Assembly (NCBI RefSeq): GCF_009932335.1
Contig: NZ_BLJF01000003.1
Span: 62,001 to 126,000 of the forward strand
Length of the DNA: 64,000 nucleotides
Direction: 5' to 3'
DNA from: Pseudomonas asiatica
GTDB taxonomy: Bacteria > Pseudomonadota > Gammaproteobacteria > Pseudomonadales > Pseudomonadaceae
The notes beneath the pieces are model-generated. The model worked only from the letters and a program-made list of their open reading frames with translations. It searched no databases and was not told the DNA's origin. The translations under genes were made by a program, and so were the position numbers. This document shows positions 1-64,000 of the stretch, piece after piece; position 1 is the stretch's first letter, and each line of letters begins with the position of its first letter.

Positions 1-302
1 GTCGGGTTATGGGCGATGAAGATCATCTGGTTCACCGCACCCGGGTTGACCTCCAGCTGGTCGGCGGTGGAGTAGAAGTCCCAGACCATGTCGCTGGCAT
101 TGGTCGACATGAACTGCACCCGCACCGAACGCGTCGGGTCGCTGACCTGGCTGCCTTCGTACTGCCCTCCGGTCTTGCCGTTGATGCCGAAGGCCTTGCA
201 CATCACGTCATAGATAGGCACCAGGGCGAAGCCGAAGGCGAACATCACCACCGTCAGCATCAACAGGCGCAACACCAGACGTTTCAGCGAAAGGCCGTTC
301 AT
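1..302 (-). CDS. ctaG: Cytochrome c oxidase assembly protein CtaG/Cox11 (3' part beyond window)
   Basis: The first ~100 codons of a Cox11-type copper chaperone, which delivers copper to the CuB site of cytochrome c oxidase subunit I at the periplasmic face of the inner membrane. One N-terminal membrane segment (about residues 7-28) is followed by YDVMCKAFGINGKT and VRVQFMSTNASDMVW, both typical of the family. The copper-binding CFCF motif lies outside the window. The ATG at 302 follows AGGAA by eight bases and begins 10 bases after the coxA stop, so it belongs to the cox operon. Confidence 0.93.
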   Translation of the reverse strand, partial: MNGLSLKRLVLRLLMLTVVMFAFGFALVPIYDVMCKAFGINGKTGGQYEGSQVSDPTRSVRVQFMSTNASDMVWDFYSTADQLEVNPGAVNQMIFIAHNP

Positions 303-312
303 GGCACGGTTC

Positions 313-1902
313 CTATTTCACTTCCGGTGGCGTCTGGAAGGTGTGGTAGGGCGCAGGCGAAGGGATCGACCACTCCAGGCCCTCGGCGCCATCCCATGGC
401 TTGGCCGGTGCCGGCGCGCCGCCGCGGATGCACTTGATGACGATGAACAGGAAGAATATCTGCGTGGCGCCGAACATGAACGCGCCGATCGACGACACCA
501 TGTTGAAGTCGGCGAACTGCAGGTTGTAGTCGGGGATCCGCCGTGGCATGCCGGCCAGCCCCACGAAGTGCATGGGGAAGAAGGCCATGTTCATGCCGAC
601 GAACGATAGCCAGAAGTGCAGCTTGCCGAGGGTTTCGTCGTACATGTGGCCGGTCCATTTCGGCAGCCAGTAATAGGCCGAGGCGAAGATGCCGAAGATC
701 GCCCCAGGCACCAGCACATAGTGGAAGTGCGCTACCACGAAGTAGGTGTCGTGGTACTGGAAGTCCGCCGGGGCGATGGCGAGCATCAGCCCGCTGAAAC
801 CGCCGATGGTGAACAGGATGACAAAGGCGATGGCGAACAGCATCGGCGTTTCGAAGGTCAGCGAGCCTTCCCACATGGTGCTGACCCAGTTGAACACCTT
901 CACCCCGGTAGGCACGGCGATCAGCATGGTGGCGTACATGAAGAACAGCTCGCCGACCACGGGAATACCGACCACGAACATGTGATGGGCCCAGACGATG
1001 AACGACAGGAAGGCGATGGCGCCGGTGGCGTACACCATCGAGGTGTAGCCGAACAGCGGCTTGCGCGAGAACGCCGGGATGATCGAGCTGACCGCGCCGA
1101 AGGCCGGCAGGATCATGATGTACACCTCGGGGTGGCCGAAGAACCAGAACACGTGCTGGAACAGCACCGGGTCACCACCGCCGGCGGCACTGAAGAAGCT
1201 GGTACCGAAGTGGATGTCCATCAGCATCATGGTCACGACGCCGGCCAGCACCGGCATCACCGCAATCAGCAGGAATGCGGTAATCAGCCAGGTCCAGACG
1301 AACAGTGGCATCTTCATCAAGGTCATGCCTGGGGCGCGCAAGTTGAGGATGGTGGCGATCACGTTGATCGCGCCCATGATCGAGCTGATGCCCATCAGGT
1401 GGATGGCAAAGATGAAGAAGGTGACGCTGGCCGGCGCGTAGGTGGTGGACAGCGGGGCGTAGAAGGTCCAGCCGAAGTTGGGCCCGCCGCCCGGGCTGAA
1501 CAGGGTCGAAACCAGCAACAGGAAAGCAGCCGGCAGCAGCCAGAAGCTGAAGTTGTTCATCCGCGGCAGGGCCATGTCGGGCGCGCCGATCATCAGCGGG
1601 ATCATCCAGTTGGCCAGGCCGACGAAGGCCGGCATCACCGCACCGAACACCATTATCAGGCCGTGCATGGTGGTCATCTGGTTGAAGAACTCCGGCTGGA
1701 CGATCTGCAGGCCGGGCTGGAACAGCTCGGCGCGGATCACCATGGCGAACGAGCCGCCGAGCAGGAACATGATGAAGCTGAACCACAGGTACATCGTGCC
1801 GATGTCCTTGTGGTTGGTGGTCAGCACCCAGCGCATCAGGCCCTTGGCCGGGCCGTGCGCATGGTCATGGCCGTGGGCGTGGTCGTCGATCACTGCACTC
1901 AT
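313..1902 (-). CDS. coxA: Cytochrome c oxidase subunit I (aa3-type)
   Basis: 529-residue haem-copper oxidase subunit I, the catalytic subunit that reduces O2 to water and pumps protons. Twelve hydrophobic segments are evident. Key motifs are TTMHG (haem a ligand H80), GHPEVY (H258 to Y262, CuB ligand and cross-linked Tyr), WAHHMF (two CuB histidines) and VAHFHYVLV (haem ligands near the C-terminus). A His-rich N-terminus (HAHGHDHAHG) precedes the first membrane segment. I chose the ATG at 1902, preceded by AGGAGACAGG, over an in-frame ATG at 1923. Lies between coxB and ctaG in one operon. Confidence 0.97.
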   Translation of the reverse strand: MSAVIDDHAHGHDHAHGPAKGLMRWVLTTNHKDIGTMYLWFSFIMFLLGGSFAMVIRAELFQPGLQIVQPEFFNQMTTMHGLIMVFGAVMPAFVGLANWMIPLMIGAPDMALPRMNNFSFWLLPAAFLLLVSTLFSPGGGPNFGWTFYAPLSTTYAPASVTFFIFAIHLMGISSIMGAINVIATILNLRAPGMTLMKMPLFVWTWLITAFLLIAVMPVLAGVVTMMLMDIHFGTSFFSAAGGGDPVLFQHVFWFFGHPEVYIMILPAFGAVSSIIPAFSRKPLFGYTSMVYATGAIAFLSFIVWAHHMFVVGIPVVGELFFMYATMLIAVPTGVKVFNWVSTMWEGSLTFETPMLFAIAFVILFTIGGFSGLMLAIAPADFQYHDTYFVVAHFHYVLVPGAIFGIFASAYYWLPKWTGHMYDETLGKLHFWLSFVGMNMAFFPMHFVGLAGMPRRIPDYNLQFADFNMVSSIGAFMFGATQIFFLFIVIKCIRGGAPAPAKPWDGAEGLEWSIPSPAPYHTFQTPPEVK

Positions 1903-1945
1903 GTCCTGTCTCCTGCAATCCATTGATTGCCGCGAGTAACCCGGT

Positions 1946-3073
1946 TCATTGCGCTTCTGCCTGCTTCAGCGCCAGCACGTCCTTCGGCGTGACCATGTCA
2001 CCCTTGTTGTTGCCCCAGGCGTTGCGCTCGTAGGTGACCACGGCGGCGATGTCGACTTCCGAGAGCTGCTTGCCGAACGCGGCCATGGCAGTGCCAGGCT
2101 TGCCGTGGAATACGATGCCCAGATGGGCTTCCTTCGGCCCGGTGGCGATCTTCGAGCCCTTGAGCGCAGGGAACATCGGCGGCAGGCCCTGGCCTTCGGC
2201 CTGGTGACAGGCCACGCAGGTGGTGTGGTAGACCTTGTCACCACGTTCCACCAGCTCCTCCAGGGTCCATTCCTTGCTGGTCAGTTCCTTGAGCTTGGCA
2301 GCTTCAGCCTTGCGCTCGCCCAGCCAGGTGTCGTAGTCGGCCTTGGACTTGACCTCGACCACCACCGGCATGAAACCGTGGTCCTTGCCGCACAGCTCGG
2401 TGCATTGGCCGCGGTAGATGCCGGGCTTCTCGATACGGGTCCAGGCTTCGTTGACGAAACCGGGGATGGCATCACGCTTGACCGCGAAGGCCGGCACCCA
2501 CCAGGAGTGGATGACATCGGCAGCGGTTACCAGGAAGCGCACCTTGGCGCCAACCGGCAGCACCAGCGGCTGGTCGACTTCGAGCAGGTAGTGCTCGTCC
2601 TTGGGTGCCTTGTTGTGGATCTGCTCGGTGGGGGTGGCCAGGTTGCTGAAGAACTCCACGTCCTGGCCAAGGTATTTGTAGTGCCACTTCCACTGGTAGC
2701 CGGTAACCTGGATATCGATGTCCGACTCGCTGGCATCGTAGATGTCGATCAGGGTCTTGGTGGCCGGGATGGCCATGGCTACCAGGATCAGGAAGGGGAC
2801 CACGGTCCAGAGGATTTCCACCCAGGTGTGCTCGTGGAAATGCGCAGCCTGCTGGCCGGTGGAACGGCGGTGGATGACCATGGACCAGAACATCGCGCCA
2901 AAGACAACGATGCCGATGATCACGCAGATCCAGAAGATGGTCATGTGCAGGTCGAAGACGGCGTTGGAGACTTCCGTCGCGCCTGGGTGCATGTTCACGG
3001 TCCAGGCGGCGTTGGCCTGACCAAAAACCGACCACAACAGGAGGCCCATCCAGACATGTGGATGTCGCATCAT
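1946..3073 (-). CDS. coxB: Cytochrome c oxidase subunit II with fused cytochrome c domain
   Basis: 375-residue subunit II. It has a cleavable-looking N-terminus ending at about QANAAW, two membrane segments (about 40-65 and 85-105) and a periplasmic cupredoxin domain holding the CuA site (H189, C224, E226, C228, H232, M235). A C-terminal cytochrome c domain carries the haem motif CVACH (C286, C289, H290). The fusion makes this a caa3-like subunit II that can accept electrons from a soluble cytochrome c through its own haem. Two adjacent ATGs (3073 and 3070) follow AAGGGGAA; I use the first. First gene of the operon. Confidence 0.96.
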   Translation of the reverse strand: MMRHPHVWMGLLLWSVFGQANAAWTVNMHPGATEVSNAVFDLHMTIFWICVIIGIVVFGAMFWSMVIHRRSTGQQAAHFHEHTWVEILWTVVPFLILVAMAIPATKTLIDIYDASESDIDIQVTGYQWKWHYKYLGQDVEFFSNLATPTEQIHNKAPKDEHYLLEVDQPLVLPVGAKVRFLVTAADVIHSWWVPAFAVKRDAIPGFVNEAWTRIEKPGIYRGQCTELCGKDHGFMPVVVEVKSKADYDTWLGERKAEAAKLKELTSKEWTLEELVERGDKVYHTTCVACHQAEGQGLPPMFPALKGSKIATGPKEAHLGIVFHGKPGTAMAAFGKQLSEVDIAAVVTYERNAWGNNKGDMVTPKDVLALKQAEAQ

Positions 3074-3442
3074 TGCGGGTTCCCCTTCTCGTTCTTGTAG
3101 TCCCGGAGGCGTGGCCTGCGGCAAGAGGGAACGGTGGTCAAGACTACCTGGCTTCGACGACCGAGCCCCTGCTAAAAGCAGTCGGGCCTCATCAACGAAT
3201 CACGTTCACCGGGAGTATAGACAGCGACCAACGGCACGCAACGAAGCCCGTGAAATGAACTTCATGAAATGGCTGAATGGCCTGAAAACCGCGCGCTTGA
3301 CACGACATGGCACAATAGTGGCTTTTCGATATGCCTGAGCATGCACACGTTTGCGCGACTTATAACAAATGCGTCTTAGGTATTCTGTATACCGAGCTAA
3401 TTTAGTGTCTTCCGTTTGAAACGTAATGTCCCTGGAGTTGTC
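3074..3442. other. Divergent intergenic region coxB / hypothetical gene
   Basis: 369 bases between coxB (minus) and the hypothetical gene at 3443 (plus). It holds the putative cox promoter at 3214-3241. A TTGACA at 3297-3302 on the plus strand has no convincing -10 at 16-18 bases. The stretch from about 3340 to 3440 is AT-rich and probably contains the promoter of the rightward gene. I see no extra reading frame or hairpin of note. Confidence 0.5.
3214..3241 (-). promoter_or_regulatory. Probable sigma-70 promoter of the cox operon
   Basis: Read on the minus strand: TTGCGT (3241-3236), a 16-base spacer, then TATACT (3219-3214), about 140 bases upstream of coxB. The -10 hexamer is good and the -35 is moderate. 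Inferred from consensus only. Confidence 0.4.
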
Positions 3443-4084
3443 ATGAACATCGCTGCTGTACGCGAGCAGGTAAGCCAAGCCCATCAACACGAAGGCCAGA
3501 CCGGCCAACTGAAAAAGCGTCTCGAGCTGCAACTGCCCCACCTGCACCCCTCGATCCAACTGCCTGAGCAGGACGCCCAGGGTACTTTGGCGCGCTTCGT
3601 CAGCGCCTACATCGACCAGGTTCCGGAACTGCTGGAGGCCGCCCATGAGGTCGCCCGCGAGGCCGGGATCGAATCGCAGATCAAACCTGTACTGAAAATA
3701 GCCGAGGCCTACTTCCTGCAGCCGCCCAGCGTGATGCAAGGGCATGTGGGCCTGGACTGCCTGCTGGATGAGGCCTACCTGGCACACCGCCTGGTGGAAG
3801 AGGTGAACGACCTGTACATCCGTCACTTCCAGCAACCGTTGATCCCGGTCGACACCACCGTCGCCAACCTGATTGCCCATCAGTTGATTGGCGAGACGTT
3901 TGCCAATCAGCTGGATGAAGTAGTGCACCACTCGGTGGATGAAATGTTGAATGATGAAAGCTTCGCGGTGGAATCGGTAGAGGCCTACCGCGAGAAATTG
4001 AGCAGCCCGGAAACAGGCGCGGCATGGAAGCGCTGGCCGTGCCTGTCGCGGCAGCTGGGGGTGGAGCTGGGCCAGCCGGCCTGA
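3443..4084 (+). CDS. Conserved hypothetical protein (unrecognised)
   Basis: 213 residues beginning MNIAAVREQV, with the ATG preceded by GGAG. I do not recognise the family. The protein looks soluble and mainly alpha-helical: long amphipathic stretches, no signal peptide, no membrane segment, no metal-binding cluster. Features such as QVPELLEAAHEVAR and YLAHRLVEEVNDLYIRHF suggest a helical bundle. It sits alone between the cox operon and the SulP gene and is followed by a REP pair at 4097-4190. Normal codon use for the region suggests a resident rather than an acquired gene. Confidence 0.75.
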   Translation: MNIAAVREQVSQAHQHEGQTGQLKKRLELQLPHLHPSIQLPEQDAQGTLARFVSAYIDQVPELLEAAHEVAREAGIESQIKPVLKIAEAYFLQPPSVMQGHVGLDCLLDEAYLAHRLVEEVNDLYIRHFQQPLIPVDTTVANLIAHQLIGETFANQLDEVVHHSVDEMLNDESFAVESVEAYREKLSSPETGAAWKRWPCLSRQLGVELGQPA

Positions 4085-4096
4085 AGTTCCTGTCCC

Positions 4097-4190
4097 GGCC
4101 TCTTCGCGGGCACGCCCGCTCCCACAGGGAAAGCACATGCCTTGATGACTGTGGATTACCTGTGGGAGCGGGCGTGCCCGCGAAAGGGCC
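4097..4190. repeat. REP inverted pair (GTGGGAGCGGGC family)
   Basis: Two near-perfect arms, 4097-4128 and 4159-4190, of the P. putida REP sequence with core CCTGTGGGAGCGGGCGTGCC face each other between convergent genes. Likely a BIME that also acts as a bidirectional transcript end. Confidence 0.85.
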
Positions 4191-4215
4191 GGCTCATGCA
4201 GCAAAGATTCCGGCT

Positions 4216-5748
4216 CTAGGCCCCAACCCCGGCCGTAGTCCGCATCCGCCCCTCGATCCGCCGCTTCAAGCGCCGCTGCTCGATCAGCAACCGCGACCCA
4301 TTTGCTGAATTACTGCGGCCCCAATCTTCAAGCAGCTCAAGGCACGAGTGGTCGATATAGCTGAGGTTACCCAACGGCACATGCAGGGTGGTCCCCGCCG
4401 GTACGCTATCCAGCACCTGGGTCAGCGCCGGCACCTTGAGGAAGGTAGCCGCGCCACTCAACCGCAGCTCCATGTGTCCAGCCTTTTCCAGGCTGACCAG
4501 GTTGATCTTCAATCGCGCCGCCTTCAGTGCCAGCTTCAGCAAGGTCAGGGCAAAGCCCAGCAATACACCGGTCAGCAGGTCGGTAAAGATGATCGCCAGC
4601 GCCGTCGCCGCGTAGGTGAACATCGGCATGCGGCCATAGCGGCCCAGCCCACGAAACGCCTTGAAATCCACCAGCTTGACCCCGGTAAACACCAGCACAC
4701 CCGCCAGGCTAGCCACCGGGATCTGCTGCAGCACGCTGCTCAGCGCCACCACGAACGCCAGCAGCCACAGGCCATGGAAGATCGCCGAAGCCCGGGTCTG
4801 CGCACCTGCCTGCACGTTGGCCGAGCTACGCACGATCACCCCGGTCATCGGCAACGCACCGAGCACCCCGCACAGCATGTTGCCGATGCCCTGGGCCGAC
4901 AGCTCACGATCAAAGTCCGAACGCTGGCCGCTGTGCATGCGGTCGACCGCTGCAGCCGACAACAAGGTTTCGGCACTGGCGATGAAGGCCAAGGCAAAAG
5001 CGGCGACCAACAAGGTAGGGTCGGCCAGTTGCATCAGGTCACCAGGGCGGATCCAGTCGATAGCCTCGGACAGGTCGGCCGGCACCTGTACGCGGTTCAC
5101 CGGCAAAGCCAGCCAGATGCTGATGGCCGTCATGGCCGACACACCCAGCAGGGCACCCGGGACGAAGCGCAGCCGCTGCGGTCGCAGCCGCTCCCAGCTC
5201 CACATGATGGCGATGGTGCCCAGGCCAAGCGCACCGGCCATCCAACCAGAGCCGACGCTTTCCAGCGGCAGGGCGGCGGCCACGGTCGCCGGGAACTCCA
5301 GCAGGTTCTGCATGCCGGATGGCTGCGGCGCGGTGTCGAACATCACATGCACCTGCGAAAGCACGATCAGCACGCCAATCCCCGCCAACATGCCGTACAC
5401 CACCGCCGGTGCGGTAACCCGGAACCAGCAGCCCAGGCGCAGGCGCCCGGCCAGTAACTGCAGCAAGCCGGCCAGCAGCAGGATCGGCCCGAGCATGGCC
5501 ATGCCGTGCTGGCGTACCAGCTCGAATACCAATACCGCCAGACCGGCGGCCGGGCCACTGACCTGCAGCGGCGAACCGGCGAGGAAACCAACGACAATAC
5601 CGCCGATAATGCCGGTAATCAGGCCTTTGGCCGGCGGCATGCCAGAGGCGATCGCAATGCCCATGCACAACGGCAGTGCCACCAGGAAGACCACCACCGA
5701 CGCCAGCAACTCACGCGGCAGGGCCGCTTTCAACTGTGTAATGTTCAC
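4216..5748 (-). CDS. SulP-family anion transporter with STAS domain (probable bicarbonate uptake)
   Basis: 510 residues, starting at GTG (5748) after AGGAGAAACACG. About ten to twelve hydrophobic segments span residues 10-410, including the SulP signature region LPLCMGIAIASGMPPAKGLITGIIGG. A C-terminal STAS domain occupies about 420-500. SulP proteins move sulfate, bicarbonate or other anions. A beta-carbonic anhydrase gene lies directly upstream on the same strand, 192 bases away. SulP-carbonic anhydrase pairs are a recurrent arrangement taken to mean bicarbonate transport, so I infer HCO3- rather than sulfate. The substrate is not proved by the sequence. Confidence 0.85.
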   Translation of the reverse strand: MNITQLKAALPRELLASVVVFLVALPLCMGIAIASGMPPAKGLITGIIGGIVVGFLAGSPLQVSGPAAGLAVLVFELVRQHGMAMLGPILLLAGLLQLLAGRLRLGCWFRVTAPAVVYGMLAGIGVLIVLSQVHVMFDTAPQPSGMQNLLEFPATVAAALPLESVGSGWMAGALGLGTIAIMWSWERLRPQRLRFVPGALLGVSAMTAISIWLALPVNRVQVPADLSEAIDWIRPGDLMQLADPTLLVAAFALAFIASAETLLSAAAVDRMHSGQRSDFDRELSAQGIGNMLCGVLGALPMTGVIVRSSANVQAGAQTRASAIFHGLWLLAFVVALSSVLQQIPVASLAGVLVFTGVKLVDFKAFRGLGRYGRMPMFTYAATALAIIFTDLLTGVLLGFALTLLKLALKAARLKINLVSLEKAGHMELRLSGAATFLKVPALTQVLDSVPAGTTLHVPLGNLSYIDHSCLELLEDWGRSNSANGSRLLIEQRRLKRRIEGRMRTTAGVGA

Positions 5749-5940
5749 CGTGTTTCTCCTTTCTTTGTCACACAGCCATTCCCCTGGCCGTGGGCACGTT
5801 TGCCCCTGACGAGCGCGCAGGCGCGGGCCGCCAGCGGGCGTGCCGGCAAGGCAGTCAGGGAATTCAAGGCAGCCGAAGGCCGTGCCACACCCCTACGGGG
5901 TGCAGCCGGCTATCAAGGTTCCAGCGGGTGGATGGGTCGC

Positions 5941-6660
5941 TTAGTAGCGGCCTCTCGGAGTAGCGCAGGGGACCGGCTCGCCAGCAGCCAAGGGCAGGAA
6001 GGTATCGCTGGCGGCGTCGTAGGCTTCGATCTTGCTGGTCTCGATGTCGTAGACCCAGCCATGGATGTACAGCTCACCGGCTGCCAGGCGCGAAGCCACC
6101 GAAGGGTGGGTGCGCAGGTGATGCAGCTGGGCGATGACGTTTTCCTTGGTCAGCACCTGCATGGTTTCGTGTTCGCTGCCGCACGAGCAGTTGTTCTCGA
6201 CCACGGTGCGGGCCACTTCGGCGTGGCGCAACCAGGCGGACACGGTCGGCATCTTGGTCAGCGATTGCGGGTTGAGTACGGCACGCATGGCGCCGCAGTC
6301 GGAGTGCCCGCAGACGATGATGTGATGCACTTTCAACGCCAGTACGGCGTATTCGATGGCGCTGGAAACGCCGCCGTTCATCTGGCCATACGGCGGTACC
6401 ACGTTACCGACGTTACGGGTCACGAACAGGTCGCCAGGTGAACTCTGGGTGATCAGCTCGGGAACGATGCGCGAGTCGGCGCAGGTGATGAACATGGCTC
6501 GCGGGGTTTGCGCGGTGGCGAGCTTCTTGAACAGCTCTTGCTGCTCGGGGAAAACGTCATGGTGAAAACGCAGGAAGCCGTCGACGATGTGCTTCAGGGC
6601 GGCATCGGCGCTCTCCGCGGGGACCTGCGGTACGACCTTGGATGGGTCCTTGACGGGCAT
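5941..6660 (-). CDS. Beta-class carbonic anhydrase
   Basis: 239 residues. Interconverts CO2 and bicarbonate in the cytoplasm. The beta-class zinc site is complete: C60-A-D62-S-R, then H119 and C122 in CGHSDCGA. GDLFVTRNVGNVVPP is the conserved stretch between them. The ATG at 6660 follows AAGAGGATGAATC. It precedes the SulP gene on the same strand, which suggests a CO2/bicarbonate supply unit. The short tail after about residue 215 (LAAGEPVPCATPRGRY) is typical of Pseudomonas homologues. Confidence 0.95.
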   Translation of the reverse strand: MPVKDPSKVVPQVPAESADAALKHIVDGFLRFHHDVFPEQQELFKKLATAQTPRAMFITCADSRIVPELITQSSPGDLFVTRNVGNVVPPYGQMNGGVSSAIEYAVLALKVHHIIVCGHSDCGAMRAVLNPQSLTKMPTVSAWLRHAEVARTVVENNCSCGSEHETMQVLTKENVIAQLHHLRTHPSVASRLAAGELYIHGWVYDIETSKIEAYDAASDTFLPLAAGEPVPCATPRGRY

Positions 6661-6795
6661 GATTCATCCTCTTGACGGTGTGTAGGTAAATCCATTTTAC
6701 CGGTGAAAGATTCTGGCTATGCAGGGATTTAGATGACACGCACGGGCCATAGATCACAGTCGGTGAAGACTGATTTCCTACGCTAGCGGGGAAAA

Positions 6796-6840
6796 CTTAA
6801 CTGAAACTTAATTCGAAGGCTCTAGAACGGGTGTTCCAGA
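6796..6840. promoter_or_regulatory. Possible response-regulator tandem site plus palindrome
   Basis: CTTAAC (6796) and CTTAAT (6807) are direct repeats with an 11-base period, the spacing used by OmpR/PmrA-type regulators. The palindrome TCT-N-GAAC-GGGT-GTTC-N-AGA follows at 6821-6840. Both lie about 135-180 bases upstream of the carbonic anhydrase start. Function is inferred from form alone. Confidence 0.3.
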
Positions 6841-6973
6841 TAGGAAAGGCGGGTATTGGATAATAGCAAAAAAACATCAACTGCCAAGAGCCATTACTGC
6901 AATTATCAACTTTAATTAGTTGCATTGAGGGCTGGCAATGCGCCACATGCGGGCACCCGGAACCTGCGCAGAA

Positions 6974-7060
6974 CCTGTGGGAGTGGGCGTGCCCGCGAAG
7001 GAGGCAACTCGGTACATGGCACCGGCTGTGCCGGTGTTCGCGGGCGCGCCCGCTCCCACA
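6974..7060. repeat. REP inverted pair
   Basis: Opposed copies of the GTGGGAGCGGGC-type REP, 6974-7000 and 7038-7060, around a GGCACCGGCTGTGCCGGTGTT hairpin. It sits at the 3' side of the radical SAM gene. Confidence 0.8.
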
Positions 7061-7082
7061 AAGACCGTACTCTGCTCAAGCA

Positions 7083-8141
7083 TCAGAACAACGCCATCTG
7101 CCCACCCGGCGGGCAAAACGCCGAACAATCCAGCGCCTGCGCTTCTCGCCCTTCGAACTCCAGCCGATTCATGGCCTTGGCAAAACGCTGCGCCAGCAAT
7201 TCGGCAAACACGCCTTCACCGCGCATGCGCGCACCAAAGCGGCTGTCATACAGTTCGCCGCCGCGGCTCTGGCGGATCAGGCTCAATACATGTGCCGCCC
7301 GCTGCGGGTAATGGTCCTGCAGCCATTGCTCGAACAACGGTGCCACTTCCAGCGGCAGGCGCAACATCATGTAGGCTGCGCTCTGTGCACCTGCCTCCCT
7401 CGCCGCCTCCAGCAGCCGTTCCAGTTCACTGTCGTTGATCATCGGAATCATCGGCGAACACAACACGCCCACCGGCACTCCCGCCTCGCGCAACACGCGG
7501 ATCGCCCGCAAGCGCGCCTTGGGTGACGCCGCACGCGGTTCCAGCACCCGTTTCAAGTCATCGTCCAGCGTGGTCAGGCTGATCATCACCCGCACCAGGC
7601 GCTGGCGAGCCATCTCGGCCAGCAGGTCGAGGTCGCGCAGCACCAGCGCCCCCTTGGTGACGATGGTCACCGGGTGGCGAAAACGCAGTAGCACTTCGAG
7701 CAGGCGACGGGTCAGCAGTTGTTCACGCTCGATCGGCTGGTACGGGTCGGTATTGGAACCCAGGTTGATCGGCGCGCACACGTAACCCGGTTTGTTCAAT
7801 TGTTGCGCAAGCACCTCGGCGGCGTTGGTCTTGGCAATCAGTTTTGTCTCGAAATCCAGGCCGGGGGAAAGGTCCCAGTAAGCGTGGGAAGGGCGGGCAT
7901 AGCAGTAGATACAACCGTGCTCGCAGCCACGGTATGGGTTGATGGAACGGTCGAAGGGCAGGTCGGGCGAGGTATTGCGACTGATCACCGATTTGGCCGT
8001 CTCTACCCGTACCTCGGTGCCCTGGGTTTGCGGCACCTCCTGATACCAGCCGTCATCCTCCGCCATCGAATGGCTGGGGGCAAAGCGGTTGTGCGGATTG
8101 TGCGCCGTGCCACGGCCCTTTTGCGGTGCTGGAGGAATCAT
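7083..8141 (-). CDS. PA0069-family radical SAM protein, SOS-controlled
   Basis: 352 residues. The radical SAM cluster motif is C73-EHG-C77-IY-C80, followed by SplB-like elements (NLGSNTDPYQPIE, PVTIVTKGALVLRD, SLTTLDDDLKRVLEP). The family is related to spore photoproduct lyase, but its reaction is unknown. A perfect LexA box (8155-8174) lies just upstream of the ATG. As I recall, the P. aeruginosa homologue PA0069 is a member of the LexA regulon, so a role in the response to DNA damage is likely. The start is preceded by AGAGGTAGGCC. Transcribed separately from the upstream peptidase. Confidence 0.9.
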   Translation of the reverse strand: MIPPAPQKGRGTAHNPHNRFAPSHSMAEDDGWYQEVPQTQGTEVRVETAKSVISRNTSPDLPFDRSINPYRGCEHGCIYCYARPSHAYWDLSPGLDFETKLIAKTNAAEVLAQQLNKPGYVCAPINLGSNTDPYQPIEREQLLTRRLLEVLLRFRHPVTIVTKGALVLRDLDLLAEMARQRLVRVMISLTTLDDDLKRVLEPRAASPKARLRAIRVLREAGVPVGVLCSPMIPMINDSELERLLEAAREAGAQSAAYMMLRLPLEVAPLFEQWLQDHYPQRAAHVLSLIRQSRGGELYDSRFGARMRGEGVFAELLAQRFAKAMNRLEFEGREAQALDCSAFCPPGGQMALF

Positions 8142-8154
8142 GGCCTACCTCTGA

Positions 8155-8174
8155 TACTGTATTCATGTACAGTA
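8155..8174. promoter_or_regulatory. LexA (SOS) box
   Basis: TACTGT-N8-ACAGTA, a perfect match to the CTGT-N8-ACAG consensus; the palindrome extends to 8153-8176. Its centre is about 24 bases upstream of the radical SAM start codon, placed to block the promoter or early transcription. Confidence 0.9.
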
Positions 8175-8218
8175 TCGCGCATGCCTGATTCTTTCCAGCA
8201 CCTCCGGTCAGCCCACTC

Positions 8219-10213
8219 TCACTTCAGGCCATGCCAACGCAGGAAGGGCAGTTGGCTTGACTGCCGGCCGAGAAACGCCTCAATACCGTCACGTAAAGGT
8301 CGCGATGCCCCAGGGGCAAGCAATGTCTCCTGCAGCGCCCGGCCTGTGGCCCGGTCCAGCAGGCCTTGGGCCTCGAAGCGGGTGAACAGGTCGAATGCGT
8401 GCACGTCCGACCACAGATAGGCGTAATAACCGGCATCGTAGCCATTTACCAGATGGTCGAAGGCATGCGCCGGGTGCTCGAAATCGGCCAAGGGCCAGTA
8501 GCCACAACGCTCACGAGCATCGCCCAGGCGCTGCTCGAGGGACCGGCCATCGTTCGGCGTGCCATGCAGGTCCAGATCGAACAGCGCCATGCTCAGGTCG
8601 CGCGCGGTTTCTTCCACACCTTGCTGCCGCAAGCGGCGCAGGCATTCATCGACCCGGGCCCGGGAAAGCTTGCTGCCATCCTGAAGTGGCGAAGAGATCG
8701 CCACCAGGTAATCCGCGTCCCAGACCCAGCGCTCAAACAGCTTGCCGAACAGTTCCACGCCATCGGTACCGAGTTCGGTGACGTTGGACATCACGTGGTT
8801 GGTCGTGCGCACCAGCAAATGGTGCAAGGCATGGCCAAACTCATGGAACAGCTTGCGCAGTGACAGATGGTCCAGCAACGGCTGACTACCCGGCAGCGCT
8901 GCAGGCACGTCGCTGTAGACCACCACCGAGGCCGCCTGGAAGATGCCCTCGGCATCGACCCGACGATTGCGAATGTAGGTGGTGAACACCGAGTCAGGTT
9001 GCTTGCCAGCATGCTGTACGGCGTCCAAGTACAGGAAACCGATCAAGGCGTTGTCCTGCCACACCTCAAACGGTTGCACGCTTTCATCCCAGGTTGCCAG
9101 CGGCTTGGCCAGCAGCGTTACGCCAAACAGTTTTTCCGCCAACTGCTGCAATGCGCTGACCACGGCATTCAGAGGGAAGTGTTCGCGCAAGGCTTCGGTG
9201 GAAAGCACCTCGCGCGACGAGGCCTGCAGATAGGCAATGTCCCAGGGCTGGACATTCCCCAGACCTCTGGCTGCGGCCTGATGCTGCATATCTGCACGCC
9301 ACTGCAGCACGGCCGGCCGCACATGGTCGGCAAGGTCATGAAGAAAGCCGCGCACCTGGGCAACCGAACCCGCGCTCTTCGAATGCAGGCTCTGCTCCAG
9401 ATGGCTGGCAAAACCGAGCAAGTGGGCCTTTTCTTCCAGCAGCCTCGCCAGTTGCTCCAGGTGCGAGCGATTATCCTGCTGTTGGCCAAGGCCGACGCCT
9501 CGGGTGTTGTAAGCCCGGTATACGTGCTCACGCAGCTGCCGGTTGTCGGCATGCTTGAGCACGGCGTCGGTAGTCACGCTTTCACATGCAATCAACCAAC
9601 CCGGCTCACCCGCCTCCTGTGCCCTGCTAGCCAGCTCGTCACGGATGCGTTGAGGTACACCGCTCAGTTCGGACTCATCCGTAATGCTCAGCCCTGGCCG
9701 GTTGATGTTGCTGCGAAACGCCTCGCGCGCAGCGCCAATCCGTTTCAGCAGTTCGGCCAGGCGTACCTTGCCTGCGGGGTCGAGCGATGCACCACTGGAG
9801 GTGAACTTGTGCAGATGCCAGCGCAGCGTGGCGCGTTTCTGGGCATCCAGCTGCTTGCCGATGTCGCTGTTGGCCAAGCGCTCATACAGGGCCTGCAGTG
9901 CTGAATTGGCGAATTTCTGTTCGAACCGCTCCGTGGCCTTGGCGAAGAAGTCGAAGATGGCAACGGCCCAGGCTTGATCCCGACCAACCAATGGCGAGGC
10001 GGCATACAACACCGTCAGCAGTTGACTATCCAGCCCGTCCACCGCCAGCACCATGTCATCCCAGGTTGGCAGTGCCTGCTGTTCGCGAATGATGCGCTCG
10101 ATGCCTTGCTCGTGCACCAACAGCACGTGGTCGAAGGCAAACTGCATGTTTTGAAGCGTGATCGAAGGATAATCGACGGGGATACGGCTATTTTGCAGAA
10201 GGGGGTTGTCCAT
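8219..10213 (-). CDS. M3-family oligopeptidase, divergent paralogue of PrlC
   Basis: 664 residues starting MDNPLLQNSRIPVDYPSI. The zinc motif HEFGH lies in LRKLFHEFGHALHHLLV and the third ligand is probably Glu in DGVELFGKLFERW. The protein is colinear with PrlC (10616-12667): similar length, N-terminal helical domain and C-terminal YDAGYYAYLWSDVHAFDLF, but clearly diverged (it lacks the GGAWMDGAR loop of PrlC). Probably a cytoplasmic peptidase for short peptides. It lies on the same strand as yheV and prlC, so the cluster looks like an old tandem duplication. Confidence 0.9.
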   Translation of the reverse strand: MDNPLLQNSRIPVDYPSITLQNMQFAFDHVLLVHEQGIERIIREQQALPTWDDMVLAVDGLDSQLLTVLYAASPLVGRDQAWAVAIFDFFAKATERFEQKFANSALQALYERLANSDIGKQLDAQKRATLRWHLHKFTSSGASLDPAGKVRLAELLKRIGAAREAFRSNINRPGLSITDESELSGVPQRIRDELASRAQEAGEPGWLIACESVTTDAVLKHADNRQLREHVYRAYNTRGVGLGQQQDNRSHLEQLARLLEEKAHLLGFASHLEQSLHSKSAGSVAQVRGFLHDLADHVRPAVLQWRADMQHQAAARGLGNVQPWDIAYLQASSREVLSTEALREHFPLNAVVSALQQLAEKLFGVTLLAKPLATWDESVQPFEVWQDNALIGFLYLDAVQHAGKQPDSVFTTYIRNRRVDAEGIFQAASVVVYSDVPAALPGSQPLLDHLSLRKLFHEFGHALHHLLVRTTNHVMSNVTELGTDGVELFGKLFERWVWDADYLVAISSPLQDGSKLSRARVDECLRRLRQQGVEETARDLSMALFDLDLHGTPNDGRSLEQRLGDARERCGYWPLADFEHPAHAFDHLVNGYDAGYYAYLWSDVHAFDLFTRFEAQGLLDRATGRALQETLLAPGASRPLRDGIEAFLGRQSSQLPFLRWHGLK

Positions 10214-10303
10214 GGTGCAACACCTTGCTCGTAGAGAAGAGCAGGCGAGCTTGCATGGCCAGCGTGCAGCAGGTGGCCTGACTATCTACCACCCGGGGCA
10301 TGC

Positions 10304-10327
10304 CCGCCCGGGCACGAACCCGGGCGG
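10304..10327. terminator. GC-rich hairpin after yheV
   Basis: Perfect 9-base arms CCGCCCGGG (10304-10312) and CCCGGGCGG (10319-10327), 11 bases past the yheV stop on the minus strand. No T-run follows, so it may be a pause or mRNA-stabilising hairpin rather than a full intrinsic terminator. Confidence 0.45.
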
Positions 10328-10337
10328 CACGACGGCT

Positions 10338-10619
10338 TTATTCAGCCGGTTTCTTCAGCTTCGGGTTGGGGAAGAACTGCACCGTCTGTACCTTGGCCGG
10401 CGCGGCTTTCGGCTCCAGATGGTTGACCCGGGTGCCGAGCTCCTTCGGCACCGACAAGCCCTGCTCGTTGAGGGTGTCAGTAAAGCCGCAGGCCACGCAC
10501 TCGCGGTGCGGTACGCCGTCTTCGTTCCACATCATCAGCTTGTCGGTCTCGCTGCACGCCGGGCATACCGCCCCGGCAATGAAGCGTTTCTTGGTCTTGT
10601 TCACGGCTACCTCGCTCAT
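10338..10619 (-). CDS. yheV: YheV-family zinc-ribbon protein
   Basis: 93 residues. Two CxxC knuckles (C19-x2-C22 and C41-x2-C44) form a zinc ribbon: VCPACSETDKLMMWNEDGVPHRECVACGF. The C-terminal half is low-complexity and basic. Its ATG overlaps the prlC stop (ATGA at 10616-10619), so the two genes are translationally coupled. In many gammaproteobacteria this family accompanies prlC; the function is unknown. Confidence 0.88.
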   Translation of the reverse strand: MSEVAVNKTKKRFIAGAVCPACSETDKLMMWNEDGVPHRECVACGFTDTLNEQGLSVPKELGTRVNHLEPKAAPAKVQTVQFFPNPKLKKPAE

Positions 10620-12667
10620 GCTGCAGCGTCCTCGCTCAGGCCACTATGGCGCAGCAAGGCATCGATGGAAGGCTCACGGCCACGGAAGTCGACGAACAGC
10701 TCCATCGGCTCGCGCGAACCACCACGTGCCAGGATCGCCTCGCGGAAGGCTCGGCCGGTTTCGGCATTCAGCACGCCTTCTTCCTCAAAGCGCGAGAAGG
10801 CGTCTGCCGACAGCACCTCGGCCCACTTGTAGCTGTAGTAGCCCGCCGCATAACCACCAGCAAAGATGTGCGCAAAGCTGTTGGGGAAGCGGTTGTACGC
10901 CGGTGGGCGCATGACAGACACCTCGTCGCGCACGCCTTCGAGCACCTGCAGCACGCTGCGGCCGTCACCATGGGTTGCATGCAGCTCGAAGTCGAACAGC
11001 GAGAACTCCAACTGGCGCACCATCATCATGCCCGACTGGAAGTTCTTTGCCGCCAGCATCTTGTCCAGCAGGTCCTGGGGCAGGGGGGCGCCAGTTTCGT
11101 AGTGGGAGGAAATCAGTGCGAGGCCTTCCGGCTCCCAGCACCAGTTTTCCATGAACTGGCTCGGCAGTTCGACTGCGTCCCAGGCCACGCCGTTGATGCC
11201 GGATACACCGGGATGCTCGATGCGGGTCAGCATGTGGTGCAGACCGTGGCCGAACTCGTGGAACAAGGTGGTGACTTCATCGTGGGTCAAAAGCGCCGGC
11301 TTGCCGGGCGCGGCCGGGGTGAAGTTGCACACCAGGTTGGCCACGGGGCTCTGCAACTGGCCAGCGGCTGTGCGGCGACGGTCACGCGCGCCATCCATCC
11401 AGGCGCCGCCACGCTTGTTGGCGCGCGCGTAGAGGTCGAAGAAGAAGCGGCCGACGTGCTGGCCGTTTTCCTTGATCTCGAACAGGCGCACATCCGGGTG
11501 CCAGCTGTCGAAGCCCTTGAGCTCGGCAATCTCGATACCGTAAAGGCGCTGCACGATGCTGAACAGGCCACCCAGCACCTTGTCGATCGGGAAGTAGGCG
11601 CGCAGGGCTTCCTGCGACACGCTGTAGCGCTGCTCGCGCAGCTTCTCGCCGAAGTACCCGGCGTCCCAGCTGGCCAGCTCAGGGCAGCCCTGCTCGGCGG
11701 CATAAGCCTTGAGCTGCTCCAGGTCCTGGGCGGCGAACGGCTTGGACCGCTTGGCCAGGTCACGCAGGAAGCTCAGCACCTGGTCACTGGACTCGGCCAT
11801 CTTGGTGGCCAGGCTAAGCTCCGCGTAGTTCTTGTAGCCCAGCAGTTCGGCCAGCTCCTGGCGCAGGTCAAGGATTTCCTGCATCACCGGGCCGTTGTCG
11901 AACTGGCCGGCATTCGGGCCCTGGTCCGAGGCGCGGGTGCAGTAGGCCGCGTATAGCTCTTCGCGCAGGGCGCGGTCGCTGGCGTAGGTCATCACCGCGT
12001 AGTAGCTGGGGAATTCCAGGGTGATCAGCCAGCCGTCGAGGCCCTTGGCCTGGGCGGCCGCGGCCATCTGCGCCTTGGCCGAATCGGTCAGGCCGGCCAG
12101 CGCGGCTTCGTCGGTAACATGCTTGGTCCAGGCCTGTGTGGCGTCGAGCAGCTGGTTGGAGAAACGGCTGCCCAGCTCGCTGAGCTTGCTCTGCACTTCG
12201 GCGTAGCGCTGCTGTTTATCCGCCGGCAGGTCGATACCCGACAGGCGGAAGTCCCGCAGGGCGTGCTCGAGGATAGTCTTTTGCGCCACATCGAAGCCGG
12301 CGGCTTCGGGGCTGTCGATCAGCGCCTGGTAGGCTTCGAACAGCGCACGGTTCTGGCCCAGTTCGGTAGAGTAGGCGCTAAGCGCCGGCAGGCAAGACTC
12401 GTAGGCTTCGCGCAGCTCAGCGCTGTTGCACACCGCATTGAGGTGGCTGACCGGGCTCCAGGCGGCGCCCAGGCGGTCATTCAGTTCGTCAATGGCCAGC
12501 ACCAGGCCAGCCCAGGTAGGGTTCTTGCCCTGCTTTTCGAGGATCTCGGCAATGGCTTTACGGTTGTCGGCCAGGATCGCTTCGATCGCCGGCAACACGT
12601 GTTCGGCACGGATTTGCGAGAAGGGCGGCAGATCGTAGGACTGCAGAAGCGGGTTGTTCGCACTCAC
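10616..12667 (-). CDS. prlC: Oligopeptidase A
   Basis: 683 residues, M3 (thimet) zinc peptidase. The metal site is HEFGH in TTLFHEFGHGLHHMLTR, with the third ligand in GVAWDAVELPSQFMENW. GGAWMDGARDRRR and SYKWAEVLSADAFSRFEEEG are also family landmarks. It degrades signal peptides and other short peptides in the cytoplasm. I prefer the GTG at 12667 (MSANNPLLQSYDLPPFSQ, preceded by AAGG) to the longer frame beginning at 12703, whose extra residues do not look like the family. Overlaps yheV by four bases. Confidence 0.94.
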   Translation of the reverse strand: MSANNPLLQSYDLPPFSQIRAEHVLPAIEAILADNRKAIAEILEKQGKNPTWAGLVLAIDELNDRLGAAWSPVSHLNAVCNSAELREAYESCLPALSAYSTELGQNRALFEAYQALIDSPEAAGFDVAQKTILEHALRDFRLSGIDLPADKQQRYAEVQSKLSELGSRFSNQLLDATQAWTKHVTDEAALAGLTDSAKAQMAAAAQAKGLDGWLITLEFPSYYAVMTYASDRALREELYAAYCTRASDQGPNAGQFDNGPVMQEILDLRQELAELLGYKNYAELSLATKMAESSDQVLSFLRDLAKRSKPFAAQDLEQLKAYAAEQGCPELASWDAGYFGEKLREQRYSVSQEALRAYFPIDKVLGGLFSIVQRLYGIEIAELKGFDSWHPDVRLFEIKENGQHVGRFFFDLYARANKRGGAWMDGARDRRRTAAGQLQSPVANLVCNFTPAAPGKPALLTHDEVTTLFHEFGHGLHHMLTRIEHPGVSGINGVAWDAVELPSQFMENWCWEPEGLALISSHYETGAPLPQDLLDKMLAAKNFQSGMMMVRQLEFSLFDFELHATHGDGRSVLQVLEGVRDEVSVMRPPAYNRFPNSFAHIFAGGYAAGYYSYKWAEVLSADAFSRFEEEGVLNAETGRAFREAILARGGSREPMELFVDFRGREPSIDALLRHSGLSEDAAA

Positions 12668-12769
12668 GGTTTGGATACCTTGGCAGAAGAAACACTGCCC
12701 CATCTTAATTACAATCGACGCCGACCGCAGCAGGCAGCCTGCCTATCGGCACAGATGAGAGACGCTATC

Positions 12770-13318
12770 ATGGCCATCCGAAGCTTCCAGCAACACACTC
12801 CGAAAGTTGGGCCCAGGGCCTTCGTCGACCGATCGGCGGTAGTGCTGGGCGACGTGGAAATCGGTGAAGACAGCTCCGTATGGCCTTTGACTGTGATACG
12901 CGGCGACATGCACCGCATCCGCATCGGCGCGCGTACCAGCGTGCAGGATGGCAGCGTGCTGCACATTACCCATGCCGGCCCGTTCAACCCGGACGGCTTC
13001 CCGCTGATCATCGGTGACGAAGTGACCATCGGCCACAAGGTCATGTTGCATGGCTGCACCCTGGGCAACCGCATCCTGGTCGGCATGGGCAGCACCATCA
13101 TGGACGGCGCCATTGTCGAGGACGAAGTGATCATCGGCGCCGGCAGCCTGGTACCGCCGGGCAAGCGCCTGGTCAGTGGCTACCTGTACATGGGCAGCCC
13201 GGTGAAGCAAGCCCGGCTGCTGAACGACCAGGAACACGCGTTCTTCGCCTACAGCGCCAGTAACTACGTGAAGCTCAAGGACCAGCACCTGGCCGAAGGC
13301 TACGACCAACCGGAATAA
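12770..13318 (+). CDS. Gamma-carbonic anhydrase family protein (YrdA-like)
   Basis: 182 residues folded as a left-handed beta-helix of hexapeptide repeats (VVLGDVEIGEDSSVWPLTVIRGD and onward). Candidate zinc histidines are H65/H68 (VLHITH), H89 and H94 (IGHKVMLHG). Members are called carbonic anhydrase homologues, but many lack measurable activity. The ATG at 12770 has only a weak ribosome site (GAGAG), and an in-frame ATG at 12755 is possible. Divergent from prlC with about 100 bases between them. Confidence 0.92.
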   Translation: MAIRSFQQHTPKVGPRAFVDRSAVVLGDVEIGEDSSVWPLTVIRGDMHRIRIGARTSVQDGSVLHITHAGPFNPDGFPLIIGDEVTIGHKVMLHGCTLGNRILVGMGSTIMDGAIVEDEVIIGAGSLVPPGKRLVSGYLYMGSPVKQARLLNDQEHAFFAYSASNYVKLKDQHLAEGYDQPE

Positions 13319-13320
13319 CC

Positions 13321-13406
13321 CCTTCGCGGGCGCGCCCGCTCCCACAGGTCTAGCGAAGCCTTCAAGGCCAGTGCCGTACCTGTGGGAGCGGGCAAGCCCG
13401 CGAAGA
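13321..13406. repeat. REP inverted pair
   Basis: Opposed GTGGGAGCGGGC-type copies (13321-13348 and 13378-13406) between two co-directional genes. Confidence 0.83.
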
Positions 13407-13437
13407 AGGCCACGCAGCACTCAAGTGGAACCCGCAA

Positions 13438-14088
13438 ATGCACCAGCAAAACATCCTCTTCGACCTCGACGGCACCCTGACCGACCCACGCCAGGGCATC
13501 ACCCGCTCGATCCAGTATGCCCTGGCCAAACTGGGCATCGACGAGCCGGACCTGACCCGCCTCGAGCACTTCATCGGCCCACCCCTGCTGCAGGCCTTCA
13601 TGCAGTTCTACAGCTTCGACGAAGCCAAGGCCTGGGATGCGGTGAACTTCTATCGGGAACGCTTCAGGGTCACCGGCCTGTACGAAAACCTGGTATTCGA
13701 AGGTGTGCCGGAGCTGCTCGATGCCCTGAACGGCCAGGGTCGCACGCTGTACATCGCCACCTCCAAGCCGTGGGAGTTCGCCCGTGAAATCGCCCGGCAC
13801 TTCGCCTTCGACCACCACTTCAAGGTGATCTACGGCAGTGAACTGGATGGCACGCGCACCAACAAGGTCGAGTTGATTCGTCACCTGCTTGAGGAAGAAG
13901 GGCTGGACCCGGCGCAGACGCTGATGATCGGCGACCGCAAGCATGACCTGATCGGTGCGCGCAGCAATGGCTTGCAGGCGGTGGCGGTGGGGTACGGGTT
14001 TGGTAGCCAGGAAGAACTGATGGCGGAAGAGCCGGCCTACCACTTTGCTACCTTGGCCGAGATGCATCAGGCATTCCTCAAGGCTTGA
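13438..14088 (+). CDS. HAD-family phosphatase (phosphoglycolate phosphatase-like)
   Basis: 216 residues. Motif I is D9-L-D11-G-T, motif II ATSKP (about residues 102-106), and motif III/IV K...MIGDRKHDLIGAR. Residues 14-90 form the helical cap of subclass I enzymes. The substrate cannot be deduced; the nearest named relatives are phosphoglycolate phosphatases and nucleotide phosphatases. It starts 32 bases after a REP pair and is followed by a long REP hairpin, so it is probably monocistronic. Confidence 0.88.
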   Translation: MHQQNILFDLDGTLTDPRQGITRSIQYALAKLGIDEPDLTRLEHFIGPPLLQAFMQFYSFDEAKAWDAVNFYRERFRVTGLYENLVFEGVPELLDALNGQGRTLYIATSKPWEFAREIARHFAFDHHFKVIYGSELDGTRTNKVELIRHLLEEEGLDPAQTLMIGDRKHDLIGARSNGLQAVAVGYGFGSQEELMAEEPAYHFATLAEMHQAFLKA

Positions 14089-14096
14089 TGGCCATT

Positions 14097-14214
14097 GGGG
14101 CTGCTTTGCAGCCCATCGCCGGCAAGCCAGCTCCCACAGGGGTAGCACATGGCTTGAGGTCAATGCGGTCGAGGTGGGAGCTGGCTTGCCGGCGATGGGC
14201 CGCAAAGCGGCCCC
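14097..14214. repeat. REP hairpin, GTGGGAGCTGGCTTGCC family
   Basis: Arms of about 40 bases: GGGGCTGC...CAGCTCCCAC and GTGGGAGCTGGC...GCGGCCCC. It lies between convergent genes, where it can end transcription from both sides. Confidence 0.85.
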
Positions 14215-14220
14215 AAAACC

Positions 14221-15312
14221 TCACCGGCTAGCCATCAACCGCCGTAAGGCCGCCTTCCTCTCATCGATCGGCAACCGCCCCAATTGCTCGACCCGGTGAT
14301 AAAAACGCTGCCAATCCCCGTCAACCTCACGGAACACCGCCGCAAACGCCGGTACCCACTGGTCATACAGCCCGAACGGCAGCAGCTTGGCATTGCTCAT
14401 CGGCCCATACATCCAGGCGTCATAGCGCTTGTCACCACCCCACTGGGTATCACGCACTTGCCGGTATTCCCGCCTAAGCCGCTCGAACTCCGCCTGCTTG
14501 GCCGTCCGCTTCTGCGCATCATCCAGAGGCCCGGCATAAATCGCCTGCAACCGCTCGCGGCTGGCCAGCACCAACCGGATGAACTGCTCACGCTGCTGCC
14601 CCTGCTCCCCGCCAGAGGCAGCCAGGCCCCGCGCCACGCGCCATTGCCGCGTGCCTTCCTGCTCGACGAATGAGGCAAACGACTCGTTGAACTCGGTGTC
14701 GTCCTGCACATAGAAGCGCTGGTGGGCCAGCTCATGGAAGATCAGCGTGGCCAGGCGCTCGTCGCTCCAACCCACCATCGACGACAGAATCGGGTCGTCG
14801 AACCAGCCCAGGGTCGAATAGGCCTCCACGCCGCCCACGTATACATCCATGCCGTCCTGGCGCATCAACGCCGCCGCCCCACGCGCCGCGCCTTGCTGGT
14901 AATAGCCGCGATAGGCCACACACCCTGCGATCGGGAAGCAGTGCGTCACTGGCTGCAACGACAGCTCGGGGGTGGCGAACACATTCCATACCACGTAGGG
15001 CCGGCCAAGGTCGGCGTACACCCGGTAGCTGCGGTTGTCCGGCAGCTTCAGCTGCTGGCTGGCAAATGCCCGCGCCTGCTTGGCGTGCTCCAGGCGCGCG
15101 CGCAATTGCGCTGAAGTGGCCGGGTTGGCCACTACCTGATCCACTGGCTGCCGTGCGCGTAGCAGCTGCCACTGGCCCTCGGCCAACTGCCCATAGTAGG
15201 CGGCGCTGCTGCAACCGTTCAGCAGGAGCACCGCCAGCAGGGGAACCAAACGGGTGAAAACAAGGTCGAGTGGCCCAGGGCCTGAGCGCTGCATAAGAAT
15301 AAGTCGAAGCAT
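14221..15312 (-). CDS. Putative lipoprotein aminopeptidase (zinc, HExxH)
   Basis: 363 residues as drawn; the start may be the ATG at 15294, as neither has a clear ribosome site. A hydrophobic N-terminus ends in a lipobox (LLNGC, Cys34 in this numbering), so it is probably an outer-membrane lipoprotein facing the periplasm. The zinc motif H193-E-L-A-H197 is followed by Glu210 in NESFASFVEQEG, matching the 'predicted aminopeptidase' group COG4324. Substrate unknown. Confidence 0.85.
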   Translation of the reverse strand: MLRLILMQRSGPGPLDLVFTRLVPLLAVLLLNGCSSAAYYGQLAEGQWQLLRARQPVDQVVANPATSAQLRARLEHAKQARAFASQQLKLPDNRSYRVYADLGRPYVVWNVFATPELSLQPVTHCFPIAGCVAYRGYYQQGAARGAAALMRQDGMDVYVGGVEAYSTLGWFDDPILSSMVGWSDERLATLIFHELAHQRFYVQDDTEFNESFASFVEQEGTRQWRVARGLAASGGEQGQQREQFIRLVLASRERLQAIYAGPLDDAQKRTAKQAEFERLRREYRQVRDTQWGGDKRYDAWMYGPMSNAKLLPFGLYDQWVPAFAAVFREVDGDWQRFYHRVEQLGRLPIDERKAALRRLMASR

Positions 15313-15379
15313 CCGGGACTGTCTGACTCGCTCAAGGCCGATTCACTCCAAGACTATCTCGCCAAGGGGGAGTTTCGCC

Positions 15380-15793
15380 ATGCGTGCACTGTTGGTCACC
15401 GGCTCACTGCTGCTGATATCCGCCTGTTCGACCTTGCCAGACCCGGACCCGAACCAGGCCTGGATCGACCTCACGCCCTACGACAACACCTCGCTGCACG
15501 CCGTGCAGGTAGATGAACGCGACTGGGCCGACAGCCGTTATTTCGAAGTACAGCCCGGCAGCCACGAGCTGACCGTGCGCTACCAGTTTCCGGTTACCCC
15601 CAGCAATATCGGCCCGGTCGAGGAGCCGTTGTGGCGGGATTGCCAGGTCAAACTGACCTTCAAGGATTTCAGTGCCGGCCAGCGCTACCAGCTGCAGGCT
15701 GGCAGCATCGGTTTCCGCCCCTGGATCAAACTCTACGACCATCAGCAAAAACTGGTTGGCCAGGGCTTGCCTGCAGGCTGCCAGCGCACCTGA
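15380..15793 (+). CDS. Small lipoprotein, tandem copy 1
   Basis: 137 residues. Signal peptide with lipobox LISAC (Cys16), then a beta-rich domain (QAWIDLTPYDNTSLHAVQVDERDW, RYFEVQPGSHELTVRYQF, CQVKLTF). The ATG follows AAGGGGGAG. It is a clear paralogue of the next gene, sharing the plan QAW-DL...ADR/ERD...GRYFxVxPGxHEL-VR...Y-L-A. Function unknown; probably envelope. Confidence 0.85.
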   Translation: MRALLVTGSLLLISACSTLPDPDPNQAWIDLTPYDNTSLHAVQVDERDWADSRYFEVQPGSHELTVRYQFPVTPSNIGPVEEPLWRDCQVKLTFKDFSAGQRYQLQAGSIGFRPWIKLYDHQQKLVGQGLPAGCQRT

Positions 15794-15848
15794 AACGCAC
15801 AAACGGCGCTATGCTTGTAGCCTATGAATCGCAAGTGGGAGTCTTGCC

Positions 15849-16262
15849 ATGCGCCAGCCCATGATGCTGATCGCCCTCAGTGCACTGGGGGCATGCGCCA
15901 GCCCCTTGCCGCCCGTCGACCCCAAGCAGGCCTGGGTCGACCTGTATACCATGACTCCCGGCAGGGTGATCATGGCCGACCGCCTCGACGACAAGCGCCT
16001 GGAAGATGGCCGTTACTTCCAGGTGACGCCGGGCAAGCACGAACTGGTAGTGCGCTTCGATTACGAGATATATGGGGGCGGCCTCATGACCCAGCCCCGG
16101 GATCGTACCTGTTACCTGACTGTTCGCTTTGACAACTTCAAGGCCGGTGAACGCTATCGCCTGGAGGCACGGGCGCCGGTGATGGAACCGCAGGTGCTGC
16201 TGTATGACGGCAGCCGCAAGGTGGTGGTGAACGAGCCTAGCGAGGTGTTCTGCATTCCTTGA
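15849..16262 (+). CDS. Small lipoprotein, tandem copy 2
   Basis: 137 residues, the same length as its upstream paralogue, with lipobox ALGAC (Cys16). GRYFQVTPGKHELVVRFDYEIYGGG matches GSHELTVRYQF of copy 1. The pair arose by tandem duplication and is co-directional with a 55-base gap. Followed by a REP hairpin. Function unknown. Confidence 0.85.
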   Translation: MRQPMMLIALSALGACASPLPPVDPKQAWVDLYTMTPGRVIMADRLDDKRLEDGRYFQVTPGKHELVVRFDYEIYGGGLMTQPRDRTCYLTVRFDNFKAGERYRLEARAPVMEPQVLLYDGSRKVVVNEPSEVFCIP

Positions 16263-16265
16263 CCT

Positions 16266-16370
16266 GGGGCTGCTTTGCAGCCCATTCGCAGCGCAAGGCT
16301 GCTCCTACAGGAGATACGCGATCCCGGTAGGAGCGGCCTTGTGTCGCGATAGGGCCGCAAAGCGGCCCCC
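16266..16370. repeat. REP hairpin, TAGGAGCGGCCTTGTGTCGCGA family
   Basis: Opposed arms beginning GGGGCTGCTTTGCAGCCC and ending GGGCCGCAAAGCGGCCCC, between convergent genes. Confidence 0.8.
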
Positions 16371-16382
16371 AAAATTCTGAAC

Positions 16383-16616
16383 CTACCGATCATTCTTCTG
16401 ATAAATGATCTTCTTGGTCCCGCCATCGCAGGTCCCGACGACCATGTTCTGGTCCTTGACCTCGCTGTTGGGCACGATCTCCAGGGTATAGGACGAAACC
16501 CCCTGGGCCTGGATCTTGGCCTCGATCTCGGCTTTGAGTTCCTCGCACGGCTTGACCGCCGCCACTGCAGATGTGGCGACCAGGGAAGCCAACACGGCGA
16601 TTGCTACGCGAATCAT
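16383..16616 (-). CDS. DUF1161 periplasmic protein (first of two)
   Basis: 77 residues with an N-terminal signal peptide cleaved near VAAVKPC. The mature part is KPCEELKAEIEAKIQAQGV, then GTCDGGTKKIIYQ; two conserved cysteines probably form a disulfide. A second copy lies at 18372-18596. Function unknown. Confidence 0.85.
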   Translation of the reverse strand: MIRVAIAVLASLVATSAVAAVKPCEELKAEIEAKIQAQGVSSYTLEIVPNSEVKDQNMVVGTCDGGTKKIIYQKNDR

Positions 16617-16689
16617 GAAACGGCTCCTGAAAGGGCAGCGTGCTGCCGACGCTGTTTAGACTACAGCAAACCGCCCTCATTGCACTGCT

Positions 16690-17115
16690 TCAACCCACCA
16701 GCGCCGCATCCAGGCTGATCTTCGCGTTCAACACCTTGGACACCGGGCACCCGGCCTTGGCCTTGTCGGCGATCTGCAAGAACTGCGCTTCACTTGCACC
16801 GGGTACCTTGGCCCTCAGTACCAGATGCACCGCGGTAATGGCAAAGCCATCAGCTTGCTTGTCGAGTGTCACTTCGGCAGCGGTGTCGATCCTGTCCGGG
16901 GTGAACCCCGCTTCGCCCAGCATCATCGACAGCGCCATCGAGAAACAGCCGGCATGCGCCGCACCAATCAGCTCCTCCGGGTTGGTCCCGGGCGAGCCCT
17001 CGAAACGGGTGTTGAAGCCGTAGGGGTTCTGCTTGAGCGCGCCACTTTCGGTAGAAAGCAGGCCTTTGCCGTCCTTCAGGCCACCTTGCCAGATCGCCGA
17101 TGCTGTCTTTTTCAT
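16690..17115 (-). CDS. osmC: OsmC-type peroxiredoxin
   Basis: 141 residues. The redox-active cysteines of the family are C57 (AAHAGCFSM) and C123 (KAGCPVSKVLNA), with the catalytic Arg/Glu surface in RFEGSPGTNPEELIGAAHA. Reduces organic hydroperoxides in the cytoplasm and is often osmotically or stationary-phase induced. Monocistronic; divergent from the flavin oxidoreductase at 17269. Confidence 0.94.
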   Translation of the reverse strand: MKKTASAIWQGGLKDGKGLLSTESGALKQNPYGFNTRFEGSPGTNPEELIGAAHAGCFSMALSMMLGEAGFTPDRIDTAAEVTLDKQADGFAITAVHLVLRAKVPGASEAQFLQIADKAKAGCPVSKVLNAKISLDAALVG

Positions 17116-17268
17116 GATGCCTCCTGGTCTCGGGTTACATGCTTATGGCTTCAGAGGTCAGCCGCCTACGGCAAGTTCAGAGCAATCGCACGGCAAGCAT
17201 TGAATCCGTCGAATGTGCCCATACAGAGTTGAAAAGGCCTGTGGGCCAAACACCTTTGCGGAGGCTCC

Positions 17269-18273
17269 ATGACGCAGCTGCGTGACCTGAAGATTTCCAC
17301 CCTCGACCTGGTGCCGGTACGCGCCGACGCCGGCCCGGCGCAGTCGCTGCGCAACTCGCTGGACCTGGCGCAGCACGTCGAGCGCTTTGGCTACAACCGC
17401 TTCTGGGTAGCCGAGCACCACAACATGGACGGCATCGCCAGCTCGGCGACTTCGGTGCTGATCGGCTACCTGGCGGGGGGTACCTCGAGCATTCGCGTGG
17501 GCTCTGGCGGGGTCATGCTGCCCAACCATGCACCGCTGGTAATCGCCGAGCAGTTCGGCACCCTGGCCAGCCTGTACCCGGGGCGCATCGACCTGGGGTT
17601 GGGCCGCGCGCCAGGTTCCGACCAGATGACCGCCTACGCCCTGCGCCGCGACCGCGCCGGAGGCCCGGATGACTTCCCGGACGATGTCGAGGAACTGTCA
17701 CGCTACCTCGGCCCGCGTACCGATGATCAAAAAGTGATCGCCGTGCCAGGGCACGATACCGAGGTGCCGATGTGGCTCCTCGGCTCCAGCCTGTTCAGCG
17801 CTCAACTGGCCGGCATGCGCGGCATGCCCTACGCCTTCGCCTCGCACTTTGCGCCGCGCTACATGCACGAGGCGATCCGCGTGTACCGCAACCACTTCAA
17901 GCCCTCGACCACATTGGACAAGCCGTATGTGATGTTGGGCATCCCCATGGTGGTGGCGGAAACCGACGAAAAGGCCGAGTACCTGGCCACTTCGGTGTAC
18001 CAGCGCATCCTCGCGCTGATTCGCGGGCAGAGCCTGATGCAGAAGCCGCCTGTGGAAAGCATGGATGGGCTGTGGCTGCCCCATGAACGGGACGCGGTGG
18101 GTAGCTTCCTCGGCCTGGCGATGATTGGCAGCCCGCAGAAGGTGCGGGCCAAGGTGGAAGTACTGCTGGAGCAGACCGGGGCAGATGAGCTGATCTTCAC
18201 CTGTGATTTGTATGAGCATGCGGACCGGATTCGGTCCTATGAACTGATGGCGCAGGCTCTCAAGACCGCGTGA
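17269..18273 (+). CDS. LLM-class (luciferase-like) flavin-dependent oxidoreductase
   Basis: 334 residues. A TIM-barrel flavoprotein with the family features [55 protein letters not shown] and [25 protein letters not shown]. Such enzymes use FMNH2 or F420; in Pseudomonas FMN is expected. Substrate unknown. The ATG follows GCGGAGG. Followed by a REP pair. Confidence 0.92.
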
Positions 18274-18274
18274 T

Positions 18275-18364
18275 CTTCTTCGCAGGCTTGCCCGCTCCCA
18301 CAGGTACAGCGTCGCTCTCAGGCCTGTGATATGCCTGTGGGAGCAGGCGAGCCCGCGAAGAGGC
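18275..18364. repeat. REP inverted pair
   Basis: Opposed GTGGGAGCRGGC-type copies between convergent genes. Confidence 0.8.
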
Positions 18365-18371
18365 CAGCATA

Positions 18372-18596
18372 TTAGCCGCGGCGGTACACAATCTCCTTGG
18401 TACCAGCCTCGCAGCTGCCAATCACCTTGCCGGCCGGGTCGCCCTTGTCGACTATCTCCAGCTTGTAGCCGGTGACCCCCTTGGCATCCAGCTTGGCCGC
18501 AATCTCTGCCTTGAGCTCCTCGCACGGCTTGCCCGCCGCCAGCGCACCACCGGCCAGCGTCATCAGGCCCAGCGCCAGAATCAGTTTATTCATCAC
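18372..18596 (-). CDS. DUF1161 periplasmic protein (second of two)
   Basis: 74 residues. Signal peptide to about ALAAGKPC, then KPCEELKAEIAAKLDAKGVTGYKLEIVDKGD and GSCEAGTKEIVYRRG. It aligns over its whole length with the DUF1161 protein at 16383-16616, so the two are paralogues separated by osmC and the oxidoreductase. Function unknown. Confidence 0.85.
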   Translation of the reverse strand: MMNKLILALGLMTLAGGALAAGKPCEELKAEIAAKLDAKGVTGYKLEIVDKGDPAGKVIGSCEAGTKEIVYRRG

Positions 18597-18694
18597 TCGC
18601 TTTCCTTGTGCAGATGAAATCAGAAAAGGCGCCCGCCAAGGCGCCCCCTCCCTAAATACCCCATCATGCCGGGCTCATCCAGCCCGGCAGTGTT

Positions 18695-18910
18695 TCAGCT
18701 ATTGGCGATACGGAAGCCGACCTTCAGCGTGACCTGGAAATGCGCCGCCTTGTTGTCACGGATATGGCCACGGGTATCTATCACTTCGAACCACTCCAGG
18801 TGCTTGATGCTCTTGCCGGCTTCGGCCAGGGCATTGTTGATCGCCTCTTCGATGCTGGTGGTCGAAGACCCCACCAGCTCGATCTTCTTGTAGGTGTGAT
18901 GATCGGTCAT
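18695..18910 (-). CDS. Dodecin
   Basis: 71 residues, the usual dodecin length: YKKIELVGSSTTSIEEAINNALAEAGKSIKHLEWFEVIDTRGHI, with the Trp that stacks on the flavin and the short beta-alpha-beta-beta fold. Dodecins form 12-mers that store flavin or coenzyme A. Monocistronic. Confidence 0.93.
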   Translation of the reverse strand: MTDHHTYKKIELVGSSTTSIEEAINNALAEAGKSIKHLEWFEVIDTRGHIRDNKAAHFQVTLKVGFRIANS

Positions 18911-19060
18911 GAGCGCTCTCCTCGGATGATGGTGAGATTGAGCCTAGCAGCGCAGGCCTGGTTTACCTGCGAGCGGTCACCATTGACGAAAGTTCGATCG
19001 CACTTTCCCGCGGACCCAAGGTCGCAATCCTTACAGTCCATACTGCAAAGGAGAGTCAAC

Positions 19061-19384
19061 ATGCACCGCAATTCGCTGCGTAGAACGTCCCTGGAAAGCA
19101 TGGAAGCGGAGATCGAGAGCCTTCTGAAAAGCCTGGAAAACCTCAAGCATGATGCGTCGGAGGAGTCCCAGAAATCGGTGAAGGCAATCCGCAGCAACGC
19201 CGAGAGTGCCCTGCGTCATTCGCGCCACCTGTTGAGCGATGCCTACGAGGAAGTGAAGCACCGCACCCGCCAGACCGGCATCGCCACCCGCGACTATGCC
19301 CAGGAACACCCGTACACAACTGCCGGCGTTGCCATTGGCGCGCTAGGCTTGCTGGCGGCGTACCTGATGTGCAAACGCAACTAA
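19061..19384 (+). CDS. DUF883 / ElaB-YqjD-like membrane-anchored protein
   Basis: 107 residues. The helical N-terminal part ([20 protein letters not shown] and on) is followed by one C-terminal membrane segment ([18 protein letters not shown]) and a basic tail CKRN. In E. coli YqjD and ElaB bind ribosomes at the inner membrane in stationary phase. The ATG at 19061 follows AAGGAGAG. Its stop overlaps the stop of trpI (convergent, 4 bases). Confidence 0.9.
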
Positions 19385-20277
19385 GCGCCCTGTCGCGCCA
19401 GTTCCGCCCTTAGCCACTGCGCCAACTGCTCGGCGCGCCCGTCCGCGGCGCGCCTGGGCACCCACAGCGCCAATGCCGCAGGGGTAGGTGAAAAGCCCCA
19501 CGGCGCACTCAAACGGCCAGCTCGCAGGTCGTCAGCGACCAGCGGCTGCGGCGCAATCGCCACACCCAGCCCGGCCACGGCAGCTTCCAGCAGGTAATAC
19601 AGGTGCTCGAAGGCCTGGCCATAGTGGAGGGCCGCCGGCTCCAAACCCTGTTCCAGCGCCCAGGTCGGCCAAGCCTGCGGGCGCGAGGTGGTGTGCAGCA
19701 AGGCTTCGTCCAGCAAGGCCTTGGCCGGCGCGCCATGCAAGCGCTCGAAACCGGCGAAATGCGGGCTAAGCACCGGCCCGATGCGCTCCTCGGCCAGTAC
19801 ATGCACCTGCATGTCCGTCGGCCACGGCGGCTCGGCGTAAACCAGCAGCGCATCCAACCCTGGCCGCCGTGGGTCCAGGTCGCCTTCACCGGCCGACAGG
19901 TGCAGACGCAGTTCAGGTAAATCCGCCTGCAGCCGCCCCAATCGCGGGATGAACCAGCGCGCCAGCAGGCTGCCCGAGCAGCCCAGCACGAATGGCGCCT
20001 CGCTGACGTCGTGGCTGAGCTCGGCGCACACGCTGCGCAGGCGATCGAAGGCTTCGCCACTGGCATCGCGCAGACGTACGCCGGCATCTGTGAGTTTGAT
20101 GCCACGCCCGTCCTTCACGAACAGCGCTACGCCCAGGTGCTCTTCAAGTACCTTGATCTGCCGGCTGACGGCGCCATGGGTGACGTGCAGCGCTTCGGCC
20201 GCCTGGCTGACGCTGTTGAGACGAGCGGTGGCCTCGAAAGCCCGAAGGGCGTTGAGGGGAGGGAGATCGTGGGCCAT
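19381..20277 (-). CDS. trpI: LysR-family activator of trpBA
   Basis: 298 residues. The LysR helix-turn-helix is at about 10-65 ([35 protein letters not shown]), followed by the effector domain. Divergent from trpBA, the hallmark arrangement of Pseudomonas TrpI, which activates trpBA with indole-3-glycerol phosphate. I use the ATG at 20277 ([11 protein letters not shown], preceded by AGGT); the open frame extends to a TTG at 20301. The start lies beside the operator at 20284-20300. Confidence 0.94.
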
Positions 20278-20283
20278 TTTACC

Positions 20284-20300
20284 TGTGAGTTTTTCTGACA
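20284..20300. promoter_or_regulatory. Candidate TrpI operator
   Basis: Near-perfect inverted repeat TGTGAG-N5-CTGACA just upstream of trpI in the trpI-trpB divergent region. It fits the LysR-type layout known for TrpI site I in Pseudomonas. Inferred from position and symmetry. Confidence 0.6.
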
Positions 20301-20388
20301 AGTTTGCGCAATCTTATCGGTTTTCAGCTGGGCTTGCCGTGGTTAGAGTAAAGCCCATCACTCATTCATTACGCCCTGGAGCGCCCCC

Positions 20389-21606
20389 ATGACCCAGTCC
20401 CAATACCGCCCCGGCCCCGACGCCAATGGCCTGTTCGGCTCGTTCGGCGGCCGCTACGTGGCCGAAACCCTGATGCCACTGGTGCTGGACCTGGCCCGCG
20501 AATACGAAGCGGCCAAGGCAGACCCCAAGTTCCTCGAAGAGCTGGCCTACTTCCAGCGCGACTACATCGGCCGCCCCAACCCGCTGTACTTCGCCGAGCG
20601 CCTGACCGAGCACTGCGGCGGCGCCAAGATCTTCTTCAAGCGTGAAGAGCTCAACCACACCGGCGCGCACAAGGTGAACAACTGCATCGGCCAGGTGCTG
20701 CTGGCCAAGCGCATGGGCAAGAAGCGCCTGATCGCAGAAACCGGCGCCGGCATGCACGGCGTGGCCACCGCCACCGTCGCTGCCCGCTTCGGCCTGCCTT
20801 GCGTGATCTACATGGGCGCCACCGACATCGAGCGCCAGCAGGCTAACGTGTTCCGCATGAAGCTGCTGGGCGCCGAAATCGTCCCGGTCACTGCCGGCAC
20901 CGGCACCCTGAAGGACGCCATGAACGAGGCCCTGCGCGACTGGGTCACCAACGTCGAAGACACCTTCTACCTGATCGGCACCGTGGCCGGCCCGCACCCG
21001 TACCCGGCCATGGTCCGCGACTTCCAGTCGATCATCGGCAAGGAAACCCGCGCCCAGTTGCAAGAGAAGGAAGGGCGCCTGCCAGACAGCCTGGTTGCCT
21101 GCGTCGGTGGTGGCTCCAACGCCATGGGCCTGTTCCATGAGTTTCTCGAAGAGCCAAGCGTGCAGATCATCGGCGTCGAAGCCGGTGGCCACGGTGTGCA
21201 CACCGACAAGCACGCCGCCAGCCTCAACGGCGGCGTACCGGGCGTGCTGCACGGCAACCGCACCTACCTGCTGCAGGACGAAGACGGTCAGATCACCGAC
21301 GCCCACTCGATTTCCGCCGGCCTGGACTACCCGGGCATCGGCCCGGAGCACGCCTATCTGCACGAAGTGAAGCGTGTCGAGTACGTCAGCATCACCGACG
21401 ACGAAGCGCTGGATGCATTCCACGCCACCTGCCGCCTGGAAGGCATCATCCCGGCCCTGGAAAGCTCCCACGCCCTGGCCGAGGCGATCAAGCGCGCACC
21501 GAAGCTGCCCAAGGACCACCTGATGGTCGTGTGCCTGTCGGGCCGCGGCGACAAAGACATGCAAACCGTCATGAACCACATGGCCGCCCAGGAGAAACAG
21601 GCATGA
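20389..21606 (+). CDS. trpB: Tryptophan synthase beta subunit
   Basis: 405 residues. Condenses indole with serine using PLP. PLP lysine K95 in [11 protein letters not shown]; the phosphate loop is GGGSNAMG. The ATG is preceded by GGAG. Overlaps trpA by four bases (ATGA), so the two subunits are made in equal amounts. Expected to be switched on by TrpI when indoleglycerol phosphate builds up. Confidence 0.98.
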
Positions 21607-22412
21607 GCCGTCTTGAACAACGCTTCGCCGAGCTGAAGGCCGAAGGCCGCTCGGCACTGGTCACCTTTGTCACCGCGGGCGACCCGGGCTATGACGCCTC
21701 GCTGCAGATCCTCAAGGGCCTGCCGGCAGCCGGTGCCGATGTGATCGAACTAGGCATGCCGTTCACCGACCCAATGGCCGACGGCGTGGCCATCCAGCTG
21801 GCCACCCTGCGTGCCCTGGAAGCCGGCCAGACCCTGGCCAAGACCCTGCAGATGGTTCGCGAATTCCGTGTGGATAACCAGGCCACACCGATCGTACTGA
21901 TGGGCTACTACAACCCGATCCACCGCTTTGGCGTGGAAAAGTTCGTGGCCGAAGCCAAGCAAGCGGGTGTCGATGGCCTGATCATCGTCGACCTGCCGCC
22001 AGAGCACGACGCCGAACTGGCGACCCCGGCCCAGGCAGCGGGTATCGACTTCATCCGCCTGACCACCCCGACCACAGACGACGCGCGCCTGCCGCGCGTA
22101 CTGGAGCGCAGCTCCGGGTTCGTCTACTACGTGTCGGTGGCCGGTGTGACCGGCGCCGGCTCGGCGACCACCGAGCACGTGACCGAAGCCATTGCCCGCC
22201 TGCGTCGGCATACCGATCTGCCAATCAGCGTAGGTTTCGGCATTCGTACGCCGGAGCAGGCTGCGGCCATTGCCCGCCTGTCGGACGGCGTGGTAGTGGG
22301 CTCGGCGCTGGTCGACAAGATTGCCCAGGCCAAGAGTGCCGAGCAGGCAGTCAACGATGTATTGAGCCTGTGCTCGGCACTGGCTGAAGGGGTGCGCGGC
22401 GCCCGCCGTTAA
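21603..22412 (+). CDS. trpA: Tryptophan synthase alpha subunit
   Basis: 269 residues, TIM barrel. Cleaves indole-3-glycerol phosphate to indole. Catalytic E49 and D60 are in [15 protein letters not shown]; the phosphate-binding part is [13 protein letters not shown]. Translationally coupled to trpB and followed by a REP pair that likely closes the operon. A perfect DnaA box falls inside the gene (21869-21877). Confidence 0.98.
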
Positions 22413-22420
22413 ACCGCGTC

Positions 22421-22514
22421 GCCTTCATCGCCGGCAAGCCAGCTCCCACAGGTACAGCGCCGCCCTCAGGCCCTGTGATATCCCTGTGGGAGCTGGCTTG
22501 CCGGCTATGAGGCC
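22421..22514. repeat. REP inverted pair (GTGGGAGCTGGCTTGCC family)
   Basis: Opposed copies around a short spacer, between convergent genes trpA and the DOPA-dioxygenase-like gene. Confidence 0.82.
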
Positions 22515-22532
22515 AGTACAGACTATGAAGAA

Positions 22533-22865
22533 CTAGCCCCCAAACATCGACAGATCCAGCGGCCGCACCGCCCCCATCCAGATCGCATGGTCACGGTGGT
22601 CCGCCAGTTCATCCCCGGTCAGCGGGTGCATGAACACCACCAACCCCTTCCGATACAGCGCCAACCACGGCAGCACCACCCCCACAAACTCCGGCTCGAA
22701 GGCCAGCTGGCAGCTCCAGTCCGGGTGCGGCCCCACCGGTTTCTGGTGCATGCACCCCATGGTCACGGGAAACAGCCGCGCCGCTTCCTCACACAGCTCA
22801 CGGGCCTGGTCCATGGTCGCTGCGTCGTAGTAAACGTGGGCGTGGTAACCCTTGATCCTCTGCAC
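22533..22865 (-). CDS. DOPA 4,5-dioxygenase family protein
   Basis: 110 residues: QRIKGYHAHVYYDAAT, MGCMHQKPVGPHPDWSCQLAF and LVVFMHPLTGDELADHRDHAIWMG carry the conserved histidines of this small aromatic ring-cleaving dioxygenase family. The GTG at 22865 has a good ribosome site (AGGAG-N5-GTG); a longer ATG start at 22892 preceded by AGGTGGTG is possible. Natural substrate in bacteria unknown. Divergent from the next gene. Confidence 0.85.
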   Translation of the reverse strand: MQRIKGYHAHVYYDAATMDQARELCEEAARLFPVTMGCMHQKPVGPHPDWSCQLAFEPEFVGVVLPWLALYRKGLVVFMHPLTGDELADHRDHAIWMGAVRPLDLSMFGG

Positions 22866-22917
22866 GATAACTCCTGATTGCGGTCCAAACATCACCACCT
22901 GCAAAGGGAGTGATGCA

Positions 22918-23535
22918 GTGAAAAACGCCGAAACCCCAGTGTTCAAACTGGTCCTGTTCGGGCCAGAAAGCAGCCTGGGCAATGCCCTGATGGTAGAGCT
23001 GCTGTCGCGCCAGCACGAAGTCACCGCCGTGGTCGACGACCTTAATCGCCATGCGCCGCGCCCCGGCCTGCATTTCAAGATAGGCGGGCTGGGCAATGCC
23101 GACCAGGCGGAGCAGGGCGCGGCAGGCGGGTCGGCAGTAATTGCCCTGTTGTCGACGCTGGCGCCGGGCGATCTGCCCAGGCAAGCCCGCATGAGCGAGG
23201 CGCTGGTGGCGGGGCTTAAGCGTACGACTATACGCCGGCTGTTGCTGGTGGGCGATTTCGATGTGCTGGATAAGCCGGGCAATTACAGCGAGGCGGAGCG
23301 GGAGTGTGTGGACCAGGTGGTGGACGGGTTACAGCGCAGTGCCTTGCACTGGACGCTGATCAATGCCCCGCAGGAACTGGCCGGGTTGGGGATGGAGCAT
23401 TTTCGCAGCACTGAAGGTACGCTGGAGCCGGGGTTGGCCGAGCCGTTGCGGCACCTGGCCAGGGTCGCGGCAGGGATGGTGGATATGCTGGAGCTGGATT
23501 TGCACCGGGGCGAGCATCTGAACTTCGTGGTCTAG
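22918..23535 (+). CDS. NAD(P)-binding Rossmann protein (YwnB/SDR-like)
   Basis: 205 residues with an N-terminal nucleotide-binding fold: FKLVLFGPESSLGNALMVELLSR, then strands VTAVVDDL and AVIALLSTLAPGD. Similar proteins are called NAD(P)H-binding or NADH-flavin reductase. The glycine-rich loop (GPESSLG) is weaker than in active dehydrogenases. The GTG at 22918 follows AAGGGAG. Function unknown. Confidence 0.75.
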   Translation: MKNAETPVFKLVLFGPESSLGNALMVELLSRQHEVTAVVDDLNRHAPRPGLHFKIGGLGNADQAEQGAAGGSAVIALLSTLAPGDLPRQARMSEALVAGLKRTTIRRLLLVGDFDVLDKPGNYSEAERECVDQVVDGLQRSALHWTLINAPQELAGLGMEHFRSTEGTLEPGLAEPLRHLARVAAGMVDMLELDLHRGEHLNFVV

Positions 23536-23541
23536 ATTGCC

Positions 23542-23650
23542 GGGGCTGCTGCGCAGCCCATCGCGACACAAGGCCGCTCCTACACGGGCCGGCGTGCGCA
23601 GTACCTTTGTAGGAGCGGCCTTGTGTCGCGATGGGCCGCAAAGCGGCCCC
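23542..23650. repeat. REP hairpin (TAGGAGCGGCCTTGTGTCGCGA family)
   Basis: Long arms GGGGCTGC...GGCCGCTCCTA and TAGGAGCGGCC...GCGGCCCC between convergent genes. Confidence 0.83.
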
Positions 23651-23655
23651 AAATC

Positions 23656-24555
23656 TCAAAGGCTACGCTCTTGCTCCAGCCAATCCACAAACCGCTCGAT
23701 CAAAGCCCCACGCCGCTTGCGTGGTGGTAGCACTGCGTAATACCCGCGCGCCGAGCGCAAACTCCCCTCCAACGGCCGGCATAGCAACCCTTGCTCCACC
23801 AGCCCATCCACCAGGTGCCCCCAGCCAATCGCCACCCCTTGCCCGGCAATCGCCGCCTGGATCAGCAACGTATAGTTATCAAACCTCAACTGCCCGGCCG
23901 GTGGCGGGCTGGCCACACCAAACCCGCGAAACACCCCTGCCCAATCAAACCAGCGGCTAGCCTGCTCTCCCTTCAAGTGCAGCAAGGGCAATCGTTGCAA
24001 AGCCACGGCTGACAAGGGTTTGCCATGAATCAGCCGGGGGCTGCACACCGGAAAAACCTCCTCATCGAATAGCCAGCGGCTCTCGCCCTGGTGAAAGCGC
24101 CCGTCGCCAAACAGCACCGCCACATCGATGTCCGGGCGCAACATGCCCTGGCTGCGCTCACCGGTCACCAGGCTCACGTCCACCTGTGGATAAGCCTCGT
24201 GAAAACGCTGCAGCCGTGGCATCAGCCAGAACGCCGCAAAGGCGAAGTCGGTAGCCACCTGCAGCACTTCCCTCTGGCCGCGCCCACTGGCCTGGGCAAT
24301 GCCGTCCTCCATGGCCTGCAGGCCCTGGTGCACCTGTTCGAACAGCACCTGGCCGGCCTCGGTCAGCTCGATACCCCGGTAAATGCGGTCGAACAACCGC
24401 GTGCCCAGCTGTGCCTCCAGCCGTTTGACTTGCTGGCTCACCGCCGGCTGCGTGGTGCCCAGCTCCAGTGCCGCAGCGGTAAAGCCACGCAACCGTGCGG
24501 CAGCCTCGAACACGCGCAGTGTATCCAGCGACAACTTGGCAAGGTGGTCAAACAT
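23656..24555 (-). CDS. LysR-family regulator, probably of choline-sulfate use
   Basis: 299 residues; helix-turn-helix in LRVFEAAARLRGFTAAALELGTTQPAVSQQVKRLE, then a substrate-binding domain. Divergent from betC, with a symmetric T-N11-A site between them (24585-24601). It is therefore probably the local regulator of betC-choX-sulP, with choline-O-sulfate or choline as a likely effector (inference). Confidence 0.88.
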   Translation of the reverse strand: MFDHLAKLSLDTLRVFEAAARLRGFTAAALELGTTQPAVSQQVKRLEAQLGTRLFDRIYRGIELTEAGQVLFEQVHQGLQAMEDGIAQASGRGQREVLQVATDFAFAAFWLMPRLQRFHEAYPQVDVSLVTGERSQGMLRPDIDVAVLFGDGRFHQGESRWLFDEEVFPVCSPRLIHGKPLSAVALQRLPLLHLKGEQASRWFDWAGVFRGFGVASPPPAGQLRFDNYTLLIQAAIAGQGVAIGWGHLVDGLVEQGLLCRPLEGSLRSARGYYAVLPPRKRRGALIERFVDWLEQERSL

Positions 24556-24584
24556 AAGCAGGGCTAATCCCAGTCATTGCCCGC

Positions 24585-24601
24585 CATGGGCTTTACCCAT
24601 G
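24585..24601. promoter_or_regulatory. Candidate LysR operator between regulator and betC
   Basis: Palindrome CATGGG-N5-CCCATG containing a T-N11-A core, located 29 bases upstream of the LysR start and 62 upstream of betC. A perfect DnaA box (24602-24610) abuts it. Confidence 0.55.
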
Positions 24602-24663
24602 TTATCCACAGTCGCATCTTGATAGGCAAGCGGTTCGCATAACCCTCAACGATGGAAGCCACC

Positions 24664-26181
24664 ATGACGCGCCCGAATATCCTGTTCATCATGGCAGACC
24701 AGATGGCCGCGCCCTTGCTGCCGATCTACGCCTCTTCGCCGATCCAGATGCCGCACCTGAGCCGCCTTGCCGAACAGGCGGTGGTTTTCGACTCGGCTTA
24801 CTGCAACAGCCCGTTGTGCGCACCGTCGCGCTTCACTCTGGTCAGCGGCCAGCTGCCCAGCCGCATCGGTGCCTACGACAATGCCGCCGACTTCCCTGCC
24901 GATGTACCGACCTATGCCCATTACCTGCGCCGTCTGGGTTACCGCACCGCGCTGTCGGGCAAGATGCACTTCTGCGGGCCGGACCAGCTGCATGGCTACG
25001 AAGAACGCCTGACCAGCGATATCTACCCGGCCGACTACGGCTGGGCGGTGAACTGGGATGAGCCGGACGTGCGCCCGAGCTGGTATCACAACATGTCCTC
25101 GGTGCTGCAGGCCGGCCCGTGCGTGCGCACCAACCAGCTGGATTTCGACGAAGAAGTGGTATTCAAGGCGCGCCAGTACCTGTACGACCATGTGCGCGAA
25201 AACGATGGCCGGCCATTCTGCCTGACCGTGTCGATGACCCACCCGCACGACCCATACACCATCCCCAGGCGCTATTGGGATCGCTACGAGGGTGTGGATA
25301 TCCCCATGCCCCGCGCCGAACTGGGCCAGGCAGAGCTTGACCCGCACTCGCAACGCCTGCTGAAGGTCTACGACCTGTGGAACAAGCCGCTGCCTGTGAA
25401 CAAGATCCGTGACGCCCGCCGTGCCTACTTCGGCGCCTGCAGCTATATCGACGACAACATCGGCCTGCTGCTGCAAACCCTGGAGGAATGCAACCTGGCT
25501 GACGACACCCTGATCGTGTTCTCCGGCGACCACGGTGACATGCTCGGCGAGCGCGGCCTCTGGTACAAGATGCACTGGTTCGAGATGTCGGCGCGGGTGC
25601 CTCTGCTGGTGCACGCGCCGAAGCACTTCGCGCCAGCCAGGGTCAGCGCTTCGGTGTCTACCTGCGACCTGCTGCCGACCCTGGTCGAGCTGGCCGGTGG
25701 TGCTGTGGATAACCACCTGCATCTGGATGGCCGCTCGCTGGTCGGCCATCTGCAAGGGCAGGGCGGCCATGACGAAGTGATCGGCGAGTACATGGCCGAA
25801 GGCACCGTCGGCCCGCTGATGATGATCCGCCGCGGGCCGTACAAGTTCGTGTACAGCGAAGACGACCCATGCCTACTCTATGACCTGAGCCGCGACCCGC
25901 ACGAGCGGGAGAACCTAACCGGCAGCCCGGAACACCAGGCGCTGCTGCAGGCATTTGTCGATGAAGCACAGCAGCGTTGGGATATCCCCAGCCTGCGCCA
26001 GCAGGTTCTGGCCAGCCAGCGGCGCCGCCGCCTGGTGGCCGAGGCGCTGGCCGTCGGCAAGCTGAAAAGCTGGGACCACCAACCGCTGGTGGACGCCAGC
26101 CAACAGTACATGCGCAACCACATCGATCTCGACGACCTCGAGCGCAAGGCACGTTATCCACAGCCCGCCCCCCTGGATTGA
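24664..26181 (+). CDS. betC: Choline sulfatase
   Basis: 505 residues, type I sulfatase. Hydrolyses choline-O-sulfate to choline and sulfate. The modification signature C52-A-P-S-R56 has the cysteine that becomes formylglycine, and metal ligands include D12 (MADQ) and the GDHGDMLG region. The choline-sulfatase C-terminal tail (SWDHQPLVDASQQYMRN) is present. I start at the ATG at 24664 (after GGAAG), not the one at 24652. First gene of betC-choX. No formylglycine-generating enzyme is seen in the window. Confidence 0.95.
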   Translation: MTRPNILFIMADQMAAPLLPIYASSPIQMPHLSRLAEQAVVFDSAYCNSPLCAPSRFTLVSGQLPSRIGAYDNAADFPADVPTYAHYLRRLGYRTALSGKMHFCGPDQLHGYEERLTSDIYPADYGWAVNWDEPDVRPSWYHNMSSVLQAGPCVRTNQLDFDEEVVFKARQYLYDHVRENDGRPFCLTVSMTHPHDPYTIPRRYWDRYEGVDIPMPRAELGQAELDPHSQRLLKVYDLWNKPLPVNKIRDARRAYFGACSYIDDNIGLLLQTLEECNLADDTLIVFSGDHGDMLGERGLWYKMHWFEMSARVPLLVHAPKHFAPARVSASVSTCDLLPTLVELAGGAVDNHLHLDGRSLVGHLQGQGGHDEVIGEYMAEGTVGPLMMIRRGPYKFVYSEDDPCLLYDLSRDPHERENLTGSPEHQALLQAFVDEAQQRWDIPSLRQQVLASQRRRRLVAEALAVGKLKSWDHQPLVDASQQYMRNHIDLDDLERKARYPQPAPLD

Positions 26182-26195
26182 GAAGAGAGGCCGCC

Positions 26196-27125
26196 ATGCA
26201 CAAGTTCTCCGCCGCCGTGTTCGCCCTGGCCCTGAGCCTGGGTACCGCCACGGCCCACGCCGCCGACAGCGACGCGCAATGCACCACCGTGAAGATGGCC
26301 GACCCCGGCTGGAGCGACATCGCAACGACCAACGCCTTGGCCCGCGTGCTTCTGGAAAGCCTGGGTTACCAGGTGAAAATCGACAGCCTGGCCGTTCCGA
26401 TCATCTACGGCGGCCTCAAGGATGGCCGCGTCGATGCCTTCCTCGGTAACTGGATGCCGGCGCAGCAGGGCTTTCATGACAAGTTCATCGCAAATGGCGA
26501 TGTGCAGCAGCTTTCGCGCAATCTGGAAGGAACCGAGTTCACCTTGGCAGTGCCCGACTATGTGTGGAATGCCGGAGTGAAGGATTTCGCCGACTTGCAG
26601 AAGCACGCCGACCAGTTCGACAAGAAGCTGTACGGGATTGGTTCCGGGGCACCGGCCAACCTGTCGTTGAAGGAAATCATCGACAAGAATGAATTCAACC
26701 TCGGCCAGTGGAAACTGGTGGAGTCCAGCGAGCAGGCGATGCTGGCACAGGTCGACCGGGCGGTGAAGAAACAACAGTTCATCACCTTCCTCGGCTGGAC
26801 CCCGCACCCGATGAACGTGAAGCTGAAGATGCATTACCTGAGCGGCGGGGAGAAGTGGTTTGGCAGCAAGGGCGAGGTGTATACCCTGACCCGCAAGGGT
26901 TATCCACAAGCCTGCCCGAATGCGGCCAAGCTGCTGGGCAACCTGAAGTTCACGCTGGACATGGAAAACACCATCATGGCCGAAGTTGTGGACAAGAAGA
27001 TGAGCTTCGATGATGCGGCCAAGGCTTGGCTGAAGGCGCACCCCGAGTTGCTGGAAGGGTGGTTGGCCGGGGTGACGACCAAGGCCGATGGCAATGCGCT
27101 GGAGGCGGTCAAAGCCAAACTGTAA
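26196..27125 (+). CDS. choX: Choline ABC-type substrate-binding protein
   Basis: 309 residues with a signal peptide ending at about AHAAD. Candidate aromatic-cage residues for quaternary amines are in DPGWSDI, FLGNWMPAQQ, VPDYVW and FLGWTPHPMNVK, as in ChoX/OpuAC proteins. It follows betC by 14 bases, so it is co-transcribed. No permease or ATPase gene is next to it; as an orphan binding protein it must share a choline ABC transporter encoded elsewhere. Confidence 0.92.
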   Translation: MHKFSAAVFALALSLGTATAHAADSDAQCTTVKMADPGWSDIATTNALARVLLESLGYQVKIDSLAVPIIYGGLKDGRVDAFLGNWMPAQQGFHDKFIANGDVQQLSRNLEGTEFTLAVPDYVWNAGVKDFADLQKHADQFDKKLYGIGSGAPANLSLKEIIDKNEFNLGQWKLVESSEQAMLAQVDRAVKKQQFITFLGWTPHPMNVKLKMHYLSGGEKWFGSKGEVYTLTRKGYPQACPNAAKLLGNLKFTLDMENTIMAEVVDKKMSFDDAAKAWLKAHPELLEGWLAGVTTKADGNALEAVKAKL

Positions 27126-27145
27126 CCTCACAAGCAAACCTCTAT

Positions 27146-27224
27146 CCCTGTGGGAGCGGGTTCACCCGCGAATGCGACGGTAGATTCACTGCAGCATTCG
27201 CGGGTAAACCCGCTCCCACAGGGG
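27146..27224. repeat. REP pair, GTTCACCCGCGAATGC subtype
   Basis: Arms CCCTGTGGGAGCGGGTTCACC and its reverse complement. Nearly the same sequence, including the internal GATTCAC spacer, recurs at 39160-39238. Confidence 0.85.
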
Positions 27225-27254
27225 ACAGTGCAATTTCAGGATTGTGGATAACCC

Positions 27255-28820
27255 ATGCATCGCCTCACTCACCTGCTGCCCTTCCTCTCCTGGCTCCCCC
27301 GCCAATCGGGCCGCAGCCTGCGCCAGGACCTGCTGGTGGGCCTGAGCGGTGCAATCCTCGCCCTGCCGCAATCCATCGCCTATGCCCTGATCGCCGGCCT
27401 GCCGGCCGAGTACGGGCTGTACGCCGCCATCGTGCCAGTGCTGATCGCCTGCCTGTGGGGCTCGTCCTGGCACCTGATCTGCGGCCCGACCGCTGCCATC
27501 TCCATCGTCCTCTACGCCAGTATCAGCCCGCTGGCCGTTGCCGGCAGCGCCGACTATGTCACCTTGGTGCTGCTGCTGACCTTCCTCGGCGGCATCTTCC
27601 AGTTGCTGCTGGGGCTTTTGCGCTTCGGCGCACTGGTCAATTTCGTCTCCCATTCCGTGGTGCTCGGCTTCACCCTGGGCGCCGCTGTCGTCATTGCCCT
27701 GGGCCAGCTGCCCAACCTGCTGGGCATGGACCTGCCAAGCCAGGCCACGGCGCTGAAGACCGTGCAGGACCTGGCCAGCCATGCCGGCGAGGTCGACCTG
27801 CCTTCCTTGGTTCTGGGCCTGGCCACAGTGGTGATCGGCGTGGTCTTCAAGCTCTGGCGCCCACGCTGGCCCAGCCTGTTGATAAGCCTGATTTTGGTAA
27901 GCCTGCTGGCCTGGCTGCTGCCCGGGTTCTTTGGCCATGTGCCGCGTGTGCCGACATTCACCGGCCAGCTGCCACCCTTCAGCCCGCTGCCCTTGCTGGA
28001 TGTGGAACTGATCCTGCGCCTGCTGCCCAGCGCCGTGGCAGTGGGCATGCTCGGGCTGGTCACCAGCCTGTCGATCGCCCGCTCGTTATCGGCAGTTTCG
28101 GAGCAGTTGATCGACGCAGACCAGGAAATACGCGCACAGGGCCTGTCGAACATCGTCGGTGCGTTTTTCTCCGGTTACCTGTCTTCCGGCTCATTCACCC
28201 GCTCCGGGCTGAGCTACGACGCCGGCGCCCGCTCGCCCATGGCCGGGGTATTCTCGGCGCTGTGGGTGGCGGTGTTCGCCGTTGCCGGGGCCGGGCTGAT
28301 TGCGCACCTGCCGATTCCGGCCATGGCCGGCAGCATCCTGCTGATCTGCTGGGGGTTGGTGGACCACCAGGGGATTCGTGCGCTGTTCCGGGTCAGCCGC
28401 TCGGAGTTCCTGGTAATGGCGCTGACGGCGGCAGCGACCTTGTTGCTGGAGCTGCAGACGGCGATCTATGCCGGAGTGCTGGCGTCGCTGTTCTTCTATC
28501 TGAAGCGCACCTCGCGACCACGGGTGCAACAAAGCCGTGAAGGGGAGGCGGACGTGCTGCGGGTGGGCGGGTCGATCTTCTTTGGTGCGGCGCATTACCT
28601 GCAGGTGCGCTTGCAGCGCTGCCAGGGGCCGCATGTTGTTATCGATGCGCGGCAGGTGAACTTCATCGATTACTCGGGTGTGGATATGTTGCACCGCGAG
28701 GCGCGGCGGTTGCGGCGGGCAGGGGGGAGTCTGACCCTGCACCGGGCCAGGCCGCAGGTGATCGAGGAGTTGCAGAAGCTGGAAGGGGTGGAGCTTTGTC
28801 CGATCCGGTTTGAAGAGTGA
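27255..28820 (+). CDS. SulP-family transporter with STAS domain, next to choline-sulfate genes
   Basis: 521 residues; about eleven hydrophobic segments from residue 20 to 415 including LVGLSGAILALPQSIAYALIAGLPAEYGLYAAIVP, then a STAS domain from about 430 (LRVGGSIFFGAAHYLQVRL...VNFIDYSGVDML). It is co-directional with betC-choX across a REP. By position I infer uptake of choline-O-sulfate or handling of the released sulfate; the sequence alone only supports an anion transporter. Confidence 0.88.
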   Translation: MHRLTHLLPFLSWLPRQSGRSLRQDLLVGLSGAILALPQSIAYALIAGLPAEYGLYAAIVPVLIACLWGSSWHLICGPTAAISIVLYASISPLAVAGSADYVTLVLLLTFLGGIFQLLLGLLRFGALVNFVSHSVVLGFTLGAAVVIALGQLPNLLGMDLPSQATALKTVQDLASHAGEVDLPSLVLGLATVVIGVVFKLWRPRWPSLLISLILVSLLAWLLPGFFGHVPRVPTFTGQLPPFSPLPLLDVELILRLLPSAVAVGMLGLVTSLSIARSLSAVSEQLIDADQEIRAQGLSNIVGAFFSGYLSSGSFTRSGLSYDAGARSPMAGVFSALWVAVFAVAGAGLIAHLPIPAMAGSILLICWGLVDHQGIRALFRVSRSEFLVMALTAAATLLLELQTAIYAGVLASLFFYLKRTSRPRVQQSREGEADVLRVGGSIFFGAAHYLQVRLQRCQGPHVVIDARQVNFIDYSGVDMLHREARRLRRAGGSLTLHRARPQVIEELQKLEGVELCPIRFEE

Positions 28821-28838
28821 TGTTGGGTTGAGATTTTT

Positions 28839-28933
28839 GGGGCTGCTGCGCAGCCCATCGCGACGCAAGGCCGCTCCTACACCGACCGCGCAAAGCCTGC
28901 TGACGCGGTCCCCTGTAGGAGCGGCCTTGTGTC
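28839..28933. repeat. REP pair (TAGGAGCGGCCTTGTGTC family)
   Basis: Opposed imperfect copies between convergent genes; the right copy abuts the aroE stop. Confidence 0.78.
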
Positions 28934-29758
28934 TCAGCCGCGAGCCAGCTGCCGGCGCAACTCAGCCAACACTGGCGCCGTATCCGGCCGCACCCCACGC
29001 CAGATAAAGAAAGCCTCAGCCGCCTGCTCAGCCAGCATCCCCAGCCCATCCAGCACCTTGGCCGCCCCCAGCTTCTCGGCCCACTGGCAAAACGGCGTAG
29101 GCTCCTTGCCATACATCATGTCGTAGCAAACCGTGCGCCCCGCCTCGACCAGGCTGTCGGCGATCGGCGGCAACTCACCGGCCAGGCTCGCCGAGGTGGC
29201 ATTGATGATCACATCCACCGGTTCCTGCAACCAGGCAAACCCGCTGGCCACCACCGGCCCCAGTTCATCGAACTCACGCGCCAGCTGCTCAGCCTTTTCC
29301 ACGGTACGGTTGGCAATCACCAGCGACTGCGGCTTGTGCGCCAGGATCGGCTCCAGCACGCCACGTACCGCGCCACCAGCACCCAGGATCAGAATGCGTT
29401 TGCCCGCCAGCTCGACCCCAGCATTCACCGTCAGGTCGCGCACAAGGCCAGCGCCATCGGTGTTGTCGCCCTGCAGTGTGCCATCGGCCAGCTTGCTTAG
29501 CGTGTTCACCGCACCAGCGCGCCGAGCACGCGGGGTCAGGCTGTCGCACAGGCGGTAGGCCTCTTCCTTGAACGGCACGGTGACGTTGCCGCCGCGGCCT
29601 TGCTTGAAGAAGCCGCGCGCGCAGTCGCTGAACTCGTCCAGCGGCGCCAGCAGGGTGGCGTATTCCAGGTCCTGGCCGGTCTGTTCGGCGAACAGGCGAT
29701 GGATCAGCGGCGACTTGCTGTGGCCGATGGGGTTACCAAAAACGACGTACTGGTCCAT
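28934..29758 (-). CDS. aroE: Shikimate dehydrogenase
   Basis: 274 residues. Reduces 3-dehydroshikimate with NADPH in the shikimate pathway. Substrate site [13 protein letters not shown]; catalytic Lys in [11 protein letters not shown] and Asp in [13 protein letters not shown] loop GAGGAVRG. The ATG at 29758 follows AAGGAG. Directly after hemF on the same strand (25-base gap with a DnaA box). Confidence 0.97.
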
Positions 29759-29783
29759 GACGGCTCCTTGATTATCCACAGGC

Positions 29784-30773
<990 letters not shown>

Positions 30774-30829
30774 TCAAGCAAAGGCGTCCGATAGAAGGTC
30801 TTTCCCGACCCATACGACAGGAGTGCGAG

Positions 30830-31807
30830 ATGGCCAAGCGTATCCAGTTCAGCCAGCATGGCGGCCCGGAAGTGCTGCAGTTTGTGGAATTCGAACCAGC
30901 CCCGCCAGGGCCACAGCAGGTGCGTGTACGTAACCATGCGATCGGCCTGAACTTCATCGATACCTACTTCCGCAGCGGGCTGTATGCACCGCCATCCCTG
31001 CCTTCGGGGCTGGGCACTGAAGCGGCTGGCGTGGTCGAGGCCGTGGGCGAGGGCGTGACCCGGCTGAAAGTGGGTGACCGCGTGGCCCATGCCGGCGGCC
31101 CGTTGGGCGCGTACAGCGAGGTGCATACGCTGCCGGAAGCTAATCTGGTGAAGCTGCCCGACAACATCAGCTTCGAGCAGGCAGCGGCGGTGATGCTCAA
31201 GGGTTTGACCGTGCAGTACCTGCTGAAGCAGACCTATGAGGTGAAGGCGGGTGACGTGATCCTGTTCCACGCAGCAGCTGGCGGCGTGGGTTCGTTGGCG
31301 TGCCAGTGGGCCAAGGCGCTGGGGGCCAAGCTGATCGGTACCGTGAGTTCTGCCGAGAAGGCCGAACGGGCCAAGGCGCTTGGGGCGTGGGCGACCATCG
31401 ACTATAGCCGTGAGGACGTAGCCAAGCGGGTGCTGGAGCTGACCGACGGCAAGAAATGCCCGGTGGTGTATGACGGTGTGGGTGCCGACACCTGGCTGAC
31501 CTCGCTGGACTGCCTGCAGCCGCGCGGGTTGATGGTGAGCTTTGGCAATGCCTCGGGGGCGGTGAGCGGGGTGAACCTGGGGATTCTGGCGCAGAAAGGG
31601 TCGCTGTATGTGACCCGCCCGACGTTGGCGACCTATGCCAACAATGCCGAGAATACCCAGGCCATGGCCGATGACCTGTTTGCGATGATCGGCAGTGGCA
31701 AGCTGGTTGTGGATATCCAACAGCGGTATCCGCTCAGCGAGGCGGCCAAGGCACAGGCGGAGCTGTCGGCTCGGCGGACTGTGGGTTCCACAATTCTGCT
31801 TCCTTGA
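30830..31807 (+). CDS. qor: Zinc-free quinone oxidoreductase (QOR, NADPH:quinone reductase)
   Basis: 325 residues, medium-chain reductase. NNADP loop AAAGGVGSLACQWAKALGA; the QOR signature NFIDTYFRSGLY; no zinc-binding cysteine set. One-electron reduction of quinones. The ATG follows AGGAGTGCGAG. Divergent from hemF. Confidence 0.94.
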   Translation: MAKRIQFSQHGGPEVLQFVEFEPAPPGPQQVRVRNHAIGLNFIDTYFRSGLYAPPSLPSGLGTEAAGVVEAVGEGVTRLKVGDRVAHAGGPLGAYSEVHTLPEANLVKLPDNISFEQAAAVMLKGLTVQYLLKQTYEVKAGDVILFHAAAGGVGSLACQWAKALGAKLIGTVSSAEKAERAKALGAWATIDYSREDVAKRVLELTDGKKCPVVYDGVGADTWLTSLDCLQPRGLMVSFGNASGAVSGVNLGILAQKGSLYVTRPTLATYANNAENTQAMADDLFAMIGSGKLVVDIQQRYPLSEAAKAQAELSARRTVGSTILLP

Positions 31808-31812
31808 GTTCA

Positions 31813-31940
31813 CTCCCACAGGTACTGCACCGATCTTAAGTGCAGTGCCATCCCTGTGGGAGCGGGCATGCCCGCGAAGCAAGCACCGCGGTGCATGGCA
31901 CCGGCTGCGCCGGTGTTCGCGGGTGAACCCGCTCCCACAG
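31813..31940. repeat. REP cluster (three copies)
   Basis: Three GTGGGAGCGGGC-type copies (about 31813-31823, 31853-31878 and 31917-31940) with an internal GGCACCGGCTGCGCCGGTG hairpin, between convergent genes. Confidence 0.8.
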
Positions 31941-31966
31941 GTACTGCGTCGGCCTTGAACAGGGCG

Positions 31967-32275
31967 CTATGCCTGTGGAGGACGGGTAGTTGGTATCGAC
32001 TCGATACCATCGAGAATCGCCTCCACCAATCCCTCCGCCAATTCAATGGAATGCAGGCTCGACCAATACATGCCACGGCCTTCTTCGCGCAGGTACTCGA
32101 GGGCTTTCGAGCCCGTTTCGTAGGCGCCTCGCAGATACAGAGCTACATGAACCAAGGCGTCCTCGGCGGAAATGTTCGGGTTTACGGTGAACAGCGGTTC
32201 GTGGCCGGCATCGCAGCGGCCGAAGGGGCGGGTGGATGTGCAGGGTAGGGGTGGATCGGGGACAATCTTCTTCAT
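31967..32275 (-). CDS. DUF3077-type small protein
   Basis: 102 residues, MKKIVPDPPLPCTST...; a central helical region NISAEDALVHVALYLRGAYETGSKALEYLREEGRG and IELAEGLVEAILDGIES. It resembles the Pseudomonas DUF3077/DUF6124 group of small proteins beginning M-K-V/I-x-P-x-PP. The ATG at 32275 is preceded by GCGAG; an in-frame ATG at 32293 is preceded by GGTGG. A repeat-rich, possibly folded leader precedes it (32299-32444). Function unknown. Confidence 0.7.
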   Translation of the reverse strand: MKKIVPDPPLPCTSTRPFGRCDAGHEPLFTVNPNISAEDALVHVALYLRGAYETGSKALEYLREEGRGMYWSSLHSIELAEGLVEAILDGIESIPTTRPPQA

Positions 32276-32298
32276 CACTAGATCTCGCTTCATGGCAC

Positions 32299-32444
32299 CA
32301 CCCAGTCGTTACCACACGAATAGGTGGCAGCTGTACGCAGGGTGGTAAACCGGGTGGGAGATCTAAAACCCAGCAGGCACGAAGCCTCCTGCGAACAGCC
32401 GCCATGGACTGCCAAGATCACCCAGAACCCGGGTTACCACACCC
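32299..32444 (-). ncRNA. Candidate structured leader RNA of the DUF3077 gene
   Basis: Read as minus-strand RNA, element A (32444-32415) and element C (32318-32299) are direct repeats: GUGUGGUAAC...CUGGGUG. Element B (32364-32340) is their reverse complement (CCCACCCGGUUUACCACCC). B can pair with A, closing a large loop that includes a GCAGG...CCUGC hairpin, or with C, which covers the sequence before the ATG at 32293. Form suggests a cis-regulatory switch; unproven. Confidence 0.45.
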
Positions 32445-32601
32445 GATCGCCAAGTTATTCGGCGACGGCTGAAGACTAAGGGCGGAGGTTCCCACTGAGA
32501 AGGTGATGGCAGGGGACGCGGCTCGTAGGATATTTCCCAAGCCGCAAGCTGGACAGGCATTCGAAACAAAATCAGAAAAATCTGCGGGGGCTTGGCCCTG
32601 A

Positions 32602-32690
32602 CCTGTGGGAGCGGGCATGCCCGCGAACACGGGCGAAGCCCGTGCCAGGCACCGCGTTGGATTCTTCGCGGGCTCGCCCGCTCCCACAGG
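32602..32690. repeat. REP inverted pair
   Basis: Opposed GTGGGAGCGGGC-type copies, with GAACACGGGCGAAGCCCGTG inside the loop. Confidence 0.83.
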
Positions 32691-32718
32691 AGGTCCCGGC
32701 CAGGCCTGTGGATATGTA

Positions 32719-33276
32719 TCAGCCCGGGCGAACGACTTCGCCAGTGGCCAGGTTGCGAATCACACTAGGGTTCTTCCTTCCACCCAACGCCCCCCCCAGC
32801 ACGAGATCCAGCTGACCATGGAAGTACTGCTCCACCCGCAACCGGGTCTTCGCCGCCGGGCGCCCGCCCGGGTTGCACGAAGTGGAAATCAACGGACCCA
32901 CCAACGCACACAGCTCACGTACCACCGGGTGGTCACTGACCCGCAGTGCCACGGTGTCATGTTGCCCGGTAACCCACTCGGGCAACAGGTCCTGGTGCGG
33001 CACCAGCCAGGTGTTCGGCCCCGGCCAGGTGCTGCCCATGCGGTCGATCCAGTCTTCGGGGAAATCCTCAAACAAGAAGTCGAACTGGCGGATGTTGTCG
33101 GCTACCAGGATCAGGCCTTTATCCACAGGCCGCGACTTCAGCGCCAGCAGGCGATACACCGCGTCCTCGTTCCACGGGTCGCAGCCCAGGCCCCAGACCG
33201 CTTCCGTCGGATAGGCGATCACTGCGCCCGCCCGGATCTCACGTGCGGCTTGTTGCACACGAAAACTGCTCACCAT
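32719..33276 (-). CDS. tsaC: L-threonylcarbamoyladenylate synthase (YrdC/Sua5)
   Basis: 185 residues. Makes threonylcarbamoyl-AMP for the t6A37 modification of tRNA. Features are the basic ATP-binding channel [16 protein letters not shown] and [13 protein letters not shown], plus [14 protein letters not shown]. In the usual order after dprA. Confidence 0.95.
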
Positions 33277-33318
33277 TTCTGTTACTCCGCCTATATACCT
33301 TGCTTGTGAGCAGTGTAC

Positions 33319-34416
33319 TTAGCCCGCGCGGGCAAACCAACGCCCGGCTTCATTGCTGACCCGGCCTTCCAGCTCCAGTTCGGTCAGCTGCGCGAGCACG
33401 TCGGCCAGCGGCAGCTCGCTGCAGTGGGCCAGGCTTTCACTGGTCTGTGGCGCGGCATGCAGCAGGGCGAGCAGTGGATGGTCAAATTTATCCACAACCG
33501 CAGGTGGCAGGTTCTGCCAACCCTGCAGGCTTTCCAGTATCTGCTCCACGCTTTCCACCAGCAGCGCGCCGTCACGGATCAACTGGTGGCAGCCCTTGGC
33601 CCCAGGATGGTGAATGGATCCCGGTATGGCATACACCTCGCGGCCTTGCTCGGCAGCCAGGCGTGCGGTGATCAGCGAACCACTGGCCAGGCTTGCCTCG
33701 ACAACCAGCACGCCCAGCGACAGCCCGCTGATGATGCGATTGCGCCGCGGGAAATTACCGGGCAGCGGCCCGGCATCCAGCGGGTACTCGGATACCAGCG
33801 CGCTGCCATTGTCGATCATCGCTTGCGCAAGCGACTTGTGGCGCTGTGGATAAAGTTTTTGCAACCCCGTACCGAGCACGCCGATCGTGCCCCCGCCAGC
33901 CTGCAATGCGGCCCGATGAGCGGCACCGTCGATGCCCACGGCCAAGCCGCTGGTAATGGTGAAACCGGCCTGCGCCAGGTAGCGGGAAAATGCCGCAGCG
34001 GTGTCGAGCGCCGGTGGTGAAGCACGCCTGCTGCCCACAATTGCCAGTTGTGGGCGCTCGAGCAAGGCCGGGTCTCCAGCTACGAAAAGCAGTGGAGGGG
34101 CATCGTCGATTTCCGCCAATAGTGGCGGGTAGCCAGGGCCGTCCCACATCAGCAAATGCTGGCCCTGGCGCTCTAGCCAGGCCATTGCGGCCAATGCACC
34201 CTCACGAACTTCGGCACTGCGCCGGGCATCGATGGTGGCCTGGGGTATGCCCAATGCGCGCCAGGCGCCGGCGGGTGCACACAGTGCCGAAGAGGCACTG
34301 CCAAAAGCCTCAAGCAAGGTGTTAAAGCGACGCAATCCCGTCTCCGGCAGCCGGTGCAGGCGTAATCGGGCCTCCAGTTCGGCAGGCGGAAGAGGCGACG
34401 AATGGTAGGTCTGCAT
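33319..34416 (-). CDS. dprA: DNA-processing protein DprA
   Basis: 365 residues. Loads RecA on incoming single-stranded DNA during transformation. Rossmann-like core: LAIVGSRRASPPALDTA, SGLAVGIDGAAHRAAL, VLGTGLQKLYPQRHKSLA, SEYPLDAGPLPGNFPRRNRIISGLS. A C-terminal winged-helix domain (LAQLTELELEGRVSNEAGRW) follows. The ATG at 34416 is preceded by AAGGA; longer starts at 34425 and 34446 exist. Divergent from def. Confidence 0.93.
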   Translation of the reverse strand: MQTYHSSPLPPAELEARLRLHRLPETGLRRFNTLLEAFGSASSALCAPAGAWRALGIPQATIDARRSAEVREGALAAMAWLERQGQHLLMWDGPGYPPLLAEIDDAPPLLFVAGDPALLERPQLAIVGSRRASPPALDTAAAFSRYLAQAGFTITSGLAVGIDGAAHRAALQAGGGTIGVLGTGLQKLYPQRHKSLAQAMIDNGSALVSEYPLDAGPLPGNFPRRNRIISGLSLGVLVVEASLASGSLITARLAAEQGREVYAIPGSIHHPGAKGCHQLIRDGALLVESVEQILESLQGWQNLPPAVVDKFDHPLLALLHAAPQTSESLAHCSELPLADVLAQLTELELEGRVSNEAGRWFARAG

Positions 34417-34623
34417 GGGGATCATCCTTGATCGAAACGGGGCCATCGACGTGGCACAAACTGTGGATAACTTTGTTGATAACGCTTTGACAACCTGTCC
34501 ATCGAATGGGCAATAAGCTGGCCCTGAAAACCCTAGACGAGCTTTCCCAGGTGCTGAAATCCTCGTTTCCCTTTATTATGTGTGCTCAGTTTTCAACCGA
34601 ACGCACAGTGACTGCCTGACCTT

Positions 34624-35130
34624 ATGGCCATCTTGAACATTCTCGAATTCCCGGACCCGCGCCTGCGCACCATCGCCAAGCCGGTGACGGTGTTCGACGA
34701 CGCCCTGCGTCAGCTGATCGACGACATGTTTGAAACCATGTACGAAGCCCCTGGCATCGGCCTGGCCGCCACCCAGGTCAACGTGCACCAGCAGGTCGTG
34801 GTCATGGACCTCAGTGAAGACCGCAGCGAGCCGCGCGTCTTCATCAACCCTACGGTCGAAGAGCTGACCCATGACATGGGCCAGTACCAGGAAGGCTGCC
34901 TGTCGGTACCTGGCTTCTACGAGAACGTCGACCGCCCGTTGCGTGTGCGGGTGAAGGCCCAGGACCGCGACGGCAAGCCTTACGAGCTGGAGTGCGAAGG
35001 CCTGCTGGCGGTGTGCGTGCAGCATGAGTTCGATCACCTCAACGGCAAGCTGTTCGTCGACTACCTGTCGCAGCTCAAGCGCGACCGGATCAAGAAGAAG
35101 CTGGAAAAGCAGCACCGCCAGCAAGCCTGA
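34624..35130 (+). CDS. def: Peptide deformylase
   Basis: 168 residues. Removes the formyl group from new proteins. Metal ligands C92 (QEGCLS), H134 and H138 (HEFDH, with E135 catalytic), and motif GIGLAATQV. Followed by an intrinsic terminator before fmt. Confidence 0.97.
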
Positions 35131-35144
35131 TCCCCACCTTCCAG

Positions 35145-35176
35145 AAGGCTTGCTCCGGCAAGCCTTTTTCTTTTTT
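35145..35176 (+). terminator. Intrinsic terminator between def and fmt
   Basis: Stem AAGGCTTGC / GCAAGCCTT (9 pairs) with TCCG loop, followed by TTTTTCTTTTTT. It lies inside the def-fmt gap and ends 14 bases before the fmt ATG, so it may lower fmt expression or mark a promoter for fmt within def. Confidence 0.85.
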
Positions 35177-35190
35177 GAAGCGAGAACTCC

Positions 35191-36123
35191 ATGCGCATCG
35201 TCTTTGCAGGCACTCCAGAGTTTGCCGCCGAACACCTCAAGGCCCTGCTCGACAGCCCGTACGAGATCGTGGCCGTCTACACCCAGCCCGACCGCCCCGC
35301 TGGCCGTGGCCAGAAGCTGATGCCGAGCCCGGTCAAGCAACTGGCTGTGGCCCATGACATCCCGGTGTTCCAACCGCCGACCCTGCGCAACGCCGAAGCC
35401 CAGGCCGAACTTGCGGCGCTGAAGCCGGACCTGATGGTAGTGGTCGCCTACGGCCTGATCCTGCCGCAGGTGGTGCTGGATATCCCGCGCCTGGGCTGTA
35501 TCAACAGCCATGCTTCCCTGCTGCCCCGCTGGCGCGGTGCCGCACCGATCCAGCGCGCCGTGGAAGCCGGCGACGCCGAGAGCGGTGTGACCGTGATGCG
35601 TATGGAAGCGGGCCTGGACACCGGCCCGATGCTGCTCAAGGTGGTCACGCCGATCAGCGCCGAAGACACCGGCGGCAGCCTGCACGACCGCTTGGCCGAG
35701 ATGGGCCCGCCCGCAGTCGTACAAGCCATCGCCGGCCTGGCCGATGGTTCGCTGCAGGGTGAAGTGCAGGACGATGCCCTGGCCACCTACGCGCACAAGC
35801 TGAACAAGGACGAAGCGCGCATCGATTGGAGCCGCCCGGCCGTCGAGCTGGAACGCCTGATCCGTGCCTTCAACCCGTGGCCGGTGTGCCACAGCACCCT
35901 CGATGGCGAAAGCGTGAAAGTGCTGGCCGCCAACTTGTCCACAGCGATAGGCACCCCGGGTGAGATCCTCTCCGCCAGCAAGGACGGCCTGGTTGTCGCC
36001 TGCGGTGACCAGGCACTGAGCCTGACCCGTCTGCAACTGCCCGGCGGCAAGGCACTGAACTTCAGCGACCTGTTCAACAGCCGTCGCGAGAAATTCGCCA
36101 GCGGCAAGGTGCTGGGCCAATGA
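35191..36123 (+). CDS. fmt: Methionyl-tRNA formyltransferase
   Basis: 310 residues. Formylates initiator Met-tRNA. Formyl-transferase motif [22 protein letters not shown] with catalytic Asn/His, later Asp in [10 protein letters not shown]. The C-terminal tRNA-binding domain starts at about 205. ATGA overlap with rsmB. Confidence 0.97.
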
Positions 36124-37430
36124 ACCCACGCCTCGCCGCCGCCCGTGCCCTTGCCGCTGTACTCAGTGGCAAGGCCTCGCTGAACAGTTCGCTGCCAGCG
36201 CAACTGGACAAGGTCGATGAACGCGACCGCGGCCTGACCCAGGACCTGGCGTTCGGTACCGCACGCTGGCAGCCACGGCTCGACCTGCTGGCGGCGCAGC
36301 TGCTGCAGAAGCCGTTCAAGGCCGCCGATGCCGATGTGCAGGCGTTGCTGCTGGTCGGCCTGTACCAGCTGTTCTACAGCCGTATCCCGGCCCACGCGGC
36401 CATTGGCGAGACCGTCGGCTGTGCCGACAAGCTGAAGAAGCCGTGGGCCAAGGGCCTGCTCAATGCCGTGCTGCGCCGCGCCCAACGCGAAGGCGAAGAA
36501 TTGCTGGCCGGCATGGAGCGCGACCCGGTGGTACGCACTGCCCACCCGCGCTGGCTGCAGAAGTCGCTCAAGGCCTTCTGGCCGGAGCAGTGGGAGGCCA
36601 TCTGCGCCGCCAACAACGCCCACCCGCCGATGATCCTGCGGGTCAACCGCCGCCACCACAGCCGCGATGCCTACCTGGCACTGCTGGCCGAGGCGGGCGT
36701 TGGCGCCAGCGCCTGCCAGTACAGCCGTGACGGTATCGTGTTGGCCGAAGCCTGCGATGTGCGCGGCCTGCCAGGCTTTGCCGAAGGCTGGGTGAGCGTG
36801 CAGGACGAAGCCGCGCAGCTGTCCGCCGACCTGCTGGAACTGGCCCCCGGCCAGCGCGTGCTCGACGCCTGCTGTGCACCGGGTGGCAAGACCTGCCACC
36901 TGCTGGAAGCCGAAGCCGGCCTGGCCCACGTGGTGGCCATCGACCTCGAAGCCAAGCGCCTGACCCGCGTGCGCGAGAACCTCGACCGCCTGCAATTGGA
37001 CGCCGAGCTGATCGCCTGCGATGCCCGCGACACCGCCAGCTGGTGGGACGGCAAGCCGTTCCAGCGCATTCTGCTCGATGCCCCCTGTTCGGCCACCGGC
37101 GTGATCCGCCGCCACCCTGACATCAAGCTGACCCGTCAGGCCGACGACATCCCGGCCCTGGCCACGCTGCAAGGTGAGCTGCTCGATGCCCTGTGGCCGA
37201 CCCTGGAAGTGGGCGGCATGCTGCTATACGCCACCTGCTCCAGCCTGCCGACCGAGAACACCGAAGTGATCGATGCCTTCCTTGCCCGCACCCCGGGCGC
37301 CCGTGAGCTGGACCTGGCCACCGAAGCCGGCCTGCGCCAGCCCCACGGCCGCCAGTTGTTGGCCCAGGAAGGCGGCCACGACGGTTTCTACTATGCCAAG
37401 CTGATCAAGATCGCCGCCTCGCGCGGATAA
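36120..37430 (+). CDS. rsmB: 16S rRNA (cytosine-967-C5) methyltransferase
   Basis: 436 residues. N-terminal NusB-like RNA-binding domain (1-140) and a SAM-dependent methyltransferase domain ([14 protein letters not shown] for [14 protein letters not shown] and LLYATCSS with the two catalytic cysteines). Translationally coupled to fmt and followed by trkA. Confidence 0.96.
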
Positions 37431-37453
37431 AAACAAAAGGTAGGGAGTAGCGG

Positions 37454-38827
37454 ATGAAGATCATCATCCTCGGCGCAGGACAGGTAGGCGGTACGCTGGC
37501 GGAGCACCTGGCCAGCGAAGCCAACGACATCACCGTGGTCGACACTGACGGCGACCGCCTGCGCGACCTGGGCGACCGTCTGGATATCCGCACCGTTCAA
37601 GGCCGCGGCTCGCTGCCTACGGTGCTGCGCCAGGCCGGTGCCGACGACGCCGACATGCTGGTGGCGGTAACCAACAGCGACGAAACCAACATGGTCGCCT
37701 GCCAGGTGGCCTATTCGCTTTTCCACACCCCGACCAAAATTGCCCGGGTGCGCGAGTCGGCCTACCTGACCCGCGAAGAGCTGTTCGACAACGACCATAT
37801 CCCGGTCGACGTACTGATCAGCCCCGAGCAGGTGGTGACCAACTACATCAAGCGCCTGATCGAGCACCCAGGCTCGCTGCAGGTGATCGACTTCGCAGAA
37901 GGCAAGGCCCAGCTGGTGGCAGTGAAGGCGTACTACGGTGGCCCGCTGGTAGGCCAGCAACTGCGCCAGATCCGCGCGCACATGCCCAACGTCGACACCC
38001 GCGTGGCGGCCATCTTCCGCCGCGACCGCCCGATCACCCCGCGGGGCGACACGGTGATCGAAGCAGACGACGAAGTGTTCTTCATCGCCGCGAAGAAGGA
38101 CATCCGCGCGGTGATGGGTGAGCTGCGCCGTATCGACGAAACCAACAAGCGTGTGGTCATCGCCGGTGGCGGGCAAATCGGCGAACGCCTGGCCGAGGCT
38201 ATCGAAAGCCGCTACCAGGTGAAGATCATCGAGATGAGTCCGGCCCGTTGCCGACACCTCTCCGACACCCTGGAAAGCACCGTGGTGCTGCAGGGCAGCG
38301 CCTCGGACAAGGACCTGATGCTGGAGGAGAACATCGCCGACGCCGACATCTTCCTGGCCCTGACCAACGACGACGAGGCCAACATCATGTCGTCGCTGCT
38401 GGCCAAGCGCCTGGGCGCCCGCAAGGTGATGACCATCATCAACAACCCGGCCTATGTCGACCTGGTGCAGGGTGGCGACATCGACATCGCCATCAGCCCA
38501 CAGTTGGCCACCATCGGCACCCTGCTGGCGCACGTGCGCCGGGGCGACATCGTCAGCGTACACTCGCTGCGCCGCGGCGCGGCCGAGGCTATCGAAGCGG
38601 TGGCGCACGGGGATTCGAAGTCGAGCAAGGTGGTCGGCAAGGCGATCGAAGACATCGCCCTGCCACCGGGCACCACCATCGGCGCGATCATTCGTGACGA
38701 AGAGGTGATGATTGCCCACGACGACACCATGATCGAATCGGGCGACCATGTGATCCTGTTCGTTGTGGATAAAAAGCATATCCGGGATGTGGAGAAGCTG
38801 TTCCACGTCGGCTTGAGTTTCTTCTAG
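37454..38827 (+). CDS. trkA: Trk potassium uptake system peripheral component TrkA
   Basis: 457 residues. Two tandem RCK domains, each with a nucleotide-binding glycine loop (LGAGQVGG at the N-terminus and AGGGQIGE at about 237). Gates the TrkH/TrkG channel at the inner membrane according to NAD/ATP. Follows rsmB in the same direction. Confidence 0.97.
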
Positions 38828-38838
38828 GAGCACAGGGC

Positions 38839-39153
38839 ATGCGCGAATCGCTGGAGAAGATGCTGGCCAAGGGTGTGGATAACCCGTTGTTGAGGTTCGG
38901 CCTGGGCAAGGCCTGGCTGGACGAAGGCAATGGTGCTGAAGCGGCGGTGCATCTGGCACGGTGCGTGGAACAGGACCCGAAGTACTCGGCGGCGTGGAAG
39001 CTGCTGGGCAAGGCGCATCAGCTGCAGGGTGACCTGGCGGCGGCGCGCAAGGCCTGGGAGGAGGGGATCGTGGCGGCGCAGGCCCATGGGGACAAGCAGG
39101 CCGAGAAAGAGATGACCGTGTTTCTGAAGAAGCTCAGCAAGACATCAGGTTAA
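38839..39153 (+). CDS. Small tetratricopeptide-repeat protein
   Basis: 104 residues, two or three TPR motifs: PLLRFGLGKAWLDEGNGAEAAVHLARCVEQDP and YSAAWKLLGKAHQLQGDLAAARKAWEEGI. Eleven bases after trkA, so co-transcribed. Probably a protein-interaction module; partner unknown. Confidence 0.88.
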   Translation: MRESLEKMLAKGVDNPLLRFGLGKAWLDEGNGAEAAVHLARCVEQDPKYSAAWKLLGKAHQLQGDLAAARKAWEEGIVAAQAHGDKQAEKEMTVFLKKLSKTSG

Positions 39154-39159
39154 CGCGGT

Positions 39160-39238
39160 CCCTGTGGGAGCGGGTTCACCCGCGAATGCGATGTTGGATT
39201 CACCGACGCATTCGCGGGTAAACCCGCTCCAACAGGGG
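39160..39238. repeat. REP pair, GTTCACCCGCGAATGC subtype
   Basis: Nearly identical to the copy at 27146-27224, between convergent genes. Confidence 0.85.
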
Positions 39239-39250
39239 ACAGTGAAAATC

Positions 39251-40138
39251 TCAGTACCAGCGCGCCTCGCCAGCCGGGCGCTTCTTGAAGCGCTTCATGC
39301 TCCACATGTACTGGCTCGGGTACTCGCGCACATAGCGCTCGACCACCTTGCTCATCGCCGCCGCCGACACGGTCACATCGGTGCTGTACATCTCTTCCGG
39401 CGCCGCCTCCAGGAACACCTTGAAGCCCGAGCCGTCAGGCAACCGCAGGGCATGCAGGAACACTCCAACCGCCTTGCCCCCGGCCAGCATGTTCGGAACA
39501 AACTTGCTGGTCAGCGCCTGGGTACCCAGGAACGGCACGAACACCCCGGCCGACTCCGCCGGCTCCGGGTCGGCAGGAATACCCACCTGACCACCACGGC
39601 GCACTTCCTTGATCACGCTGAGGATGCCTTCCTTGGTCGAAGGCGCCACGCGGTTGCCCATCTGCACCCGCTGCTCGCGCAGCAGGTCATCCACCGCCTT
39701 CAGCTTCGGCGGGCGATAGAAGATGATCGGTTTGCACTGGTTGCAGTAGAAGTGGTTCAGCACTTCCCAGTTACCCAGGTGGCTGGTGATGCCGACCACG
39801 CCCTTGCCCGAGGCCAACGCCTGCTCCAGCACTTCCAGGCCGTGCACTTCCTTGACCAGCTCCAGCGAGCGCTGCGGCGGCCAGATCCAGGCACAGGCAC
39901 TTTCGACGAAGGATTTACCGATATCCTTCAACGCGCGGCCCACCAGCTGCTCGCGCTCGGCCGGGTCCATCTCCGGGAAGCACTTGGCCAGGTTGATGCG
40001 CACGACATTGCGCGAGCCGTTGGGGATCTTCCACATCAGCCAGCCGATACCGGCGCCGACGCGCTGCACAGCGCCCCAGGGCAGCTTGGCAAACAGACGC
40101 AGCACCCCGACCATCAGGGCGCCCTTGAACTTTTCCAC
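39251..40138 (-). CDS. htrB: Lipid A late acyltransferase (HtrB/LpxL-type)
   Basis: 295 residues. Adds secondary acyl chains to lipid A at the inner membrane. N-terminal hydrophobic anchor (ALMVGVLRLFAKLPWG), catalytic SHLGNWE (the HX4D/E motif). GTG start at 40138 preceded by AAGGA. Next to tag, as in P. aeruginosa PA0010-PA0011, where the homologue is known as HtrB1. Confidence 0.9.
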   Translation of the reverse strand: MEKFKGALMVGVLRLFAKLPWGAVQRVGAGIGWLMWKIPNGSRNVVRINLAKCFPEMDPAEREQLVGRALKDIGKSFVESACAWIWPPQRSLELVKEVHGLEVLEQALASGKGVVGITSHLGNWEVLNHFYCNQCKPIIFYRPPKLKAVDDLLREQRVQMGNRVAPSTKEGILSVIKEVRRGGQVGIPADPEPAESAGVFVPFLGTQALTSKFVPNMLAGGKAVGVFLHALRLPDGSGFKVFLEAAPEEMYSTDVTVSAAAMSKVVERYVREYPSQYMWSMKRFKKRPAGEARWY

Positions 40139-40179
40139 AGGCGAATTCCTTATTTCAGCAAGGCGCGCATTGTAACCCC

Positions 40180-40731
40180 TCAGCGCAACAAGGCGGCGTA
40201 GCGATCGCAATCGGTGGTGTGGTCCATGACCATGCCGGTGGCCTGCATGAAGGCATAGCAGATGGTCGGGCCAACGAACGTGAAGCCGGCTTTCTGCAGG
40301 GCTTTGCTCATCGCCTTGGCTTCATCGGTAACCGCTGGCACCTCGCTGCGGCCAGTGAAGTGGTTGATCTTCGGCGCACCACCGACGAATGACCAGAGCC
40401 AGTCGGCGGGGTTGTCCACAGCCAGCCAGGCCTGGGCATTACGCCTGGCAGCCTTGAGCTTGAGGCGGTTGCGGATGATGCCGGCATCCTGCATCAGCTC
40501 CTCGATGCGTTCGTCGCTCATGACGGCGAGTTTCACCGGATCGAAGCCGTGCATCACCTCGCGATAACGCTCGCGTTTACGCAATACGGTGATCCACGAA
40601 AGCCCCGCCTGGAACCCTTCGAGCAAAAGCATCTCGAACAGCAACGCCGGGTCACGCTGGGGCGTTCCCCATTCCTGGTCATGGTAGGCCTGGTACAACG
40701 GATCGTCGGTACACCAAAAGCAGCGTGGCAT
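40180..40731 (-). CDS. tag: DNA-3-methyladenine glycosylase I
   Basis: 183 residues. Removes 3-methyladenine from DNA. Zinc-type Tag: MPRCFWCTDDPLYQAYHDQEWG at the N-terminus (Cys4/His17), C-terminal zinc ligands His/Cys (ATGMVMDHTTDCDRY), helix-hairpin-helix-like core GFQAGLSWITVL. Divergent from glyQ. Confidence 0.96.
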   Translation of the reverse strand: MPRCFWCTDDPLYQAYHDQEWGTPQRDPALLFEMLLLEGFQAGLSWITVLRKRERYREVMHGFDPVKLAVMSDERIEELMQDAGIIRNRLKLKAARRNAQAWLAVDNPADWLWSFVGGAPKINHFTGRSEVPAVTDEAKAMSKALQKAGFTFVGPTICYAFMQATGMVMDHTTDCDRYAALLR

Positions 40732-40814
40732 AAGGCTCCAATGAGTAGAGGGCGAGGCGAATCAGGTTATACTCCCGCTCTTTACATCCGCATCCCCAGA
40801 TACAGGTGAATTTC

Positions 40815-41762
40815 GTGAGCCAGCCTACGCCAGCCGTGCGTACCTTCCAAGACCTGATCCTCGCCCTGCAGAACTACTGGGCCGAGCAAGGTTGTGTGGT
40901 GCTTCAGCCCTACGATATGGAAGTAGGCGCCGGCACTTTCCACACCGCTACATTCCTGCGCGCCGTGGGTCCAGAAACCTGGAACGCCGCCTATGTGCAG
41001 CCTAGCCGTCGCCCTGCCGACGGGCGGTATGGCGAAAACCCCAACCGCCTGCAGCACTACTACCAGTTCCAGGTGGTACTGAAGCCCAACCCGGCCAACT
41101 TCCAGGAGCTGTACCTCGGCTCGCTGAAAGCCATCGGCCTGGACCCGCTGGTCCACGACATTCGCTTCGTCGAAGACAACTGGGAATCGCCGACCCTCGG
41201 CGCCTGGGGCCTGGGCTGGGAAATCTGGCTCAACGGCATGGAAGTCACCCAGTTCACCTACTTCCAGCAGGTAGGCGGCATCGAGTGCTACCCAGTCACT
41301 GGTGAAATTACCTACGGCCTGGAGCGCCTGGCCATGTACATCCAGGGCGTCGACTCGGTGTACGACCTGGTGTGGGCCGACGGCCCGTTCGGCAAGGTCA
41401 CCTACGGCGACGTGTTCCACCAGAACGAGGTGGAGCAGTCGACCTACAACTTCGAGCACGCCAACGTCGACAAGCTGTTCGAGCTGTTCGACTTCTACGA
41501 AAGCGAAGCCAACCGCCTGATCAAGCTTGAGCTGCCGCTGCCGACCTATGAAATGGTCCTGAAGGCCTCGCACACCTTCAACCTGCTGGACGCCCGCCGC
41601 GCCATCTCGGTAACCGAGCGCCAGCGCTACATCCTGCGTGTACGTACCCTGGCCCGGGACGTGGCGCAAAGCTATCTGCAAGCCCGCGCACGCCTGGGCT
41701 TCCCGATGGCCACCCCTGAACTGCGTGACGAAGTGTTGGCTAAGCTGGAGGCTGCACAATGA
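40815..41762 (+). CDS. glyQ: Glycyl-tRNA synthetase alpha subunit
   Basis: 315 residues; the catalytic class II subunit. Motifs [24 protein letters not shown] and [29 protein letters not shown] use GTG 40815 ([13 protein letters not shown], preceded by AGGTGA); an in-frame GTG lies at 40806. A TATACT at 40768-40773 may be its -10. Overlaps glyS by four bases. Confidence 0.97.
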
Positions 41763-43810
41763 GTGCTCAAGATTTCCTGGTAGAACTGGGCACCGAGGAG
41801 CTGCCACCGAAGGCCCTCGCCAGCCTTGGCGAAGCCTTCCTGGCGGGTATCGAGAAGGGCCTGCAGGCCGCTGGCCTGAACTACACCGGCAAGCAGGTTT
41901 ACGCCGCGCCGCGCCGCTTGGCCGTGCTGATCCGCCAGCTCGACGTGCAACAGCCTGACCGCAGCATCAATATCGACGGCCCGCCCCTGCAGGCTGCTTT
42001 CAAAGACGGCGAGCCGACCCAGGCTGCCTTGGGCTTTGCCAAGAAATGCGGTGTGGAGCTGTCGGAAATCGACCAGAGCGGCCCCAAGCTGCGCTTCTCC
42101 CAGCACATCCCGGGCAAGGCCACCACCGGCCTGCTGCCGACCATCGTCGAAGATTCGCTCAACGACCTGCCGATCCCCAAGCGCATGCGCTGGGCGGCCA
42201 GCCGTGAAGAGTTCGTGCGCCCGACCCAATGGCTGGTGATGCTGCTGGGCGACCAAGTGGTCGACTGCACCATCCTGTCGCAGAAGGCAGGCCGTGAATC
42301 CCGTGGCCACCGCTTCCACCACCCGGAAAACGTGGTCATCACCACCCCGGCCAACTACGTCGAAGACCTGCGCAAAGCCTACGTGCTGGCCGACTTCGCC
42401 GAGCGCCGGGAGCTGATCAGCAAGCGTACCGCCGAACTGGCCATGCAGCAGGAAGGCAGCGCCATCGTGCCGCCGGCGCTGCTGGACGAAGTGACCGCCC
42501 TGGTCGAGTGGCCAGTGCCGCTGGTGTGCTCGTTCGAGGAGCGCTTCCTCGAAGTGCCGCAGGAAGCCCTGATCACCACCATGCAGGACAACCAGAAGTA
42601 CTTCTGCCTGCTGGACAGCGAAGGCAAGCTGCTGCCGCGCTTCATCACCGTGGCCAACGTCGAGAGCCGCGACCCGAAGCAGATCGTGCAAGGCAACGAG
42701 AAGGTCGTGCGCCCACGCCTGACCGACGCCGAGTTCTTCTTCAAGCAGGACAAGAAGCAACCGCTGGAAACCTTCAACGAGCGCCTGAAGAACGTGGTGT
42801 TCCAGGCTCAGCTGGGTACCGTGTACGACAAGGCCGAGCGCGTTTCTCGGTTGGCCGCCTTCATCGCCCCGCTGATCGGCGGCGACGCCCAGCGCGCCGG
42901 CCGTGCCGGCCTGCTGTCGAAGTGCGACCTGGCCACCGAGATGGTCGGCGAATTCCCTGAGATGCAGGGTGTGGCCGGTTACTACTACGCGCTCAACGAC
43001 GGTGAGCCGGAAGACGTGGCCCTGGCCCTGAACGAGCAGTACATGCCGCGCGGTGCTGGCGCCGAGCTGCCGCAGACCCTCACCGGTGCTGCGGTGGCCA
43101 TCGCCGACAAGCTCGACACCCTGGTCGGCATCTTCGGCATCGGCATGCTGCCTACCGGCAGCAAGGACCCGTACGCCCTGCGCCGTGCCGCCTTGGGCGT
43201 GCTGCGTATCCTGATCGAGAAGCAGCTGGACCTGGACCTGACCGGTGCGGTCGAGTTCGCGGTCAAGCAGTTCGGCGCCAAGGTCAAGGCCGCCGGCCTG
43301 GCCGAACAGGTGCTGGAGTTCATCTTCGACCGCCTGCGTGCGCGTTACGAAGACGAAGGCATCGACGTGGCCACCTACCTGTCGGTCCGTGCCCTGCAGC
43401 CAGGTTCTGCCTTGGACTTCGACCAGCGCGTGCAGGCTGTACAAGCCTTCCGCAAGCTGCCGGAAGCCGAGGCCCTGGCCGCGGTGAACAAGCGCGTGTC
43501 GAACCTGCTGAGCAAGGCCGAAGGCGCCATCGCCGATCACGTCGAGCCGAAGTACTTCGACAACGCCAACGAGTTCTCCCTGTACTCGGCCATCCAGCAG
43601 GCCGACCAGGCCGTGCAACCGATGGCTGCTGCACGCCAGTACAGCGAATCGCTGGCCCGCCTGGCGGCCCTGCGTGACCCGGTCGATGCCTTCTTCGAGG
43701 CGGTGATGGTCAACGCCGAGGATGCCAAGGTACGCGCCAACCGTTATGCCCTGCTCAGCCGCCTGCGCGGCCTGTTCCTGGGCGTGGCCGACATTTCGCT
43801 GCTGGGGTAA
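41759..43810 (+). CDS. glyS: Glycyl-tRNA synthetase beta subunit
   Basis: 683 residues; tRNA-binding subunit with an HD-type domain and a C-terminal anticodon-binding domain. N-terminal [15 protein letters not shown]. Coupled to glyQ (ATGA). Confidence 0.97.
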
Positions 43811-43813
43811 GCC

Positions 43814-44341
43814 TTGAAACTGCTGATTCTCGACCGTGACGGAGTAATCAACTACGACTCCGACGCCTACATCAAGACGCTGGACGAGTGGGTGCCGATC
43901 CCTGGCTCGGTCGATGCGATCGCGCAGTTGAGCAAGGCGGGCTGGACGGTGGCCGTGGCCACCAACCAGTCCGGCATTGCCCGTGGCTACTATGCGCTGA
44001 CTACCCTCGAGGCCATGCACGCGCGCCTGCGCGCGCTGGTGGCCGAGCAGGGTGGCGAAGTGGGCCACATCGTGTATTGCCCGCACGGGCCGGACGAAGG
44101 CTGCGATTGCCGCAAGCCCAAGCCTGGCATGCTGCGGGCGATCGCCGAGCATTACCAGGTCGGCCTGGAAGGCGTCTGGTTCGTTGGCGACAGCAAAGGT
44201 GACCTGGAGGCCGCCCTGGCCGTCGGTGCACAACCCGTGTTGGTGAAAACCGGCAAGGGCGAGCGGACCCTGGAAAAAGGCGTCCCGGAAACTACACTGA
44301 TTTTCGACGATCTGGCAGCTATCGCCAGAGAACTAATTTAA
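43814..44341 (+). CDS. gmhB: D-glycero-beta-D-manno-heptose 1,7-bisphosphate 7-phosphatase
   Basis: 175 residues, HAD phosphatase of LPS heptose synthesis. D7-R-D9-G-V; zinc knuckle C89-P-H91...C97-D-C99-R-K. TTG start three bases after glyS. Ends at an intrinsic terminator. Confidence 0.95.
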   Translation: MKLLILDRDGVINYDSDAYIKTLDEWVPIPGSVDAIAQLSKAGWTVAVATNQSGIARGYYALTTLEAMHARLRALVAEQGGEVGHIVYCPHGPDEGCDCRKPKPGMLRAIAEHYQVGLEGVWFVGDSKGDLEAALAVGAQPVLVKTGKGERTLEKGVPETTLIFDDLAAIARELI

Positions 44342-44345
44342 ACAG

Positions 44346-44366
44346 TGCGCCTTCGGGCGCATTTTT
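44346..44366 (+). terminator. Intrinsic terminator after gmhB
   Basis: TGCGCC-TTCG-GGCGCA followed by TTTTT, immediately after the gmhB stop. Confidence 0.85.
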
Positions 44367-44402
44367 CTCAGGCGGGCATGCCCCGCAATGGTACAAGCCA
44401 CT

Positions 44403-45173
44403 ATGTCGATCCTGCAGGCGATCAGAATCTTTCTTTTTTACCTGCTGCTGGGCACCAGTTCGCTGCTGTGGTGCTCGCTGAGCTTCTTCGTTGCGCCGTT
44501 CCTGTCGTTCCCCAAGCGCTACAAGTTCATCAACGTGTACTGGTGCCGTTGCGCGTTGTTCCTGGTGCGCACCATCCTGGGTATCGACTACAAGATCACT
44601 GGCGCCGAGAACGTGCCTGATGAGCCTTGCGTGATCCTGTCCAACCACCAGAGCACCTGGGAAACCTTCTTCCTTTCCCAGTATTTCTCGCCGCTGAGCC
44701 AGGTGCTCAAGCGCGAGTTGCTGTACGTGCCGTTCTTCGGTTGGGCCATGGCCATGCTGCGGCCGATCGCGATCAACCGCGATAACCCCAAGGAAGCCCT
44801 GCGCCAGGTAGCCAGCAAGGGTGACGAGCTGCTCAAGCAGAAGACCTGGGTACTGATCTTCCCGGAAGGTACCCGCGTGCCATTCGGCACCATGGGCAAG
44901 TTCTCCCGTGGCGGTACCGCGCTGGCAGTGAATGCCGGCCTGCCGGTGCTGCCGATTGCCCATAACGCCGGCAAGTTCTGGCCCAAGACCGGCTGGGGCA
45001 AGCGCGCGGGCACAATCGAGGTGGTGATTGGCGAGCCGATGTACGCCAACGGCACCGGGCCACGGGCCATTGCCGAGCTCAACGACCGCGCTGCGGCGTG
45101 GAACGAAGCGACCCAGCGGGCCATGGGTTCGCTGCCGCCAGCAGAGGAAAAACCCCAGGAACAGATGGCCTGA
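44403..45173 (+). CDS. 1-acyl-sn-glycerol-3-phosphate acyltransferase (LptA/PlsC-type)
   Basis: 256 residues. Makes phosphatidic acid at the inner membrane. Two N-terminal hydrophobic stretches (5-35), then NHQSTWE (H82 and E87; a Glu variant of HX4D) and FPEGTRVPFG. The ATG at 44403 is chosen over one at 44388; neither has a good ribosome site. In P. aeruginosa the homologue adjoins gyrB, but here about 13 kb intervene. Confidence 0.92.
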   Translation: MSILQAIRIFLFYLLLGTSSLLWCSLSFFVAPFLSFPKRYKFINVYWCRCALFLVRTILGIDYKITGAENVPDEPCVILSNHQSTWETFFLSQYFSPLSQVLKRELLYVPFFGWAMAMLRPIAINRDNPKEALRQVASKGDELLKQKTWVLIFPEGTRVPFGTMGKFSRGGTALAVNAGLPVLPIAHNAGKFWPKTGWGKRAGTIEVVIGEPMYANGTGPRAIAELNDRAAAWNEATQRAMGSLPPAEEKPQEQMA

Positions 45174-45304
45174 CCATCTGTGGATAACTTGTGAACTGTT
45201 TTTGGATTAAAAGCCTGAAGTGATCGCTAAGTGTTTGAATTAGCTGTTTATTTCTGTGTATGACATTTTTCTGAAAATCGTGCATAAGTTTTTTGAGGCA
45301 TAAG

Positions 45305-45331
45305 AAAACCGGCTTTTACAGCCGGTTTTTT
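45305..45331. terminator. Bidirectional intrinsic terminator
   Basis: AAAACCGGC-TTTTACA-GCCGGTTTT with a T-run on the plus strand and the matching A-run on the other, between convergent plsC and MHS transporter genes. Confidence 0.85.
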
Positions 45332-45372
45332 ATTGCCTCATGCGGGCGTGTAGAAACGGCCCGTTGCAGCCG

Positions 45373-46992
45373 TCAGATCTTGTCGATATCCACATCCCTG
45401 GTTTCTTTCAGGCAGAAGATCCCCACCACCAGGCTGATCCCGGTCACCAGCACCGGGTACCACAGCCCATAGAAGATATCCCCGGTGTACACCACCAGCG
45501 CGAACGACACCGTTGGCAGGAAGCCACCGAACCAGCCGTTGCCAATGTGGTAGGGCAGTGACATGGAGGTGTAGCGGATGCGAGTGGGGAACAGCTCGAC
45601 CATCACCGCCGCCAGCGGGCCATAGGTCATGGTCGCGATCAGGATCATCGCCACGATCAGCACCACCACCATCACCTGGTTGACCTGCCCAGGGTCGGCC
45701 TTGGCCGGGTAACCGGCCTGTTCCACCGCAGCACGCATGGCTGCTTCGTCGAAGCCGTTGATGGTCTTGTCACCGATGTTAACCACCACATCGCTGCCGG
45801 CCACATCCACAGAGCTGTACGGTAGGCCTTGCTTGACCAGGAAAGTCTTGACCTTGTCGCACGGGCTGTCGAAACGCGCCTTGCCCACCGGGTCGAACTG
45901 GAAGGTGCAGCCTTGCGGGTCGGCAGTGACAACGATTGGCGCCTGGCGGCTGGCTGCGTCGATCTGTGGGTTGGCGTAGTGGCTCAGCGCCTTGAACAGC
46001 GGGAAGTACAGCACCGTGGCCAGGAGCAGGCCGAGCATCAGGATCGGCTTGCGGCCAATACGGTCGGACAACCAGCCGAAGAACACGAAGAACGGCGCAC
46101 CAATGACCACGCTGATGATCAGCAGGGTGTTGGCCTGGGCCGGGTCCATCTTCAGCATCTGGGTCATGAAGAACAGCACGTAGAACTGCGCCGTGTAGAA
46201 GGTCACGGCCTGCCCGGCGTTGATGCTGAACAGGGCGGTGAGCACCACTTTAAGGTTCGGCCAGGAGGTGAACGACTCACGGATCGGCGACTTGCTGACC
46301 TTGCCCTGGGCCTTCATTTTCACGAAGGCCGGCGACTCGTGCATGCTCATGCGGATCCAGGTGGAAATCGCCAACAGCACGATCGACAGCAGGAACGGCA
46401 GGCGCCAGCCCCAGGTTTCGAACTGGTCGCCACTGATATAGCGGCTGCCCAGCACCACCACCAGCGACAACAACAGGCCAAGGGTGGCAGTGGACTGAAT
46501 GAAACCCGTGTGGAAACCGCGCTTGCCGGGCGGCGCATGCTCGGCCACATAGGTGGCCGCACCGCCGTATTCACCACCCAGCGCCAGCCCCTGCAGCATG
46601 CGCAGGACCACCAGGATGATCGGTGCCGCGATGCCGATGCTGGCGTAGGTGGGCAACAACCCCACCGCGAAGGTGGACAGGCCCATCAGCACGATGGTGA
46701 CCAGGAAGGTGTACTTGCGCCCGATCATGTCGCCCAGCCGGCCGAATACCAGCGCGCCGAACGGCCGCACCAGGAAGCCGGCGGCAAAGGCCATGAGGGC
46801 GAAGATGAAGGCGGTGGTGTCGTTCACGCCAGCGAAAAACTGCTTGCTGATGACCGCTGCCAGCGCACCATAGAGAAAAAAGTCATACCACTCGAAAACT
46901 GTCCCGAGGGATGACGCGAAAATGATCTTGCGTTCTTCACGACGGCTGGAGCTGCTGGCCGCCGCACTCTGCTCTTGGATGTAATCCGACAT
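45373..46992 (-). CDS. MFS transporter, metabolite:H+ symporter (MHS) family
   Basis: 539 residues, twelve predicted membrane segments. MHS landmarks are GTVFEWYDFFLYG, RPFGALVFGRLGDMIGRK and GGEYGGAATYVAEHAP. A soluble insertion of about 100 residues (roughly 345-445, including CTFQFDPVGKARFDSPCDK) splits the later transmembrane part. ATG 46992 preceded by GAGGA. Probably co-transcribed with the upstream GMC oxidoreductase; substrate likely an organic acid or alcohol derivative (inference). Confidence 0.9.
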   Translation of the reverse strand: MSDYIQEQSAAASSSSRREERKIIFASSLGTVFEWYDFFLYGALAAVISKQFFAGVNDTTAFIFALMAFAAGFLVRPFGALVFGRLGDMIGRKYTFLVTIVLMGLSTFAVGLLPTYASIGIAAPIILVVLRMLQGLALGGEYGGAATYVAEHAPPGKRGFHTGFIQSTATLGLLLSLVVVLGSRYISGDQFETWGWRLPFLLSIVLLAISTWIRMSMHESPAFVKMKAQGKVSKSPIRESFTSWPNLKVVLTALFSINAGQAVTFYTAQFYVLFFMTQMLKMDPAQANTLLIISVVIGAPFFVFFGWLSDRIGRKPILMLGLLLATVLYFPLFKALSHYANPQIDAASRQAPIVVTADPQGCTFQFDPVGKARFDSPCDKVKTFLVKQGLPYSSVDVAGSDVVVNIGDKTINGFDEAAMRAAVEQAGYPAKADPGQVNQVMVVVLIVAMILIATMTYGPLAAVMVELFPTRIRYTSMSLPYHIGNGWFGGFLPTVSFALVVYTGDIFYGLWYPVLVTGISLVVGIFCLKETRDVDIDKI

Positions 46993-47090
46993 CGTTGCTG
47001 TCCTCGGCCCGCAGGCCACAGTGATTATTCTTGTTGTTCCACTGTCGGCAGCTTCTGACCGCCAGCTGCCGGTACTGCACGCACCCAGGG

Positions 47091-48737
47091 TCAGGGCGTC
47101 GGTATCGCGTCTTCGTTCAAATAGGTCTGGGTGGCAGCTCCTTTGAGGATCAGTTGCGCCGCCTTCTCGGCGATCATCAGGGTGGGTGAACAAGTATTGC
47201 CGGAGGTGATCTGCGGCATGATCGAGGCGTCCGCCACGCGCAGGCCAGGGATGCCGTGCACGCGCAACTGGTTATCCACAACGTCCAGTTCGCCATTGCC
47301 CATGCGGCAGGTGCCTACCGGGTGGAAGATGGTGGTGCCGATCTTGCCGGCGGCTTCGAAAAGCTCTTCTTCGGTTTGCAGGGCTAAACCCGGCAGGTAC
47401 TCCTTTGGGTCGAACGCAGCGAGGGCAGGGGCCTGGACGATACGCCGGGTAAGACGAATGGCATCGGCGGCGACGCGCAGGTCCTGGGGGTCGCTGAGGT
47501 AGTTGGGGTCGATCAGCGGCGTGCTGTTCATGTCGCTGCTGCGGATATCGATACGCCCGCGGCTGGCCGGGCGCAGGTTGCACACCGAGGCGGTAAAGGC
47601 CGGGAACGTGTGCAGTGGTTCGCCGAATCGCTCAAGTGACAGCGGCTGCACGTGGTACTGCAGGTTGGCGGTGGCCTGCTCCGGGCTTGAACGCACGAAT
47701 GCACCCAGCTGGCTCGGGGCCATGGCCAGCGGGCCACTGCGGTCATAGAGGTAGCGCAGGCCCATGCCCATCTTGCCCCACAGGCTGTTGGCCATCTGGT
47801 TCAGGGTACGGGAATTGCGGATCTGGTAGATCAGGCGCAGCTGCAGGTGATCCTGCAGGTTGCCGCCAACACCGGGCATGTCGTGACGCACGCCAATGCC
47901 CAGGCTTTCCAATAACTGCCGCGGGCCGATGCCGGAGCGCTGCAGGATACCGGGAGAGCCCACAGCACCCGCACAGAGGATGATCTCGCGACGTGCCGCA
48001 AACTCGTGCCAGGCACCCTGCCAGAACGCCTTTACCGCCCGTGCACGGGTGTTGTTGAGCAGCACCTGGTCAACCTGAACGCCGGTCAGCACGGTGAGGT
48101 TGGGGCGATCCTTGATCGGCCGTAGAAAAGCCTTGGAAGCGTTCCAGCGCACACCGCTGCGCTGGTTGACCTGGAAATATCCACAGCCCTGGTTGTCGCC
48201 GGTATTGAAGTCCTCGACCTTGCCGATGCCGCTTTGCTCGGCGGCATCACGGAAGGCATCGAGGATCGGCCAGCTATAGCGCTGGCGCTCGACCCGCCAT
48301 TCGCCATCACCACCGTGGTGCTCGCTGGCGCCGGCAAAGTGGCTTTCGCTGGCCTTGAACAGCGGCAGTACGTCCTTCCAGGCCCAGCCGTCGTTGCCTT
48401 GCTCGGCCCATCGGTCGTAGTCGGCGGCCTGGCCGCGCATGTAGATCATGCCGTTGATCGAGGAGCAGCCACCCAGCACCTTGCCGCGTGGATAGCCCAG
48501 CGCACGACCGCCCAGGCCGGGCTGCGCCTCGGTCTTGAAGCACCAGTCGGTGCGCGGGTTGCCGATGCAATAGAGGTAACCGACGGGGATATGGATCCAG
48601 GGATAGTTGTCGCGCCCACCCGCTTCCAGCAGCAGCACTCGGCAGGAAGGATCGGCGGACAAACGATTGGCCAACAGGCAACCGGCGGGACCGGCACCTA
48701 CGACCACGTAGTCGAAGACAGAATCGGCTGATGGCAT
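47091..48737 (-). CDS. GMC-family FAD oxidoreductase (choline/alcohol dehydrogenase-like)
   Basis: 548 residues. FAD loop VVVGAGPAGCLLANRLS, GMC signature GGCSSINGMIYMRG and AGAVGSPGILQRSGIGP, C-terminal HPVGTCRMG with the active-site His and an Asn downstream (SGNTCSP). It is similar in plan to BetA but next to an MHS transporter and LysR rather than bet genes. Substrate unknown; ATG 48737 preceded by GAGG. Confidence 0.9.
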   Translation of the reverse strand: MPSADSVFDYVVVGAGPAGCLLANRLSADPSCRVLLLEAGGRDNYPWIHIPVGYLYCIGNPRTDWCFKTEAQPGLGGRALGYPRGKVLGGCSSINGMIYMRGQAADYDRWAEQGNDGWAWKDVLPLFKASESHFAGASEHHGGDGEWRVERQRYSWPILDAFRDAAEQSGIGKVEDFNTGDNQGCGYFQVNQRSGVRWNASKAFLRPIKDRPNLTVLTGVQVDQVLLNNTRARAVKAFWQGAWHEFAARREIILCAGAVGSPGILQRSGIGPRQLLESLGIGVRHDMPGVGGNLQDHLQLRLIYQIRNSRTLNQMANSLWGKMGMGLRYLYDRSGPLAMAPSQLGAFVRSSPEQATANLQYHVQPLSLERFGEPLHTFPAFTASVCNLRPASRGRIDIRSSDMNSTPLIDPNYLSDPQDLRVAADAIRLTRRIVQAPALAAFDPKEYLPGLALQTEEELFEAAGKIGTTIFHPVGTCRMGNGELDVVDNQLRVHGIPGLRVADASIMPQITSGNTCSPTLMIAEKAAQLILKGAATQTYLNEDAIPTP

Positions 48738-48792
48738 GTGCAACCTCGGGCCTGATTATTATTCTTGTCCCGATCCATCTTAGTGAGTAATT

Positions 48793-48809
48793 TCGTGGAG
48801 GAAACACGA
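48793..48809. promoter_or_regulatory. Possible operator between GMC gene and LysR
   Basis: TCGTG-N7-CACGA symmetric site about 56 bases upstream of the GMC start. Possible target of the divergent LysR protein. Confidence 0.3.
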
Positions 48810-48857
48810 GATTTCGCGCAGCCGCTGTGCGTTTTAGCACAGTGGTAAGTCTGTGCT

Positions 48858-48932
48858 GGCCTCTTCGCGGGCACGCCCGCTCCCACAAGGTAACGCGATC
48901 CCTGTGGGAGCGGGCGTGCCCGCGAAGAGGCC
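48858..48932. repeat. REP inverted pair with perfect arms
   Basis: 30-base arms GGCCTCTTCGCGGGCACGCC... and its exact reverse complement, in a divergent intergenic region, unusual for this element. Confidence 0.87.
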
Positions 48933-48958
48933 GGAACGAACTGCCAAAAAGGATCAGC

Positions 48959-49846
48959 ATGTTCGACTGGAACGATCTGCGGTTTTTCCTCGAGTTGCAG
49001 CGCAGCGGCCGCCTGCTTACCGCCGCCAAGCGCCTCAACACCACCCACAGCACCGTGGCCCGGCACATCGAGAGCATCGAGCAGAGCCTGGGGACTGCGC
49101 TGTTCGTGCAGCATGCCCAGGGCTATGAACTGACCCCCTCGGGCCAGGCCCTGCTCAAGCACGCCGAAGCCATGGAAAACGTCGCCCTGCTGGCGCAGGA
49201 AGAAATCACCCAGGCCATCACGCCGCTGGGCAAGATTCGCCTGGGGGTGACCGAAGGCATCGGCATCATGTTCTTCACCCCGCGCATGAATGCGCTGTTC
49301 GACCGCTACCCCGGCCTGGAAGTGGAGCTGGTGGCAGTGCCGCGCTTCGTCAGCATCCTCAACCGCGAGGCGGAGATCAGCATCCACCTGGAGCGGCCCA
49401 ACGCCGACCTGCTGATCACCCGCAAACTCACCGACTATCGCCTGGCCCTGTACGCCAGCCAGGACTACCTGGATCGCGCGCCCCCGCTGCGCAACCGCGA
49501 GGACCTGGCCCGGCACAGCTGGATCGGCTACGTCGACGACTTGCTGTTCAGCCAGGAACTGCTGTTTCTCAACAGCTTCTGTCGGGCCCCCAACGTGGTG
49601 TTTCGCAGCACCAGCGTGATCGCCCAGCAAACCGCCGCCCGCGCCGGGTTGGGCATCGCCGTACTGCCCAACTACATGGCCCGCCACGACTCGACGCTGG
49701 TGCGCGTGCTGCCTGGCGAAACCATCCAGCGCAGCTACTGGATCTGCACCCGCCGCGAACTGCACAAGTCAGTGCGCCTGCGGGTAGTGTGGGACTACCT
49801 GCTGGCGCTGTGCGCGGCAGAACAGAGCGAGCTGCTAGCCCAGTAG
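48959..49846 (+). CDS. LysR-family regulator (of the GMC/MHS genes)
   Basis: 295 residues, helix-turn-helix in LRFFLELQRSGRLLTAAKRLNTTHSTVARHIE. The ATG at 48959 follows AAGGA. Divergent from the GMC oxidoreductase, so probably its local regulator. Its 3' end overlaps the convergent TauE gene by 12 bases. Confidence 0.9.
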   Translation: MFDWNDLRFFLELQRSGRLLTAAKRLNTTHSTVARHIESIEQSLGTALFVQHAQGYELTPSGQALLKHAEAMENVALLAQEEITQAITPLGKIRLGVTEGIGIMFFTPRMNALFDRYPGLEVELVAVPRFVSILNREAEISIHLERPNADLLITRKLTDYRLALYASQDYLDRAPPLRNREDLARHSWIGYVDDLLFSQELLFLNSFCRAPNVVFRSTSVIAQQTAARAGLGIAVLPNYMARHDSTLVRVLPGETIQRSYWICTRRELHKSVRLRVVWDYLLALCAAEQSELLAQ

Positions 49847-50653
49847 CGCCTTGCCGGACAGCAGCAGGGCCGCAGCCCAACCGGCCACGGCAAACATCTG
49901 CTGCAAGCGCGGCCCGGCCAGCCTGGCCGCCAATGGCCGCGCCAGCAGCAGGCCGAGCACCGCACCGACGGCGAACGGGGCGCCAACCTGCCAGTGCATG
50001 ACCCCTGCGAGGCTGGCGCTGACCACACTGCCGGTGGACACCAGCGCGATCACCGCCAGCGAAGTGGAGACGATGCTGGCCATCCGCAGGTTGGTGTAGC
50101 GGTTAAGGGCCGGGATGATGACAAAGCCACCGCCCACGCCCAGCAGGCCGGACAGCAGCCCTGACAATGCGCCGGTAAAGGCCAGGGCGCGCGCGCAGGG
50201 CAGGGTCCAGCGCAAACGGCCCTGCAGCGGGTTCAGCACGCAGGGTTCGATGTAGCGATGGGCATCATTGGCTTCGCCGCGCAGTTCCTTGGCCGCCTTG
50301 CGCCAGATACGCAGGCAGGCATACACCAACACCCCGGCGAACACCAACTGCAGTGGCGTGTTCGGCAGGCGGTGCGCCAGCGTCAGCCCGAACGGCGCCG
50401 CTGCCACACCGATCAATGCGATGAACAGCGCCGCCCGGTAGCGCACCAGGCCCTGCCGCAAGCCCAGCACAGCACCCACCGCTGCCGCGATGCCTACGGC
50501 CAGCAGGCCGACCGGTGCCGCCTCGACCATCGACAGCCCCAGGCCGAACACCAGCAAAGGCACTGCGAGAATGCCACCGCCGGCACCGGTCAATGCCAGC
50601 ACGGCACCGATGATCGCGCCCAGGCCCGCTCCCAGTATTTGATGTTCGATCAC
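49835..50653 (-). CDS. TauE/SafE-family sulfite (sulfonate) exporter
   Basis: 272 residues, about eight membrane segments. Family motifs GAVLALTGAGGGILAVPLLV and SGLLSGLLGVGGGFVIIPAL. GTG start at 50653 overlaps the stop of the SQR gene (GTGA). Part of the sulfide-oxidation operon; by context it exports the sulfite made by the persulfide dioxygenase. Confidence 0.88.
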   Translation of the reverse strand: MIEHQILGAGLGAIIGAVLALTGAGGGILAVPLLVFGLGLSMVEAAPVGLLAVGIAAAVGAVLGLRQGLVRYRAALFIALIGVAAAPFGLTLAHRLPNTPLQLVFAGVLVYACLRIWRKAAKELRGEANDAHRYIEPCVLNPLQGRLRWTLPCARALAFTGALSGLLSGLLGVGGGFVIIPALNRYTNLRMASIVSTSLAVIALVSTGSVVSASLAGVMHWQVGAPFAVGAVLGLLLARPLAARLAGPRLQQMFAVAGWAAALLLSGKALLG

Positions 50654-51921
50654 TGCCGACCCTCGGCTACCAACGGCTGTGGCCGTGCCAACCACTCGCG
50701 GCCCTTGAGCATGCCTTTCCAGTACAAGGGTGGCAGCACCTGCGCCTTGAGCAACCAGGCCAGACGTGTCGGTTTACGACCATCCAATAGCCAGTTGGGG
50801 AAGCTCGGTGCCAGCTTGCCTCCATAGGTGAACTCGGCCAGCACGATCTTGCCGCGCTCGACGGTGAGCGGGCACGATCCATAACCATCGTACTGGGCCA
50901 TGGTAGGCAGCCTGCCCAGGGCCACCAGTACATTGTTGGCCACGACCGGAGCCTGCTTGCGTGCAGCGGCGGCGGTCTTGGCATTGCTGGTATTGGCCAC
51001 GTCCCCAAGGGCATGGACATTGGTGAAGTGGCGATGGCGCAGGGTATGCGGATCGACATCGACCCAGCCGGCGCTGTCGGCCAAGGGACTTTCACGAATG
51101 AAGTCCGGTGCCACCTGCGGCGGTACTACATGCAGCATGTCGAAGGCCTCGATACGCGTTTCGTTGCTGCCATCGGCCAATGTGCGCACGAAGGTGGCGC
51201 GCTTGTTCGGACCGTCCACGGCGACTAGGCGGTGGGAAAAATTGAGGTCCACGGCGTACTTTTCGATGTACTTCATCAATGCGGGCACGTAGTCCGCCAC
51301 ACCGAACAATACTGCGCCGGCATTGAAGAAACTGGCTTTCACAGCCCCCAGGTGACCATGCCGCAGCCAGTGGTCGCAAGACAGGTACAGCGCCTTCTGC
51401 GGCGCGCCTGCGCACTTGATCGGCATGGGCGGCTGGCAAAACAGGGCTCGGCCTTGCTTGAGCTTCTGTACCAGTTCCCAGGTGTAGGGCGCCAGGTCGT
51501 AGCGGTAGTTGGAGGTGACGCCGTTGAGGCCCAAGGTCTCGCTGAGGCCATCAATGGCCGCCCAATCCAGTTTGAGGCCGGGGCAGACCACCAACTGTTC
51601 ATAACTGATGGCGCGGCCGCCTTCGAGGAGGACCAGTTGGCCCAGCGGGTCGAACCCCTGCACACGTGCGTTTATCCAGCGAACGCCGCGCGGAGTGGTC
51701 GAGGCCATAGTGCGAGCAGTGCTTGGCGCCATGAACACACCGGCACCGACCATGGTCCAGCCGGGCTGGTAGTAATGCACTTCGGCGGGGTCGATCAAGG
51801 TCACATCCAGCGACGGGTCACGGCTGATCAAGCTGGAAGCGGTGGCGATTCCGGCGGCGCCGGCACCGACGATGACCACTTTGTGGTGATCGGTATTGGC
51901 AGGGGACAACAAGGCAGGCAT
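50650..51921 (-). CDS. sqr: Sulfide:quinone oxidoreductase, type II-like
   Basis: 423 residues. N-terminal FAD loop VVIVGAGAAGIATASSL; PIKCAGAPQKALYLS (C170) and YDGYGSCPLTVERGKIVLAEFTYGG match mitochondrial-type SQR. Oxidises sulfide at the inner membrane, passing electrons to quinone and giving polysulfide. The second redox cysteine expected after GD in the C-terminal FAD motif is Val308 here (GDVANTSNAKT). Transcribed after the persulfide dioxygenase gene with a 39-base gap. Confidence 0.88.
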   Translation of the reverse strand: MPALLSPANTDHHKVVIVGAGAAGIATASSLISRDPSLDVTLIDPAEVHYYQPGWTMVGAGVFMAPSTARTMASTTPRGVRWINARVQGFDPLGQLVLLEGGRAISYEQLVVCPGLKLDWAAIDGLSETLGLNGVTSNYRYDLAPYTWELVQKLKQGRALFCQPPMPIKCAGAPQKALYLSCDHWLRHGHLGAVKASFFNAGAVLFGVADYVPALMKYIEKYAVDLNFSHRLVAVDGPNKRATFVRTLADGSNETRIEAFDMLHVVPPQVAPDFIRESPLADSAGWVDVDPHTLRHRHFTNVHALGDVANTSNAKTAAAARKQAPVVANNVLVALGRLPTMAQYDGYGSCPLTVERGKIVLAEFTYGGKLAPSFPNWLLDGRKPTRLAWLLKAQVLPPLYWKGMLKGREWLARPQPLVAEGRQ

Positions 51922-51960
51922 GGCGGTAAATCCTGTAAATCTGGTTATGGGGCAGGGCGG

Positions 51961-52845
51961 TCACAGCTTGTTCAGCGGTATCTTCAGGTAGCTCACACCG
52001 TTATCTTCCGGCGCGGGGAACTGGCCGCTGCGCATGTTCACCTGCACCGAAGGCAGGATCAGCACGGGCATGTCGAGGGTCTTGTCGCGGGCTTCACGCA
52101 TGGCGACGAAGCTGTCCTCATCGATGCCCTGGTGGATATGAATATTGTTGGCGCGCTGCTCGGCCACGGTGGTGACGTACTGCATGTCACGGCCACCTGG
52201 CAGGTAGTCGTGGCACATGAACAGCCGGGTCTGGTCGGGGAAGGCCAGCAGGCGACGGATCGAGCGGTACAGGGTGCGAGCATCAGCCCCAGGGAAGTCG
52301 CAACGGGCGGTACCGTAGTCGGGCATGAACAGGGTGTCGCCGACGAACACCGCTGTCTCGCCGGCGTCCTCGATCATGAAGCTCATGCACGCAGGTGTGT
52401 GCCCCGGGGTGTGCAACGCACGGGCATGCAGGTTGCCAATGCGGAAACCTTCCTCGTCCTCGAACAGCACATCGAACTGGCTGCCATCGCGGGCGAAGCC
52501 AGGCTCGGCGTTGAACAGGGCACCGAACACTTTCTGTACCTGGGTGATATGCGCGCCGATGGCGGTATGGCCGCCAAGCTTTTCCTTCAAATAGGCCGCC
52601 GCCGAAAGGTGGTCGGCATGCACATGGGTTTCCAGCACCCACTGCACGTCAGCTCGCAGCTCCTTTACCCGGTTAATCAACTGGTCCGCCGAAGCAGTGC
52701 AGGTACGCCCCGACTTGGGGTCATAGTCCAGGACACTGTCGATCAACGCACACTTGCGCGTTTCGCCGTCCATGACCAGGTAGCTGATGGTCGAGGTCGC
52801 CTTGTCGTAAAAGGCGTCCACGTGCAGGTTGTTGCCGATGATCAT
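51961..52845 (-). CDS. pdo: Persulfide dioxygenase (MBL fold, ETHE1-like)
   Basis: 294 residues. The metallo-beta-lactamase motif TH74-V-H76-A-D78-H79, H149 in HTPGHT and D170 in VGDTLF; GTARCDFPGADARTLYRS and CHDY complete the persulfide-dioxygenase pattern. Oxidises glutathione persulfide to sulfite. First gene of pdo-sqr-tauE. ATG preceded by GGAGA; a -24/-12 promoter lies at 52881-52895. Confidence 0.9.
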   Translation of the reverse strand: MIIGNNLHVDAFYDKATSTISYLVMDGETRKCALIDSVLDYDPKSGRTCTASADQLINRVKELRADVQWVLETHVHADHLSAAAYLKEKLGGHTAIGAHITQVQKVFGALFNAEPGFARDGSQFDVLFEDEEGFRIGNLHARALHTPGHTPACMSFMIEDAGETAVFVGDTLFMPDYGTARCDFPGADARTLYRSIRRLLAFPDQTRLFMCHDYLPGGRDMQYVTTVAEQRANNIHIHQGIDEDSFVAMREARDKTLDMPVLILPSVQVNMRSGQFPAPEDNGVSYLKIPLNKL

Positions 52846-52880
52846 CGCGTTCTCCAATTTATCCGCCCAGCCTTGTACAG

Positions 52881-52895
52881 GCGTAGGCAGTGCCA
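52881..52895 (-). promoter_or_regulatory. Candidate sigma-54 promoter of pdo-sqr-tauE
   Basis: Minus strand TGGCACTGCCTACGC: GG and GC invariant pairs are 10 bases apart, as required. The -24 part is a full match; the -12 part (ACGC) is weaker. It is 36 bases from the pdo start, and the divergent gene encodes a sigma-54 activator. Confidence 0.6.
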
Positions 52896-52979
52896 GGAGG
52901 TTTATCAAGATGCATGCCAGGCATTTTCCTGCGCTTGGGCCAATGAAACCGGCCCGTTGCTGACAATTGCCGACGACAG

Positions 52980-53028
52980 TGGCAGCGCAGATGGCAGTCG
53001 ACTGTCAGCCAATGGCAGTGTTTGGCAG
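52980..53028. promoter_or_regulatory. Candidate upstream activator sites for the FisR-like protein
   Basis: Four TGGCAG copies (52980, 52992, 53013 and 53023) within 49 bases; the second forms a 16-base near-palindrome TGGCAGTCGACTGTCA (52992-53007). They lie about 85-135 bases upstream of the -24 element, the usual distance for enhancer-binding proteins. Confidence 0.55.
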
Positions 53029-53067
53029 TCCTTGTTACCCTGCGCCGGTCATCCAATCGGTGCCGTC

Positions 53068-54360
53068 ATGCCTGAAGCCCATCCCCTCATCCTAGCTTTG
53101 GTTTCCTATCTTGAGCACGATGCCCTGCCAACCATCGTGCTGGATACCGACTACAACATCCTGGCGGCCAACGCTGCCTATCGCCGCCAGTTCGGTCGCC
53201 ACGAGCAGGCGCCGCTGGGCGAGAAATGCCACAAGGTCTCGCACCACTACGCCGTGCCTTGCGACCAGGCCGGCGAGCATTGCCCGATGCGCAAGGCGTG
53301 GCACAGCAAGGCACCGGAGCGGGTTTTGCACATTCATCACACGCCACGCGGCCCCGAGCATGTGGATGTAGAGCTGCGGCCGATCCTGGATGAACAGGGC
53401 AGGGTGGTGGCCTTTGTCGAACGCCTGACCAGCATCACCCTCGCGTCGGCGCAGCCTCAGGAACAAGGGCTGGTCGGCCGCGCGCCAGCATTCAAAGCGG
53501 CCCTGGCCAGCCTGCAACGTGCGGCACCGGCGCAGATCCCGGTGTTGCTACAGGGTGAGTCGGGTACCGGCAAGGAACTGTTCGCCCGTGCGGTGCACAT
53601 GGGCAGCCCCAGGGCCAACGGCCCATTGGTGGTGGTCGACTGTACCGGCCTGACCGAGTCGTTGTTCGAGAGCGAATTGTTCGGCTACGAGAAGGGCGCG
53701 TTCACCGGCGCCAATCAGCGCAAGATCGGCCTGGCTGAAGCGGCGCATGGCGGCACTCTGTTCCTCGATGAAATTGGCGAGGTACCGCTGGCGATGCAGG
53801 TGAAGCTGCTGCGCCTGATCGAGTCCGGCAGCTTCCGCCCGGTGGGTAGCCTGCGCACGGTGCATTCGGATTTTCGCCTGGTGTCGGCAACCCATAAACC
53901 GCTCAGGCAAATGGTCGCGGACGGCACCTTCCGCGAAGACCTGTATTACCGCATCAGCGGCTTCCCGATCCGTCTGCCGGCGTTGCGCGAACGCGTAGAG
54001 GACCTGCCCTTGCTCGCCCAGAGCCTGCTGCAGCGCATGGCAGGCAAGCCGACGCCCAGGCTGAGCGACGAAGCTTTGCAGCAGCTTGGGCTGCATCCAT
54101 TCCCGGGCAACATTCGCGAACTGCGCAACATTCTGGAAAGGGCGCGCTTGTTTGCCGATGACGGGCTGATCCGGCCCGAGCATTTGCCGGAGGATATCGG
54201 CCCAGCGGGGGCGATCAAGACAGGTGGCCGGCGCAATCACCTGGGTGAGCTGGCGCAGGCACTGGAACAGTTCAAGGGCTCGCGCAGTGAACTGGCCCGT
54301 CACCTTGGCCTGAGCGAGCGCACCCTATATCGCCGGTTGAAGGAGCTTGGCCTGAATTGA
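53068..54360 (+). CDS. FisR-like sigma-54-dependent sulfane-sulfur regulator
   Basis: 430 residues. A PAS-like N-terminal sensor with C54, C65 and C72; the spacing matches the sensing cysteines of FisR (53, 64 and 71 as I recall). AAA+ domain with Walker A GESGTGKE (163-170), sigma-54 contact loop GAFTGA (210-215), Walker B LFLDEIGE (231-238), and a Fis-type helix-turn-helix at the C-terminus. Divergent from pdo-sqr-tauE, which it probably activates when persulfide rises. ATG has a weak ribosome site. Confidence 0.88.
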
Positions 54361-54381
54361 CGCGTTGGCTGTGCTGGCCGT

Positions 54382-54407
54382 ATCGCCGGCAAGCCAGCTC
54401 CCACAGG
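54382..54407. repeat. Single REP copy (GTGGGAGCTGGCTTGCC family)
   Basis: One arm only, ATCGCCGGCAAGCCAGCTCC and on, downstream of the FisR-like gene. Confidence 0.7.
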
Positions 54408-54463
54408 TACAGTACAGGCCCCGAATACGGCGCAATACCCGCTCCCATAGTGATGGCGCTTCA

Positions 54464-54485
54464 CGGACCTTTACCGGACCTTTAC
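54464..54485. promoter_or_regulatory. 11-base tandem repeat upstream of RcnB-like gene
   Basis: CGGACCTTTAC occurs twice with no gap (54464-54474 and 54475-54485), about 103 bases before the start. An exact 11-base period is the form used by OmpR/PhoB-type response regulators. Confidence 0.5.
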
Positions 54486-54587
54486 CTCTGTCCTGACATT
54501 AAGCGGGAATGATTGTGGTCTGATCAGTTAACCGAACCTGGCAACCAGTCAGCTCCCGCCAGGCGTCAACATGCAGAGGACCGCAAA

Positions 54588-54995
54588 ATGAAGAAAACCC
54601 TGACCGTGATCTGCGCCGCGCTCATGCTCAGCGCCCCCTTGGCCAGTTTCGCGCAGCCAGGCCCACCTGACCGGCATGATGGCGGCCCATCGCACCAGGG
54701 CAACCCACCGCATGGTCAGCCACAGTACCAAGGCCGACATGACAATGGCCGCGGTCCCGCCTACCGCGACCCGAACTTCCGCCCACAACAGGGCATGCCG
54801 GTTCCGCATCAGCAGTGGCAGCGTGGCCATGTGGTTGACCCGCATTATCGTGGCGACCGTTACTGGGTGACCGACTGGAAAGCACGCCACCTGTATGCGC
54901 CACCGCGTGATCACCGTTGGTTGTATGTGAACGGGGACTATGTGCTGGTGGCTATTGCCAGTGGTGTGATCGTCAACGTCCTCAGCGGTTACTGA
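54588..54995 (+). CDS. RcnB-family periplasmic protein
   Basis: 135 residues. Signal peptide to about ASFAQ, then a Pro/His/Gly/Gln-rich stretch (PGPPDRHDGGPSHQGNPPHG) and an RcnB-like C-terminal domain (YWVTDWKARHLYAPPRDHRWLYVNGDYVLVAIASGVIVNVL). RcnB in E. coli takes part in nickel/cobalt homeostasis; here the His-rich part suggests metal binding. ATG follows GAGGA. Confidence 0.85.
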   Translation: MKKTLTVICAALMLSAPLASFAQPGPPDRHDGGPSHQGNPPHGQPQYQGRHDNGRGPAYRDPNFRPQQGMPVPHQQWQRGHVVDPHYRGDRYWVTDWKARHLYAPPRDHRWLYVNGDYVLVAIASGVIVNVLSGY

Positions 54996-55000
54996 ATACC

Positions 55001-55016
55001 TGTTCCACGTGGAACG
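55001..55016. other. parS site 1
   Basis: TGTTCCACGTGGAACG, 15 of 16 bases of the pseudomonad ParB-binding site TGTTCCACGTGGAACA. Intergenic, immediately after the RcnB-like gene and before higBA. Confidence 0.85.
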
Positions 55017-55056
55017 TTGAATCGTTGTCGGAGCGACTCTACCAACCCTTGCGTGC

Positions 55057-55073
55057 AGTCCCACCATGGGACT
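55057..55073. promoter_or_regulatory. Candidate HigA operator
   Basis: AGTCCCA-CCA-TGGGACT, perfect 7-base arms (10 with one mismatch), 13 bases upstream of the higB start; likely the autoregulatory site of the toxin-antitoxin operon. Confidence 0.65.
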
Positions 55074-55085
55074 ACACTACCAAAC

Positions 55086-55388
55086 ATGAAGATCATCGCC
55101 ATCAGCCAGTTGAAAGCCTTTTGGGAAACCTACCCAAACGCTGAACAACCACTACGCGCATGGGTCGACGAAGCCAGGAAAGCGACATGGACGAGTCCTG
55201 ATACCATCAAGAGCCAGTACCGTAACGCAAGCATCCTGAAAGGCAGACGCGTCGTCTTCAATATCAAAGGGAACGATTACAGGCTGGTGGTAGCCGTTGC
55301 CTACCGCTTTGGAGCGGTCTACATCAAGTTTGTCGGAACGCACGAGGAGTACGACAAAATCGACGCAAACACTGTGGAGATGGAGTGA
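55086..55388 (+). CDS. higB: HigB-family toxin (mRNA interferase)
   Basis: 100 residues, RelE/HigB fold: MKIIAISQLKAFWETYP, LKGRRVVFNIKGNDYRLVVAVAYRFGAVYIKFVGTHEEYDKID. Toxin-first order before higA, with six bases between stop and antitoxin start. HigB toxins cut mRNA in the ribosome. AT-richer than neighbouring housekeeping genes. Confidence 0.9.
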   Translation: MKIIAISQLKAFWETYPNAEQPLRAWVDEARKATWTSPDTIKSQYRNASILKGRRVVFNIKGNDYRLVVAVAYRFGAVYIKFVGTHEEYDKIDANTVEME

Positions 55389-55394
55389 CTATCA

Positions 55395-55766
55395 ATGAAC
55401 ATCCGCCCAATCCGCACCGACTACGACTACCGGGCAGCACTCAAGGAGATCTCTCCGCTGTTCGAGAATGAGCCAGAACCTGGCACACCCGAGGGAGACG
55501 CTTTTGAAGTCATGATCACCTTGATCGAGGCTTACGAGAGCAAGCATTTTCCGGTGGAGCTGCCAGACCCGATCGAGGCCATCAAGTTTCGTATGGAACA
55601 GTCCGGCCTAACCGCTGCCGATCTGGCTCCTGCCATAGGTAAGACAAACCGGGTCTATGAAGTGCTAAATCGTAAGCGTTCATTGACGCTGCCAATGATT
55701 TGGAAATTGCACGAAATGTTTGGCATTCCGGCTGAAAGCCTGATCAAACCAATGAAGACAGCTTGA
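55395..55766 (+). CDS. higA: HigA-family antitoxin
   Basis: 123 residues. The C-terminal Xre-type helix-turn-helix is IKFRMEQSGLTAADLAPAIGKTNRVYEVLNRKRSLTLPMIWKLHEMFGIPAESL. The N-terminal part probably binds HigB. Likely represses its own promoter at the palindrome 55057-55073. Confidence 0.9.
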   Translation: MNIRPIRTDYDYRAALKEISPLFENEPEPGTPEGDAFEVMITLIEAYESKHFPVELPDPIEAIKFRMEQSGLTAADLAPAIGKTNRVYEVLNRKRSLTLPMIWKLHEMFGIPAESLIKPMKTA

Positions 55767-55833
55767 AGCCAGCTGTCCACACTATTTGTGGAAGAGCGAA
55801 TAAGCCTTGGAGGAATAGGGAAAGGTCACTAGC

Positions 55834-56040
55834 CTAAGAACCCGCTTCCCAAAGCCAACTATCATGGTCCCACTCCACTCGGCGCAGTTCCTCAACAACG
55901 TCATCTGAAAAATCGCCGAAGGTCTCCTCCCGGCACACCGAGAGACCGCGCCCATACAAACGATGGATGGCTTCCACTTGAGGGGCTACGCCGCTATCAA
56001 CAATCACCAAGTACGGCAATTGGCGTAGATTAGGCGGCAC
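55834..56040 (-). CDS. Small protein coupled to the primase-helicase (unrecognised)
   Basis: 68 residues from GTG 56040, which overlaps the helicase stop by one base (TAGTG); the same frame extends to an ATG at 56118, giving 94 residues with a 79-base overlap. PPNLRQLPYLVIVDSGVAPQVEAIHRLYGRGL then an acidic tail (EETFGDFSDDVVEELRRVEWDHD). No known family recognised. Probably translated with the helicase and could be a partner or inhibitor (inference). Confidence 0.55.
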   Translation of the reverse strand: MPPNLRQLPYLVIVDSGVAPQVEAIHRLYGRGLSVCREETFGDFSDDVVEELRRVEWDHDSWLWEAGS

Positions 56041-58412
56041 TAGAGAAGTTTCATAGTGGCCAGACTGTCCGTCAGCCGATACCCCATCATCTTGTAGCCT
56101 ATTTTTCGCTTCTCCCACATTCGCATTAATGCGACGTTGCCCTCATCAACAAAATCGATGACTTGTACATCAGTCTTGGCGGTGTGCGTTCGATGCAATC
56201 GACCAGTGTATTGCTGGAGGATTCCCCGCCAGGAAATGGGCATAGCCAGCACGAGTGTATCCAATGCAGGATGATCAAAGCCCTCACCAATCAGTTTTCC
56301 CGTAGCAAGGAGGACTCGAGGCGTGTCTTCAGACAAGGATTCAAGCTCTCCAAGACGGGATAATCGCTGCTTCTTGGGCATTCTTCCATGAAGGGTAAAG
56401 AGGTTTTCAATATACGCCTTCAGTGCCTGCTCTAAGGCATCCACATGCTCCGTGCGTTGCGTCAACACTAGTACTTTTCTACCTTGCTCATAGGCTGAGC
56501 GGATCTCTGAAACGATCTGCGCAGTACGCCCCGGGTCGTCGGCAAGTCTTTTGAAGACCTCTTGTATTCCCGCACCATCAGATACAGGAACCGGACCACT
56601 AAGCATCCGAGGAGTGACTGACAAATCGTGGGGGGCATTTTCTGGTCGTGCCGCAGTATGCCGAATGGGACCGCACTGCATGAAAATAATTGGCTGCTGT
56701 CCGTCTCGGCGGATGGGTGTAGCAGTCAGACCAAGCACATAGCGCGCGGGGGCGCTTCGTAGTAATGCTTCAAAGGAGACCGCAGAGAGGTGATGACACT
56801 CATCCACAATAATCTGACCGTAATTTTTGATCAGGTCACTGATTTCACCTTTCCGCGAAAGTGACTGCATCACAGCGATATCAATCAGCCCGGTTGTCTT
56901 AGGCTTTCCACCGCCAATCGTACCGACTACCTCCTTTCCTACGCCCAAGAAGGTCTGTAATCGGGCTTGCCACTGCCGAAGCAGTTCCGTGCGATGCACA
57001 AGTACCAGAGTGTTAACTCTACGCCTGGCAATTAGAGCAGCGGCGGTTACTGTTTTACCAAACGCCGTTGGGGCGCAAAGTACTCCTGTGTCATGCGGAA
57101 TCAGTGCAAGGATTGCCGCGTCCTGATCTGGACGTAATGCACCCAAGAATTTGACCTCGAGGGCAGCGCCAGCAAAGCGTTCATCCTGAAGTTGCGGAGT
57201 GATCTTGTGGTCTTTTAAGAGATCCTCTACCGCATCCCAACAGCCGCGAGGAATCCCAATATGCAGAGGGAAATTTTGAGCGCAGCCAATGACTCTGGGT
57301 TTATTCCAAACCGATAGCCGCATTGCCTGCGCCTTGTAAAAATCAGGGTTTTGAAAAGCCGCAAGCCGAATGAGCTGGTTAGCCAATGGCTGGGGTAGCT
57401 GTGACTTCTCAAAATAAATCAGGTTAGCCAGCGTAACGTTGAGGGTATCTGGTAAAGGGCATGTCAGCGACCGGGAAGTTGGCTCACGATGTTTCCAGGG
57501 TTCGGCTTCACTCTGCTCGTCAAAAAAAGCAACACCCAAAGGATCTCGATTGCCCATGGCTTGATTGATAACCGGCTGGATGCTTTCTGGACTCATCCGC
57601 CGAACAGAAGCCAGGAACCCCCATTGATCGGGATACGGTTCCAGTGAGTCGTCGACAAAAACACTGTGATTGTTTGCCCTGGCTCGCTTCTGCAGCGGCA
57701 GAGCAATCAGGTTGCCGAACCCACCCTTGGGCATAAAGTCCTGATTCGGGAAGAGCCTGTCGTACGAACTGAGTGACAGCTGTCGGGTGCGCTCGCAAGC
57801 ATGACTTATGATCGCGGCTCCCAAACGGCGGGCGTCACTGGCAGGCACTTTGTCTTGGAAGAAAATCCACGCGTGTGCCCCATTGCCAGAACGCGAGATT
57901 TCCAGAATTACAGGAACATCGAGAGAACGGCCAGCATGCACAAACGCCAGCGCATCCTCTCGCCAGTCAGCTTCATCGAAATCGACAGCTAGGAAGTGAC
58001 ACGTATCATCCGAAAGCAGCGGATAGACCCCAACCACAATAGTCCCTGAGAGGTGACGATAAATGACCTCGTCGTTCACTGGTAGGAGTTGACGCTTGCC
58101 ACAATCACCGCATTTGATAAGTGGCTTTTCACAGATTCCGGGCCGCCATTCATTGGCACAGGCAGGTGCATACCCAGACTTGCCGCCTCTACTTTCCCAG
58201 CGCAACGGGTAGGTGTCGATACGTCCTTTGAACAAGCTACGGAAAAGAGCGAGTTTGCTATCAGTATCAAGGTTGGTGAGCGGCTGATTACCCAGTACCG
58301 GCATACATACAGACTCAGCTGGAAGCTGCCACTCAATGCCATGCGCCTCAAGCAAGGCTACAAGTCGCTCATTCTCTGCCCGCAATTTTGCAACCAGCGT
58401 GGAATCGCTCAC
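56040..58412 (-). CDS. TOTE-type primase-SF2 helicase fusion (conflict system)
   Basis: 790 residues; GTG start. A coiled N-terminus (LVAKLRAENERLVALLEAHGIEW), a zinc knuckle (C85, C94, C101 and C104), then an archaeo-eukaryotic primase core with D144-F-D146 (LAVDFDEADW) and SGNGAHAW (H180). A superfamily 2 helicase follows: Walker A PTAFGKT (448-454), DECHH (537-541), LTATP (562-566), and the C-terminal motifs ATGKLIGEGFDHPALDTL and QQYTGRLHR. This layout matches the TOTE conflict systems, thought to act against mobile elements. AT-rich compared with gyrB. Confidence 0.85.
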   Translation of the reverse strand: MSDSTLVAKLRAENERLVALLEAHGIEWQLPAESVCMPVLGNQPLTNLDTDSKLALFRSLFKGRIDTYPLRWESRGGKSGYAPACANEWRPGICEKPLIKCGDCGKRQLLPVNDEVIYRHLSGTIVVGVYPLLSDDTCHFLAVDFDEADWREDALAFVHAGRSLDVPVILEISRSGNGAHAWIFFQDKVPASDARRLGAAIISHACERTRQLSLSSYDRLFPNQDFMPKGGFGNLIALPLQKRARANNHSVFVDDSLEPYPDQWGFLASVRRMSPESIQPVINQAMGNRDPLGVAFFDEQSEAEPWKHREPTSRSLTCPLPDTLNVTLANLIYFEKSQLPQPLANQLIRLAAFQNPDFYKAQAMRLSVWNKPRVIGCAQNFPLHIGIPRGCWDAVEDLLKDHKITPQLQDERFAGAALEVKFLGALRPDQDAAILALIPHDTGVLCAPTAFGKTVTAAALIARRRVNTLVLVHRTELLRQWQARLQTFLGVGKEVVGTIGGGKPKTTGLIDIAVMQSLSRKGEISDLIKNYGQIIVDECHHLSAVSFEALLRSAPARYVLGLTATPIRRDGQQPIIFMQCGPIRHTAARPENAPHDLSVTPRMLSGPVPVSDGAGIQEVFKRLADDPGRTAQIVSEIRSAYEQGRKVLVLTQRTEHVDALEQALKAYIENLFTLHGRMPKKQRLSRLGELESLSEDTPRVLLATGKLIGEGFDHPALDTLVLAMPISWRGILQQYTGRLHRTHTAKTDVQVIDFVDEGNVALMRMWEKRKIGYKMMGYRLTDSLATMKLL

Positions 58413-58532
58413 TGCTTAGAAGCCTCTGTCGCTGAACAGGTTGCTAACCTAGTTACGGGTAGGCTATCAGCCTACGACGGCGGCCATCAAATGCCTTCGG
58501 GGCCTTCAGGTGAGGCTGAAGAAAATAGAGGC

Positions 58533-58556
58533 AAAAAAAGCCCGCGCGTGCGAGCT
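58533..58556 (-). terminator. Intrinsic terminator of gyrB
   Basis: Minus strand GCTCGC-ACGC-GCGGGC (six pairs, one G-T) followed by TTTTTTT. It lies about 90 bases past the gyrB stop. Confidence 0.8.
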
Positions 58557-58563
58557 TGATGTT

Positions 58564-58598
58564 GACCGGTGGGGACCAGAATCTGGGCCCGGCCGGTC
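58564..58598. other. Long imperfect hairpin between gyrB and its terminator
   Basis: GACCGG ... CCGGTC outer arms with inner GGG/CCC and CCAG/CTGG pairs. May stabilise or pause the gyrB transcript. Confidence 0.5.
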
Positions 58599-58643
58599 AT
58601 CTATCTGTGAAAGCGTGCAGCTTTTCTGTAAACCTACACCGAA

Positions 58644-62172
<3,529 letters not shown>

Positions 62173-62187
62173 TTCGCCTGCTACGGG

Positions 62188-63291
62188 TTACAGACGCATT
62201 GGCATGACAACGTAGGAAGAATCGTCATTGCCAGCTTCCTGCAGCAGGGCGCTGCTGTTGGAATCGGACAGGATCAGACGAACTTGCTCGGTAGTCATTA
62301 CGCCCAGCACGTCCAGCAGGTAGCTGACGTTGAAGCCGATTTCCAGCGAGCTACCTTCGTAGTCCACGCTGATTTCTTCTTCAGCTTCTTCCTGCTCGGG
62401 GTTGTTGGCCTGGATCTTCAGTTGGCCAGCAGCCAGTTGCAGGCGGATACCGCGGTACTTTTCGTTGGAAAGAATCGCAGTACGGCTGAAGGCTTCACGC
62501 AGCGCCTGACGGTCGCCGACCACCAGCTTGTCACCGCCCTTGGGCAGTACGCGCTCGTAGTCCGGGAACTTGCCGTCCACCAGCTTGGAAGTGAAGGTGA
62601 ATTCACCGGTGGTGGCGCGAATGTGGTGCTGGCCCAGGACGATGCTGACCATGCCTTCCGGGTCGGTCAGCAGGCGTGCCAGTTCGAGGATACCTTTGCG
62701 TGGCACGATGACCTGGTGGCGATCATCCTGCTCGATCGGTGCGCTCATGGAGCACAGCGCCAGGCGATGACCGTCAGTGGACACAGCTCGCAGGGTGTTG
62801 CGGGAAACCTCCAGCAGCATACCGTTGAGGTAGTAGCGCACATCCTGCTGGGCCATGGCGAAACTGGTGCGCTCGATCAGGCGGCGCAGCTTGCTCTGTT
62901 CCAGGTTGCAGGTCAGCGAGCCCGGGCCTTCTTCCACGGTCGGGAAGTCATTGGCTGGCAGGGTCGACAGGGTAAAGCGGCTGCGGCCGGCCTTGACCAA
63001 CAGTTTCTGCTCGTCGACCTTGATATCGATCAGGACGTCGTTCGGCAGGCTTTTGCAAATGTCCATCAGCTTGCGTGCCGGGACAGTGATTTCGCCAGGC
63101 TCGGCCGGCTCTTCCAGTTGCACGCGGCCTACCAGTTCGACTTCCAGGTCGGTACCAGTCAACGACAGTTGCTGGCCTTGCACGACCAGCAATACGTTGG
63201 ACAGGACCGGCAAGGTCTGGCGGCGCTCGACGACACCGGCGACCAGTTGCAGGGGTTTCAACAGGGCTTCGCGTTGAATGGTGAAATGCAT
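62188..63291 (-). CDS. dnaN: DNA polymerase III beta sliding clamp
   Basis: 367 residues, three repeated clamp domains. N-terminus MHFTIQREALLKPLQLVAGVVERRQTLPVLSNVLL and C-terminus SYVVMPMRL. Between dnaA and recF. Confidence 0.98.
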   Translation of the reverse strand: MHFTIQREALLKPLQLVAGVVERRQTLPVLSNVLLVVQGQQLSLTGTDLEVELVGRVQLEEPAEPGEITVPARKLMDICKSLPNDVLIDIKVDEQKLLVKAGRSRFTLSTLPANDFPTVEEGPGSLTCNLEQSKLRRLIERTSFAMAQQDVRYYLNGMLLEVSRNTLRAVSTDGHRLALCSMSAPIEQDDRHQVIVPRKGILELARLLTDPEGMVSIVLGQHHIRATTGEFTFTSKLVDGKFPDYERVLPKGGDKLVVGDRQALREAFSRTAILSNEKYRGIRLQLAAGQLKIQANNPEQEEAEEEISVDYEGSSLEIGFNVSYLLDVLGVMTTEQVRLILSDSNSSALLQEAGNDDSSYVVMPMRL

Positions 63292-63331
63292 GGTCTAGTC
63301 CCTTGCCTTCAATTAGCTGCGCAGACGGCCA

Positions 63332-64000
63332 TCAGGTCGTCAGCGTCCGCAGCAGGTTCTTGTAGTCCTCGCGGATGTCCGCGTCGGATTCCTTCAGTTC
63401 GTTGATCTTGCGGCAGGCGTGCAGCACGGTCGTATGGTCGCGACCACCGAACATGTCGCCGATTTCCGGCAGACTGTGGTTGGTCAGTTCCTTGGACAGG
63501 GCCATGGCCACCTGGCGTGGACGCGCCACGGAACGCGAACGACGCTTGGACAACAGATCGGAGATCTTGATCTTGTAGTACTCGGCGACGGTACGCTGAA
63601 TGTTATCCACACTGACCAGCTTGTCCTGGAGCGCCAGCAGGTCCTTGAGCGACTCACGAATCAGTTCGATGGTGATGTCGCGGCCCATGAAGTGCGAGTG
63701 AGCGATCACCCGCTTCAATGCGCCTTCCAGTTCACGGACGTTGGAACGGATGCGCTGAGCAATGAAGAAGGCCGCGTCATGCGGCAGTTCGACCTTGGCC
63801 TGGTCGGCCTTCTTCATCAGGATCGCCACGCGGGTTTCCAGCTCTGGTGGCTCGACGGCCACCGTCAGGCCCCAACCAAAGCGCGACTTCAGACGCTCTT
63901 CCAGGCCTTCGATCTCCTTGGGGTAGCGGTCAGAGGTAAGGATTACCTGCTGGCCACCCTCGAGCAGGGCGTTGAAGGTGTGGAAAAACTCTTCCTGCGA
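63332..64000 (-). CDS. dnaA: Chromosomal replication initiator DnaA (5' part beyond window)
   Basis: The last 222 residues. AAA+ domain end ([45 protein letters not shown]), lid, and domain IV with the DnaA signature ([20 protein letters not shown]) that binds DnaA boxes. A DnaA box (63603-63611) lies inside the gene. Confidence 0.98.

Follow-up and report, generated by a model that had tools for sequence, protein, structure and literature searches.

A CAPP-like primase-polymerase fused to an SF2 helicase, with a convergent HigBA pair, in a segment beside gyrB of Pseudomonas asiatica

Beside gyrB in a 64,000-nucleotide stretch of Pseudomonas asiatica DNA (contig NZ_BLJF01000003.1, the window hereafter) lies a large primase-helicase gene whose stop codon overlaps a small open reading frame, and the locus raises the question of whether it encodes a system directed against mobile elements, as an earlier note made from the letters alone proposed, or is itself mobile cargo. 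The large gene is a single ORF of 790 aa (56040..58412, minus strand), and Pfam, PADLOC, matches to solved chains and an AlphaFold2 model identify its product as a CAPP-like AEP primase-polymerase fused to an XPB/UvsW/RadD-like SF2 helicase. The four-cysteine zinc knuckle, DxD/H primase site and full SF2 helicase that the earlier note had seen in this one protein were borne out, with the AEP domain at residues ~53-280, including the knuckle C85/C94/C101/C104, and the helicase at residues ~420-770. The profile search that the note had proposed for TOTE AEP and SF2 domains returned PF22548 (AEP-TOTE) at 333.7 bits against a cut-off of 27 over residues 53-279, together with ResIII/DEAD (PF04851, PF00270) and Helicase_C (PF00271) in the helicase half; PADLOC matched the protein to PrimPol PDLC01465.

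In alignments of 13 and 42 sequences, C85, C94, C101, C104, D144, D146, H180 and D218 are invariant, as are the DECH box (537-540) and GRLHR (737-741) except for C539 and L739, which are nearly so. D144, D146, H180 and D218 align opposite like residues in 7nqd, and H180 and D218 are, partly by our own assumption, presumably catalytic. Per excerpts of PMC8211822, the DxD of CAPP primase-polymerases is catalytic. The nearest solved chains are 7nqd/7nqf, of the CRISPR-associated Prim-Pols (CAPP), with E about 1e-20 in a profile search and 1e-10 from the single sequence, plus 6p4f, 2fwr, 2oca and 6jde; the AlphaFold2 model has a mean pLDDT of 82.2 and a pTM of 0.68, and the probable fold is argued from the sequence matches. 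Among close relatives the helicase gene is under purifying selection, five Pseudomonas pairs having dN/dS values of 0.07-0.14 (a sixth pair, at 0.04, is nearly saturated, and the window helicase's own pairs are saturated at synonymous sites). The enzyme belongs to an already known kind.

The earlier note had also called the locus acquired, and this is supported. HigBA, the small ORF and the helicase together fill a 3638-bp segment behind gyrB (54996..58633, no strand assigned, with a gyrB-side leader), as seen from three relatives (L265, L266 and L268) that have no counterpart of it and retain just 46-56 bp between gyrB-side and rcnB-side homology with collinear flanks. The segment is thus missing at the collinear site in three of 12 relatives, and among these 12 we found no helicase match in the genomes and no HigBA match in the compared stretches. 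Across the genus the helicase is patchy, occurring in 34 of 398 genomes. The gyrB-side border is uncertain by about 100 bp because gyrB-side homology reaches about 58529-58532 in L267, L275 and L276; a terminator-like hairpin behind gyrB (58538..58557, minus strand) lies in the stretch common to these three, although the hairpin scan alone is no evidence, with 4 such sites in the region versus 3.9 in shuffles. Near the distal junction is the palindrome GTTCCACGTGGAAC (55002..55015, no strand assigned), which we take to be parS-like and which has two further copies at 61107 and 61737. The lower GC that the note had remarked on holds between 55 and 59 kb, where each of four 1-kb blocks has 52-55% (versus mostly 60-67% in the window), but the contrast is small on the gyrB side, where the adjoining gyrB blocks reach only about 57%.

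Two routes of entry were considered and set aside. One is transposition of the helicase alone: near-identical copies that lie in unlike surroundings have about -171 to +114 around the gene in common, but the borders differ between pairs. A Tn7-like carrier was searched for by tblastn of Tns/Tni-like proteins from L267, L057 and L150 and gave no match in the window, though such a carrier may have been lost.

On the plus strand of the segment, and overlooked in the earlier note, is a pair of genes at 55086-55766 that Pfam and PADLOC matches place in the HigBA arrangement, a predicted HigB toxin gene followed by an HTH antitoxin gene. The first encodes a HigB-family toxin of 100 aa from its ATG (55086..55388, plus strand; the mechanical ORF runs from 55017), matching PF09907 at E 1.6e-31 and PADLOC PD-Lambda-2_A, and the second a HigA-type HTH antitoxin of 123 aa (55395..55766, plus strand), matching PF01381 at 23.3 bits against a cut-off of 23 and PADLOC PD-Lambda-2_B. 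The HigA gene is convergent with the helicase gene. The pair therefore matches both the _A and _B models of PD-Lambda-2, but the antitoxin covers only positions 1-121 of the 402-position B model, short of a full-length B, and none of the four proteins scanned was recognisable as a third component; plain HigBA is for these reasons the safer name.

The surroundings of related helicases were then compared. Relatives over at least 80% of the protein length occur in 91 of 72,556 plasmid records, and transposition or integration genes adjoin the helicase in six of 12 plasmid loci examined: one helicase is flanked by a recombinase gene and a Tn3-family transposase, a second has the same arrangement ahead of a DUF4158 gene, another overlaps the end of TniQ, and others stand beside integrases. 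A phage origin was rejected, as the 1,252 phage records that match (of 50,697) all stay below 60% identity and fall short of 80% coverage of the protein; among the matches listed, phage matches cover the helicase half only.

For the neighbouring genes, seven near-duplicate helicases were removed (97 to 90) and then eight distant viral-contig loci, L154-L161, leaving 82; L084, L105, L108, L135, L138 and L142, which lack a full open frame or run into the end of a contig, were left out, as was L064 because even its longest piece was not long enough. Upstream, 69 of the 82 loci have an abutting ORF, six have none and seven have too little sequence (55, 20 and 7 downstream), so that six of the 75 loci with enough sequence lack an abutting upstream ORF; many of the shortest abutting ORFs are probably not genes. 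Among the matches listed for the 69 same-strand ORFs abutting the helicase start, covering 25 of 45 Pfam families, are ParE (12), Fic (4), AbiEii (3), RhuM (2), HTH (2) and HipA (1). Toxin- or antitoxin-like ORFs thus abut the start in about 24 of 69 loci among the matches listed, a count that assumes no ORF under two families, omits one YafQ match and includes related loci, with RelE mainly in two clades. Among the matches listed for 50 control ORFs 4-6 kb away, an unmatched set of which one part is covered for 25 of 30 families, there were one Fic-like and one DUF4411 match, the latter family being toxin-like on our assumption; AAA_21, in Pfam 'putative AbiEii toxin', matched two control ORFs and was left out of the toxin count. 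An unnamed 181-aa family abuts the helicase start in 10 of the 69 loci, transposition genes sometimes do so, JetD, McrC, AbiEii, RhuM and Fic families are among the adjacent genes, and families of type I restriction systems occur at a distance of a few kb.

Which ORF abuts the helicase start changes from relative to relative, so that this ORF is swappable. The upstream class changes at least 28 times on a tree with 95 labelled rows of 100, some labels (AbiEii at L083, Fic at L103 and L118, HTH at L104, McrC at L153) having been set by eye because the Pfam tables do not name the matching member. For most helicases no neighbour was recognised, the class 'other' taking in 51 of the 95 rows. Defence islands and mobile elements are toxin-rich in general. 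These points, like the six loci that lack an abutting ORF, speak against the conflict reading that follows.

The reading that we favour, if by no great distance from even, is that the locus is mobile CAPP-like primase-polymerase/SF2 motor cargo that entered the gyrB-plsC interval with a convergent HigBA and that would serve in conflict between elements. The motor would bind to stalled forks, to breaks or to incoming DNA and open or remodel the DNA there, and primers would be laid and extended by the AEP domain on the exposed strand; the enzyme may in this way act on, or sense, a rival element's replication intermediates, with HigBA perhaps adding retention or growth arrest. That toxin-antitoxin or other defence genes so often accompany the enzyme suggests conflict between genetic elements. 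Nevertheless, the joint arrival of HigBA and the helicase need not mean joint function, as HigBA is convergent and outside the helicase operon, and an anti-mobile-element role, as the earlier note had it, is something we infer: the relatives' surroundings fit defence and mobile-element cargo about equally.

A more ambitious and decidedly speculative form of this proposal would make the CAPP-helicase the one constant part of a conflict system built from modules, recognising foreign or stalled replication intermediates, with the start-coupled gene (RelE, Fic, AbiEii, RhuM, HigA or the 181-aa protein) as an interchangeable effector or immunity component, and with the window holding a version rearranged to a convergent HigBA and helicase cassette at a gyrB-side hotspot. 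The figures behind our wording for this and the other readings are not mutually exclusive.

Mobility would also suit an upkeep or repair enzyme that serves its carrier or host by restarting replication or filling gaps, with the toxin pairs as mere addiction modules and no role in defence. Helicase relatives on plasmids beside recombinase, Tn3-family transposase, TniQ and integrase genes fit such a function, as does a motor closest to the XPB, UvsW and RadD repair helicases, and non-CRISPR CAPPs are typically in mobile elements per excerpts of PMC8211822. An upkeep enzyme would have no need for adjacent JetD, McrC, AbiEii, RhuM or Fic families or for type I restriction families nearby, and we hold this explanation to be improbable, though a serious contender.

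HigBA and the helicase could also be independent passengers of one segment, brought together by chance at a busy insertion spot between gyrB and plsC. The Pseudomonas helicase is often inside the gyrB-plsC-glyS interval, which is variable and in two relatives contains Tn7-like elements; among 95 genomes that lack the helicase, the distance from gyrB to glyQ varies between 3.7 and 77 kb, and other elements occupy the same place. In the hotspot labelling, rows whose available flank had no marker gene were counted as 'elsewhere', a position that is proven only for G046, G058 and G082. In the available flanks of the closest helicase kin, L053 and L257, there is no HigBA, which fits chance. Against this, at L062, L085 and L111 a member of the window's HigBA family lies no more than about 3.3 kb from the helicase, so that four loci on separate branches have the same family near a helicase, and toxin families are enriched directly upstream of the helicase gene. 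Chance neighbourhood seems to us unlikely, but far from negligible.

The small frame of 68-94 aa exists as it had been described. The 68-aa ORF (55834..56040, minus strand) abuts the helicase stop and starts with a GTG, the final G of the TAG serving also as the first base of this codon (1-nt overlap), and a 94-aa alternative from an earlier GTG (55834..56118, minus strand) overlaps the helicase gene by 79 nt. What failed was its proposed role as a partner or regulator conserved beside the helicase, for which the note had itself named lack of conservation as one half of a refuting result, the other half being lack of purifying selection. The ORF is a near-orphan, present in one of 398 genus genomes, its own, at a threshold of E 1e-4, with a single relative, P0001, among 5.8 billion clustered proteins; behind 27 other Pseudomonas helicases, 11 of whose loci were also aligned, no counterpart was found, BLASTN homology to the window stopping at most 3 bases past the helicase stop. 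On these results a conserved helicase partner is not supported and was rejected, and the 68-aa ORF is no part of the mechanism in the helicase family. Of the other weak matches, those examined (L033, L035, L036, L041, L042 and L050) were discarded, since the frame that matches runs across an ordinary, longer ORF that is read differently.

It may still be a real gene, young or fragmentary, that is translated through coupling to the helicase and perhaps encodes an inhibitor or is what remains of the start of a Wadjet jetD; we consider this doubtful. Its composition is coding-like (in-frame codon score 0.105, with -0.26 to +0.02 in the five other frames; GC by codon position 0.70/0.41/0.57), which would suit a young gene or fragment, and a 68-aa predicted protein elsewhere is 97% identical. 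Yet a given frame stays open for at least 67 codons past the helicase stop in 8% of shuffles, and any of three frames in 24%. Ten consecutive residues are identical to the JetD starts of L060, which adjoins a helicase, and L070, but the likeness spans just 19-28 residues and stays weak across databases (plasmids, E 1; one of 194 genomes searched, E 0.004), so that the apparent JetD similarity is a lead only.

That the locus is a conflict system of the TOTE type, in which the 68-94-aa gene acts as a partner or regulator, is very improbable and largely refuted: the AEP-TOTE domain PF22548 and the 1-nt overlap with coding-like codon make-up speak for it, and against it are a genome in which no TBP was found and a small ORF confined to its own genome among 398 and absent behind 27 related helicases.

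In the literature searched, we found no tested role for helicase-fused primase-polymerases outside CRISPR, widespread as they are. The repeated, swapped coupling to toxin and defence genes, together with a HigBA-helicase cassette that is compact and has a clean empty site, would make this a tractable two-module locus, in which one can ask whether such enzymes defend, repair or maintain mobile DNA.

Compared with known systems, the TOTE conflict systems, reportedly those of Aravind et al. in 2022, share with the 790-aa protein the AEP family that bears their name (PF22548), and only this part of the earlier assignment stands. TOTE denotes TPR, OB, TBP and Effector, per excerpts of PMC12458937. 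No TBP (PF00352) was found in the window's genome (G000), whereas four of 14 control genomes were positive, all archaea, and neither TPR nor OB was matched in the four ORFs scanned at 55017-58412; lacking TBP, the locus is not a TOTE system by that definition, and membership was rejected. Cas1 (PF01867) was likewise not found in the genome, with nine of 14 control genomes positive; a role in CRISPR adaptation here was rejected on this ground, which leaves only the non-CRISPR CAPP form. That helicase-fused, non-CRISPR form has been described, typically in mobile elements when outside CRISPR operons, per excerpts of Zabrady et al. 2021 (PMC8211822), in whose main text the word toxin occurs 0 times. 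The protein scores 72.9 on the NCBIfam CAPP A1 model NF040561, below the cut-off of 200. XPB/RAD25, UvsW and RadD share the SF2 motor core and are the best solved relatives of its C-terminal half, but unlike them its helicase is fused to a primase-polymerase. The AEP domain is related to the Marinitoga CAPP (7nqd/7nqf), and the nearest known system to the 790-aa protein is the helicase-fused non-CRISPR type, CAPP_A.

We judged the window to be part of a Pseudomonas chromosome, because it carries gyrB and recF at 58.6-62.2 kb and because named Pseudomonas records are among the closest helicase loci. The 790-aa protein at the center of this work, hereafter the helicase (56040-58412, minus strand), matches AEP-TOTE (PF22548) with 333.7 bits in its N-terminal part and ResIII, DEAD, and Helicase_C in its C-terminal part, per Pfam, and the PADLOC PrimPol model PDLC01465 spans residues 9-353. 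The best solved relatives of residues 116-292 are the CRISPR-associated Prim-Pol (CAPP) domains 7nqd/7nqf, with 7nqd also matched by single-sequence comparison, and those of the motor part are XPBII/RAD25, UvsW, and RadD. Residues C85, C94, C101, C104, D144, D146, H180, and D218 do not vary across 42 aligned helicase sequences, and D144/D146, H180, and D218 align opposite the equivalent CAPP residues. An AlphaFold2 model generated with 42 sequences as input had a mean pLDDT of 82.2 and a pTM of 0.68. The dN/dS of the helicase is 0.07-0.14 in five close Pseudomonas pairs (pairs that include the window itself being saturated), and the family is therefore maintained.

Helicase matches were found in 34 of 398 genus genomes (E 1e-30), with some copies broken, and in 338 of 72,556 plasmid records, in 91 of which the match spans 80% or more of the protein. 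In phages, 1,252 of 50,697 records match, none of them across 80% of the helicase; among the 80 matches listed for viral-contig loci are at least two relatives at 64-65% identity and at least seven at 42-48%. A tree of 100 helicase rows, built by a quick method without bootstrap and with some long branches outside the Pseudomonas clade, places the window protein as sister to L053 and L257 within a 32-row Pseudomonas clade. Broken or remnant copies occur in the Pseudomonas loci L064, L066, L067, and L068, with the L066 remnant sitting in the gyrB-side interval.

Convergent with the helicase, on the opposite strand, is a pair absent from the earlier note: a HigB toxin (PF09907) and an HTH antitoxin, per Pfam, at 55086-55766. 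PADLOC labels these PD-Lambda-2_A and PD-Lambda-2_B, the B model being matched over only the first 121 of its 402 positions. When the window was compared with stretches of 12 related genomes, no helicase match was found in those genomes and no HigBA match in the compared stretches. In three of the stretches (L265, L266, and L268), only 46-56 bp separate gyrB from the rcnB-like gene, whose end in the window is at 54995. By this comparison, 54996-58633, which contains HigBA, the small ORF discussed below, and the helicase, behaves like a single insertion. In L267, L275, and L276, homology to the window reaches about 58529, past the gyrB terminator, which makes the gyrB-side border uncertain by about 100 bp, and in six further genomes (L269-L274) collinearity stops further out. 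At L062, L085, and L111, HigBA of the window's family lies no more than about 3.3 kb from the helicase. The window also has three perfect GTTCCACGTGGAAC palindromes, which we take to be parS-like, at 55002, 61107, and 61737, one of them near the insertion junction; a copy lies 156 bp (L076) and 141 bp (L253) past the helicase stop.

The gyrB gene lies near oriC. Window aside, gyrB or the genes that we presume to be plsC-gmhB-glyS lie within the fetched flank at 14 of 31 Pseudomonas helicase loci; in the window itself, plsC occupies 44.4-45.1 kb. Read from coordinates in 119 genomes, the helicase is between gyrB and glyQ in the source genome (G000), G012, G014 (a remnant), G018, G037, G057, G092, and G112, and outside that interval in G046, G082, and G058, where the interval wraps round the record start; in G075, G081, and G104, the two genes are on separate contigs. 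The interval measures 3.7-77 kb (median 8.8 kb) in 95 genomes that lack a helicase match and carry gyrB and glyQ on a single contig, the wrap-round row G096 being omitted. In Paraburkholderia L110, the helicase likewise directly follows gyrB. Tn7-like TnsA, B, and C plus TniQ, identified by eye and by their resemblance to L057, lie directly behind the gyrB terminator in G071 and G076 (L267:2189-8551 and its counterpart in L276), and their cargo resembles copper handling by eye. Wadjet JetC- and JetD-like genes (L060:2846-9940; JetD by Pfam) directly precede the helicase in the interval of G037. Since at least three changes of place label occur across 26 labelled tree rows, gyrB-side placement may be largely old residence rather than repeated targeting.

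The earlier note proposed the 68-aa frame abutting the helicase stop (55834-56040, minus strand) as a partner or regulator gene, which the comparisons do not support: this small ORF is present in 1 of 398 genus genomes, namely the source genome (E 1e-4), and in BLASTN of the window against 27 other Pseudomonas helicase loci, homology stops at most 3 bases past the helicase stop. Its GTG start has one base in common with the helicase TAG stop. It has no family match in Pfam, PADLOC, or NCBIfam, one relative (68 aa, 97% identical) among 5.8 billion clustered proteins, and, apart from itself, weak matches only against 194 relatives. Its codon composition is coding-like, and the frame is open to this length in 8% of shuffles, or 24% when three frames are counted; the frame could thus be a young gene, a gene fragment, or a product of chance. 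A resemblance to the start of Wadjet JetD over about 19-28 residues is a lead only, as it is not significant at the scale of the searches.

On its other side, the helicase start is abutted by a same-strand ORF at 69 of 82 non-redundant loci, by mechanical gene calls. Pfam matches of these 69 ORFs include ParE-type (12), Fic (4), AbiEii (3), RhuM (2), HTH (2), HipA (1), and single JetD, McrC, and YafQ matches, and 55 downstream ORFs gave RelE (2), Phd (1), TacA1 (1), and HTH (1, read as HipB-like), all toxin counts being approximate and including related loci. A control of 50 ORFs 4-6 kb upstream, unmatched to the abutting set in gene size and position, had at least one Fic-like and at least one DUF4411 among the matches listed. 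Across 95 labelled tree rows, the abutting gene switches class at least 28 times. Of 30 listed plasmid loci, 12 were chosen for a closer look. In two of them, the helicase follows a recombinase gene and is itself followed by a Tn3-family transposase (L287) or a DUF4158 gene (L288); in a third (L294), its start overlaps the end of TniQ. These three helicases are apparently inside transposon operons. HipA precedes the helicase in one of the 12, and integrases adjoin it in three.

A better candidate than the small ORF for a true coupled partner is an unnamed 181-aa family that accounts for 10 of the 69 abutting ORFs. Members abutting or overlapping the helicase start are L088:1606-2151 and its homologues in L085, L087, L092, L096, L098, L107, L122, L125, L136, L277, L278, and L283-L285. 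It abuts the helicase in 3 of the 12 plasmid loci; searched alone in 274 genomes of the class, with flanks of 1.5 kb, it was found in six, abutting the helicase in two of these. The L088 member has no NCBIfam or PADLOC match, and the family does not appear in the most frequent Pfam matches of the 69-ORF set.

From family and neighbourhood, we infer that the 790-aa protein would open DNA, prime, and extend, that it may serve in conflict, and that the toxin would be a retention or arrest module. In the portions of the literature searched, we came across no account of either the toxin-antitoxin pairing or the gyrB-side hotspot, and we claim no priority. The TOTE-type primase-helicase of the earlier note holds for the protein, with its AEP-TOTE and SF2 families, and fails for the system: a TOTE (TPR, OB, TBP, Effector) conflict system, as defined in PMC12458937, was rejected because no TBP was found in the source genome. 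The 790-aa protein groups with the helicase-fused CAPPs of Zabrady et al. (PMC8211822), which according to that paper are the commonest form outside CRISPR and typically reside in mobile elements.
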